In this document: in pieces, positions 1-64,000 of the stretch | How positions within the stretch are numbered: the stretch's first letter is position 1 | How the letters are laid out: each line of letters begins with the position of its first letter | NCBI RefSeq assembly: GCF_022201045.2 | Contig: NC_068562.1 | Span: forward strand, 3,844,001-3,908,000 | DNA: 64,000 nucleotides | Source: Citrus sinensis | Lineage: Eukaryota; Streptophyta; Magnoliopsida; Sapindales; Rutaceae | Direction of reading: 5' to 3' | The notes under the pieces: generated by a model | What the model saw: the letters and a program-made list of their open reading frames with translations, nothing else | What the model was told of the DNA's origin: nothing | The model's database searches: none | Translations under genes and position numbers: made by a program

Positions 1-1482
1 ACTCGTCGCGCTACTCTCTTTATGTTATTTGTATACTTCCCTAATTTGCTAAGTTGTCAAACGTATTCATCCTTAAATTCACAACTGCTTTATCCAAATA
101 AAAACCTTAAACGATAAAACTAACCTTAGTTTGATATTTAGATTAAATACACTGAAGTAGATGGCGGTAACAATCAGTGAGGCTATTTAAACCCACCAAT
201 TTCTTTTTAAACCCATATAATTAATTTTTTATTTTCAATAAAATTTTGATAAAATTATTTAATTAATCCCATTTATCTTCCTACAATTCTTGAATTTGAC
301 ATTAGTTACTTCAAAACATTTCTCTTCAAACACTGCAAAATAAAAATTTCTGCTTGGTTCTCAACTTTTGAAAATTCATTTCACTAAAGCAGTCATAATT
401 TATGAGAAACAAACCCCACCATTAAAGAATGAATATCAATAAATTTTACCAAACATGAAAATTATAAAAATCTATTTGAGTTTAGCATTTACCTATTGTA
501 TTGAATCAACAAATCTAAAAAATCAATGGCGAAAACTCAAAAAAATGAACTTAAGATTTAAGTTACAACATATGACATATCAAAGTAGAGAGAGGTAATA
601 AGTAAAAAGTAATTTTAGGATTTTTTTTTAATTCATAATATATATGCGTGTGAGTGTTTTTCTAGAAAAAAATTTAATAAGTTCAAATAAACACACAACA
701 AATCATATTAAATATTAATCAGATTTTTTCCATGGTTAGCTCACACTCAAAGGAGACACCGCGCCCCATGCCCCATATCCTATCCCAAAACGTAACAGGC
801 TCCTCGTTTTCTTCGATGACACGGCCCTAATTTGTTTACAGTGGATCTCTCATTTTACCATGAAAGAGCCACCCAAAATTATTAGCTACTTCAGGAAACA
901 ATAGTTTTTCTGGAGAGAGAGAGAGAGGAATTGCGAATAATTGGACAAGCCGATGACGACTAGGCAAGAAAACAGTTTAATCAAATTAGTAAAATCTAAA
1001 CCTCAGTAAATGATACATGAAATAATGCAACTCAACATAAACAATTTAATCAAATTAGTAAAATCTAAACCTCAATAAATGATACATGAAATAATGCAAC
1101 TCAACATATATTCTGCACGGATCCCCTTCATTGCCTTTTGCCTTTCTCGCTCCTGCTTTTTTACACCTACATTTGAGTCCCTTAACGTCAAAATTAAAAA
1201 TTCGACATGTATTCCCTTTTGCTAGTTTATAAAATAAAAATAGAAGAGAGCACTGGACAAAAAGACCTATTTCAACCTTGCATAAAACTCATTCCACTCG
1301 GAACATGAAGAAACACGTATTTCTTGTCCATCACCCAGAATATTCATAGACCAGGCCTTCAAATTTCAAATCCCACTCCAAAATTTGAGTAGAGGCAACA
1401 AATATAGGCAGCAAATTGGCGGAATATGTATGTATTCTAGAATACGGGCCAGAAATAGCTCAAAAGAATTACCATGACATTA
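1..1482. other. Intergenic, 3' side of the SDN gene
   Basis: AT-rich sequence with no convincing reading frame. It contains a 69-bp tandem duplication (970-1107) and a short GA microsatellite near 914-927. The part closest to 1482 is probably the 3' untranslated region of the minus-strand nuclease gene, but no single poly(A) signal can be chosen with confidence. Confidence 0.6.
970..1107. repeat. 69-bp tandem duplication, two copies
   Basis: Copies at 970-1038 and 1039-1107 are head-to-tail with two visible mismatches (G/A in each case). No coding or terminal-repeat structure is seen, so this looks like a simple recent tandem duplication. Confidence 0.9.
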
Positions 1483-4400
1483 TTATCTTCTTCTGCTCTT
1501 TTGGTCCTTCATTTCTGCTACTTTCTTTTTAAGGTCAGAAATGTTCTTATCCTGCATAGAAATTTGAAAATCCTTCTCTCTCAGTTCTCTCTTCAATCTT
1601 TCAATCACTTTCAAGTGATCTTCACACTTGCACTGGTTTGTATCTGCTATTTTCTCCTCCTCATTTATCCACTTGATGTTATGTTTTTTGGACACACCTG
1701 CGTTCTCCTCACCTTCAAAAGTTCTCTTCTTCACTACAATTTGGTTAGAAGGCTCATCACATACCATTTTACGGACATACAGGCTGGCTATTATCCCTGC
1801 ATTTGACTGAAATTCGACTAGTTTCTGAGGCCGTCCATAAGAATCCTGAAAGAATACAGAATGATGTCAAGATTAAATTGTGCTACCCAAAAAAAAAAAA
1901 AAATCTCTCTCTAAAAACTATTCTCTCTCTCCTCTCTTTCCATCTCACTAAAAAATAATGCCTTATCTCAGCTGGCATCTACATTCACAAAATTTCAGTT
2001 AGGAACACTACTCCAACCGCTAAAACAGAATATGAACTCATCCTCTAACAATTAACCTCACCATGCCATGGAAAAAGAATAAACAAATTATTGATTAAAT
2101 GATTACCTCAAAAAGAAGAACAGGTCAGAGGAGATAAAGGGAAAATCTGTACGTGAAATACTTCTAAGTTATATGTACCTTACATTGGTTGCCTTTCACA
2201 TTTTCAAATGCTTGATTTGCCTCTTGTGAACTGCTAAATATTGCAAAGGCAGCATAGTTGTCTCCACGAATCCTTTTAACTGCCTGACAGAAAATTATTT
2301 GCCGCATTAGAAACTTACGATGGGCATGGACAAAGAGAGAAAACAATGGGATGAATGAGTATTTAGCAAGAAGTAGTTCAGATAATTCTTGTTTAAATTC
2401 TTATTCAAGGCAAGGCAAAATTCTTATCCAAGCACAACAATGAATAGAGAGATCATCCACGTAATTGTAACAAGAATAAATAAACATCTGTTATCATTTG
2501 TCCAAATATGTTATCCAATAGCAATACTTGAAAACCAATATTGCCCTACTTCCCACCACATCTGACCAAATTGAAAAGATATGAAACCATTTATTTACAA
2601 CTCATTTCATTTACCCCTGAACAAATTTCCAGCAGATTCAGAATATGAAGAAAAATCTGAAGAGTTTAAAGGGGTGGTTCAGGCAAGAAAATAAATTAAT
2701 ATACTACCACTCAGATAAAGAAAACCCAACTGTCATCCCATGACATAAATGAGTTAATAGAGGGTTTGTTCTTTTGATGAAAGAAAATTATGATAATTCA
2801 GAAGTGTGATGAAAGAGCTACAAACTCTTGCACAAACTAATGTGACAGAAACTCATTGGTTGGATGAAAATACACACTAATTAAAATAAATCATGTGGGC
2901 CAAATATTTAATCCAACCAATTGAATTAAACCACATCAATTTGTACAAAACAAGTCTATACAAGAGTTTGTAGATCTATCATTACTCATTAGGAATTATA
3001 TGGGATGAAATGCAGACAGTAAACAAATCTCATATCTCACTCAAAAATGAATGTATACGCCTGGCAAGTCCAGCATGACAAGGTGAATGGCCCAGCTTAG
3101 AAGTTCAGCTAGGCAGCCATCCCATCGGCTACTATTTAAATGAGGAAAGTCCAACAACTCAAACCGAGTGGCCAAAGGACAAAATAAGAAAATAGTCAAC
3201 CTTTGCTTCAATTGTGAAGTCCCCAGGAATGACTCCATGCAATTCTTCACTGGGCACTTTGGTGGGTATCCTGTGCAGAAACAACCTTGCCCTTTCAGTT
3301 TCTGCAACCTGCAGATTCAGATATCTCATCAGCAAGAATCATATCAGTAAAAAACAGAAATGACCATAAATCGTATGGATTAGCTTACATCTTCTTGAAG
3401 CAATGGTACATCATTATCAACTCTTCGCTCTATTATAGCAAGGACTAGTTTCATTGCAGCAGATGCATCATCCAGACAATTATGTGGAGTACCCTTCTTC
3501 CGAATCTCATATCCCAGCACAGACTGAAAATCACCAAATTTTAGATACACAGAGAGAACCATGCAGACAGTAGCTAGCCTTCCATAACTGTGTTAAATTT
3601 TTAATTTGATCATATGTAAGTCTCAGAATGATATTTAAAACAGATGCAGAAGGAAATATTCACAAGTCTCGCTTTGTGATAACCTTCAGGACCTGAAGTG
3701 AAAATAGAAAAACAAAAGAACAAGATGTAGGTTCCCTCCTTCCCAACTTATTATATCTATGGTCCATGACTAAGATTAGTAGCTGCTTACATTTTAGTAG
3801 TGCTTTGGATTACCGAGATTATATATGACATATAACATTAATGCACACAGAAATAACGAAATAACATATGCCAAACGTATTCTAAGGCGTGCAAGGTGCA
3901 TTAATCTGATAATTCACATATTGTATACAATTTGGTGAGAAATCAAAGGTGCATACGCTCTTTGACACCAAATTTTATGTAACTTGCCTTGCAAAGATTA
4001 TACAAAGAAGGTCTTCTATATTCATCCACATATTTGAAGATCAAGGATGTGTCAATCACTCTGGGATGGTCTAACTTCAGCACTGTAACCAAAGATTTGA
4101 AGACAGACAAACATAACCCCATACAAAATCAACAACTAGCTTAATTGATCCACAGGAAAAGCCCAAATGTTAAAAGTTAAATTATGATGTTTGACATACC
4201 TTCTAGGTCATTATTCAAACTGTGCCCCACTAGAATAGTTCCATTGGACAGTAACTTCTTCATTCTTTTCTACAAAAATAAAGTTAATAATTTCAAACAG
4301 CTAAGCATAACATCAGAAGCCCAGAAGAACAAACCAGATCTTACCTGTATTTCCGCTAATGAACAGGTTACACCAACCAAATCATCTGCAGTAAGTCCAG

Positions 4401-7182
4401 TGATCTCAGATCTATAATCAGCAACTGCTTTTTCAGGTTTTACAAGTTCATCTATTTTTACCTGAAAACCAAATGCCAAAGTGTCTATTTATTTAGGTGC
4501 TGAGGAATCAGCTATACTAAATCAAATATAAACTTTCCATTCCAACCCCAAAGTAACTTAAGTCTGCTTGAGATTGAGGTTGGGCAGTTGTAACTTAAAA
4601 GTTACAGCACTAAAATGTTTAGTAAATACTATTTATTGTAACTTGGAAGCTTAGTTGATTTGATTTTACACTCGTATGATGAAAAATCTATTATATCTTT
4701 ACTATTTTCATCCAAATTATTATTTAAAAATTTTTTTTACTATATATTATTAACTTTTATTTTATAGTTACAACTTTTTTTTTAACAGAAGTTGTATCTT
4801 AAAAACTTCAGCACCTCAATACCAAACAAGACCTTAATGAGATGACTAGAATCTCTAATGGTCCATAAAATACCAAACTAACAAACTTGACGAGACAGTA
4901 TCTTTTCCTGTCTGAGTAGTGAAAAATTCCATTTCAAAAGTTGAAAGCCAAATAATACCTTCAAATTTCGATCTACTACACACAGCCGCACCAAACCTTC
5001 ACTGCCATCTTCACAGAGAACCATCTCACAATCAACAGCATACATAATGTTTGATGTCATCGTCTTGGAACCTTTACCAAGTTTGGTAACCAACCACCCC
5101 TGATACAGCACCACGAGTTAGCAGTTACGTTGGCCAGAATGATCGGTTGGTAATAAAGACACATGAAAATTAAACAATAACAGAACCCAAATATTAGTCA
5201 TTTGTTTTCAAAAAGCGTAGGACAACGGCAATGTACAGCTCATCATTGCTCCCCGAGACATTATTTCAGGTGAAATATCTCAAACGATATAAGCATATGT
5301 AAAACCATGGGATATAAAGTAACACGTGTCAAACCATACTGCATTCATTCAACAACTAAAAGTGAAAATAGATAACCAGAATATATCCTAAAATAACCAA
5401 CAGAGAAAGATGATTAAGCAAGTAAATCCTTGGAACAGAACAGCAGAGTCACCAACTTTAGACAACAATCAGTAAGGCAGTCAAGAACCTACATAACCAT
5501 ATACTAAGAAAAACCAAAAGAAAGATAGATAGGTTTATATGCTAAAAGATGCAAGTAAGAAAAAGACTCCTAAGGAGTTGGTTGTATTTCTAACTGTAAC
5601 AGAGAGAAGATGTTGTGTACAAGATAGTCTTTAGGTAAACAAAAGATCCTAGATGGAGCAAAATAAATAAAAAAATAATTAAAAGAGTATGTTCAGCCAA
5701 AGGAAGTAGAAGCAAATCATCTCAGGTTAATGCACGAAGACAAATATCTCAAAAAAGAAAAAGAAAAAGAAAGACACGGCCCTCTAACATGAATTCCACC
5801 ACCCATCCCCCAAATCCAAGTTGAAACTATAGAAACACAACAAATAAAGTTAGCAATAAGGATTTTGCATAATAAATAAAAATAGAGATAGAGAGAGGAA
5901 AGATTGAGACACCAAACCTCATCGCTTGATGGGAACATATAACATAAAGGGTATTGCGGGTGTTGAAGAGTTAGACGGACCAGCCTCTGCACTGCCGCCA
6001 AAGCAAATTAAAAAGGATGCTAGTAAGTTTTCCCATAAAAGAATTGGAATACTTTACATATTTGTCCTCACAAATTTCATGAGAATGCAACCAAAAGTTT
6101 AGGTAATACCAACAGAATAGGAGAGCACATAACACTTATCACCAAGTTGGCCACTCGTCATGAAGTTAAAAGGTTTTACTAACATAGTAAAAGAATGAAA
6201 AAAAAGTAACAACCATGGTCTTTAATATCACTTGATTACGACTAGACCGACATTTAGGTTTAGAACATAAAGCAATTGGCAATTTTGCAGATTAAAGCAT
6301 AAAATCTACAGAAAACAGAATCAAAGAACAAGGGTTCGCCACGAAATACAGAAGGACTAAATGAATTTGAAGAGAGAAATACCAAAAAGAAAATCTTGTC
6401 AAAACAAGACAAAAACAAGACACAGTATCTTGAAATGAATCAATCAAGCCACTGTGTTAACTTCTCGCAAACCAAATATGCATAAGTGAACGATATTAAA
6501 TGAAGCTGCATGATAGTGTTTCCATGCAATAACAGTCCCAACCCCCCAATAGATAAAGATGAACTAGACCATACCTGCTCCGGGGATTCATCATCAGGAG
6601 ATGTCTTTTTTAATTGCTCCACTAAATCACGATTCAAATGGGATTGGACTACTTTAGCAATAAACTGAGAACAAAACAGAACATATGTATATAAAGGAAT
6701 AATCTGTATCAATATTTCCAAGGAATCAAAATGTCAGTTACCTTCAAATCATCCTCTTTAGTGAATGTCTTCAGAAAAGATGACAATGCATCTTTGGACC
6801 TCCTAGCTGGATCACTTAGACTACTCCCAAACTTTTTATCATAGCTGGTTAAAAAATCCTTCCAGCCTCCAGCTGTACCTTCCATACGCCGCTTTTGAAT
6901 CAACTTCACAATTTCAACAAGAGCCTAACAACAAAATCTTAAATGTTCAAATATTAAGACATCCAAAGCTCCAATTACAAGCCTACCAAACACAGCCTAA
7001 GCATTTACACCATAATGTTTCAATGCTCAAATAACTTAAGAAAGTCAGAAATTTTGGAAACCACCGCATACGATGCGTTGGATTCAGAAAATTCAAATCA
7101 ATCAGCAAACACACAGCGTGTGGAACAGAAGGAAGAAAGAGAGGCTCACCTTTTTCTCGAGAGTGTCAAGTTTCTGGTCCAT
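1483..7182 (-). CDS. Small RNA degrading nuclease (SDN1/2/3-like 3'-5' exonuclease), 12 exons
   Basis: Exons on the minus strand, 5' to 3': 7182-7150, 6924-6742, 6664-6575, 5986-5918, 5099-4959, 4461-4345, 4269-4200, 4082-3988, 3523-3389, 3308-3201, 2283-2179, 1845-1483; joined they give 502 residues in one frame. SDN proteins trim miRNAs and other small RNAs from the 3' end. A DEDDh exonuclease core is visible: Asp148/Glu150 in DCEM, Asp232 in NNDLE, and His280/Asp285 in HNCLDD. An N-terminal SDPARRS motif typical of plant SDNs lies in exon 2. An RRM-like segment spans about 317-385, followed by a charged coiled coil near 435-495. The intron after exon 8 has a GC donor (AAG|GCAAGT). Two MITE-like insertions sit in introns. 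Arabidopsis relatives range from about 400 to 780 residues, so this is a one-RRM form. Family call is firm; the exact orthologue is not resolved. Confidence 0.93.
2806..2985. repeat. MITE-like inverted-repeat element in an SDN intron
   Basis: Arms of about 25 bp, at 2806-2830 and 2961-2985, are inverted copies with a few mismatches; both carry the core CTACAAACTCTTG. A second inner inverted pair (TTGGTTGGAT / ATCCAACCAA) makes most of the 180 bp foldable. It lies in the long intron between exons 10 and 11. No clear target duplication is seen, so the superfamily is not assigned. Confidence 0.65.
4557..4838. repeat. hAT-type MITE-like element in an SDN intron
   Basis: Imperfect terminal inverted repeats at about 4557-4580 and 4813-4838 both end in a TTGAGGT-type core, and the right end reads as ACCAAACAAGACC. 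Such ends are common in plant hAT-derived MITEs. The interior is AT-rich and non-coding. It lies between exons 5 and 6. Boundaries are approximate. Confidence 0.55.
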
Positions 7183-9458
7183 TTTCGTATTTCCTGTTCA
7201 GGATTACAAGAAGATTGTGCGGCCGGTTGCGGGTGTCAAGATTGCTAACCGAGAAGATGTTGAGAGGTTTAAGGGTTTAGGGTTGTTTGGTAACTTTTTA
7301 AATTCGTTATACTTTCTCTGGGGGTAGTTTGGATATTTGACATTTTTTGTATGGAGATTTAAGGATTAATTTCCGCCTCAATCTATTAGTTTTGACAAAT
7401 TTCTACGTACACCCACAACTTTTAACATGTCATCAAATCGCACCTATCTGTCAAATTTTACCATTATCATTTTAAAGAGAAGGTCATAATGGCCAATTCA
7501 ATCAAATTCACATAAAAATAAGAGGGTTAATTTTCGCGGATACCCATAACTTTAGACTAAAATGTCAATGCACACCCATATTTTATTCAAATTATGTAAC
7601 CATAGTTTGATAGATGGATGTAATTTGATGACATGTCAAAATTTGTGGGTGTGCATTGATACTTGCTGAAACTTATGGGTATAGGAAGAAATTAGGATTT
7701 TATATTGTGTCGGACCGCAGCAATATCAACGTCTCTTTATTTCACTCATCCCATGATCCTAACAATTGATGAACTTATTAAAAGTTTTCAAACGAATCAA
7801 AATATCCAATCTAATTGGCCTAATGAATTTTTTTTAAAATTATCTTGATTGGATTTGTTTTTTATCGTTTAGAACTGTTTATAAATAATCATTATGTTTT
7901 ATATCTAAACAAAGATTCAGAAAAAAAGAAATATTAATGAGAAAGAATTGACTGATTTTTAAATCTATGATCAATCAATTGCAGTCCAATAATGTACATC
8001 CGCTTAATTAAAAAGATTTCTTCATAAGAGAAGCACAAATACACAAATGTCGGCTTCTAACACCGTTTATTTCGAGCTGCAAAAGAGTACAATGTCATCA
8101 GTGATTCCAGGCTTGAACATGAAAAGTGCATTTGAAACGGAGCTGGTACCATGGTTTCGGCTGCCGGCTGCCGAGTCCTGCAAGGGCAACAGCATTGGTG
8201 TTCTCCACATTTTTCTGGTAATGGAGGAGACGCATTGGCAAAACAAACGCATCATTTTTTCTCAAAATCTTACCTTTGGTAAACAGCGAGGAAATAATAG
8301 ATGAGCATTCGAACTAAGTTAAGGCTAAATTACGAGATTGTCTTATTTACTCGTGATTTATTCAACATCCAGGCTTCCGTTCCAAAGTTTGAAAAACAGG
8401 ACACTAGAATCAAGTTCACAAGAAGTCAAAGAAATTGGTTTCTGAAAGTGACTAGCGAAATTGGTAAGCAGTGATGACTTCCACATTGGAGTCAACATCT
8501 ACATGGCCCAGTCACTAACCACTCCCAGTGTTAAGCTTTGAATCATGTGATCTTAGTCAACAACACCAAAAGCTGGGAAATTTCCTCTTCACATGTTGAT
8601 CCACCCACAGGATTCAAAGACACTTTTTTTTTTATTGAATGATTGAAAAGCTATGGTGCATAGATATTTTGCATAACAGCAGGAGCTTCATCAGGAAAGA
8701 ATGGGTCTAATATAACTTATATTAGTCTAAGAGTAGTTTCCATAAACTCTAGTGTACTCTAGTGTTCTTTGGTTGTTAGCATATGTCATTGAACACAACT
8801 TTTCAATTGGATGTAAATTACACCTAATGTAACTTCGACCAAAACAATAATATTATTACTCTTGAAATAACTGCGAAAGTATTTGCTCTGACTGCATCGA
8901 TGGCCAATAACAGAAGCAGTTCCCTAACCTTTTAACTGAAATAAACACCAAAATACAAAACCAAGTTTCTAAAGTGAGATTAAAACCTTGCACCAACATA
9001 TCATATTTCATTATGCACATAACAAAACCATTATCCAACTAGTAGTTAACTTGAATTCATTAAAATGCATAGGTTACAGAACATCATTGGCCTACATAAT
9101 CCAAATTCACCAGCTACACTGATGCATTTCAACAGAGTTGTTAAGCAATTCCTATGCTTCCCAACCAAATCAAGGAAAAGGTGCATGGGAGAAACAGATA
9201 ATATCAAAATAACAGATTGTACCAGTAAATCCTTATAAATTTCCCAGATAACAGCAAGCCGCAATGACAATAATCTTTAACAATTCATTTTTGGTCAGCT
9301 ATGCATTTAACAGCTTACAAAAATTTTAACAAATGATACTATTTAAAAAAAAAAAGCCAAAACAACAGACTTAAAACATAAAACAATTCAATGTACCAAA
9401 CACCAGTCATTGTGTGTCTGAAGCACAAGTAATTTTTTCAACTATTGGACATGATCAA
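7183..9458. other. Intergenic between SDN (5' side) and F-box gene (3' side)
   Basis: This stretch holds the promoter side of the nuclease gene, a MITE-like element (7363-7697) and probably the 3' untranslated region of the F-box gene towards 9458. Short frames around 8050-8300 on both strands have no recognisable content, and I do not support them as genes. Confidence 0.6.
7363..7697. repeat. MITE-like element with long inverted arms
   Basis: The left arm (about 7367-7460) and right arm (about 7600-7693) are inverted copies sharing TAATTTC ends, CACCCACAA and ACATGTCATCAAAT. A third, direct copy of the left motif lies near 7524-7590. GGAT occurs immediately outside both ends and may be a short target duplication. 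No transposase is present. Confidence 0.6.
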
Positions 9459-11036
9459 TCACAAATTTTCATTAGAACTGCTTTCAGCATTAGACCATCT
9501 CCTAAATGCGCAAGGTACCAAATTCCTACCAGCAAAAAGCCCCAACTTCACCCGGAAAAACGCCAGTCTACCAAGACCATTTGTCGAAGCATCAGCACCA
9601 TTTTCTTGGCCAGCCATCATCGGGAACTCCAAACCACTTTCTTGTATCCCACCATCACTAACACTCGCATCCAGACCATCAACCACTTCAGCATCCAAGT
9701 TAACGACCAAGGACCCTCTACGTTCTTTCAACCACTCAGCAACTTCACCACTCACTCCTCTACATTTCTTGACCTTGATTTTAACCAAACTGGGACACCC
9801 CCAAGCAAGAGCTTCAATTCCCAAATCGGAAATAGCACATCCCTTAATACAAAGCTTCTTCAACGCAACGCATTTTGCAGAAATACAAGCCATTTCGGCA
9901 TCCCCAATTGTGCCACTCCCACAAAGTGCTAATCTTTCCAATTTCTGGCAACTGCAGGCAATTGCCATCAAGCTTAAGTGTGTTGCATTAACACCAATCA
10001 AAACAAGTTCTTGTAAATCAGGGCAGTGTTTGGCTACAGAAATTAAAGCCTCGTCTCCGATCCTATTACTCCTCCATCCGTCAATGTGAAGCTTCCGCAA
10101 TGAACTACATTTCTCGGCAACGCAAGCAAGCCCTATATTTGAACACTCTGGAGTTTTGACAATATGCAAATTCTCAATACTTGAACATTTAGAAATGGCA
10201 GCGAGTCCAACGTCACTCACCTGAAGCCTCTCAAGGTGAATTTCGGTCAAAGTATCATTTTTTTCATTTCCTATAATTTCTAATACTTTATCCCAATCGC
10301 CTAGACAGCGAATGATTTTCAAAGTTTTAAGCTTTTTAGCTGCGATTACTAAAGGCTCAAAAGACTGACCGTTCACCAGCTCCTTCAGGCAGATTGACTT
10401 CAGAGACAAAGCGGCAGCGGCTCCAGGCTGGATCGGATCCGCTCCGTCGTGGATTCCTCTGAGCCGCTTGATGGATAGCTCCTCGAGAAGCTTACAGTGA
10501 TCAAGAACCGAATTGATAGCTTTGGCGCCAAACATACACGAGCCGCAAGAAAGTTTTTTCAGAGTTTTGCAATTTTGAGCAAATGCGACCATACCGTGAT
10601 CGGTGATCTCGCGGCAACCACGGAGCTTGAGGCGCGTGAGTTTCTGACAACGAAGAGAGATCAAAACCAAAGCGTCGTCGTCTAAGCTAATCGATTTGCG
10701 GTCGCATCGCAGAGCTAGCTTCGTGACGGAGTCGAAGCGCGAGAAAACTGAAGGCAGAGACGATAATATCTCGCTCTGAGCATTGAGAGATAGCCGATAG
10801 CGACTCCCGCCGTCCACGCGGAGCCACCGTTTGCACACAAGGGAACATCGCTTCCGATCTCCAGAACCGAGGAATTGAAAAATATATGCCAAACAATCGT
10901 CCGGTAAATCGCCGGTGAAATCCCGAGCCTTGTCCAATTCGTCGGAGAACTCAACACCATCATTGTAAACGATCGCCGGAGATAAGATATTAAACCGATC
11001 GCTCGGGTCTATCGCCGTTGAAGGTGTTTGGCCCAT
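9459..11036 (-). CDS. F-box/LRR protein, VFB (VIER F-BOX)/SKIP2-like
   Basis: Intronless, 525 residues from the chosen Met at 11036. An in-frame Met seven codons upstream (11057) exists, but the MGQ start matches the family. It would also expose Gly2 for possible N-myristoylation, which is inference. The F-box spans about residues 43-80 (LPDDCLAYIFQFL, then an RKRCSLVCKRW core). About 12 cysteine-containing leucine-rich repeats follow, such as LKLRGCREITDHG and LCIKGCAISDLG. The C-terminal tail ends with an LVPCAFRRW motif seen in VFB proteins. Members act as substrate receptors of SCF ubiquitin ligases, and Arabidopsis VFBs affect growth and lateral roots. Which VFB paralogue this is cannot be decided. 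Confidence 0.93.
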   Translation of the reverse strand: MGQTPSTAIDPSDRFNILSPAIVYNDGVEFSDELDKARDFTGDLPDDCLAYIFQFLGSGDRKRCSLVCKRWLRVDGGSRYRLSLNAQSEILSSLPSVFSRFDSVTKLALRCDRKSISLDDDALVLISLRCQKLTRLKLRGCREITDHGMVAFAQNCKTLKKLSCGSCMFGAKAINSVLDHCKLLEELSIKRLRGIHDGADPIQPGAAAALSLKSICLKELVNGQSFEPLVIAAKKLKTLKIIRCLGDWDKVLEIIGNEKNDTLTEIHLERLQVSDVGLAAISKCSSIENLHIVKTPECSNIGLACVAEKCSSLRKLHIDGWRSNRIGDEALISVAKHCPDLQELVLIGVNATHLSLMAIACSCQKLERLALCGSGTIGDAEMACISAKCVALKKLCIKGCAISDLGIEALAWGCPSLVKIKVKKCRGVSGEVAEWLKERRGSLVVNLDAEVVDGLDASVSDGGIQESGLEFPMMAGQENGADASTNGLGRLAFFRVKLGLFAGRNLVPCAFRRWSNAESSSNENL

Positions 11037-13472
11037 CGGCGAACAAAATAAACACACAACAAAAACGAGAGGGATCTTCTCTTAGTGCGTTCTTTTTTGG
11101 GTGCTTGGAGAAAGAGTTTATAATTATAATAAATAATTATGATGAATGAGATGCAATTGAGCAAAGGGTGCCTTGCCTGCTTACAATTCATGAATTTAGG
11201 CCCCGTCAAAAGGGGTGCGTGTCGTTGTTTCAATCGCCACAGCCGACTAGGTTTTTTTTAAACCATTTTATTTTTATGGGATAATAACAAGCCCTGCAAT
11301 TTATAAATTCACAGATTGGAATATCATTTGTTTATTTTATCTCGATGGTCAACTTCTTCTTCTCCTTCTTTTTTCAATTAAAACGTAACAAAACGGGTAA
11401 TCTTACTTTTAAAACAGTTGATTGTTATACTTTCTAAATTTTCAAATTAATAATTTTTTTTTAAATAAAAAGGAGTAATGCCAAACTAAGAAATTTTTAA
11501 AATAATATCATTCAATTTATGATGATAGATGTGGTGTTATTTAGGACGGATATTTAAATACCTTGAAAATTGAATAGGTAAAACGGAGGCCTGTGTAGAA
11601 ATAATCACAAACTCTATCTTCCTTTTAATAATTTGTAACAATTGGGGACTCTATACTCAATTTTCTGTAAATTTAATTCATTTACTAGTTATCACGAACT
11701 CGCTGCTGACATGGACGCGCTTTTCATGGTGCGTGATTTCGGGCGTGGTTTCGCCATGCGGAATGATGAATTGATCAGAGCCGTCGAGAATGATGACTTG
11801 TTAAGTTGTGAGGTACCCACACAGCTTTTTTTGTGTGACATGAATGAAACACACGATACGCGGAGCTGTGAGTTTGCTTCGAAAGCCCAGACGGCGTTCG
11901 ATTTTTGAGTTTCAAATTAAAAGAAAATGATAAAAAGACAATTTCGGATTCGGAGTATTAAATTTTAAAATGGTACGAATTGGACAAGTTTTGCTGAGTC
12001 TTCTTTTTTTGGAATTTTTTAAATTTGAACCAAAAATTCAGTGTGGTGGTTTCATTTGTTAACGATGCTTTTGTCTTTACTTCAATTTTTGAATGGAGAA
12101 ATATATGACGATAAATGAAAATTTTTGAATCGTTCAACGTCGTCTTTGTTTAATTGTTGTTGTGAACTGTGACGCCATCGTAATCTTTACTTCTTGATAA
12201 GATTTTTTCACACAATGGTTCATATTCATATTTGTATTATACCATAATTTATTGTGCATTTGTATAATTGACCATAAACCATAGACATTTTTAATAGCTC
12301 ATCTTTGTTACACTTGAAGAGAGATGTTGACACTGTAATTGTTAAAAGTCGTCAAAGTTTAGTCCGTTGAGAGAGTAAATGAACAGTGTATGAGAAAGAT
12401 AGGACTATTTTCTATGTAGTAGTAAAAAAAAAAAAAAACCATTTTCGAGTCGAGTCAAAAGAAATGCAAGAAGGTGGAGATCAACAGCCAAAGATTTAAA
12501 AAGTAGACAAGTGGTAAAAGGAGGTTACGAATAATGGTTCAACGGCAACAGGAGTTTTCCACGACGATGCTAAATCTTCAACAGTCCAAGAATACGTTGT
12601 CAAAGACTCAAAAGGGACGTCAATTCATTTTTTTTTTATTTTTCTCTTTTTTCTTTTTTTATTTTTATTTTTTTTGTTGTTGGGGGGGGGGGGTGTTGGA
12701 AGAGAACTGGAAAGGTACCTACCTCATAAATTAATCTTCATCTTTGCAGTTTGGTCAACCAAATCTCGAGACCAGAAAGCCCAGTAACGTGAACGCGATA
12801 ATTTGTTTGACCAAGTCATATGGCCCCCGGAACGCGAGCAAGTTTTTATAACGTGATATTTGAAAAGTAAAATAGCCATTGATTAGGTGAGTGACCGCTG
12901 AGACATGAAATTTTGGATACGATTGGGTCGGCCTCCCTCAAAAATTTATTCACGCTCCTCTATTATGGTTTTTTTTTTAAAATAAAAATAAAAATAAACT
13001 CCTCTTATCTTCTTAAAACCTCTTTCTGTGGTCTACAGTTCTACGGTGCATTAAAATTACACTGAAAAAGTTAATGATTTATGCCGCAATTTTAAATTTT
13101 TAACAATGGTGTTGTTTGTTTAATCTTTTTTGCCCGTCACGTTTTTTCTTTAAATATCGGTATTTACTAGGATTCCCCTTAGGTGCAACAATGGCACCGT
13201 GCCACTGTTGCACCGTAGCCTGATCCTATTTACTAATATGTTTACTGGATTAGTTATATAATTTTTTATTGTATTCCAACTTATAATTTTCATTTTATGG
13301 TAGATATTTCTAAATTGGGTGAAGTTATTTGAACCAAAAAATTTATTTTCACACTTATTTTTTTAAAATAAATTCATCATAAAAATTTAAAAATAAAACT
13401 TTTCCTCTATACAGCTCTCAGATTCCCAACTTAGCAAGCAAATCTCTTTAGAGAGTTCTATAAAAAAATTTC
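11037..13472. other. Intergenic between F-box and proline-rich protein genes
   Basis: It contains the promoter of the minus-strand F-box gene near 11040-11230 and AT-rich filler. A T/G homopolymer stretch lies around 12630-12700. A possible 88-codon frame at 11642-11908 resembles nothing I recognise. The 5' flank of the proline-rich protein gene lies at the right end. Confidence 0.55.
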
Positions 13473-14081
13473 ATGATGGGAAAATATCAATTAGCAAGCT
13501 CCTTTATTCTACTCTTGAACTTGGGCACTTTGGTTACATCTCTAGCTTGTGACTGCTCAAATAACCCTCCTCCTCCTCCCCCTGCTTCTAAGACATCAAA
13601 CTGTCCCCCACCGCCTTCTTCACAGGTCCCTAAGACGCCGCCACCTCCTCCTCCGTTTGTGAAATCGCCACCACCTCCGGTCGTGAAGTCGGCCCTTCTG
13701 CCTCCGCCTCCTCCACCGGTTGTCAAGCCACCACCAACACCGATTGTAAACCCGCCGCCGCCTAATGGACCACCGCCACCTTGTGTGACATACCCACCAC
13801 CACCACCAAAACAACAAACTTGTCCCATTGATGCTCTCAAACTCGGTGCATGTGTTGATGTTTTAGGTGGGTTAATTCACATTGGTCTTAGTGACAGTGC
13901 TAAGGAGAAATGCTGCCCATTGCTGCAAGGGCTAGCAGATTTGGATGCTGCAATATGTCTTTGCACTGCCATTAGACTTGAGGCTCTGAATCTCATTAAT
14001 CTTCTCGTGCCCATCTCTCTACAAGTACTTGTCAACGACTGTCGCAAATATCCGCCCGCAGGATTTCAGTGTCCTGCTTAA
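13473..14081 (+). CDS. Hybrid proline-rich protein with 8-cysteine (hydrophobic seed/LTP-like) domain
   Basis: Single exon, 202 residues. A hydrophobic signal peptide covers about residues 1-26. A proline-rich linker (about 31-113) of PPPPPP and PPPVVK-type blocks follows, then a C-terminal 8-cysteine domain. Cysteines at 117, 127, 147, 148, 162, 164, 190 and 200 give the pattern C-x9-C-x19-CC-x13-C-x-C-x25-C-x9-C, as in the Hydrophob_seed family related to lipid-transfer proteins. Extra cysteines at 26, 28, 44 and 104 lie in the linker. Such proteins are secreted to the cell wall and act in wall structure or stress. Two adjacent Met codons (13473, 13476) are possible starts. An opposite-strand frame here is an artefact of the CCN-rich codons. 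Confidence 0.93.
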   Translation: MMGKYQLASSFILLLNLGTLVTSLACDCSNNPPPPPPASKTSNCPPPPSSQVPKTPPPPPPFVKSPPPPVVKSALLPPPPPPVVKPPPTPIVNPPPPNGPPPPCVTYPPPPPKQQTCPIDALKLGACVDVLGGLIHIGLSDSAKEKCCPLLQGLADLDAAICLCTAIRLEALNLINLLVPISLQVLVNDCRKYPPAGFQCPA

Positions 14082-14616
14082 TTACCGACGCCTCATCCAT
14101 GCATATGTTTTGCAACTGCATGGAAAAGATTAATTGACCATATTATTGTTTGTTATCTTCTACCTAGTTTCGCTTTGTTCAATGATAATAATTAATGTGA
14201 GAGCTAGAAGTTCAAGCTCTTCAAGAAAAAATCCTCTAGATTATATGTATTTTGTTTCTCTAGTTGCACGTCAAACCGAAATGCGCCCTATACAGCTCTC
14301 AGAATACCAAAAAGTACCCTCTCTTTCTGCATTAATTTTTCTTCTTTTTTTTCTCGTTTTCTTTATTTTTATTCACCGTAAATTCAATTCTATTTTTCAA
14401 ATCTCAATTCAATACTGCAAAATCGCAGCATTACTTGACAATCAAATAACTAAAAGCCTTACGAACGACATTAGTCCACTAAAAAATTTTTTTTTTTTCA
14501 AATTTCAAAATTGTAATCATTTAAATTTCAAATCCATCAGCTTACATTAAAATATTATTTTATATTTTAAGTATAATCATTTAAATTTTATTTAATCATT
14601 TATTATTTAACAGATA
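14082..14616. other. Proline-rich gene 3' flank up to Copia insertion
   Basis: Non-coding and increasingly AT-rich. The 16-nt string TATACAGCTCTCAGA (with flanking near-match) from the gene's 5' flank near 13410 recurs near 14290, so part of the upstream leader may have been duplicated. Otherwise nothing is seen. Confidence 0.5.
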
Positions 14617-14621
14617 AAAAT

Positions 14622-14957
14622 AGTTGAAATTGTTAAATGGACTGTTTGGTTAACAAGAAAATAAAAGAAAATTTCAATTCAGAGAACACTTGAATTTTAT
14701 TGATTCTTTCATAATGAAAATAGTACGAAACTAATTACATAGTTATTTATATACACAGCTGAAAATGCAGCTCGAGCTGATTACTAATTCTAACTAATCA
14801 AAACTAATCTTCACGTGTGCTGGTAATTACATAACCACCAGGTGCCACCTGGACATCCAAATCATCAATCTTTAACCGTGTGTTGTAGCTGCTGCAATCC
14901 TCTGTTTTATCTTCTGTTTGGCTTATCGTACTGCAAGCAAGATGAGCTTCCTTAACA
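14622..14957 (-). repeat. 3' LTR of Copia element 1
   Basis: 336 bp, matching 32047-32382 apart from one visible change (CAATTC versus CAATTT). The last ~50 codons of the pol frame run into this LTR and stop at 14804-14806. A CACGTG hexamer lies inside it. Confidence 0.95.
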
Positions 14958-17861
14958 TCCTCCCTCAAGCTCAATGGTCTGTTGATGACATTGAGCTTGG
15001 ATCTGAAATAGCTGAACTTTGGTAGAGATAAAGGCTTGGTGAGGATGTCAGCCACTTGCTCTTCAGTGGGAATGTATCTTACTTCTAATGCCTTGCTAAG
15101 AACCTTATCTCTGATGTAATGCACATCTAATTCAATGTGCTTGGTTTTAGAGTGAAAGATAGGATTTCTAGCTAGCTCCCCTGCACTTTGATTGTCACAC
15201 CATAGCACTGAAGTAGGCAGCTGAGCTAAGTTCAGTTCTGAAAACAAAGATTGAAGCCAAGAAAGTTCTGAACATGCTGATGATAAGGCCCTGTATTCAC
15301 TCTTTGTGCTGGACTTTGCTACAACTCCTTGCTTCTTTGAGGACCAAGAAATTAGATTGTTACCGAGATAAATGCAGTATGCTCCAATGGACTTCCTATC
15401 ATCAATATCACAAGCCCAATCTGCATCAGAATAGCCATTGAAACCAGTAACTCCAAGTGATCCCCCCTGCTGCAGATAAAGACCATGTGTAATGGTAGCT
15501 TGAAGATATCTTAAAACTTTTTTACAAGCTAACCAATGTTGGATTGTGGGAGAACTCAGATACTGACTGAGTTTGTGTACAAAATATGCAATATCAGGTC
15601 TTGTTAGCACTAAGTACTGGAGACCTCCAACAATACTTCTGTAGAGAGTTGGATTTTCAAATTCCTGTCCCAAAGGTCCTTTTGCTTGCCTTTCTAGCTT
15701 AAGACCTGTACTGAAGGGTGTGTCAGTTCCCTTACAGTCTTGCATTGAAGCTCTACTTAACAGATCTTTAATGTATTTGGTTTGAGAAAGATGCATTCCA
15801 TGATGTGTATAACACACTTCCACACCAAGAAAATACGCAAGCAAGCCCAAATCCTTTAAAGCAAACACCTTGCTTAGCTTAGCAACAAATTCTTCCAAAA
15901 CAGAAGAATCAGGACCCGTGACTAGGATGTCATCGACATAAATCAAAACTATAATCAACCATTTGGTGTCATGCTTAATGAACAAGGAAGTGTCTGCTTT
16001 AGAATTGAAGAAATGCCAGGTTGTAAGACAGTGTTTCAGCTTGTCATACCAGGCTCTTGGAGCTTGTTTAAGCCCATAAAGAGCTTTGTTGAGCTTGCAT
16101 ACATAACCCTCTTTAACTGTAAAACCCTCTGGTTGTGTCATGTATACATCTTCTGTTAAATCTCCATTGAGCAAGGCATTATTGATGTCAATTTGCCTAA
16201 TCTTCCAGCCTTGCATCACAGCCAAACTTAGAATAACTCCGACTGTTGAGGACTTAATTACAGGGCTGAAGGTTTCTGAATAATCCACCCCTGCAGTTTG
16301 ATGGAATCCTTTTGCTTGGAGATTGATCCATCAGTATTATATTTAGTTCGAAATACCCACTTGCATCCTACAACCTTGAAATCTGAACACATTGGTACAA
16401 GACTCCAGGTTCTGTTTTTGATGAGGGCATCATACTCAACTTGCATTGCAGCTTTCCAGTTTGGATCTGATAATGCTTCAGAAGGAGTATTTGGTTCAAG
16501 GCTGTTGTGAGAAGTTACAAAAGCCTTAGGTTTAAAGATGCCTACCTTTGCTCTGGTAATCATGTGGTGAGTTGAAGCTCTAGTTTTGATTTGAGAATTT
16601 GGAATTGGAGTAGGAGTAAATGAATGAAATAATGGCATTTGAGTTGAAGATGATGGATAGTGGGATGTATTTTCACTTTGTGAATTTGAAGATGGAAATG
16701 TAGATATTGTAGTAAGTGAACTGGATGAAATATTTGTATCTAGACAAGGAGAAATGAGATCAGTAACTGTAGCATCAGCTTCAAAGGTGTTGAGATTGCT
16801 GTTGGATGTTGGCAAAGAATATGTCTGTAGAAGATTGTATTGAAAAGATGGAGTGTTTTGTTGTGAAGAAGATTGATTAAAGAGTGATGAATATGGAAAA
16901 GAATTTTCATCGAAAAGAACATGACTAGATATATACACCTTTCCAGAAGGATGCAAACATTTATATCCTTTATGGAGAGGGCTATAACCTATGAATATAC
17001 ACTTGGAAGTATGAAAAGAGAATTTGTGTTTGTTATAATCTCTGAGAAAAGGAAAATAGGAACAGCCAAAGCTTTTAAGAAAATTGTAATCATGCTTCAA
17101 ATGAAAGATAGCTTCATAGGGTGATTTCATGGATAATGTAGGAGTAGGTAATCTATTGATGATGTAGGTGGCAGTATGAAAGGAGTCCCACCAGAATTTT
17201 ATGGGTAAAGTTGCTTGTGCAAGCAAGGTTAAACCAAGTTCTGTGATATGCCTATGTTTTCTCTCTACTGTTCCATTTTGGTTATGTGTGTAAGGGCAAG
17301 AATGCCTGAATGTAATGCCTTCTTGATGAAGAAAATGAACAAAGGATCTGAATTCACCACCCCAATCAGATTGTAGGCATTTAATGGATCTGTTTAGCTG
17401 TTTTTCAATATGAGTTTTGAAGATTTTGAAGACAGAGAGAGTTTCACTTTTGGTTTTTAATGGAAATATCCAGGTGAATCTTGTAAAGTCATCAACAAAG
17501 CTTACATAGTATCTATAGCCTTGTGAAGAAAGTTCAGGGGCTGGTCCCCATAAATCAGTATGTAGAAGTTCTAGAGGATTGCTGGTTTTGATGAAGCTAA
17601 CTGGAAAATGTGATCTATGTAATTTTCCCATCATACAAGCATCACAAGATTCAAAAGATTTACTTCTATTGATTGCCTTCAAGGCTGGATAAGTTTTGAT
17701 TACATGATCTAAAATTTTTGAACTTGGATGTCCTAACCTTTGATGCAAAACAGAAGTACTTAACAAGCATCTAGGATTCATACATACAGCTGAGACAGTG
17801 TATGAACATGAAGTTTTATTTTGCAAATCTGAAGAAACAGCAGAAAACATTGAAAGAGGAA
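14804..17861 (-). pseudogene. Copia 1 pol: integrase, reverse transcriptase, RNase H (3' part)
   Basis: Reading leftward from the Gypsy junction: a GAG-pre-integrase segment with LGHP; then integrase with the triad in HTDLWGP, QSDWGGEF and TVERKHRHI; then a serine-rich linker. The reverse transcriptase follows, with CKWVFRTKYN, a YVDDILVTG catalytic box, and RNase H with DADWACD and a KSEYRAL motif. Two frames (16258-17861 and 14804-16288) overlap because about 19 bp are missing near 16310 compared with the second Copia element, shifting the frame at the start of the reverse transcriptase. The C terminus ends in TRED inside the LTR. The element is not autonomous as it stands. Confidence 0.9.
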
Positions 17862-19246
17862 TGTTGAGTATTAGAAAATGCATATTTATAAAGGAGAAAA
17901 CCGTCATTTTACATTTTAAGTCTTACTAACAACCCTTACTTTTATATATTTAACCTTCTTGTGATTTAATTACATGTGCTTTATTTTAATTAAGTATTTT
18001 ATGTATTTTAGGGGCATTATAGTCATTTCACAATAAAGGAGAGATCAGACGGCAAAACGGACATCACTTTTGAACTCAGGACGGTCGAAAACCTTAGGAG
18101 GAGCATAAAAGGAAAAATGGCACTATTCACATGTACGGTACTATTCACGTGTACGGTACTGTATACGTTACTGTTCACGACACTGTTCACATAGACGGAT
18201 GATGACGTGGCATTGACCGATGATGTGGCATTGACTGATGAGGTGTCACGATCCTGTTGGACTAAAATTCTTATGTACTGTTGATGGTGACGTGGCAGCA
18301 TATCAGTGGACGAAAAATCTCGCGTACGGTGCATGCATCACACAGGATTATTTTCAACCAAACCGCGTTATTGTTCATCCGGGTCAAACCGCGTTACTGT
18401 TCAAAGTCGGGTCAAACCGTGTTACTGTTCATCCGCGTGGTCAAACGTGGACTGTTGACTGATGACGTGGCGCAATCCTGAGCGTCCAAACTGTTTTTAA
18501 TCCGATGACCATGATTTACTCCATGTATCTATAAAAAGGGGGCCTCCCCCCCCTAATTTGATATCTCTGAATCCATTTTTGGGATCCATTTTCTGTAATT
18601 CCCTCTCCATCTTGTATTTTCTTCGTATTTTAATAAATTCCCATTTTGCCCCTAGTTCAATTATGAGTGGCTAATTTTCTTTCAAGCTTGGGTTGAAGGT
18701 GAAGTCTCAACATGTGTCATGGGCTTAATTTGGTAAATTTATTTTCTCTTCCCCTCTAGTTTTTGTGGATGTTTTGACTTCTCGTCGACAAATAATACTA
18801 ATCTTGTCTAGTACCGCCTTGGTTTCACCGGCCCTCTAGTACAAGGTTATTATTATTTGGCACGATAAGCCCTTAGCACCATATTGATTAGAGCGTGGTT
18901 CATGAGGTGTGGATTCCCCCCTCATGATTTAATTGGTATTAATACGGATTATTTAGCCTATGATGCATGTTGATACGGATCCAGATACCCAAGTACGTTA
19001 ATTTAATAGATTTTCTCTTCAATTTATTCTCTCCATTGCAATTCCAGTTTTAGAATTTATTCTCGCCATTTTAATTTAAGTTTTAGCATATTCCAAATCA
19101 TTTCCACCATAATTCCAACCACCCATTTACAAAATTAATTCTATATATAATTAAAATCCACCTCCTCGTGGGATCGACACTCGTCACCATTGATCTACAC
19201 TACAATAGATTCGTGCGCTTGCGAGTACATTAAAATTTGCACAACA
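17862..19246 (+). repeat. 5' LTR of Gypsy element
   Basis: 1385 bp. Inside are three ~28-bp tandem units based on GTCAAACCGCGTTACTGTTC (18354-18441) and several TACTGTTCAC/ATTCAC repeats (18120-18200). A TATA-type box is at 18528-18537, and AATAAA-like signals lie near 18630. Small frames within it occur in both LTRs and are not supported as genes. Confidence 0.96.
18528..18537 (+). promoter_or_regulatory. LTR TATA box
   Basis: TCTATAAAAA precedes a GGGGGCCTCC stretch in the middle of the LTR, where the U3/R boundary is expected. The same box recurs at 29697-29706 in the 3' LTR. The repeats upstream could be enhancer units. Confidence 0.65.
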
Positions 19247-19252
19247 AGTTTT

Positions 19253-19270
19253 TGGCGCCGTTGCCGGGGA
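19253..19270 (+). other. Primer binding site (tRNA-Asp)
   Basis: TGGCGCCGTTGCCGGGGA begins six bases past the LTR end and complements the 3' end of plant tRNA-Asp including CCA. This primer is usual for Athila/Tat-type Gypsy elements. A perfect AG|GTAAGT donor follows at 19270-19277. Confidence 0.9.
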
Positions 19271-19659
19271 GGTAAGTAATTTTAATTCATAGAATTAATT
19301 TTTGTGAATAATTTCTTTTATTTGTTTTCTTGTATTTTTTTTTATTATTAAAAAAAAAAGAAAAAAAAAAGTGAATCTACATTTAAAGGTTAGTATTTTT
19401 TTTTCTTTTTCTCTTCTGTAAAATTCTGTAATTTAATTTTCAATTTATTTTTCTTTGTAATTTTTTTTTGTTTATCTTATTAATTTATTTTTAGTTAATT
19501 TATTTCACATATTTGTTTTTGTGTATTTTTATAGTAAGGTTGTAATAGCGCAATAAGGTTAGTATCGTAATTTCTCCCTCTTCTTTATTTTTATTTGTTT
19601 TGTTCCCATCTTTATTTTTTGTTTTGTTTGCATCTTTATTTTTATTTTATTTATTTTGC

Positions 19660-22600
19660 ATGCATGGTCGTAGGTCATTATTACCTAATCTTGAACCTAT
19701 AGACCTTGAATTAGAAAAAACACTTCGCACACACAAACACGTTAAAAATAAAATGGATTTACAAGCACCACAGGAGAGGCCATTTAAGGACTATTTTAGT
19801 CCCTTAGCTAATTTGAGCACGTCATGCATAAGATACCCAAATGTAGCTGCTAGGAGTTTTGAATTAAAACCTAGTGTGTTAAATTGTCTCCCTACATTTT
19901 ATGGCCTAGAAAATGAGGATCCATATAATCATCTGAACGATTTTCATGTCATTTGTCAAACTTTTAAATATGAAAATTTTTCAGACGATGATGTTAAACT
20001 TAGACTATTCCCATTTTCTTTAAAAGATAGAGCTCGTTCATGGCTTAATACATTGCCTGCTAATAGCATTGCATCATGGGAACAAATGGTTACAAAATTT
20101 TTAAATAAATATTTCCCAGTGCATAAAACCAATGCTATTCGCAGGGAAATCTCGGAGTTTACCCAGAAAGATGACGAGCAATTTTTCGAAACATGGGAGC
20201 GATTCAATGGGCTACTCTTGAAGTGTCCACATCATGGGTACGAGAAATGGCACCAATGCCAATACTTTTTGGAGGGATTATTGCCGAATGTGCAAGAATG
20301 GCTAATGGCAACAAGTGGAGGAGAGCTAATGTCAAAAAGTGCATCAGAAATTTGGGAATTCTTCCAGCGACAAGCGGATAATTCCCAACAACGGAGTCGA
20401 TCACTCAGGAATACTAGACGAATTAAGGGAGTAAATGAGGTTCAAATTGGCGAGTCAACTTCGGGAATCAAAGAAGTCAAGGAGATGGTTGAAGGTCTTG
20501 CTCGACAAATAGCATCGTTATCGACTGTTAAATCAACAGAACCACATGACCATGACTCATACTCAGATCAAGCCAATGCCATAGGTGTAATGAGAAAACC
20601 ATCGAATTACAACCCATACTCCAACACATATAATCCTGGATGGAGAGACCACCCCAATTTTTCATGGTCTCAAGGATTCCAACAAAATGGACCAGCAGCT
20701 CCAGCTCCACCAATGCAACAAATTCCTCAAGCCTCTCAGCCCCCATTTAGACCATTCAATCAGAATCAGAACTACTCTCAACCCAGACCATGGGAGGATG
20801 CATTCCAAAATTTCAAGAATGTTACTCACTCCACGATTGAGCAACAGAACCGCACCATTGATGGACTACGAAATGAATTGAGAGCGGGCTTCAACTCACA
20901 AGCTCAATCAGTTTCAAGCCTCGAGAAGATGGTGGGACAACTCGCTTCTTCAGTTCAGACCTTGGCAATGACTGTTGAGAAAGGAAAATTTCCAAGTCAA
21001 CCAGTGCCTAATCCTAAAGGAGTGCATGAAGCGAGTACCAGTTCACCACAGCAGCATGAAGAGGTCAAAGCAATAATGACCTTGCGAAAAGGAAAAGAAA
21101 TCGACAACAAAGTGGAGATGCCGGTGACAAAGGAAAATCAAATTGTACCTGTAAACGTTGAGGACTCACCACCGGAGGAGAGAGAAGAAGCCAACCCACG
21201 AGAATACGTTCCCAAAGCTCCATTTCCTCAGAGGTTAGCGAAAGGAAAAAAGGGAAAATCTACAGGTGAGATTCTCGAAATCTTCAAACAGGTAAGTGTT
21301 AACATCCCTTTACTTGATGCTATAAAGCAAGTTCCATCTTATGCCAAGTTTCTTAAAGATTTGTGTACTAAAAAGAGAAACATGCATGTTCAAAAGAAGG
21401 CATTTTTAACAGAAAACGTTAGTTCTATACTCCAACATAAAATTCCTTTAAAATGCAAAGACCCAGGCTCCCCCACTATCTCATGTAGTATAGGGAACCA
21501 CACAATTGAGAATGCTTTGTTGGATTTAGGAGCTAGTGTAAATTTATTGCCTTACTCTGTGTTTGTGAAACTTGGACTGGGAGAATTACACCCAACTCCA
21601 GTGGTGTTACAACTTGCAGATCGGTCCACGAAAATACCTCGTGGTATTGTGGAGGACGTGCTTATCCAGGTAGACAAGTTTTATTTTCCTGTTGATTTCA
21701 TTGTAATTGACACTCAACCAATACAGGATTCAAGGAAGCACATCCCTATTATTCTAGGCCGACCTTTCTTGGCAACTGCGGATGCTCACATTCAATGCAG
21801 GACTGGAAATATGCAGTTGTCTTTCGGCAACATGACTATGGAGCTGAACATCTTCAACATTGCCAAACAACCTCACAGTGCAGATGATGGAATTGTTGAT
21901 GTGGATTTAATTGAAGCATTAGTTGATGATACTTTTGTTTCAAACCTTAGTGATGATTCTTTACAAACATGTTTAACTCACTTTGGTTTTGATTTTGATA
22001 TTGACAGATCGGTTGATGAGGTCAACGCCCTGCTTGACTCAGCACCATCTATGGACACTAATAAATGGAAGTCAAGAGTTGAACAACTAGCACCATCAGA
22101 GAAGAAACTCATCCCATCATCAGAATCACCACCGAAACTCGAGCTCAAACCATTACCCAACACATTGGAATATGCATTTTTGGGAGAAGAAAGTACTCTA
22201 CCGGTAATCATCTCAGCATCCCTCAATGACGAACAAAAAGGTAAGTTGTTGGATGTTTTGAAAGAGCACAAAGGGGCATTAGGATGGACCATAGCAGACA
22301 TTAAAGGTATAAACCCAGTAGACTGCATGCATTACATTCACCTTGATGAAAATGCTAAATCTACTAGGGAAATGCAACGTCGGTTAAATCCTAATATGAA
22401 AGAAGTGGTTAGAACTGAAGTCCTTAAGCTATTAGATACAGGTATCATTTACCCCATTTCTGATAGTTCATGGGTCAGTCCTGTACAAGTTGTCCCTAAA
22501 AAGTCATGAGTCACAGTAGTTACCAATGCTGATAATGAATTGATACCCACTAGAGTGACTACAGGATGGCGTGTATGCATTGATTATAGAAAGTTGAATT

Positions 22601-25041
22601 CTGTCACACGTAAAGACCATTTTCCTTTACCATTTATTGATCAAATGCTTGATAGATTAGCAGGACATGAATTTTATTGCTTTCTAGATGGCTACTCAGG
22701 ATATAATCAGATTCCCATAGCACCAAAAGATCAAGAGAAAACTACTTTCACTTGCCCTTTTGGCACATTTGCATATAAAAGAATGCCATTTGGATTATGT
22801 AATGCACCTGCTACATTTCAACGATGCATGCTAAGCATTTTTTCTGATATGGTTGAACGATTTCTTGAAGTCTTTATGGATGATTTTTCTGTCTTTGGTG
22901 ACTCGTTTGATCAATGTTTACATCATCTAACACTAGTTTTGCAGAGATGTGTCGAGAAGAACTTGGTATTAAATTGGGAGAAATGCCATTTTATGGTAAA
23001 ACAAGGTATTGTTCTCGGTCACATCATTTCGAGCAAAGGTATTGAGGTTGACAAAGCCAAGGTGGATCTCATTTCTAATCTTCCTCCACCCAGAACAGTC
23101 AGAGAAGTAAGATCTTTCCTTGGGCATGCTGGTTTCTATAGACGTTTCATTAAAGATTTTAGCAAAGTTTCTAGACCCTTATGCAATTTACTTGCTAAGG
23201 ATGTACCTTTTATCTTTAATGATTCATGTCTTATGGCGTTTGAAAAATTAAAACGGTTGTTGACATCATCACCCATCATTCAGGCCCCAAACTGGAGCTT
23301 ACCATTTGAGCTCATGTGTGATGCATCTGATTATGCAGTAGGAGCAGTATTAGGACAAAGAGTTGATCGAATTCCCCATGTTATTTACTATGCTAGTATG
23401 ACATTGAATGATGCACAGTTGAACTATTCAACTACTGAAAAAGAAATGCTAGCAGTAGTGTTTGCATTGGAAAAATTTCGATCTTATCTCATTGGTTGTA
23501 AAATAATTGTGTTCACAGATCATGCTGCTCTTAAATATCTTCTCACAAAGAAAGATGCAAAAGCTAGACTAATTCGTTGGGTGTTACTTTTGCAGGAATT
23601 TGACTTGGAATTCAAAGATAAAAAAGGGACAGAAAATGTTGTGGCGGACCATCTCTCTCGTCTCCATTTTGACACAATTATAGAACAATTACCATTAAAT
23701 GAGTCATTTCCAGATGAACAATTAATGAGTGTGGAAGTATTACCTTGGTATGCTGATATAGTTAATTATCTTGTTACAGGTAAACTTCCAGAGCATTGGA
23801 CCAAGCAAGATAAGGCTAAATTCTTTGCAGAGATAAAGAATTTCTTTTGGGATGACCCATATTTGTTCAAGTATTGTGCAGACCAAATTGTTAGACGATG
23901 TGTCCCAGAAAGTGAAATTCAGAATATCCTTTCATTCTGCCATGAACAAGCTTGTGGAGGCCATTTCAGCGCTAAGAAAACAGCGACTAAAGTTTTACAA
24001 TGTGGTTTCTATTGGCCATCTATATTTCGAGACGCTTACACTTTCTGTTCTTCATGTGATAGGTGTCAACGAATGGGGAGCATTACACGAAGGAACATGA
24101 TGCCACTAAATCCAATTTTAGTGGTTGAGATTTTTGACGTATGGGGTATCGACTTCATGGGACCCTTTCCCCCGTCTTTTGGCCATCAATACATATTGGT
24201 TGCTGTTGACTACGTATCGAAATGGGTAGAAGCAATTCCATGTAGGACCAATGATCACAAGGTGGTGATAGCATTTTTGAAAAGCAACATTGTTTCACGC
24301 TTTGGATTCCCACGAGCGATAATCAGTGATGGTGGTGCCCACTTTTGTAACAAAGCATTCAAAGCTCTTTTGACAAAGTATTCAATCACACACAAAGTGG
24401 CAACTCCGTATCATCCGCAAACCAGTGGCCAAGTTGAGATATCCAATCGAGAAATAAAGCACATATTAGAAAAAACGGTGAGGCCAGACAGGAAAGATTG
24501 GTCATTAAGACTTGATGATGCATTATGGGCATATAGAACGGCTTTCAAGACCCCGATTGGGATGTCACCCTACAGGCTAGTGTATGGAAAAGCTTGCCAC
24601 CTACCTGTGGAACTCGAGCATCGTGCATATTGGGCCATCAAGAAATTCAATTTTGACATGCAGCAAGCCAGCTCAGAAAGAAGATTACAGCTGGCAGAAC
24701 TTGACGAAATTCGCAATGACGCGTACGAAAATGCCAAGATTTACAAGCAACGAATGAAAGTCTTCCATGATAAGCAAATTATGAGAAAATCGTTCACTCC
24801 AGGTCAGAAAGTGCTTTTATTCAATTCTCGCTTGCACCTATTCCCAGGTAAGTTACGCTCTCGTTGGTCTGGCCCATTTATTGTTCATACTGTTTTTCCA
24901 CATGGGGCAATTGAAATTAAAGACCCAAAGAATGATGTCACGTTTAAAGTTAATGGTCAAAGATTAAAGCCATATCTAGAGTACCAACCACATGAAGAAG
25001 ACACCGAAATAAATTTGAGTGACCCACCAAATTTGAATTGA
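19660..25041 (+). pseudogene. Gypsy gag-pol polyprotein, interrupted by one in-frame TGA
   Basis: One frame of 1794 codons with a single TGA at 22507-22509, just before the reverse transcriptase core. The Met at 19660 was preferred over the Met at 19600 because the upstream residues are a T-rich translation. Order: Retrotrans_gag domain (first ~270 residues), a Gln/Pro-rich linker, and an aspartic protease with DLGAS (Asp622; Leu replaces the usual Thr). Then come a reverse transcriptase with [11 protein letters not shown] and the FMDD box (1072-1075), and RNase H ([10 protein letters not shown]). The integrase has an HHCC zinc finger and a DD35E triad (Asp1498, Asp1557, Glu1593). The pol end carries an RSRWSGPF motif. 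Everything either side of the TGA looks intact, so this is one mutation away from a full frame, or needs readthrough. Confidence 0.93.
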
Positions 25042-25169
25042 TTTTTTTTTTCTTTTCGTTGATTTGATTTTTCTTTCTTTCTTTTTATTATTATTCTTTT
25101 GCTAATTGAAATTGTTTTTGCATAAGTGTGTTTATTTTACCATTAAGTTTTCTCTTATCGTTTTTAATC

Positions 25170-25403
25170 ATGAGTACCTTACTTAGACCGTTCCTCCTGA
25201 ACATTCTTAAACCACTTCAACGTGTCAAAACTCATCTCAAAAGACAAATTCAATTTTGTAAAACACAACGCATTTGAGCTCTACAACCACCAGAGTTAGT
25301 AGCCTATGTTGAGGGTTTAGAACGCCAACTCCGAGACATTGAGAGAAGTGTTTACGACATCCAGTTGGAGCTTGAGGTAAATTCAATAAGAGGACGATTT
25401 TAA
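25170..25403 (+). pseudogene. Gypsy accessory frame A, small and broken by TGA
   Basis: A 78-codon frame (77 sense positions plus TAA) between pol and the cysteine-rich gene, with an internal TGA at 25275-25277 (codon 36). The first part is basic and Leu-rich. The second part is charged and heptad-like (LVAYVEGLERQL onwards), suggesting a short coiled coil. I do not recognise it. Continuation of sensible composition past the TGA in the same frame is the reason for calling it a former gene rather than noise. Alternatively, only the second half is real. Confidence 0.4.
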
Positions 25404-25544
25404 TTTTCTTTGTGTGTTTTAATTTGTTTTTCTTTTTGTGTGCTTTAGTTTGTTACCCCGGTGAAGTGGCGGATAACGGTACTCCGTGACAATCAAGTCG
25501 GTTACTTCAGTTTCCCATAATAACTGATATTCTGAGGCGAAGGT

Positions 25545-26018
25545 ATGGACAGAAACGAGATTCTAGCGAAGCTTCACAAGCGATTCCCTTCACTTCCTCA
25601 TAATGCCCTCCTTACGATCTATAAAGCTCGGTCCGAACGCATGCGATTACTCATGAGGAATAACATACCTGCTGACATCCGTTGGTTAATCGAGGATAAA
25701 GTACGATCGGCAGGTGAGTTACCTCCAAAATTTATTGCATACATGCCTGGTTGTGGTAAAGGAAATTATGCAAGAAAACGACGAGCGCGAAGAATTTCTG
25801 TTGCTTGTCATAAGTGTGCCAGAATGAGTTGCAATAAAAACCCATGTTCTTTAGGAATGATGTCTGATAACAGGGAAGATAAGATTCAATTCATTAGGGA
25901 TGGCTTGAATAAGGAGTCATTGGATGATATCCTTTTGTCTCTTGAAACGCATCCCAGTGGATATGTGCAAGGAGCGATTCTCCAGTTATGGCCATTATTC
26001 CAGAAAGAGCATGCATGA
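25545..26018 (+). CDS. Gypsy accessory frame B: basic cysteine-rich protein, plant-virus NABP-like
   Basis: 157 residues, intact. The N-terminal third is helical and charged. Residues 72-83 form a basic patch around a Tyr-Ala pair (NYARKRRARR), directly followed by a C-x2-C-x4-C-x4-C cluster (Cys88, 91, 96, 101). A short hydrophobic IQFIRDG segment comes next. This order of Tyr-Ala, arginine run, CxxC pair, further cysteines and a conserved FI.xG tail matches, from memory, the cysteine-rich nucleic-acid-binding proteins of carla-, allexi- and related flexiviruses, some of which suppress RNA silencing. The similarity is by motif; no search was run. The ATG is the first one after a strong pyrimidine-rich TTTAG at 25448. 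It could instead be an unrelated zinc-ribbon protein. Known biological role in a retrotransposon: none that I know of. Confidence 0.6.
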   Translation: MDRNEILAKLHKRFPSLPHNALLTIYKARSERMRLLMRNNIPADIRWLIEDKVRSAGELPPKFIAYMPGCGKGNYARKRRARRISVACHKCARMSCNKNPCSLGMMSDNREDKIQFIRDGLNKESLDDILLSLETHPSGYVQGAILQLWPLFQKEHA

Positions 26019-26422
26019 TATAGTCTCGGGAATCTGACTATAAACGACCCTGTTTGCCAGTTTATAAGAAAACTGGATAGGAAGCCTATCCTCGACCCAT
26101 AGAGGGCGTTCAAGCCGTTTCTGGACGTAAAACCAGAGGAAGATGTGAGCCACAGTCGCAACTACCTGTAAATATCCTTTTACTTTATTGTTATTTTATT
26201 TCACTATTGTCTTATTGTTTGCATTATTGTCTTTAATAATTTTATTACTGTTTGCTTTTTCCTTTTTACTGTTTTCTTTTTGACTTGCGAGCCACGTGCT
26301 TTACGCATTATTTGACACTAACATATTACCTCATACACAACCATGACCCACTATCACCGAGACTCTTAAATGTGATTTCTTTTTTGTCAAGCACTCACAA
26401 ATTGTTTTCGAGAAGTATCACA

Positions 26423-27085
26423 ATGGCAGCTACTCCCAATAGACAATTCAAGAACATTTGTGTGCTTTCTGGATTTACCTATGGCAAACATAAAGAGTTC
26501 GTTGAGGCAGCCATTGGTCGAAGCATAGCAGCGAGAAAATTACACTTGGTGTATGGAGGAGGTAATCGAGGGTTATCAAAAATGGTCTCAGAAGCAGCTT
26601 TTATCAGAGGAAGTCAAGTGTTAGGCATCATCCCAAGAGTCCTAAAACCATTGGGCAGTTCGTCTGACTCATCAACTGGAGAAGAGTTAGTCGTCTCAGG
26701 TATGCAAGAAAGAATAACTGAAATGCTTAATTATGTTGATGCTTTTATTTTCCTTCCAGGAGATCTTGCAACACTAGAGGCACTTATGACACTAGCATCT
26801 TGGGCCCATCTACACATTCACCAGAAACCCATCGGTTTGTTAAATGTCAATAACTTTTATGATGGCTTTATCGCATTTCTTAACCATGCAATAAAAAACT
26901 ATTTCATTCCCGCTAATGTGAAAAAACTTTTTATTTGTGCTCACACTGCTAATGAGCTACTTGATCTGTTACAAGCTTATAGACCGGAGCCAGACCCCTG
27001 GACCTTCGTGTTGGAGCGTCCAAATAATGATGGTAACAGTAGCAGCAGTAAGAAGTACAAATTAGATTTAACTCTCCGCCTATAA
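26423..27085 (+). CDS. Gypsy accessory frame C: LOG-like (cytokinin phosphoribohydrolase fold) protein
   Basis: 220 residues from the Met at 26423; the frame is open upstream to 26252, but the MAATPNRQF start fits the family length (~215). LOG enzymes release free cytokinin bases from their riboside monophosphates. Family features present: KNICVLSG near the N terminus, LVYGGGNRGL (42-51), GIIPRVL (68-74), the M-x2-R segment (Arg97), an ADAFI-like strand and HQKPIGLLN. The catalytic signature PGGxGTxxE is altered at 112-120 to PGDLATLEA: two glycines are lost, and the final Glu is Ala, with a Glu one place earlier. No introns, whereas plant LOG genes are split, so capture through RNA is likely. 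Activity is doubtful; binding, decoy or new functions are possible. Confidence 0.85.
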   Translation: MAATPNRQFKNICVLSGFTYGKHKEFVEAAIGRSIAARKLHLVYGGGNRGLSKMVSEAAFIRGSQVLGIIPRVLKPLGSSSDSSTGEELVVSGMQERITEMLNYVDAFIFLPGDLATLEALMTLASWAHLHIHQKPIGLLNVNNFYDGFIAFLNHAIKNYFIPANVKKLFICAHTANELLDLLQAYRPEPDPWTFVLERPNNDGNSSSSKKYKLDLTLRL

Positions 27086-29030
27086 ATATTTTCTTCTGTG
27101 TTGCACCACCTAGGTGATGTCTTCTAAACTCTACTTCTTTCCTTTCAAACATTGAGGACAATGTTTCATTCTGGTTGGGGGGAGGGAATAGTCGACAATT
27201 GTAGAATTTTGGTTAAGTTTTTACTAATTTTTGTTGTAGAAACTAACTGTTGCTAACTTTTTGTGTTGAAGATGGCTGAATATGGAGTGTAGTGACTCTA
27301 GAAACGCATCTTCATCGTTTATAAAAAAAAAAAAATTCAGACATTTTCTTTTTCTTTATTATGTGTTTATGTTTATTTTTCTTCTTTTTAATTTCTCCTC
27401 TATAAATATACATTTTCCAACTTTTGAGTCGAAGATGGCTGAATATGGAGTGTAGTTCCTCTAGAAACGCATCTTCTTTAAAAAAAAAAATCATTTTCGT
27501 TTTCTATCATTTTACGTGTAACTTTTCTAATTAGTTTTTATGCATCATTTTCACATTTCTGCATGCATATTTTCCTTTCATGTTTAGAATAGGTTGGGGG
27601 GTAGAATGTTGTTTAAAAAAAAAAAATTTTGTGTGATTTGTTTTAACATTGGGTGACATGATTAATTTTAAATTTTAGTATTTGTATTATCTTTGGTCTT
27701 AAGTGATGTTACATTATGTTTGCTACTCTACATGTTGATGTCGGAGACATATATGAGTTGCTTGAAGGAATGAACATGTCATAATAAGTACCAAGTGAGT
27801 TTTTGAGCCTATTATTTTTCTTGGAGAATAACCCTTTTGCCCACTCTTTATACAGCTTAGCAGTTTATTATTTTATACACGATCTCTAAATTACTTTTGA
27901 GTTAACCCTAAAAAAAAATTGTAAAATAAAAAAAAAGAAAAAAGAAAAAGAAAAAAGAGTGTGTTGCTACATTTGGAGGCCCATCTAACTAGTAGATATG
28001 GAAGGTTATTCAGAGCCCTAAAAGACGATGGAAAGGCCATCTTTGATCCGTTTGAGCCTTTCTAGCCATCCCTTTTATTAAATATCCATAGTTAACCCTT
28101 TTGAGCCTTTAAAAAATATATATATATATATATATATTTTCTTTGTCAACTTATCATCTTGACCCACTCCGATTTGGAGTATTACCCGATGTCTTATAAG
28201 TTCCATCACCTATTTATGTTTGAGAAAATGTAAATAATTATGTTGTTCAGTGAAGTTATGCCAAAAAAATAAAAAATAAAAAAAATAAAAATAAAAATAA
28301 AAACAAAAACAAAAACAAAAACAAAAGTTGTTGTTTCAAAAGAATAAAAATAGGTGAAATCCACCTTGCAACTTCCAAAAAAAAAAAAAAAAAAATTCTC
28401 TGCATTTTTCTCAAACATACACTTTGTTTTCCTTATTTTCCTTCTTTGTTAGCCATGTCCCTAGCCTACGTTTCATCCTAATAAAAGTCCTTCTTGATTT
28501 TAGGGAACTATAGTTTGAAGTAGAAACTAGTTATATGGGCTAAAAAGATGTAGTGATGCATAATTAAAAAAAAAAAAAAGAAAGATAAATAAAGTGGGTT
28601 GACTAACATTTTATTTGACTTGAGATCGTATTATTTCTAAGCTGAGGGCATATTTATTTCATCTTGGTGAGAGCATGTGATATCACTTCTTTATTATTTT
28701 CTCTCTCAATTACCATTCATTGGAGTGACTATTTTTATTGGGATTAATTTATTTGTGAGAGTGTCACTACTTCCAGTGAGATTTTGGGGTTTGACATGTC
28801 ATTCTTGAGAGTAGCTAAAACAAAGTCTACTGGGCTAATTCATGTGGATGGTTGATGTGGGTGTGATGTTGCTTTAGACTGGAGATAATGCTTATACTTT
28901 TATTTGAGTGTTATCATTAATCTGATGGAATAAATACGAGTGTTTCTATTAAAAAAAAAAAATTATTTTGAATTTGAATTTTGTTTTCGCTTTATTTGCT
29001 AGGGACTAGCAATAAGCTGGTTGGGGGGTG
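27086..29030 (+). other. Gypsy 3' non-coding region with purine tracts and repeats
   Basis: No gene seen. Three GGTTGGGGGG purine tracts occur (27173-27187, 27592-27602, 29019-29030), the last being the probable priming tract next to the 3' LTR. Also present are two copies of a 46-nt segment (27268-27313, 27431-27476), a TA run near 28119-28137 and several A-rich stretches (27921-27957, 28261-28325, 28377-28395). Confidence 0.75.
27268..27476 (+). repeat. Duplicated 46-nt element with short inverted ends
   Basis: Copies at 27268-27313 and 27431-27476 differ at two positions. Each begins GAAGATG and ends CATCTTC, so each could form a 7-bp stem. Each is followed by an A-run. Confidence 0.75.
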
Positions 29031-30415
29031 TGTTGAGTATTAGAAAATGCATATTTATAAAGGAGAAAACCGTCATTTTACATTTTAAGTCTTACTAACA
29101 ACCCTTACTTTTATATATTTAACCTTCTTGTGATTTAATTACATGTGCTTTATTTTAATTAAGTATTTTATGTATTTTAGGGGCATTATAGTCATTTCAC
29201 AATAAAGGAGAGATCAGACGGCAAAACGGACATCACTTTTGAACTCAGGACGGTCGAAAACCTTAGGAGGAGCATAAAAGGAAAAATGGCACTATTCACA
29301 TGTACGGTACTATTCACGTGTACGGTACTGTATACGTTACTGTTCACGACACTGTTCACATAGACGGATGATGACGTGGCATTGACCGATGATGTGGCAT
29401 TGACTGATGAGGTGTCACGATCCTGTTGGACTAAAATTCTTATGTACTGTTGATGGTGACGTGGCAGCATATCAGTGGACGAAAAATCTCGCGTACGGTG
29501 CATGCATCACACAGGATTATTTTCAACCAAACCGCGTTATTGTTCATCCGGGTCAAACCGCGTTACTGTTCAAAGTCGGGTCAAACCGTGTTACTGTTCA
29601 TCCGCGTGGTCAAACGTGGACTGTTGACTGATGACGTGGCGCAATCCTGAGCGTCCAAACTGTTTTTAATCCGATGGCCATGATTTACTCCATGTATCTA
29701 TAAAAAGGGGGCCTCCCCCCCCTAATTTGATATCTCTGAATCCATTTTTGGGATCCATTTTCTGTAATTCCCTCTCCATCTTGTATTTTCTTCGTATTTT
29801 AATAAATTCCCATTTTGCCCCTAGTTCAATTATGAGTGGCTAATTTTCTTTCAAGCTTGGGTTAAAGGTGAAGTCTCAACATGTGTCATGGGCTTAATTT
29901 GGTAAATTTATTTTCTCTTCCCCTCTAGTTTTTGTGGATGTTTTGACTTCTCGTCGACAAATAATACTAATCTTGTCTAGTACCGCCTTGGTTTCACCGG
30001 CCCTCTAGTACAAGGTTATTATTATTTGGCACGATAAGCCCTTAGCACCATATTGATTAGAGCGTGGTTCATGAGGTGTGGATTCCCCCCTCATGATTTA
30101 ATTGGTATTAATACGGATTATTTAGCCTATGATGCATGTTGATACGGATCCAGATACCCAAGTACGTTAATTTAATAGATTTTCTCTTCAATTTATTCTC
30201 TCCATTGCAATTCCAGTTTTAGAATTTATTCTCGCCATTTTAATTTAAGTTTTAGCATATTCCAAATCATTTCCACCATAATTCCAACCACCCATTTACA
30301 AAATTAATTCTATATATAATTAAAATCCACCTCCTCGTGGGATCGACACTCGTCACCATTGATCTACACTACAATAGATTCGTGCGCTTACGAGTACATT
30401 AAAATTTGCACAACA
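29031..30415 (+). repeat. 3' LTR of Gypsy element
   Basis: 1385 bp, matching 17862-19246 at all but three visible positions. The TGTTG start follows the GGTTGGGGGGTG purine tract directly. It ends CAACA before AGGAA. Confidence 0.96.
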
Positions 30416-30420
30416 AGGAA

Positions 30421-32029
30421 CAACTTGAGTAGCTGACTCAACAGTTGTGACATGATTTCGAGAAAGAGTTTTATTGGGTGACATCAACAGCAATCTGTAT
30501 AAACCTTTGTCAGCCTTGCCCTGTAGTATGATCAAATTCTTCACCTTGTCCTTCACAAAGCAAAATTTATCAGTGAATTCAATTGCCACATTGTTGTCTT
30601 TGGTTAACTGGGATATGCTAATAAGATTTTTGGTAATTTGAGGAACCAGCAGCATATTGTACAGGTTAAGTGAGAATGAAGCTTTTGTATTATAATCATG
30701 CATCTTTAAAGTGGCATGACCAAGATGGGTAATGTTTAAATTAGCACCATTACCAACTACAAGTTTAGATATACCTGCAAAAGGCTCAGCAACCTGCATG
30801 TTGTTCATGTCATTAGTGAGGTGATGTGTTGCCCCACTGTCAAGATACCAGTTGGTATCTGAAGCACCTTCCATGTTTGCTAGATAAGCAGACCTTGGAT
30901 TCCTGTTTGGTGGTGATTTATAAGCTCCTGAAGAAATGAACTCTTCAAGCTTCCAGCAGATATTAGCTGTATGACCTGTCTTAAGACAAATTTGACAAGT
31001 AGGTTTAGAAGCATTCCATTGAGGTTTAACATTTCCAGATGTTTTGTTATTATTGAAGTTGCCATATCCACCAGGATTCTGATTCCAGTTCCCTCAATTT
31101 CTTTGATTATCACTAAAATAACCTCTTTGCTGGAAATTAACACCAGATGAATTTCCTCCATTGACTCCAGCACCTCCAGAATTTCCTTTATAGCCACCAA
31201 AACCATAATATCCAGTATTACCAAAACCAGGATTGTATCCATAACCACCAAAATTCTTACCTCCAGATATAAAGCCTTTCTTAAAACCTCTGTTCTGGAC
31301 TAAATTTGCCTCAAAGTTATGTTTCACATCCATACCAGCAAGCATGTGTGCTTGTTGCTCTATTCTAGCCTCTTGAGTTAACAACATTGCATAAGCCTCA
31401 TTCACATCCATTTTACCAACTCCTATTTGACCAGTTATGTATGTAGCCACAGAATTATATTCAGGTCCTAAACCAGAAATTATGTGTAGAATCAAATCAT
31501 CATTAGTTAAAGCACTTCCAGCAGCAGCCATATTATCAGCTATGTTCTTCATCTTAATGAAAAAATCAGTGACTTTCATATCATCTTTCCTAGTCGAATT
31601 CATCATGTACCTCAGATGCAACAATTTGGATTTAGACTGTGAACCGAATTGAACTTTAATAGCTTTCCATACCTCAAGTGAAGTTTCTAGACTGAAGACT
31701 AGACTGATGATTCCTTCACTCATTGAAGAAAGAAGCCATCCAAGCAGCATCTGATCTTGAGATCTCCAGGTGACATACTCTGGATTTTCAACAGATCTGA
31801 GATCATCACCAATTCTTTGAGCAATGTGAGAAGGTGGAGGAGTTACAGAATCATCAATGAATTTTTCAAGTCTGTTTCCACGAATGGAAGCAAGAACTTG
31901 AGATCTCCAAATTAAGTAGTTTGCTTGATCCAGCTTAACAGGAGTGTTGAATGAGAAGGTGACTGTGCTTGTATTAATGGCGGCATTATGAACTGTATTA
32001 GATGATGCAGCAAGATTTACTGAAGCCAT
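30421..32029 (-). pseudogene. Copia 1 gag and protease (5' part)
   Basis: Starts at the Met at 32029 just inside the 5' LTR. The gag has a UBN2-type segment (NYLIWRSQVLASI, then LLHLRYMMNSTR), a Gly/Asn-rich stretch, then a CCHC zinc knuckle (CQICLKTGHTANIC). A protease with DSGATHHLT (DTNWYLDSGA) follows, then the beginning of GAG-pre-integrase. A TGA at 31094-31096 lies in frame in the Gly/Asn-rich stretch. The frame before and after the TGA, and across the Gypsy insertion once the insert is discounted, is the same. That confirms it was one polyprotein. Confidence 0.9.
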
Positions 32030-32034
32030 AGCTG

Positions 32035-32046
32035 GCTCTGATACCA
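32035..32046 (-). other. Copia 1 primer binding site
   Basis: On the minus strand TGGTATCAGAGC, complementary to the 3' end of initiator tRNA-Met as used by most plant Copia elements. It abuts the 5' LTR end at 32047, which supports a CT-ending LTR. Confidence 0.85.
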
Positions 32047-32382
32047 AGTTGAAATTGTTAAATGGACTGTTTGGTTAACAAGAAAATAAAAGAAAATTTC
32101 AATTTAGAGAACACTTGAATTTTATTGATTCTTTCATAATGAAAATAGTACGAAACTAATTACATAGTTATTTATATACACAGCTGAAAATGCAGCTCGA
32201 GCTGATTACTAATTCTAACTAATCAAAACTAATCTTCACGTGTGCTGGTAATTACATAACCACCAGGTGCCACCTGGACATCCAAATCATCAATCTTTAA
32301 CCGTGTGTTGTAGCTGCTGCAATCCTCTGTTTTATCTTCTGTTTGGCTTATCGTACTGCAAGCAAGATGAGCTTCCTTAACA
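32047..32382 (-). repeat. 5' LTR of Copia element 1
   Basis: 336 bp, matching 14622-14957 at all but one visible position and followed by the AAAAT duplication at 32383-32387. Confidence 0.95.
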
Positions 32383-35292
32383 AAAATAAATTTGTAATTT
32401 TATTTAATAATCTATTGTTTACCAAATTTAAATTTAGATTAAACAGTTACATTTGACATAAATAAATAAATAAATATAAATTTATAATTTAATATTACAT
32501 TATTTTGTAATATAATATATTTATACTTGATAATAGAATATATTTATATTTTATAATATAATATATCATAAAAACTAATATATTATAATATAATATAATT
32601 TATAATATAACATAATATTGTAATATTTTATTATTTAATAATCATATATTATTAAATAGTTTTTATATTATAAAAAATAATATATAAAATAATTATTTGA
32701 TACTTAATTTCATAAATTAATAATAAAACCTTAGAATATTAATATATTTTAAATAATGTTAATTTAATTTAACATTAATATAAAATGAGGTTATTTTATA
32801 TATAAAGTCCATACTACACCAAATATAATATTATATTATAACTTAATGTAATGCACCCTCATGTAATATATTATAATACAATACAGCTAATACAGTGTGC
32901 CAAATATACCCTAATTGTGTGTTTATATTTGCCACATGGAATTAGATAACATTGCATTAACTAATGCATGCTTGGTAGATTTTGAAAGCTGCATTACTTT
33001 TGGTGCGTTAGGCAAACCTAAATTGACTCTATTGTGTTCTCTCACTTCGTTACTGAGATTATCTGCCATATTTGTAACCTGAGTGAAGAAGAAGGTTGTC
33101 ATCTGACTGTGCTCCTCCTCCTCGTATGCAGCTCACTTCTTTATTCTCTGTCTCAATCTTCATCTCTTTCACCTGTAACTTGATGGACCCAGTATTGCCA
33201 TCACTGCCCATTATCTCGCTATTGCCGTCTATTAAGAAAGTTGTGTAACTTATAACTTTGTCAATCGAGAGCAATGAGTAGGTTAGACAAGTACTGTTGG
33301 CCCAAAATTCTATCTTGTTATTTTGTTTAATTAGTCTCGCTTAGTTGTTTACCTTGGACTCTCAGCTTCTCTCCAAAAAGTTATTATTATTACTATTATT
33401 TTATTTAAGAAAGTTATGTTCAATTTGTGTTGTAAAGTTGATCTTGGACCTAGTTTCAGTGCACCAACTGCGTCACACGACCATAATTCTCCACGTGTAT
33501 TCATGCAGAATGGTTCCACAATTTCTGCAAATTACCATGCTGTAATGTCATCAATTTTGCATTGATCACATGATGTTATGAACATGCTTACATTAAGTAG
33601 ATTGGATTATTTCAGAACTTCACAGGAATATAAACAACCAGAAACATAAAATAAAACCAAGTTCACATAACAAACATGTTATAACTCCGAGCATCAAACA
33701 AATATATTTTTATTGTACAAACCCAGAAGCCAAGAACTAATGCAACGGAAATCTTCTGAAATTACTCAATAAATCCTTATTTTAATAAATTCTTTCATAA
33801 TGCCAATAAATTAGAAACAATCTATAAAATATATGAGCAAATACTCCAACAAATTAAACTGACAATTGCAAACAAAATTTACGAGAGTATTGACCGCGGG
33901 GAAGGGATAATGAAAAAATATCCCTCATGATGGGACCAAAAAAAAAAAGTCTTTCAACTTATAATAAGAAGTGATCCACCGAGGGAGGAGAAAGAGAGAA
34001 TTAACTTCGTCGTCAACTGTCGTCATTTTCGTCTTCACTCATGTTACAAATATGGCAGCAAACCAGAGAAGAAATTAAAATGGAAAGAAAGGAAAAGAAT
34101 TTGGATGATAATTGAGAGAGAGAACAAGAATATAATCACAAACCAATTAATTGTCTGTCTTTCATGTTTAGAAATTTGAAAATATTGCGGGGCAAAAAAT
34201 AAGTGAGAAATTAAATTTAATTTGACTCTAAATTTTTTAACACACAGTCCCTCGTGTCTTTCAACTATTAGTAGGTGGTTTCACATAAAATTATGACACG
34301 AAACTTTTAAAAAAATTTATTTTAAGGAGTTGAGATCCAAATTAAGTTTTGAAATCATAAATAGAGAGAGAGGTGTGAGTGTAAGTATAAGCAAATTATA
34401 GATTAATCATTTAAAGGTAAAACCCCAAATTAATAATTAGAGTAACACAGAGTTGTGAAGGTTAAATGATTGATCTCAGAGATGTTGTCCCACTTCCTCA
34501 CTGATCATCATGTGTTTGGTTTTGGCTTTTTGAATTATATAGTCAAAGCCATGCATGGATGCCAGGCCGTCACCACCACCATCATCATCATTAATTATTA
34601 CAGGTTTTAATGGAATGGAATGACTTGTTGCTCAAGCCGATGGCAGTAGGCAAAAGCGTTTTGAGAGTTTGTCGATTTCTCAACGTGGGCATTTGTAAGA
34701 ACATCCATTAAGAGCATTCCTCGAGTTGCTAATCAATTGATAATGTAATTGCCAGTGGAAGGTAAATAATTGCCATTAACCTTCTTTTTTACCTTTTTGG
34801 TGTTGTGTGTGTACGGGGGGGTGTGACTGTGTGTACAATTTTTGGCTTCTCATCATTTCCCATCCAACTGTATTATAAGCCTGTAAAAAAATGTAATCAG
34901 TCATTCATTTGGATGTTCATGTACCCATGAAAAGTTGTTGCGTATGTTGGTTCTCCGGGCCTGCCCGAGGCTAGCGAGTGAGCCCAATTTTGATTGTTTT
35001 AGATCTAAGAAGTGGGTTGATGTTAAAACTTAGCTACAACGAACGACAAATATCACACCATTACCGTTTTGTTTTCTTATGGGCAGGGGCACTAATAAGC
35101 AAAAGTGAAAAGAAATGTAAAAGTGCCAAATATTTCTTTGCCATTACATTTGCAGTCTGTTAGTAGCCGGTGACCTGGTCGCGCACTTTTTTTTTTTTAA
35201 GTTTGTTATATATAGATATTACTGACATTACATCAAATATTACAATTAATATTTACAATCATACTGTATAACTGGGACTACCACCATACATT

Positions 35293-35390
35293 GACACACT
35301 GAAGTATATACCCATATATTTTAACCCTCTCTAATATTCGAGACACTGAAGTATATGTCCAGATATTTTAAACCTTCTCTAATACTCGAG
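35293..35390. repeat. 49-bp imperfect tandem repeat
   Basis: Two copies of GACAC(AC)TGAAGTATAT...CTCTAATAxTCGA lie head-to-tail, with about five differences. The following segment, 35440-35575, resembles 37370-37510 (a GAGAAx-GAAATTxACTCTxATAAT core and a ...GCAAxGxCTCxxCxAxTxGxxCxAAxxxCC tail). This suggests a dispersed repeat family. Confidence 0.55.
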
Positions 35391-38300
35391 GGGTGCCTGC
35401 TCCACTCACATTTCGTAAGGGAGAGACTGTCTCCACTCAATTAATTGATAATTGAGAAAGAACTGAAATTAACCTCTATAATACTCTTATGGAGGTTCGA
35501 ACTCTTGCACTCAACATTGTAAGTGCAAGGCTTCTCCAATTGGACCAAAGGCCCGTTAGTACCTGGTCGAGCACTTAAATGATGCAAACATTATTAAAAC
35601 TTTGATCTGTGTGCGTGTTTATGGGAAGAGTGCTGAACAGAAATTGACTTTTAACGAAGACAGAGGAGCAGATTTTAGGATCTTGGTGGTATTGTTTTGT
35701 TAGGAATTCAAGAAATAGAAAAATTGCGCATGAGCTTGCTTCATTCAACTAGAAAGGAAAAGTCCCAAATGTAAAAGCAAATGCGAAAGGGGAAAAAAAA
35801 ATAAAAACACAACTGTGTAATGATAAATTAAAGTGGCAGGTAACTATCTAGTGTAACTTTATTTCTGTTTTTAAACTTTGGGGGGAAAAAAAGGGGGGGA
35901 AAAAGGTTGAGAGTCGGATACTTGGATACTGGCTGGAGCTGGACAAGAGTCAAGACTCCTCTTTAGCCTTGGCTTTGCCCTTGCACTCACAATCCCACAT
36001 CCATCAATTTGAAATGACACCCATCTCTCTCTCCCCACTCCGCATCTCGAGCCTTTTTATACGCTGGAAAATACAAAGTTTAATTACCTCTAACGTGGCT
36101 GGCATTGGCAAATGGCAACGACACAGTACAAATAAATAATCATATACACACGTATTGCTGAAAGAGGCAATTGAAAGGGAAAAGAGCAAAACTTACTTTT
36201 ATGGACTGACAGAGAGAGAGGGGTTGATGCAGAAACCAGAACTGCACAGGAAAATCAAATTAGTCATCGGAAAATGAGGGAAAAAGCTTATATGTAGGCG
36301 ACGCCCATTATGTAGTCCCTCTCAAAAGAAATGATACTATTACTATGTAAATAATTAACAATAATAAAGGAAAGAATAATAATAGGTTTCGTGTAAGCTT
36401 TTGCTTTTCATATCTTTGGACGCTGTAAAATGAAATCCTTCTGTTGCAGCTCCTGCTTTTCACATTTTTGGCACTTGCAGGTTTCCGAAGCTTTTCCAGA
36501 TGCTGCCGCTGCACTGCATGCAGGAACCTTTTGTTTGTTGCTTTAGTTGTCATCATCTTTTAGATAAAAAACCGTTCAGTGGAGCAAGGGTTGATTACAC
36601 AATAAATTAACCTAAGTTAATTACACATGTTTAATTGAAATTAACTAATACATAAGCCATAAAAATACAAGACTTTGAGATTTGATTATTTTGGCATTAA
36701 TTAGTGAAAAAGAGATCATGACAACGACAATGTTAAAGAAAACGACTCTTGTGGAAAACAATCCTGCCGTTGGGCGTTGATATTTAATGCCGGCATTGCT
36801 TAAACGATTGGGAAAATGTGTGTTTAATTTGCTAAATAGATATTTATGCAAATGGCAGAATTTTAATTTTAATTTTATTTATTTATTCTTGTTAAAAGGT
36901 AGGAGAGTGAGACAAAACATCATATCCATTTTTAGACCCTGTTCCGGTATTCCTTTAGGATTTGAATTTATAGTATTTAATAAACATTACTCGGCCAAAC
37001 ATTGAGAATTGCCAATGACACAAATTGTTTACAGGGGTGGTGAAATTTTAATTCGCATTTCTTTAGGCCTCGACTTAAATTTCTTTTGGTAACATCAACA
37101 TTATGGATTATGGAATTCTATATAATCTCCCGCAGTCCAATCTATGCAACTACTCGCAGACAAAATAAAATATCCGAAAGAATTCAAGAGCCTAAAGGTA
37201 ATGTCTTGAAGAGGTCACGTTCACCATCAAACTATTTCAATAGATGGAGCCAATTGATCACGGAAGATTTCGTTTTGAGTGGTAAATTATTGAGACAGTC
37301 CATAAATAATACGTCGGTGTCTTATAGAGTTCTTTTCTCTGCTCGATTATATAAGATTATTATTAATATTTGAGAATTGAAAGAAAATTGAAATTGACTC
37401 TCATAATATTTTTATAGAGACTCGAACCATTTTTTATAAATACTCGAACCCTTATTCTCACTATTATAAATGCAAAGACTCTCCTACTAGATCAAAAACC
37501 CATTGATAATTGAAATTCGCTTATTGATTGATGATTCTTTCTTTTGCTGAATTGTTATAGTTAAGGAAATTTTAAGGACGGGTACACATAAATTTTGAAG
37601 ACTTGTTTGCTTATCTTTTTGGGTCAAGCTTTAGCTATATATAATGAACTGAAGCGCAAATTTCATATAGTCCATAGATTCGAATAAGGGGACACTTTCC
37701 TATTCTATTTGTTTATCATTTGAATTGAAATTTTAAAAAGGTATTTTGACTCGTCCACAGGCAATGAATTTTGGACCTACTGTACCAACCAAAAATGCAA
37801 ATAATATATACACCCATCTTTTGCTGCGTACTGTGTACATTAACTTCTAGGGACTTTCAAAATATAGGGCATTGATTCAGTATCATTGTCCAAATAGAAA
37901 ACCAATATTATAATACAAAAGTCATATTTATAGACTTTATTTTAATTTTTTTTCATAATTGTATTAATATATGAATAAATATTTGTTAAATTAGTCTCGA
38001 TAAACACAACGACAACTCATAGATCGTCTCTAAAATCTAAAAAATCAACTTCAACAAAGGAGAATTTTACTCATAATTAATTTTGAAAGCCATATTTTGT
38101 AGCCTTAAATATTATTTGCCCTGGGGCGGCGGGGGGCACTATTTCAATCTAATTTTTTTTTTCATAATTTTGAGCTAATAGTTTTATGTAATATAATAGT
38201 AAATATTAAAAGTTAAAATAACATTTAATGATGTAAATCCACCATCATTGAATTGCATGAGATTAAAGACTCTAAATTTGTATTAAAAATTAAAAATTAT

Positions 38301-38640
38301 AATTTTTTGGGCAAAGCGCAATTTCATTTTTTATCCATTACCTCCTCCAATATTTGAATTCAAGTAGCCCACTAAATAAAGTAGTTTAAAAAATACGCTC
38401 GAAAGCAAATTATGGTGAAACAAAAGGGACTAAAATTCTCTCATATTCTCAACTTTTCTTAAACTAAATTCTCATGAGTGATTGATAATTAATAAATAAA
38501 AATATACGAGAAACAAAATTCTAACCATACTCTATTACTAAAAAACACATGGTATAATATTTTAAAAATCTCATAAGAGTTTAGATAAGGAAAAGACATA
38601 ATCAAAACTTCAATGTGAGTTGACATGTATTTAACTATTC

Positions 38641-39029
38641 GGCTCCGTTTAGTACAGTTTTTCAAGTAGAGCTTTTACAAATAAAGCTTTTATCTAACAA
38701 ATTTTAATTGTTTTGTTGTCAATAAGAGTTTTTATTAAAAATCTCTGAAATTACTTTAATTGGTAAAATTTTTAAGTTATGTTATGAAAATGATAAAATA
38801 AGATTGTCAAATAAGTAGAGGATATTTTGAATATTTTAACATTTAAAAAAAATTCAACATCTACTCCCAAAAGCTCAAAATTTGAGATTTTGCTGATAGA
38901 GGCAAAATAACTTATTTAAACTCTAAAAGCTCTACTAAAAAAATAACAAAAAAATAAAAATTATGATAATAGCTTACAAAATTAAATAAGCACTTATGAC
39001 CATTAGATAAGTCCTACCAAACAAGCACT
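38641..39029. repeat. hAT-like MITE
   Basis: The left end GGCTCCGTTTAGTAC and right end GTCCTACCAAACAAGC are imperfect inverted repeats of the GTTTGGTA type. An inner inverted pair TAGAGCTTTTA / TAAAAGCTCTA supports a foldable non-autonomous element. The interior is AT-rich, with no coding. Confidence 0.5.
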
Positions 39030-39699
39030 TCATAATCTTCTGCCACATGTGTACGTATAAAAATATACGGTTAACATTTGATTAGTTTTATATTTTTTTC
39101 AATAACTACCAATTATATATTTTTAAAAGGTTAGTAAAAAGATAAACTCAGTATTAAATCTAAATTCATAATGTAAACCAAATTATGTTAAATCCTCTTA
39201 AAATTTGTGTTGAAATAATTACAACAATGGAAATGAAGATGCACACAAATAAAAATCAACATGTTTATAAATCTATGTCTTGTAGGTTTAGGGAGTGATT
39301 TCGAACAGTTTTATTAATTGGATAGTTAAATTAAATTAAAATCTGAAAAAGTAGGGGCTGAAAAATCGACCGACCCCTATTTTTTTTTTTTTCCCAAATG
39401 TAAAATAAATTTAGAAAGCAAGTAGGGAAAAAACAACAAAGAGAAAGGGAGGAAGTATTAATAAATCGGGCAAAAAGAGTAATTAACAGAGGCGGAGACG
39501 CATATAAACAAATAATTTCAACTGATTATCAGTAAATAAAAATTAAAAAAAAAAAGAAAATAGAAAAATGAAAGGGAATGGCGAATGGGGGACACCAAAG
39601 GGAACGTACGGCATGTGGCTGACAAGACGGCAAAAGCAATGAGAGTTGGTTTCGGTTTCCGTTTTGGTTAAAAAAACAAACACCAACTGGTCTATGCCC

Positions 39700-39862
39700 C
39701 CCCCCCCCCTCTCTCTCTCTCTCTCTCCTATGAGTTGTCCCTTTTTCGTACTCTCTGCCCTCTGCCTGCCCACATCCCATTCCATCAAAAATCACAATCT
39801 CCTCTCGTGATTCACAAGTTATGTGCTGTGCTCACTCCTCCCTCCTCCCTCCTCCCTCCTCA
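39700..39862. repeat. Poly-C/CT and CCTCCCT microsatellites
   Basis: A C-run followed by (CT)n at about 39705-39728, and CTCCCTC-type repeats at 39836-39862. The pyrimidine-rich composition resembles a plant leader region, but no gene follows. Confidence 0.8.
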
Positions 39863-42800
39863 TCTCCCTTTCCTTTTCTTTCTTAATTGTTCTGGTTCTC
39901 AACCTAACAAGTTATTAAATCGGGGGTTTAGTCAATACTCATGTTCGTGTGTAACATGTTGGTGATTTGAAGTGTGAATATTGGAAGATTGTGCTAATTA
40001 TCTTTAATTTAAATATTTTTTAAAATTATTGATATGTATCATATAATTAAATGTCTATTGATATTTATGTGTACCTATTAAAATTGTCTAAATCAATTCT
40101 ATAACAATACAACTTAAATTTCTGTTTTTTCAAATTTATTGGACCACCAAAATCAATTTTATCATATCACAGCCTACATACATACCAGCAGTCCTTCTCT
40201 CTAGCTAAAGGCAGTGGATTAACTCGCGTGTTAGTATCACATATATTTCTTTTCTCACATTTAACTACAGTTGGCGTTCGCGCAATTATTTTATAAGCGT
40301 TTTGATGAAGTAAGATTGATCTCATCTCTTACATTTTCCCTCTAACTCCAGCTACACTACAGTGACAATCATAAATTGTAGATTCTTATCTTTTTTCTAA
40401 ATTCTATATGTTAAGACTAATATTGATTTTATATAATCATAATGTATAAATTATATCTCATTTAACGTGACATCTAATCCGTTACTTATTGGTTTGTTTG
40501 AATTGTTAAATTAGCACATTACTAATTGAATGATAAAATTAATAATACTTTGCTAGTGATGACATAGTGATAAGTAAAAATATAACTTGACATATAAATT
40601 ACGTAATTGTAAGTCTTAAATACTTTACATTAGATTTTTCAAAATCATACATGTTTTATTTATTTATTTTTTAAAAAAATACGATAGATAAATGCATATT
40701 TTATTTCACAATCACTAATCCACATAGGAACCATTAGATAGTTACATTTACTAGTTTTATAATCATCTAATGATAGTCAGTTTGAGAATCACACTTATTA
40801 TAATTAATATAGTATTTATAACAATAAATCAAATATATATTTTTTATGAAAAGGAAAATTCCAAAGTAAAACCGTGAAGTTTCTTTTCTTTCAAAAGAAT
40901 TTGGCTGCTCACAACACGGGTTAGTGGTTGCGTTTACGTACTAATGTACTTTTTTTTTTTTTTGAGACTGATTAATCATCAAATTATTGTATTACACAAA
41001 TATTTATAACAATTGCTTATTGTAGTAGAGGTAAAAGAAGATGTTCATGCTCTACGTACTAATGTACTTTGGTTTTTGGGGGAAGGGGAAAAAAAAAAGG
41101 AAAGTAGCTTTAATTAAAAAACATTGGTAAACGTATTAAAAACATGAATTTAAAAAAAAGAAAAGAAAAGAAAAAGGAGCACAAAGACGAATAGTCACAA
41201 ACAATCCATCGTACAATTTGCTTCCCCTTTCTGTTTTACTTTTGGCGGCCCGCGAAGCTCTTCCCCTATCGTGACACTGAAACCTGATCTTGATGTGCTG
41301 TCATTTCACAAAAAAAAAACGTTTTTGAATCATTAAAACATTTTTGAATTTGCATAAATTCTTCTGAATTTTTTCCTTGTTTTATTTGGTATTCAATTTC
41401 GAAAAAATGAAAATAGAAATACAGCGGGCGCTGTAAATTGCCTGATACAGTGAAACAAAGCAGTGCTTAGTAAAATGTAGTATTATTATTACTGACTGTA
41501 TTATTCTAGATTTTTAATTCCTGGTGATGCCAACCATACGGATCGATTGACTTCTCAAAATGCACACCACTCATTGTAAAATCAACACGTTGGCTTTTTC
41601 TATTTTCACAACCTTCAAATGGATTATCTTAAAACAACTTCTTTCAACTCAAAAGTAAACCAACAGAGTGTACTAACAATAAAATATTGTGACTTTTATT
41701 TTTTAACTAAATTTAAATTTATGCAGCATATATATAATTCATACTTTTTATAGTAGACTTTTACTTATCGAGAATAGAAATGGGAATCAATAAATGAAAA
41801 TAAAGAATATATTTAATTGCTTAAATAAAAATAAAAATGAGAATCAAAATGGTGAGTTCTACCTAAAATTGAAAGTAAAAATTTCAGTAATTATCTCCAT
41901 AAAAAATGTGAATATGAGATTCTTGTTCTCTAAAGTGATTATATTACCTTTATTTAAATCTTAAAATTTTATTTTATCCTTTCTTATATTATTATTATTA
42001 TTATTAATTGACATATGAGCTTAAGAAAGAAAATTAATCTGTAAATTCAGAATAAAAAAATATAAGAAGAAAGCAATGGTTTCAAACTGTTTATGTCATC
42101 ATAAATTTGACCAACAGAGGACTTATGATTGGTCCACGTATCGACTGTCAGGAAATGATGATGATAGAACTGAATGATCACATCAATAACTACAATTATT
42201 AATTGAATTTTAAATAATTACAGAGAAAAATGAGAAAAAAAAAAAAACAAATCTCTTTAGCGAGTCGCACAATTTTCCATCAGAGACATGACAAGCTTCC
42301 GTTTGAAGCGGTCAAACCTTTGCCACCTTCATGGACCACATGGAGGAGGAGGAGGACACACTCTTTAAAACGTTGTTCAATGTTCGAACCCCGTCACGTC
42401 GTCCTCCCTGAGCAATCCTTTTTAAGTTTTAATCTATTCAACGTTCATATCTGAAGTGTGATCTCCCCTTTTTTTCTTTTAAATAAAAAATTAGTTAAAT
42501 ATTGTTGAGTTGAATTTTATATTAGTTATTAAACGAGGGTTATTTGTGTTTATAAATATGATAAATTTTTTATATAATATGTTATTCTTTTAGTGTAGAT
42601 CTAGAAATTCTAAATATAATAGTATTAAATTTAGATTCTAATAGTCAAAATATGGTGATAGGAAATAATATTAAAATCAAATTTTAATTGTCAAAATATT
42701 GTGATAGGCAAGTAGTATTAAAATAAGATCCTAATAACTGAAATGTGGTGTTAGATTTTGTTATAGAGACGTGTCGAATAAAAGCATCAAGGTGATTTTC

Positions 42801-43352
42801 ATTCGAAAAGGAAGTGGGTTGGTTTTATATAAGGGTGACTATTGATTTGTGTTTTACAATCTACATTAGCCGATAAAGAGGAATTACTTGAGTTTATAAT
42901 TATGATATGTTTCTTCACCTAATAGATTAATATTTTGGATTGATAACTAAAACCCTAATAAATATTATTTTTACTCATTTTTTACTTTGAGGATATGTAA
43001 GATAATCATTTGAACTAACTTTGTTTATTAGTTATTACATATGGTTCATGTGATCTGGTGGTGATTAACTTGTCATTCGCTTGATACAATATATTCAGAT
43101 TATTAGTTTTATATCAATTTAGACATAAAGAAAATAGAAAGAAAAACATTACTGTTCAGAGATTTATAATAAATCAAATTAAACAACAAACTAAATCAAA
43201 ATTTAAAATGTCAGTTGACAAGTTGATGAATGATACTCAATAATCTCGAGCGTGTATTACACTCTCGTTGAAAAGAGAGGGATTTTTTTTTTTTAATTTC
43301 AGTTGATTCATTTCCAATTAGCAAGTCATCGTAAAGCAGATCTACGAAGTCT

Positions 43353-43400
43353 TTATATATATATATACACACGCGCGCGCGCGCACACACACACACACAC
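43353..43400. repeat. Compound (TA)n(CA)n(CG)n(CA)n microsatellite
   Basis: About 48 bp of strictly alternating purine-pyrimidine sequence, with a (CG)~7 core, about 515 bp upstream of the cyclin ATG. Confidence 0.9.
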
Positions 43401-43915
43401 CCGGTACGTATGGTATGGAGACGATACGGTACGTACAAATGAATACAAATATATGATTTTGTTTTCCCGTCACAGCGCGAGCCTGTGCAAACTGCAGGGC
43501 GTCTCATTATTTATTTCCAATTTTAATTTTTTTTTTTTACGGGAGAAAATATATATATAAAAAAAAAATGGTTCTCTGTGGCGTGCCGTTACTTATTACA
43601 ACTTTTATTAATTTTTTGATTGGCGCCAACGGCAAGCCAGGTAGTCCCAGAAATGAAATGAACATATAAACCCTCAGCATAGCAATAAAATTAAAAAAGA
43701 AAAACAAAACAATACATGAAAATAGAAATAAAAAAAAGGACAGGCGTGAAAGGTTTTTCTCAGATAAAAACCCTTCACTTGCCCTCTGTCCCTCGCTTTC
43801 TCTCTCACACTAGGCTGTGTCCAGAGAAAAGAGAGAGAAACAAATGCCCAAAACTGATTTTTTCATGTTATAATGAGCCAAGGATTTATTTTCTTCTTCT
43901 TCTTTTCTGAAGAAC

Positions 43916-45476
43916 ATGGCTTTGCCACAAGATAATACTGATGCCCACCACCACCAGCTTGAAACCACTCCACTGGCTCTTGACGGCCTTTTTTGCGATG
44001 AAGAAAGTTTCGAGTTTGAGGAGTGTTGTATTGATGCTGAGACTGAGAGATGTGAGGAAAAGGAGTCGCCTTTACCACCTGTTTTGCAAGAACATGACTT
44101 GTTTTGGGATGATAACGAGTTGTTGTCTTTGATCTGTAAAGAAAAAAAAGAAAACTTTGTGCCTAGTGATCCAATCTCAGATGAGATTTTAATTCTGGCT
44201 CGTAAAGAGGTTGTTGAGTGGGTGCTTAGGGTTAAGGCTCATTTTGGTTTCACTGCTTTGACCGCTATTCTTGCTGTTAACTACTTTGATAGGTTCATTT
44301 TAAGCCATTCGTTTCAAAAAGACAAGCCCTGGATGGGTCAGCTTGTTGCTGTAGCTTGCTTGTCTCTGGCTGCTAAAGTGGATGAGACCCAAGTGCCCCT
44401 TCTTTTGGACTTGCAAGTATGTTTTTGTTGATGCATTGTCTGGGAATTTTTTTTAAATTTTTTTTTTGAGCTTTCTGTTGATTTATCAAAATGGGGTTCT
44501 TTTATTGTGTATACTTGTGTTTTTGTTTTTTTTTTTTTAAATATTTATAATTTTATTGGTCATTGAACTTGTTGTGTTTGTTTTGGCATGTGCGGTTTGT
44601 GATGTGTTTAGGTGAAGGACCCGAAATATGTTTTTGAGGCAAAGACTATTCAGAGAATGGAGCTTCTGGTGCTCTCTACACTTCAATGGAGGATGAATCC
44701 TGTGACTCCTATTTCATTCTTTGATCACATTGTGAGAAGGCTTGGGTTGAAGACCCACTTGCACTGGGAATTTCTCTATAGGTGTGAGCATTTGCTTCTC
44801 TCTGTCATTGCTGGTAAGCAATCAAAAACTGCCTTTTTTATTGCTAATTTTGGAGCCTCCACTGTGCAAAAGTGAATATTTGTAATTGGTTGATCATATT
44901 TGTTCTTCAAAATGCTAATATCTGGTTCTGGATTTGATTCCAGATTCACGGTTTATGTGCTATCTTCCTTCTACATTGGCTACTGCAACAATGCTTCATA
45001 CAATTCAGGAGGTTGAGCCATGCAATCCTGTGGAACACCAAAATCTGCTTATGGGTGTGCTTAACATCAGTCAGGTTTGCATTCAGTACATTGGTTCCTC
45101 TGTTTCTGTTTCATTGTTATTTTCTTCTTTTGCCAATTTTGTCAGATTCGAATACATGATTGCCAATGGTTATAGGCTGGTTGTCTTTAAGCAGGATAAG
45201 CTTAAGGAGTGCTACTTGCTCATCCTAGAGTTATCAAGAGGCAACGGAAGCCAAAACCAGAGTTGCAAGCGCAAGCATTTTCCATTACCCGGAAGCCCGA
45301 GTTGTATTATTGATGCGAATTTCAGCTGTGACAGCTCAAATGACTCGTGGCCTGCTGCTTCGCCATTCTCATCACCACCGGAGCCTCGATTCAAAAGGAG
45401 CAGAATCCATGTTCAGCAGATGCGTTTGCCTTCACTTACTCGCACGTTTGTGGATGTGCTTAGCAGCCCTCGTTAG
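43916..45476 (+). CDS. D-type cyclin, CYCD3 class, 4 exons
   Basis: Exons 43916-44416, 44612-44813, 44944-45074, 45195-45476 join in frame to 371 residues, the usual CYCD3 length. D-type cyclins bind CDKA to phosphorylate the retinoblastoma-related protein and drive G1/S. The Rb-binding motif LxCxE is at residues 25-29 (LFCDE). The cyclin box starts near residue 85, with WVLRVKAHFGFTALTAILA and the NYFDRFILS core, then LVAVACLSLAAKVDE. The C-terminal cyclin fold spans exons 2-4 (LLVLSTLQWRMNPVTP). The tail is Ser/Pro-rich, as expected for a PEST-like unstable region. Cytokinin induces CYCD3 in Arabidopsis; nothing here tests that. All introns are GT-AG. Orthologue number (CYCD3;1-3) is not assigned. 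Confidence 0.95.
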
Positions 45477-48400
45477 TCTTTCCTTGTCCTAATATCTACT
45501 ATAGGGGATGTTATTCTATAATCGCACTTTTAGCCTTTTGCTAATATCAGCAGGATGAGTTCTCAAAGTGCAATTACTTCATGTTTGTGATTTACTTACT
45601 ATTGCAATTCTCGCTCAAACTTTGATATCAAATTAGTCAGAAATGAAAGGAAGTGCACTCTTTCATCTTTTGCAATTGAGTTGAATTGTTAAATGGTTTG
45701 AGAATGAAGGAATAGATAGTGGGTTTTCCCCCCCTCCCTTTAAATTAGCATGCATGTTTATTAATAACCCATGATCCTAGGATCTCATTCATCTCCATTG
45801 TCCTTAGTTCTTTGGTTAGGTCCTGGATGAACAATAGGTGGTGATGGGTTGCCTAAGTGAATGATTGTCTTGAATGAGAAATTGATGATTTCCTAATGTG
45901 ATGTACAGAGACATGGAGATTTTTTTTTTTTTAATTTGATTGAAAGTAACATTGACAGAGATTAGTTTCATTTAAGTATAAAACATCTAAACTCTAAACG
46001 AGTCAATGGGCTCTTCAGAGTTGTTAAATATTAAGGTGAAAGTCTTAGGAGTAACCTAATTCTCACTGCAACAAATTCTTCCTGCTTTCAAGACCTCTCT
46101 CCCTCTCACCCTCTAATGTACTTAAATTTGTTACTTTCAAAATTAGTACTCGGTGGTCAACTGTAGGTTTCTGTGTACTTGCGCATACCCTTTTCAGTGC
46201 GTACCAACCAATTTGTGCCTTTAATTGCACCAAGTATTAGCCCTTTGCTGCAAAGAGTTTTACTGTCTGAATATTTAGCAAATTTGAATGCCTATTCCAC
46301 AAATGTCTCTTGTGGCTAAGTGACTTTTATGCTTTCCTCTGTCTGAGTCACAAATTGGTATTTCTTGTGTACTTTTATTCCACAAATGTATTTTTATTCT
46401 TTGAAGCTATCACCAGTAACAATTCTAGAATATAAAAGTTACAGAGTGAGATGTTTCATAAATATGAATAAACTTAAGGTTTTACGGTATTTCTTGTGTT
46501 AATGTATTTATCATATAACTATCTGTTAAACTTTGTACTACAAGAAGAATTGATAGGAAAAAGGGCTTTGCTGGTGCATTTTGATTTTTGGTACTTCATC
46601 AGTTCTTTGCTTCGTAAATCTTAAGTTATTAACAGATGGATAATAGTTGATAATTTTGCATAAAGAATTGTGGAAGTCTATGCTTAGATGAATAATATAC
46701 TGATTTTGTGCTGATGTTTTACTTGTAGTACTTTGATCCCGTGTCCTAATTTTGCTTTGATGTTAGACATTAATCAAGCATAATGTAGCTTAGCAAATCC
46801 ATGACAGAGTTCAACAGAACAGCTAAGGCTGTGGCCTGTGGGCTACTAATAATAATTCTGGAATCATGTTAATATATTACCTCCTATTAAAGGTCGTGGC
46901 TAGTTGTTAGCATGAAGTCTACGGCGATTTGGTTTTTCAGTTGTTTTTCCCTTTTAATTATTTTGGCAACTTCTATGGTACTAGACACAATTTTAAAAAA
47001 GAAACAAATTACCTTTTCCAATGCAAGACAGATTAAAACCAGCTAAAGTGATATAATGAAGATTAACCCCCTCTAAACTAAATATTAGGTGTATTAATGT
47101 CTTGACAAAATGTAGGTGCATTGTGCAGGAAATAATTGAGTTATAGCCAGTTTATTTATGAATCTGATGGAGATACAAGTATTGAGTCCAGAGACATGTG
47201 ACCGAGATGACCAATGCCATGGCAGTAAGTGTAGCTCAAGTTTGCTGTGGCCTGTGCAATTATGAAATCTTGTATTTAAGGTTTTAGTGTTAAATCTATA
47301 TCTTTATTTACCGGTGTTAAAGCACCTGATGGGATTGGGGAGACATCAAAATTAGAATTTCAACTGACTTTTGAACTTGTGGGCATCCTATAGTCAACAC
47401 CAGAAAGCTTTTGTCTAATCATTTGATAAAATCCATTGGTTAAGATATGTATAATGTGTTAAACAGCATGTCAAGAGGATTTGACTTTATGCTTACAGGA
47501 CTTTTGTCTCTCCCACATTACCCCATTGTCCTTGCCTAAAAGGAAAACAAATAAACAATCATGAAGGGGAACAAGAAAGAAATAGATTTGGAGTGCACAA
47601 CTGGTCAATGGTAGATGGATAAAAGTAAAATAAAATTAAAACAAGAGAGGAGAGGAGATAGTAGTGAACAGCATGTGAAATAACAGAGGTTGAAGTGGTT
47701 GAAAACAGCTAGAGAAAAGCTTGTCTTTTTAATATTAAGTGAGAAATTGTCAAAGTTCAGTTCCTTTCTTGACACTGATAATGAAATAGGACGTTTCAGA
47801 TAGTTGGGACAGCTGACGTTTATGTGTATTTTTCAGTCAGTTGCCAGCCATGCCACTGCTCTCAAGTCTATGCAGCAAATCATTGAGAATACAAGCAACG
47901 ACATATCTGTTAAATCTTATCAACATCCAGTAAAAAACAAACATACTCAAGCTCAGGTTCACTGGTTCATGTTTTCTTGATCCCCAAACTTGAACAATCT
48001 TTTGCTTCTACGCCCAATCAAAAATTCAAAAGACAGTCATTACCAGAAATTAAAAATTGACAATACATATATATATAAAATAATACCCTTGCAGATCAAA
48101 TGTCTGTCCTGAAGAAGGCAAGTAACTAAAAGAGAAGAAGTTTTTGTAGTTGTGTCCTGTGTTACAAATATAAAACTTAATGTATATTCATTAGTCAATA
48201 GATGGGCCTCTGCTGTTGTGACTGGTGAATATGCATATCCGTTATGCTTCTGTTGTCAACAACCACCGTACCTACTATTGAAACACAAAATTGATGGCCT
48301 TTTTTTTGAGACGTGTCATGATCTAACCAGAAGTCCATTACGGTAGGAATTATGCTCCATGATGCTCACCTAACGTCGGGAACATCACAAAGTTATAGAT

Positions 48401-49617
48401 CAGAGCAGCTGAAATTTGCACTTCAATTATTGAATCTCACTAGCAGTTTGTAACCAAATTTATTAATAAAGTTTTGGGAATACTAAAATTTATAACAAGG
48501 GAGCTCTATCAATTCCATTTATTGATGAAGGGACCTGCATCAATTTGGAAATGTGGCATTATTGTGGAGGAGATTCGGCTGTAGGTTCTTAATGTCATGC
48601 TCTAGAGAACTACACCTGTACTGTAACTTTGCTTTTTGAAGTAAATTTTGATGTTGAAAGTATGTTAATGAAGATATGTTTGAAATTCCGATGCTACAAA
48701 GCACAACAGGCCTGTCGAAGCCCTTATCTCATTACAAGCACTAGAAAATTGTATTTCTGTGGGAAAGTTTGAAGTTGCGGACGCTAGATTTGTCTCTCTC
48801 AATTTGCTAGAGCCAAGGCATGCTAGACAGAACTGTCCTTTTAAGGAAATATTCCACCCACACAAGACACTGTCTTGGTGCAAGATGAACAACATGGCGA
48901 TGTATCCTCCAAGATATAATTACTTGGTTTTGTAAGAGTACACTCCCAAATACAAATATACTTGAACAGCTATGGTACAATACATCCCTAGAAATATATA
49001 TAATTTCAGAGTGCTATAGAGGGTTTTCCTTCAAATCCATCTCAAACTATAATGCTTATTTAAATCATAATCCCCACCATTAAAGCATCAATAAATTAGG
49101 GGTAAATATGTCCTTATATCGATACTGTCACTCATAAAAATAGTATAAATAAAAAATAACATGATTATTTTAATAAATTTTGTTCTATTGTACACACATT
49201 TATGAAAAATTTAACAATTATTATTCCTATTAAACTGCTTAATTTCTTTTCAATCAAATGAGAGAAATGATGAATTTCTCGTATTTTTCCTTTATTTTGT
49301 ATCTCCAACCAAAGTACTCTATGAAAATTTAGCAAGTGTTGTCCTAAAACATGCCTTTGAAATCAGCTTCGAGAACATGAAAATCATTCTTTTCATATTG
49401 AAGAATTACACCAAGAAATGGTATCATAGAAAGAGAGTGACGAAGTACTGAATTACTGATCAATGTCTCAAAGAGTACATGAAGTTCAAGTCATTCATGT
49501 TCATAGAACAGAAGTTTAATGGTTTTCTTCTAATAGCGTGTGAAGTTTGTTCTTCTCAATCGACAAGACAAGTAGCAGACAGCAGGAAACCAAAGCTTTC
49601 AATTTCATGACGAAGAA
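45477..49617. other. Intergenic between CYCD3 and ARF genes
   Basis: 4.1 kb of unremarkable AT-rich DNA. The first few hundred bases are probably the cyclin 3' untranslated region. Frames near 48152-48346 and 48665-48895 have no recognisable motif. No terminal repeats or transposon coding are seen. Confidence 0.5.
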
Positions 49618-51711
<2,094 letters not shown>

Positions 51712-52093
51712 TTATTTTCTAGAAATGGCATCCCTGGCTGATTGAAGGGTGGTTGCCACAGCAGCTGCGGCGTCAGCCAAGAGACCACCACTGGTTGTGG
51801 GATTGCCGTGCGGATAGGTGTGGTGAATCACCTGCACATTCCTTGGCTCTTCATCCTGCTTCTGCCCTGCTGGTGACCGATAATCCTTGGTGTCCACGAT
51901 TGTTGTTTCAACTGTACCTGGTGCACGCATAGCTTCCACTTCCTATTGAAGAGGTAAGATAAATCACATTTAATTAGATAAAAATAGAAATTTCTTAATG
52001 TTATCAACATTTTTGTCATAGTAACATGTTAGAGAAACAGATTAAAGAGAGGAGAGAGATTTGGAAGCTAACCCTGTTAATTTGTGTATTCAT
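51712..52093 (-). CDS. Small protein of unknown function, 2 exons
   Basis: Exon 1 is 52093-52073 (seven codons, MNTQINR) and exon 2 is 51942-51712; the GTTAGC donor and ATAG acceptor join in frame to 83 residues. Composition is hydrophilic: a Thr/Val-rich start (APGTVETTIVDTKDYRS), a Lys/Asp/Glu stretch, a VQVIHHTYPHGNP segment, then an Ala-rich helix (LADAAAAVATTLQSA) at the C terminus. No signal peptide or membrane segment. I do not recognise the family. The Ala-rich amphipathic end and polar body recall small stress or seed-type proteins, but that is only a resemblance. Reasonable codon use, good splice signals and a TATA-like box about 65 bp upstream support a real gene. Confidence 0.72.
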
Positions 52094-52838
52094 GTTGAAG
52101 TTTACAAAGATTGTAAATTCAGATTTTGAGGTGAAATTTCAGATTTTGATGAAGAATTTATATGAGACGTCCCCTTATTTCGTGGTTCAATGAGAGCTTG
52201 TGGTTTGCTGCTTAATCTTGGAGAGACATTTATTCAGCCTTAAAAAGAGGGCTGAATCTCAGCCTTGGGTCATGCAACACCTCCAAATGTCACCAATTGT
52301 TCAAACCTCATTACACTCTTACAGATTCTCTCATCCCTATTGTTTTTCTTAAATATTTAGTTTTGGTTTTTGAGAATGTTTTTCTGTTAAACCAAGACTC
52401 AGGAGCCTCGACTGAAACAATTTCTGTAAGAAATTCTTCATCCATTTAAACAATTTCTGTAAGAAAAGCAAATGATTTCCAATCTCTAACATTTCAACAA
52501 ATGAAAAATCACAATTGAAAGCTAAGAAGAAGAGCTTCATCACTCCCTAAAGTATTTTATCTATGTTTCTGATTTTCATTAGAGAAAAATGAGCGAAAAA
52601 TGCCAAACAAAAGAACTTGAGGCAAAATGGCAGATATAATTTCGAGCTCCAGGCAAACAGAAGCAGCTGTGTAATCATCTTAGGCTAACTGTAAAACACT
52701 GTATTTCACGATCCCACCATTTTCTGAAGTACATTTGAAACATCAATTGCTACAACATATATGGTAAAATGTGCAGAGAAAACTATCTTGCAAGCTAGAT
52801 GGAATACAACAAGTAAATCATGGAAATGAGAAGTTAAC
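52094..52838. other. Spacer between small gene and EB1C
   Basis: It holds the small gene's promoter on the left and the probable EB1C 3' untranslated region on the right. A 19-nt direct repeat AAACAATTTCTGTAAGAAA occurs at 52415 and 52448. Nothing else is seen. Confidence 0.5.
52156..52162 (-). promoter_or_regulatory. TATA-like box of the small gene
   Basis: TATAAAT on the minus strand, about 65 bp upstream of the ATG at 52093. An ACGT-core palindrome (GACGTC) lies just upstream at about 52167-52172. Confidence 0.45.
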
Positions 52839-55013
52839 TCAGTAAGTCATAAGAGGTGACCCACTGCAGTGGACATCAGAAACATCAGAGAGCCTTTGCC
52901 TAGGAGACAATGTTGTGATGCCAGCAGTATCAACATCAACATTCACAATGTTCTTCCTCTTCTGAGTTTCTGAACTTGTTCTTTCTTCCGACACTTCAGC
53001 AATAGGACTCAGCGGTTCTGCTTCTTTCTGCTGATGGAACACCATGGCTTGAGCTTCAGCCACCACTGATGCATCATCATCTGTAGCATACAGGATCCTT
53101 TTAATTGCTCCTACAATCTATAAACAGTACAAAAGTCAGTTATTATCACTTCATAAGACCAGTCGTTTATATAAGATTATGCACTACTCGAATGTCACCA
53201 AAGATATAGCCAAGAGACACTACAGGCAAATGTTCAATCCCCGGACTCTGACACAGAATCTCAATATCTCGTAACTTCGCAAAGTAGAAGTCCCTCTCCT
53301 TCTCGAGGCTATCCACTGACAGCTTCAGCTCTGTGATCTGCATAAGAGAAGTATTAGATTCACAAATATGTCATGCTAAAATATCTCTGTCAATCACATT
53401 TCATATGAAGTATCTACCTGTTCATCGTATGCTGGCACAACAGCAGATGGCTTTGAGGTCTTAATAGCTTGAGTTGTAGGGTTGACAGACGTTACATCAT
53501 GCCTTCGAGCATTGTGAGAAGACTGAGCTTTAGGAGCGGCTGTCACACCCTTGTTTGTAGATTGAGATGATGCAGATTTTTTGCTTGCTTCCTTTCCTCC
53601 CTTGCAAGACTCCCTTCTTTCCAATGGATTGTAACTATCAACAATGGTAATAAGCAGTTTACTATATATGACATAATTCATAAGTCATCATCCAAAAAAC
53701 CTAGACAGAAAGGGAGCCTGGAAACTTTCGTCTCGTATGAAAGCTTGAAGGCCTGGAAGAGAAGACATCAGGATAATACATACAGTCTTTCAGATATTTA
53801 CCATTAAATTTTTCTTGTTAATATAAATTTCAAGGGGTAAACAAGTATCAACACAATTAGTTATTGTGGGTGCTACTTGGTTTAACTTGTAAGACCTCTG
53901 AGGGGCAGTACAAGGCGTTTGGACTTTGAATCTCCTTACATTGCTGGGAGAGGGGTGGTTTCATTTCTATCTTTAGAAATAAACAAAAAGGTACATAAAT
54001 AAATGAAAGTTTCAATTAATCTAGAAGTTTTGCGGATCAGACAATAATCAATTTAAAATTGACCCATTGGTCTAAATTCAACCTTAGTTTGCTTTGCCAA
54101 ACAACAGTATCCATTAGACTTCCAAGTTCCAAGTATCAAAAAGGAACCAGAGCAGTTCTAATCAATCAATAATCATTAAAAACCAATATATAATTATGAA
54201 GATAGGAAGTTCAGGTGGCAGATATTTTAAAATCGTGATATTTTAATAAATGACGTGGAATGTACCAAATTGAAAATAGTATTAGAATAATAATCCATAT
54301 ACATATGTATTGGATGGGAATAAAATTAGCCAAACTAATGCTTTCTTTAGTTTTAAGAGATAACGCCTGAGAAGGATACAAGTCCAAAATATAAATAGGA
54401 AAAAATATACCTGTGTATAAGACCTCCGTTAACCGAATCGCAGTATCTCTTCATCCATTGCATGAATTCCAAATTGTCAAGCGGCCTTCCTTTAATCAGC
54501 TTGTTAACCTCGATGTGCTAAATTGTCAAAAGGCCAAAATATAATCATAAATAGAATTAATAAATCGATGAGTGGGAGAATTTTGTATAATCATAAATAG
54601 AATTAATAAACGTAACATTTTTTTTTTAAAATCCAAATTCCGAATAAGGAAAAAGAAAAACACCTTAGTGATCTTAAGCTTGTTGAATACATCTTGAAGG
54701 ACCTTGTAATTTTGGATCATCTCGTACTCGCTCTTGGCGTCGAAGTTGACCTTGTGCATCGGCACCATCCCTGGATGAGTCGCATCCATTAACTGACAGT
54801 GAACTGCTCCCGTACATGCCTGAATTTCAGAGATTCAAACAAATTATATCAGAAATTACAAAAAATAAGCTAGGTTTACGTTTTGAAGAAGAAGAAGTAT
54901 AAAACCTCTTCAACTTTGGCGAGATTGAGATGAAGAGTGGAGTTGATCCAAGCGAGGATCTCCGATCTACCGACGAAATAAGCCGAATCCATCATCCCGA
55001 TATTCGTCGCCAT
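52839..55013 (-). CDS. EB1C: Microtubule plus-end protein, EB1C type, 6 exons
   Basis: Exons 55013-54906, 54819-54664, 54517-54411, 53634-53418, 53337-53224, 53117-52839 join in frame to 326 residues; Arabidopsis EB1C is about 329. EB1 proteins track growing microtubule ends; EB1C acts in the nucleus, spindle and phragmoplast. The calponin-homology domain covers about 1-125, with [15 protein letters not shown] and the conserved [21 protein letters not shown] Ser/Lys-rich linker (about 125-190) follows. The coiled-coil EB homology domain (about 195-250) carries [16 protein letters not shown] and a [10 protein letters not shown] segment. The tail has basic residues ([22 protein letters not shown]) and lacks the acidic EEY end, as typical of EB1C rather than EB1A/B. 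The acceptor of exon 6 was set at 53117 because it keeps family residues LPxVG in register. Confidence 0.96.
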
Positions 55014-57612
55014 TTCGTCTTTCTTATTTGATTTTGAATTCAAATTTCTTTCTAACGTCCGAGTCTCTACTTTGTATCCAACGTCTCTTGTCTTCTCGAT
55101 TCCAGAGACAGATTGACGGCGAGAGGAGGGCTTTTAAAATGAGTTGAAGAGCGGGACTTTTTCAATTCAAAATGATTCGTCTGACCTGACCTAACGGTCC
55201 AAAACCGGCCGCCCGCTCCTTGTTTGCTGATTAGGTTTTCTGGACCGCAACGATATTGGACGACCCCCCCTCAGTAACTTAAGCCAAGCCCAGCGCTATA
55301 ACGGCCCAATATCATCTCACTCTTTAACTAATTCTTTTTTAGGACAATTCTGTAGCTAGGGTGGGCAAATAACCCGGCCCAATCTGATTAATTTGGGTTC
55401 GGTTCACATGCAGATTGAGGCTGTAACTCGATCCGATTTGATCCAAAAATTTGATCGGGTTAACATTTGACATTATTATTATTTTTTTAATTTTTAACTC
55501 AAATATCTAAGATCTAGTTGATTACTGACTACACAACACACAAGAATTGAAGAAAGTGACAAACCATTGCGCACCTAGCGCACACGAAGACCCGATCTGA
55601 TCATACTCACCGTCGTGCACCCTATCGGCCGGCCCAGCCATCTCACCAGCATGAAGCTAGGTCACCGTGATGAGACCTCTACTTTACCGTGACACAACTT
55701 GCTGCAGTCTGCTCTATCGGCCCCGGTGACCATTGCTGCAGCTTGCTTGACTTTGACCGCGCCACCTCAAACCAATTGCCACTTTTTAGTTCTAAGCCCA
55801 GTCGATAGCCACCAACAATGAAATTTTTTTCATGGTATTTATTAAACAATTAATTTCAATTTTTGATTACATTTTTAATTTTTTAAATTCAATAATTTTT
55901 TATGTTTAATAACACTTTCCAACAACAAAAAGTCATAATTATCAATGATTTTAGTTAGAATTAATAGTATAGTGAGTATGAGCATAGAGATCTAACTCCC
56001 TCAAGCTTAATAGTGATTTTTTTAAATTTCAATTTCAATAAAAATCAAATCCTATAAATTTATATAAGAAAGTTGTTTTTTACATTATCCGAATCCATAC
56101 TGTTTTACCCAAATCTAATTGTAATCTAAAACCAACTTAATCTATATGTAATCATAACCTAATTCGATTTGAACTCAATCTGAATTTTTTATCTAATTTG
56201 AACTATATTCGAATGGAATCGGATCGGACTACAAATTCAAATTGAGTTCAAATTAATTCTTTTCCAATCAAATCATTTGAAACTTGACCTAAATTTACCT
56301 TGTAACCAATTTGAAAAAAATTAGTATCAAAACTAAGCATACAATAAAATTCCTTACACTCTTGAATTCGAACAAATATGGTAATTTATAAATTTATATT
56401 AATAATTATAATATAAATTTATTATTTACATATAATATTAAATTTTACATATTTTATTTTATTATTATTATAATACAAATTTTAGAAATTTAATCATTAA
56501 TTTTTAACATTTACTAAAAAATTATTAAAATTTCTAAAATTTAAGATTTCTATATTTATTATTTTTCTAAGTATTAATAAATATTATTTTCTAATTATTT
56601 AATTTAATTAGTCACAAAAAATTAATACAATACAATGCAACGCTAAATATAGTCTAATTAAAAATTAATACAGTACAATATAACATCTAAAATTGTACAA
56701 CATTGTTATAATACAATACTAATGCAATACAACATAATACAATATATCAACATTAAAATAGTGCAATACAACATAATATAATACAGTGTATCAAATGCAC
56801 TTTTAAAATAAAAGGATAGCTTCCATCACCCATGTCAAATGTGGATGATGGCTATCATTGCCCATTGATTGGGCTATGGTGCCATCGCCTGCTACCATCA
56901 CTTGAGTGATAGCACCTATCGCCCACCACTAATGCTTAGGCGATGGCAACCATCTACGATACCATCGCCCATTGCCATCATAGGTGATAACACCCCTCGA
57001 CCAGGTGGTGGTGCCATCGACCATTTTCATCACTTAGGCGATGATACCCATCTCACTAGTAATGACGACAGGCATGACAGCAAATTGAACAAAAGAAAAA
57101 ATTAAACTTACCTGCAAACAATTTTAAATTGAGTTTCACAGAAAATGACAACAAATTGAACAAGAAAAAAAATGACAAAATATAACCTTAAACGTATTTT
57201 TTAACAAACACTATTTTTGTAAACTAATTATCAATTATCATGTCCAACACAAATCTATTGCTCATCTTCTATAGAAATTCTGCAACAAGCCATTAGAACA
57301 TATTTAATGAAAAAAAATGACAGAGAATGAAGAAAATCTAATGCTTTGTTCACCAATAAAACATTGGGCGTTCAAACTCGAGAGAGGAGAGCTAATGCAA
57401 TTTTCTTCTCTTCACCTGAAGGATTTTAACTTTTTGTCGATCGCTTGTGTCATTGAGAGTCAAAGCCATTGTCAAATGCCACCATTCTGAAGATAGCACG
57501 AAACAACAAAATTGCAGTTAACGATGTCAAAATCAGCAAAGGGAATGGTTGGGTAAATGGATTTCTGAGCGACAGGGGATGGACTGATAGTCGAAGGAGA
57601 TGTTATGATAGG
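55014..57612. other. Intergenic between EB1C and Copia 2
   Basis: It contains the EB1C promoter (55014-55300), then AT-rich DNA. GGGTGGGCAAATAACCCGG near 55359 resembles the outer end of some plant DNA transposons, but no matching right end was found. TACAATACAAT-type AT-rich sequence lies at 56620-56810 and resembles 32860-32910. A degenerate GGCGATGG repeat occupies 56840-57060. No gene is supported. Confidence 0.5.
56840..57060. repeat. Degenerate GCCATCGCC/GGCGATGG repeat cluster
   Basis: About ten imperfect copies of a motif around CCATCGCC or its complement GGCGATGG, spaced 15-40 bp, in an otherwise AT-rich stretch. Local GC rises above the flanks. A 78-codon frame across it is a by-product. 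Confidence 0.6.
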
Positions 57613-57954
57613 AGTAGAAAATCAATAATATTGAAACAGAGAAAACAGAATTTGTTTATTTTTCACAAAATCACAATACAACGAATTTGTACATTATTCT
57701 CTTTATATACATCAGTAGTGATTTTAACTAACTAACTTTTATAACTAATCATAAAAGCTAATTAGCTAATTATCTAACTAACTATTTTGCACAAGAAAGA
57801 CTATAACAGATTCTATTAATCTTCACGTGTGCAAGAGATTACAAAATCACCAGGCTCCAGCTGGCAAGCCATGTCATTCACTTGTATCTGTAAACAGTTG
57901 GTGTTACAATCCTCTACTTCACTGACCATTCTATGCATACGAGCTTCCTTAACA
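57613..57954 (-). repeat. 3' LTR of Copia element 2
   Basis: 342 bp. Carries the last ~45 codons of the pol frame, ending TRED then stop at 57816-57818, as in Copia 1. Confidence 0.95.
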
Positions 57955-60900
57955 TCCCCTCTCAAGCTCAAGGGTCTACCAAACACATTGAGCTTGGATC
58001 GAAAGTAACTAAACTTAGGGAATGACAAGGGCTTAGTGAGGACATCTGCAACTTGCTCTTTAGTAGGAATATACCTCACTTCCAATTCCTTGTTAAGAAC
58101 CTTGTCTCTAATATAGTGAACATCTAGCTCTATGTGTTTTGATCTTGAATGAAAAACTGGATTTCTGGCTAGATCTCCAGCACTTTGGTTATCACACCAT
58201 AGAACATGAGTTGGTAATTTCGTGATGTTAAGCTCAGAAAATAAAGATTGCAGCCAAGAGATTTCCGAGCTAGCTGCTGACAAAGCTCTGTATTCACTCT
58301 TAATACTAGATTTAGCTACAATGGCTTACTTTTTAGAAGACCAGGAAACCAAGTTATTGCCAAGAAAAATGCAATAAGCTCCAATAGATTTTCTGTCATC
58401 AATGTCACAAGCCCAATCGGCATCTGAATATCCTGTCAATCCTATAGTCTCCAAGGTTCCCTCCTTCTGAATGTAGAGACCGTAAGTGACAGTTGCTTGA
58501 AGATATCTGAGCACCTTTTTGCAAGCTAACCAATGTTGAAGTGTAGGAGCACTTAGATATTGACTAAGCTTATGGACCGAATATGCAATGTTTGGTCCGG
58601 AATTAAGTATTGCAACCCTCCAACAATGCTTCTATATAGAGTTGCATTCTCAAATTCTGCACCCAAAGAACCCTTAGCTGATCTTTCCAACTTGTAGCCT
58701 GTGCTGAAAGGAGTGTCAGTTTCTTTACAGTTTTGCATTAAGGCTTTAGACAACAGATCCTTGATGTACTTAGTTTGAGAGAGATGCATCCCATTATCTG
58801 TATAGCAGACTTCTACACCAAGGAAATATGTCACTAGACCCAAGTCTTTTAGTGCAAAGACCTTGCTGAGCTTAGCAATGAAAGATTCCAATAGATCTGA
58901 ATCTGATCCAGTGATCAAAATGTCATCCACATATATTAAGATAAGAATTATACTCTTGACATCATGCCTGATAAATAGAGAAGTATCATCCTTAGAATTA
59001 GTAAAATTCCAGCTTGTAAGACATCCTTTAAACTTATCATACCAGGCTCTTGGAGCTTGTTTTAAGCCATAAAGGGCTTTGTTTAGTTTACAGACATATC
59101 CTCCCTCTGAAACAAAGCCTTCTGGTTGTTGCATGAACACATCCTCAATGAGATCCCCATTAAGGAATGCGTTATTGACATCAATTTGCCTAACATTCCA
59201 GCCTTGCATGACTGCCAAGCTAAGAATAACTCTGACTGTAGAAGACTTTACTACCGGGCTGAAAATTTCTGAATAATCGACTCCAGCTGTCTGATGAAAC
59301 TCCTTTGCAACTAAACGAGCTTTGTACTTAGAAACTGAACCATCAGTATTATATTTGGTTCGAAAAACCCACTTGCAACCTACTAACTTGTATTCTGGAT
59401 CCATTGGTACTAGGCTCCAAGTTTTGTTTCTAATGAGAGCATCAAATTCATCTTGCATTGCTGCCTTCCACTTAGAATCAGACAAAGCTTTACCACCATT
59501 AAATGGTTCTAAACTGTTATGAGCTGTCAAGAATGCCTTTGGTTTGAATATGCCAGCTTTAGCTCTGGTAATTATAGGATGAGTAGATATGATGGATTGT
59601 GGAGGTGAAGAAAGTGATTTGTAAGTTGATAATGGCATGTCTGGAGAGGTTTGATTTATTGTAGGTAAAGGTGTAATGTTTGAGATTATAGCTGGTGTGA
59701 TGTTTGAGGTTGCAGCTGGTGTGATGGTTGAGGTTGCAACTGGTGTGGTGTTGAAAGTTGCAGCCGGTGTGGTGTTTGAGGTTGCAGCTGGTGTGGTGTT
59801 TGAGGTTGCAGCTGGTAATGTGGTAAAAGGGAGTGGGATGATGTTGTGAGTAGAACTTGAGGTATGGGAATCTGTACCTGCATAAGCAACTTCAAAAGGA
59901 TGCTGATTGCTATTAGGGATTGAAATATGAAAGGATTGGAATGAATTGTAAAAAAAGTCAGAGGACTTTGATGGCATAGAATGCAAGAAGGTGGGATCAT
60001 TAGAATATGGAAAATAAGTTTCATCAAAGAGAACATGACTGGCTATATAAACTTTCCCTGATGAATGGAGACATTTGTAGCCTTTGTGTAAAAGGCTGTA
60101 CCCTAAGAAAACACAATTAGAAGTATGAAAATAGAACTTGTGATGATTGTAATCTCTTAAGAAAGGAAAACAAGCACAACCAAAAGTTTTGAGAAATGGA
60201 TAATCTGGCTTTAGATTGAAAAGATATTGATAAGGGGTTTTCAAGGAAAGAACATGAGTTGGAAGTCTATTGATAATATAGGTAGCTGTATGAAATAAAT
60301 CCCACCAAAATTTTATAGGTAACTTGCCTTGTGCAAGTAAGGTTAAACCCAACTCAGTGATATGTCTATGTTTTCTTTCCACAAGACCATTTTGATTGTG
60401 TGTATAAGGACATGAATGTCTAAACTGAATTCCTTCCTTTTGAAGAAATTGAACAAATGATCTATACTCACCACCCCAATCAGACTGAAGGCACTTTATT
60501 GATTTATCTAATTGTTTCTCTATTTGAGCTTTAAACACTTTAAATACTTGAAAGGCTTCATATTTGGTTTTTAAAGGAAAGATCCAGGTGAATTTTGTGA
60601 AATCATCAACAAAGCTGATGTAGTATCTATAACCTTGTAAAGAGAGTGTAGGAGCAGGCCCCCATAGATCTGTATGTAGAATTTCAAGTGCAGTTCTGGT
60701 TTTGGTTTCAGTTACTGGAAAGTGCAGTTTATGCATTTTTCCCAACTTACAAGCATCACAAGAATCAAAACCTTTATTTCCATTGATAGTTTTGAAAGAT
60801 GGACAAGAGTTTATTACATGACTCAATACTCTAGCATTATGATGACCTAATTTTTGATGTAAAATCATAGTACTCAACATACAATCAGAGTTTTGACTAT

Positions 60901-62578
60901 ACTGTGCTTCAGTATGTGACTGAGAAGCAGTTTTATTCTGAAACTTAGAACTAACAGCAAAAAACATTGAAATGGGTTGAGTTGAGACAGCTGACTCAAC
61001 ATGAGCAAGAAGGCCCTGGTTTAACAAATAAGAAGAAGATTTGTTTGCTGAGACTAATAGCAATCTGTACAATCTTTTTTTAGCTTTGCCCTACAACATG
61101 ATCAGATTCCTCACCTTGTCCTTAACAAAACAGAAATCATTAGTAAATTCTATCACAACATCATTATCTCTAGTTAGTTTGGATATACTAATCAGGTTTT
61201 TGGTTATTTTAGGCACAAGAAGAATGTTGTTCAGCTTAAGCTCAAATTTATTTACAGAACTTTGCATTCTCAAAACAGCACAGCCTGTATGTGTTATGCA
61301 TAAACCAACACCATTTCCAATGACAAGTTTAGAAGTACCTGCAAAAGATTCAACCATATGCATATTGTTCAGATCATTAGTGAGATGGTGAGTAGCCTTA
61401 CTGTCAAGATACCAATTTGTATCAGCTGGAGCATTCATGTTAGCTAAATAAGCAGCTTTTGGTCCTCTATTTGGTGGTGGTCTGTAAGCACTTGAAATAA
61501 TGAATTCTTCCAGCTTCCAACAGATGTTTACAGTATGTCCAGGCCTGAGACAAATCTGGCAAGTAGGTTTTGAAGTATTCCACTGAGGTTTAGAATTCAT
61601 AGGTGGTTTGCCATTGTTAAAGTTGCCAACTCCATTATTATTATTCCAGTTACCTCCTCCTCCTCCTTTTTGATTGCCTGACTGATAGCCTCTAAACTGA
61701 GTATTAAAACCAGTACCAGCACCAGCAGAGTCAGTACCAAAATTTCCTTTGTAATAACCACCATTTCCAATTCCAGAATTATAACCATAACCACTAAAAC
61801 CTCTTCCACCTGACATGTTATTCTTCTTAGCTCCTCTGTTTTAAGCATAATTAGCCTCAAAATTGTTCTTCATATCTACGCCAGCAAGCATTTGTGACTG
61901 TTGTTCAATCCTAGCCTCTTGAGTTAAGAGCATGACATATGCCTCATTCACATTCATTTTTCTAACTCCTACTTGACCAGTAATGTAAGTAGCTACTGAA
62001 TTATAATCTGGTCATAGTCCAGATAACACATGCAAAATCAGATCATCACTACTTAAAGCACTTCCTGTTGCAGCCATATTGTCAGCTATGTTTTTCATCT
62101 TAATAAAATAGTCTGTAATCTTCATATCATTTTTCCTTGTAGAATTCATCATGTACCTTAAATGGAAAAGTCTAGATTTAGATTGCGAGCCAAATTGTAC
62201 CTCAATTGCTTTCCACACTTCAAGTGATGTTTCCAGGTTGAACACTAGACTTATGATTCCTTCACTCATGGAGGAGAGCAGCCATCCAAGCAGCACCTGG
62301 TCTTGAGATCTCCATGTTATGAATTTTGGATTTTCCACAGATCTGAGTTCATCATCAACTCTTTGAGCTATATGAGATGAAGGAGGAGTGATCGAACCAT
62401 CGATAAACTTTTCAAGCCTATTTCCACGAATTGAGGCTAGAACTTGTGATCGCCATATGAGATAATTGGATTGATCGAGCTTGACTGGTGTATTAAAAGT
62501 AAAAGAAACAGTAGTTGAATTTGCAGCAAGATTTTGAGTTTGGTATGAGGAAGAAGAAGCAAGATTTGCAGACGCCAT
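57816..62578 (-). pseudogene. Copia 2 gag-pol, decayed
   Basis: Starts at the Met at 62578. Gag with NYLIWRSQVLASI; CCHC knuckle (CQICLRPGHTVNIC); protease with LDSKATHHLT, where the catalytic Gly of DSGA is Lys. The integrase triad lies in HTDLWGP, QSDWGGEY and VERKHRHI. The reverse transcriptase has YVDDILITG, and RNase H has DADWACD. Breaks in the otherwise continuous frame: TGA at 62012-62014, TAA at 61841-61843, TAG at 61091-61093, a 4-base loss near 58590 and TAA at 58326-58328. The linker between integrase and reverse transcriptase contains an internal run of near-identical AATSNTTP-type repeats (59690-59815). The damage fits an older insertion than Copia 1. Confidence 0.9.
59690..59815 (-). 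repeat. Minisatellite in the Copia 2 pol linker
   Basis: Six or so 27-bp units (GTGGTGTTTGAGGTTGCAGCTG type on the plus strand) encode Ala-Thr-Ser-Asn-Thr-Thr-Pro-like repeats. Copia 1 lacks them at the same place. Confidence 0.85.
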
Positions 62579-62583
62579 TGTTG

Positions 62584-62595
62584 GCTCTGATACCA
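62584..62595 (-). other. Copia 2 primer binding site
   Basis: TGGTATCAGAGC on the minus strand, directly next to the 5' LTR end at 62596; it matches the initiator tRNA-Met 3' end. Confidence 0.85.
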
Positions 62596-62937
62596 AGTAG
62601 AAAATCAATAATATTGAAACAGAGAAAACATAATTTGTTTATTTTTCACAAAATCACAATACAACGAATCTGTACATTATTCTCTTTATATACATCAGTA
62701 GTGATTTTAACTAACTAACTTTTATAACTAATCATAAAAGCTAATTAGCTAATTATCTAACTAACTATTTTGCACAAGAAAGACTATAACAGATTCTATT
62801 AATCTTCACGTGTGCAAGAGATTACAAAACCACCAGGCTCCAGCTGGCAAGCCATGTCATCCACTTGTATCTGTAAACAGCTGGTGTTACAATCCTCTGC
62901 TTCACTGACCATTCTATGCATATGAGCTTCCTTAACA
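62596..62937 (-). repeat. 5' LTR of Copia element 2
   Basis: 342 bp, about 2% different from 57613-57954 by eye, followed by ATAGG. Confidence 0.95.
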
Positions 62938-62942
62938 ATAGG

Positions 62943-64000
62943 CAATAAACTTACATGAATGAGGCTGTAATGATCAATGAAACTTGCGTGAACAGGGGTT
63001 TAGTTGTTTGATTAGTATTTGTTTGAGGGTATTTTGGTTCAACGTGAGTGTAAGCGATTAAGAATGTAAGAAAATTTTTTATATGCTTAGTTTTGATAAT
63101 AATTTTTTGAAAGTAGCTACCTAGGTAAATTTTCTAAAATTTGTGAGAAGCTTTTTTATTTTTTAAATATTTTTTTGTTCATTATATTGATGATTATGAT
63201 TATTATTAGATGTTGACTGCACTAGATCAACTAACTTTAGGACATGACATCAATCTTTTCCTCAACTCAAAACTTTGTTTATTAGGAGAGCTCCATTATT
63301 ATTTCTACCTGCTTATAACTGATAACATAGTGCTTTATATGAAATACCAACGACAATAGTGTAATATGTACATTGAATGAAAAGCTTTAGACTTCATTGA
63401 TTCGCAATTTTCAACACATTTGTCTTCTATAGAGAAATGATATAACAAGCCCAAGGAAAATGTGTTCCAGAGGACACTTCATGTCGCCCATCAATAATTT
63501 AGCCATTTGGCAAAAGGCTTTGTCAACGACATAATTCAAGCGCCTAATACTGACATTTGCCAATTGAAAGAACTAAAAGAGAAATGCATCTCCAGCTCAA
63601 TAAAGAAATGTCACCGTGTTTTATATGATATGATAGAAAATGACAGTTATGAATAATAATAAGAAGATAATGTGACTTTGATAATGGCCTTACTTTATTG
63701 ATTGCATGCAATTATCCTTAGTTTATTGATTGCATGCAATTATTTGCACAAAATTAGATCGACCGAAAATTCAACAAATATACAATGACCTCAGTGCGTT
63801 CATATTGTTGGACTACCTCATAACCCACGCATGTGCATTTTGTACTCAAATAAAGCAACCAAATCTGGAAAAAAAAAATTGGAACCCAAAAAAACACAGC
63901 AAAATCAAATTAATAGAGACAAAAAGCAACCCCGAATTTCCCAGGACGGATAACTAAAAATGACATGGACAGAGTCCAAAATTATGAAGAAAAATCAGTG
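62943..64000. other. Right flank, no gene seen
   Basis: AT-rich sequence; the 22-nt segment TTTATTGATTGCATGCAATTAT occurs twice in near tandem at 63694 and 63722 (each with a TGCATGCA palindrome). No supportable coding. Confidence 0.5.

Follow-up and report, generated by a model that had tools for sequence, protein, structure and literature searches.

A probable accessory gene resembling flexivirus cysteine-rich proteins in an Athila-like retrotransposon family of Citrus sinensis

Introduction

It is a long-standing question how retrotransposons reach high copy numbers despite small-RNA silencing, and no plant LTR element is, to our knowledge, proven to carry an anti-silencing gene. A stretch of 64,000 nucleotides of the Citrus sinensis genome (contig NC_068562.1, the window in what follows) bears on this question. 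A reading made from its letters alone pointed to a small frame downstream of a retrotransposon pol gene and compared the product to the cysteine-rich proteins (CRPs) of carla- and allexiviruses. Does a retrotransposon family carry such a gene, and has it been kept as a gene? As described below, we think it probable that an Athila-like Ty3/Gypsy family carries the frame as a conserved accessory gene, whose central domain is homologous to flexivirus CRPs and which selection has kept.

We found no report of a CRP gene in retrotransposons in the open-access literature, and such a gene is not mentioned in the available portions of PMC7145672, PMC6466647 and PMC11963269. Plant Ty3/Gypsy elements, including those of the Athila lineage, are known to have extra open reading frames (aORF/eORF) that, like the CRP gene, lie forward between pol and the 3' LTR; in the sections available to us these are described as env-like, Athila ORF-1-like or lacking a known domain, and no viral CRP domain is named (PMC7264820, PMC6317226, PMC11728184). 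One of these surveys, according to its accessible text, counted extra frames only from 250 codons upward, and so a gene of 182-185 codons would escape it (PMC6317226). Other plant Gypsy lineages have also kept accessory domains, for example an orchid m6A demethylase, PMD and G-patch; as far as the source was available, these are mostly domains of cellular proteins, although G-patch is also known from type D retroviruses, whereas the CRP resembles RNA-virus proteins (PMC9289625).

The element and its surroundings

The features of the CRP-bearing element are listed in Table 1. The gag, protease, reverse transcriptase, RNase H and integrase domains follow each other between the LTRs in the order found in Ty3/Gypsy elements, the Athila lineage included, and the primer-binding-site-like stretch is one that we take to be of the Athila/Tat type. 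The Pfam scan of the element found no chromodomain, and the gag-protease and pol frames matched no zinc-knuckle (CCHC) family at E ≤ 10. Judged by these sequence features, the element is Athila-like Ty3/Gypsy. It had been called young and near-intact; its age is borne out by the LTRs, but a stop parts gag-protease and pol, which share one reading frame, and so the element is not intact.

Table 1. Coordinates in the window of the CRP-like gene and of the retrotransposon that carries it
Feature	Position	Strand	Basis
CRP-like gene, window copy ending early	25545..26018	+	ORF list, Pfam, homologue alignments; 157 aa vs 185 aa in most scored copies
Rest of CRP reading frame as in full-length copies	26019..26102	+	Full-length homologues and genome copies
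Gypsy element carrying the CRP	17862-30415	+	LTR pair with Gypsy domains between
5' LTR (TG...CA)	17862..19246	+	1387-base direct repeat, 99.78% identical (3 mismatches); ends read by eye
3' LTR	29031..30415	+	Direct repeat
Target-site duplication AGGAA	17857..17861, second copy 30416-30420		Read by eye
Primer-binding-site-like stretch TTTTGGCGCCGTTGCCGGGGA	19250..19270	+	Just inside 5' LTR
gag-protease frame, stop just before reverse-transcriptase match	19600..22509	+	Retrotrans_gag 6e-20, Asp_protease_2 5.3e-6
pol: reverse transcriptase, RNase H, integrase	22540..25041	+	RVT_1 8.4e-31, RT_RNaseH 3.2e-37, rve 4e-16
LOG-like gene, 220 aa, PGDLATLEA in place of PGGxGTxxE	26423..27085	+	PF03641 4.4e-27

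The Gypsy element is inserted in a Copia element of the opposite strand, the LTRs of which (14622-14957 and 32047-32382, 336 bases) differ by one mismatch, and both insertions look young. Three TGACGTGGC repeats, presumably similar to bZIP-binding motifs, were read by eye in the 5' LTR at 18200-18475. The Rfam families snoR71 and snoZ247 match the minus strand at 20137-20240, 31377-31513 and 61923-62059, that is, in the Gypsy gag region, in the Copia gag frame and at one further place; these two families may contain transposon sequence. A pair of direct repeats about 5 kb apart (57613-57912 and 62596-62895, 98% identical) is probably another LTR element.

The CRP frame and its copies

The 157-residue ATG frame downstream of pol is real, and its many homologues put it, as a sequence comparison, far beyond chance. 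A protein search with the window CRP gave 169 homologues at E ≤ 10 (the best 120 of which were listed) and a profile search gave 796 (again the best 120). However, the window copy is not intact, as had been supposed. A search of the plant's own genome (299.7 Mb in 11 contigs) produced 1813 first-look candidates; the best 150 of these were scored and all have 97-100% identity with no stop inside the match. By our reading of the list, 188 codons are open in 146 of the 150, and the four exceptions have 160 (the window), 160, 187 and 211 open codons. Because full-length relatives are 182-185 residues long as well, we conclude that the window CRP ends 28 residues early (157 vs 185) and that intact copies exist elsewhere in the genome. 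The FI-x2-G sequence that had been described as a tail sits 15-19 residues past the last cysteine, within a conserved region, and the 185-residue form continues for 65 residues beyond it.

The element family is large and recently active. After 10 duplicate loci had been dropped, and with loci L069-L089 outside the counts, pol lies upstream of the CRP in 56 of 58 unique fetched copies and a LOG-like gene downstream in 57 of 58, the window included in both; the placement of the CRP in Gypsy elements therefore holds in its own genome. The stop codon of the CRP in 58 copies is TAG in 53 and TAA in three. Except in the two most diverged rows, another 22 codons with similar residues follow this stop (26103-26171) before the next one; readthrough or another constraint is possible.

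Likeness to viral cysteine-rich proteins

The window protein contains NYARKRRARRISVACHKCARMSCNKNPC, in which C-x2-C-x4-C-x4-C comes after a basic patch; KRRARR stands shortly before CHKC, which places a basic, putatively NLS-like patch next to the zinc finger. The order of these two parts is that of carla- and allexivirus CRPs, as the sequence-only reading proposed, but the spacing is not the carlavirus one, since carlavirus fingers are reported, in the excerpts available, as CX2CX12CX4C or, elsewhere, as CX2CX9CX4C (PMC3689765), compared to CX2CX4CX3-4C in 102 of 127 members of 160-215 residues here.

A search with the window protein alone falls short of significance. Carla_C4 (PF01623) is its top Pfam match (E 0.007, 16.7 bits with a cut-off of 20.9) and Viral_NABP (PF05515) is also below its cut-off (E 0.038, 14.4 bits vs 23); the near copy P0001 is likewise under both. 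The family as a whole does match. In an alignment of 19 sequences, with 18 relatives out of 34 non-redundant ones, 18 match Carla_C4 and 15 match Viral_NABP at E ≤ 0.1. A second alignment holds 83 diverse, non-redundant members (82 of 84 picked rows, without P0060 and P0084, plus P0193), and at E ≤ 0.001, which is looser than the curated cut-off, 61 of them match Carla_C4 and 60 match Viral_NABP, the best E values being 3.7e-8 and 1.2e-8, respectively. None of 10 reversed or shuffled controls matches either family. All five reversed controls, however, matched the unrelated family Stress-antifung at E values of 6e-4 to 0.03, and so only stronger values count. Ten hand-picked members were scanned singly, and six of the ten pass the curated cut-off of each family; with Viral_NABP, for example, P0040 reaches 4.5e-8 and P0128 3.5e-8, and the match spans 81-89 residues in the best members, extending beyond the cysteine motif. 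The profile check suggested for this protein thus succeeds for the family and not for the window copy.

Could an Arg/Lys patch beside four cysteines match viral profiles weakly without any common descent? The zinc-finger spacing unlike that of carlaviruses, the sub-threshold score of the window protein and the Stress-antifung matches, which give an E value near 0.001 little weight, would fit such convergence. We nevertheless consider it quite improbable, because best E values near 1e-8 in two viral families, matches in at least 60 of 83 members and a Viral_NABP match running through 81-89 residues all argue against it. From these profile matches we infer homology with the viral CRPs.

The central domain would then consist of a helix, the basic NLS-like KKRRA patch and the four-Cys zinc-finger-like motif. 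Among the 83 members, conservation reaches 93-99% for the four cysteines and 90-94% for the KKRRA patch (positions 77-81). The best-conserved stretches, ahead of both, are residues 161-185 and 102-137 (mean entropy 0.70 and 0.83, compared to 0.93 for the basic patch and 1.06 for the Cys motif). Carla_C4 matches end at about residues 92-98 and Viral_NABP matches at about 116-127, and so of these stretches only about 102-121 falls within a Viral_NABP match; this part may belong to the viral-like domain. The C-terminal third, beyond about residue 127, is conserved and matches neither Carla_C4 nor Viral_NABP, and the family thus combines a viral-like domain with a part that is peculiar to it. Flexivirus CRPs, i.e., those of carla-, allexi- and mandariviruses that Carla_C4 and Viral_NABP describe, share with the element CRP the basic patch directly before the four-Cys motif, the significant profile matches across the element family and a small single-frame gene in the 3' part of the coding region. 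They differ in that their profiles do not match the conserved C-terminal part and in being the 3'-proximal gene of a positive-strand RNA virus, whereas the CRP gene here stands between pol and the LTR of a retrotransposon.

Several other searches complete this picture. Over the whole genome of the plant, one locus passes the Carla_C4 cut-off and none passes that of Viral_NABP, and neither family has a match in 14 control genomes, so that the Viral_NABP scan found nothing in any genome. The single locus is another copy of the CRP element with a short internal deletion, and an independent endogenous carlavirus was therefore rejected as its source. Viral relatives were not found in IMG/VR with the single CRP protein or with the alignment, and NCBIfam had nothing for the CRP. 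A profile search of solved structures gave no convincing match; its best row, Cullin-5 (E 0.027), had no stretch passing on its own and was discarded. The structure model of the CRP (mean pLDDT 69.9, pTM 0.38) has confident helices at about residues 1-50 and is weak around the Cys motif, and a PDB fold search with it found nothing. In papers that name PF01623, as far as their text was available, the number is used for HAGH_C, a glyoxalase II domain, and these were set aside.

Selection on the gene

Variants among the copies were compared by Fisher tests between singletons and variants common to at least four copies, with the class of two to three copies left out and with the old copies L021 and L053 excluded from pooled counts and variant classes. 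The N/S ratio of singletons is 2.38 in pol, 2.32 in the CRP gene and 1.65 in the LOG-like gene, where the neutral expectation is 2.53, 2.50 and 2.39 with a transition bias of 4 and 3.51, 3.42 and 3.25 without it. In the shared variants the ratio falls to 0.37, 0.95 and 0.65, respectively (p = 1e-10, 0.016 and 0.0019). The variants in two to three copies are intermediate between the other classes for pol (1.36) and the CRP (1.30); those of LOG (2.53) are not. When pairs are pooled, pN/pS amounts to 0.19 for pol, 0.38 for the CRP and 0.32 for LOG. Compared to L021 and L053, dN/dS is 0.31 and 0.23 for the CRP, 0.38 and 0.28 for pol, and 0.34 and 0.28 for LOG. Thus, constraint on the CRP is weaker than on pol in shared variants and in pooled pairs, but its dN/dS against the two old copies is no higher than that of pol. 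Shared CRP variants show a signature of purifying selection and the singletons look neutral, and this depletion of amino-acid changes rules against neutral decay in all copies. Most of the sampled copies were picked for the similarity of their CRP, a criterion that prefers conserved copies; with singletons so close to neutral, this bias seems small.

The state of the copies depends on how they were chosen, and because protein similarity was used for this, the following counts of intact frames and indels are biased upwards. Among 23 copies chosen by the LOG gene (from the upper rows of 150 listed matches, the window's own copy left out), the CRP is full in 21, broken by a stop in one and absent from one. 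Seven of eight copies from the best-150 set have a full CRP, the other one being the window, as do six of a further eight. A diverged query selected 40 copies; the frame is full in 23 of them and interrupted by stops in the other 17. The CRP is almost free of indels and the spacers have many, in a sample chosen by CRP similarity. The stops in those 17 copies, together with the weaker constraint on the CRP in shared variants, are what one would expect if the frame were a captured fragment, functionless and copied along with the element. The depletion of amino-acid changes in shared variants next to near-neutral singletons, the scarcity of indels and the full-length CRP frames in several plant genera speak against such a passenger, and we disfavour it as very improbable.

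The LOG-like gene

The product of the gene downstream of the CRP passes the cut-offs of PF03641 (95.3 bits vs 27) and TIGR00730 (118.3 vs 96.35) and does not reach that of NF058542 (83 bits vs 300). It matches Arabidopsis LOG-type structures that read PGGYGTLEE or PGGYGTMEE where the window reads PGDLATLEA, and the PGGxGT motif is found in none of the best 120 of 566 LOG-like homologues. PGGxGTxxE is, we assume, the catalytic motif of LOG enzymes. As the gene is under constraint and lacks PGGxGT, a non-catalytic or altered role is likely, and its sequence suggests that the protein is likely a pseudoenzyme carried by the retrotransposon. The window copy has two residues fewer than other copies, and the closest named proteins, among the matches listed, are from Citrus x changshan-huyou.

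The presence of a LOG-like gene in Citrus Gypsy elements is already published. The YgdH domain, which also occurs in LONELY GUY proteins, is reported in the available text of PMC9289625, citing Steinbauerova 2011, for consensus Gypsy elements of C. sinensis and C. clementina, and these are probably the same kind of element as the one described here; neither 'carla' nor 'nucleic acid binding' occurs in the main text of that paper.

Public Citrus records label element-like LOG genes (P0219, P0263, P0291 and P0294) as cytokinin riboside 5'-monophosphate phosphoribohydrolase; one cluster of them holds 705 member sequences, and some gene models fuse the CRP and LOG. Such annotations may inflate LOG gene counts.

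Occurrence in other plants and the direction of transfer

Named relatives of the CRP, among the matches listed, come from Xanthoceras, Acer and Citrus in the protein search and from two Populus and Rhamnella in the profile search. The five outside Citrus have 182 residues each and 56-65% identity to the window protein. In a tree of 109 rows, Acer and Xanthoceras are joined at 100/91 and the two Populus at 100/99; the Sapindales come together at 47/88 only. CRP homologue clusters have up to 566 member sequences, a size that fits repeats, although repeated sampling may also be a source.

The likeness to viral CRPs suggests gene exchange between viruses and retrotransposons, as judged from sequence. 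The traffic could have been reverse or older, with the domain being an old plant or retroelement gene that flexivirus ancestors took up. Its occurrence in several rosid genera at such identities and with an unchanged length points to long residence in plants, and the tree does not conflict with inheritance along the host lineages. However, the tree has no outgroup or viral members and groups the Sapindales only at the value given above, and the viral side is also old, with CRPs of the carla/allexi/mandari group spanning two virus families according to the accessible part of PMC12172455. We regard this direction as possible, if somewhat doubtful.

What the protein might do

The viral CRPs of this group are described, in the portion of the source available, as silencing suppressors and pathogenicity factors, and one, p12 of chrysanthemum virus B, as a transcription factor causing hyperplasia (PMC12172455); their functions are also covered in PMC3689765. 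By analogy, the element CRP would be predicted to bind zinc and nucleic acid, to enter the nucleus and perhaps to affect silencing. Since the profile matches coincide with purifying selection, a virus-CRP-like domain with its basic patch and four cysteines has been kept by transposing elements. In this scheme the central domain joined, or acquired, its own C-terminal part and has since been held by selection. The CRP would be expressed from a 3' transcript, enter the nucleus and bind nucleic acid through the basic patch and the zinc finger. It might then raise expression of the element or protect its RNA; as with viral CRPs, the route could be a weakening of small-RNA silencing or an action on transcription.

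The main functional rival, because no zinc knuckle was found in the gag and pol frames, is a packaging role. The CRP would then be a nucleocapsid-like helper, i.e., a small zinc-binding RNA chaperone or packaging factor for the element's own RNA, and its viral likeness would reflect the same job rather than counter-defence. A basic, Cys-rich protein that is kept by selection would suit this role. Nevertheless, we consider it rather unlikely, as viral CRPs of this type are reported, in the part of PMC12172455 available, as silencing suppressors or, in one case, a transcription factor.

Concluding remarks

Returning to the conserved accessory gene with a flexivirus-like central domain, which we favour, a wider reading can be offered tentatively, as a possibility rather than an expectation. 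A plant retrotransposon lineage may carry an RNA-virus-type silencing suppressor, or nuclear regulator, as a standing counter-defence, together with a former cytokinin-activating enzyme without its active motif as a possible decoy or regulator. If the domain moved between retrotransposons and flexiviruses, the two would have components of a single anti-silencing toolkit in common.

Short accessory genes can go unnoticed in surveys that consider only long extra ORFs. The CRP gene suggests a connection between two kinds of plant parasite, of which we found no description. Finally, a selected, virus-CRP-like gene in a family of at least 150 near-identical copies in one genome makes the question of how retrotransposons persist in the face of small-RNA silencing directly testable.
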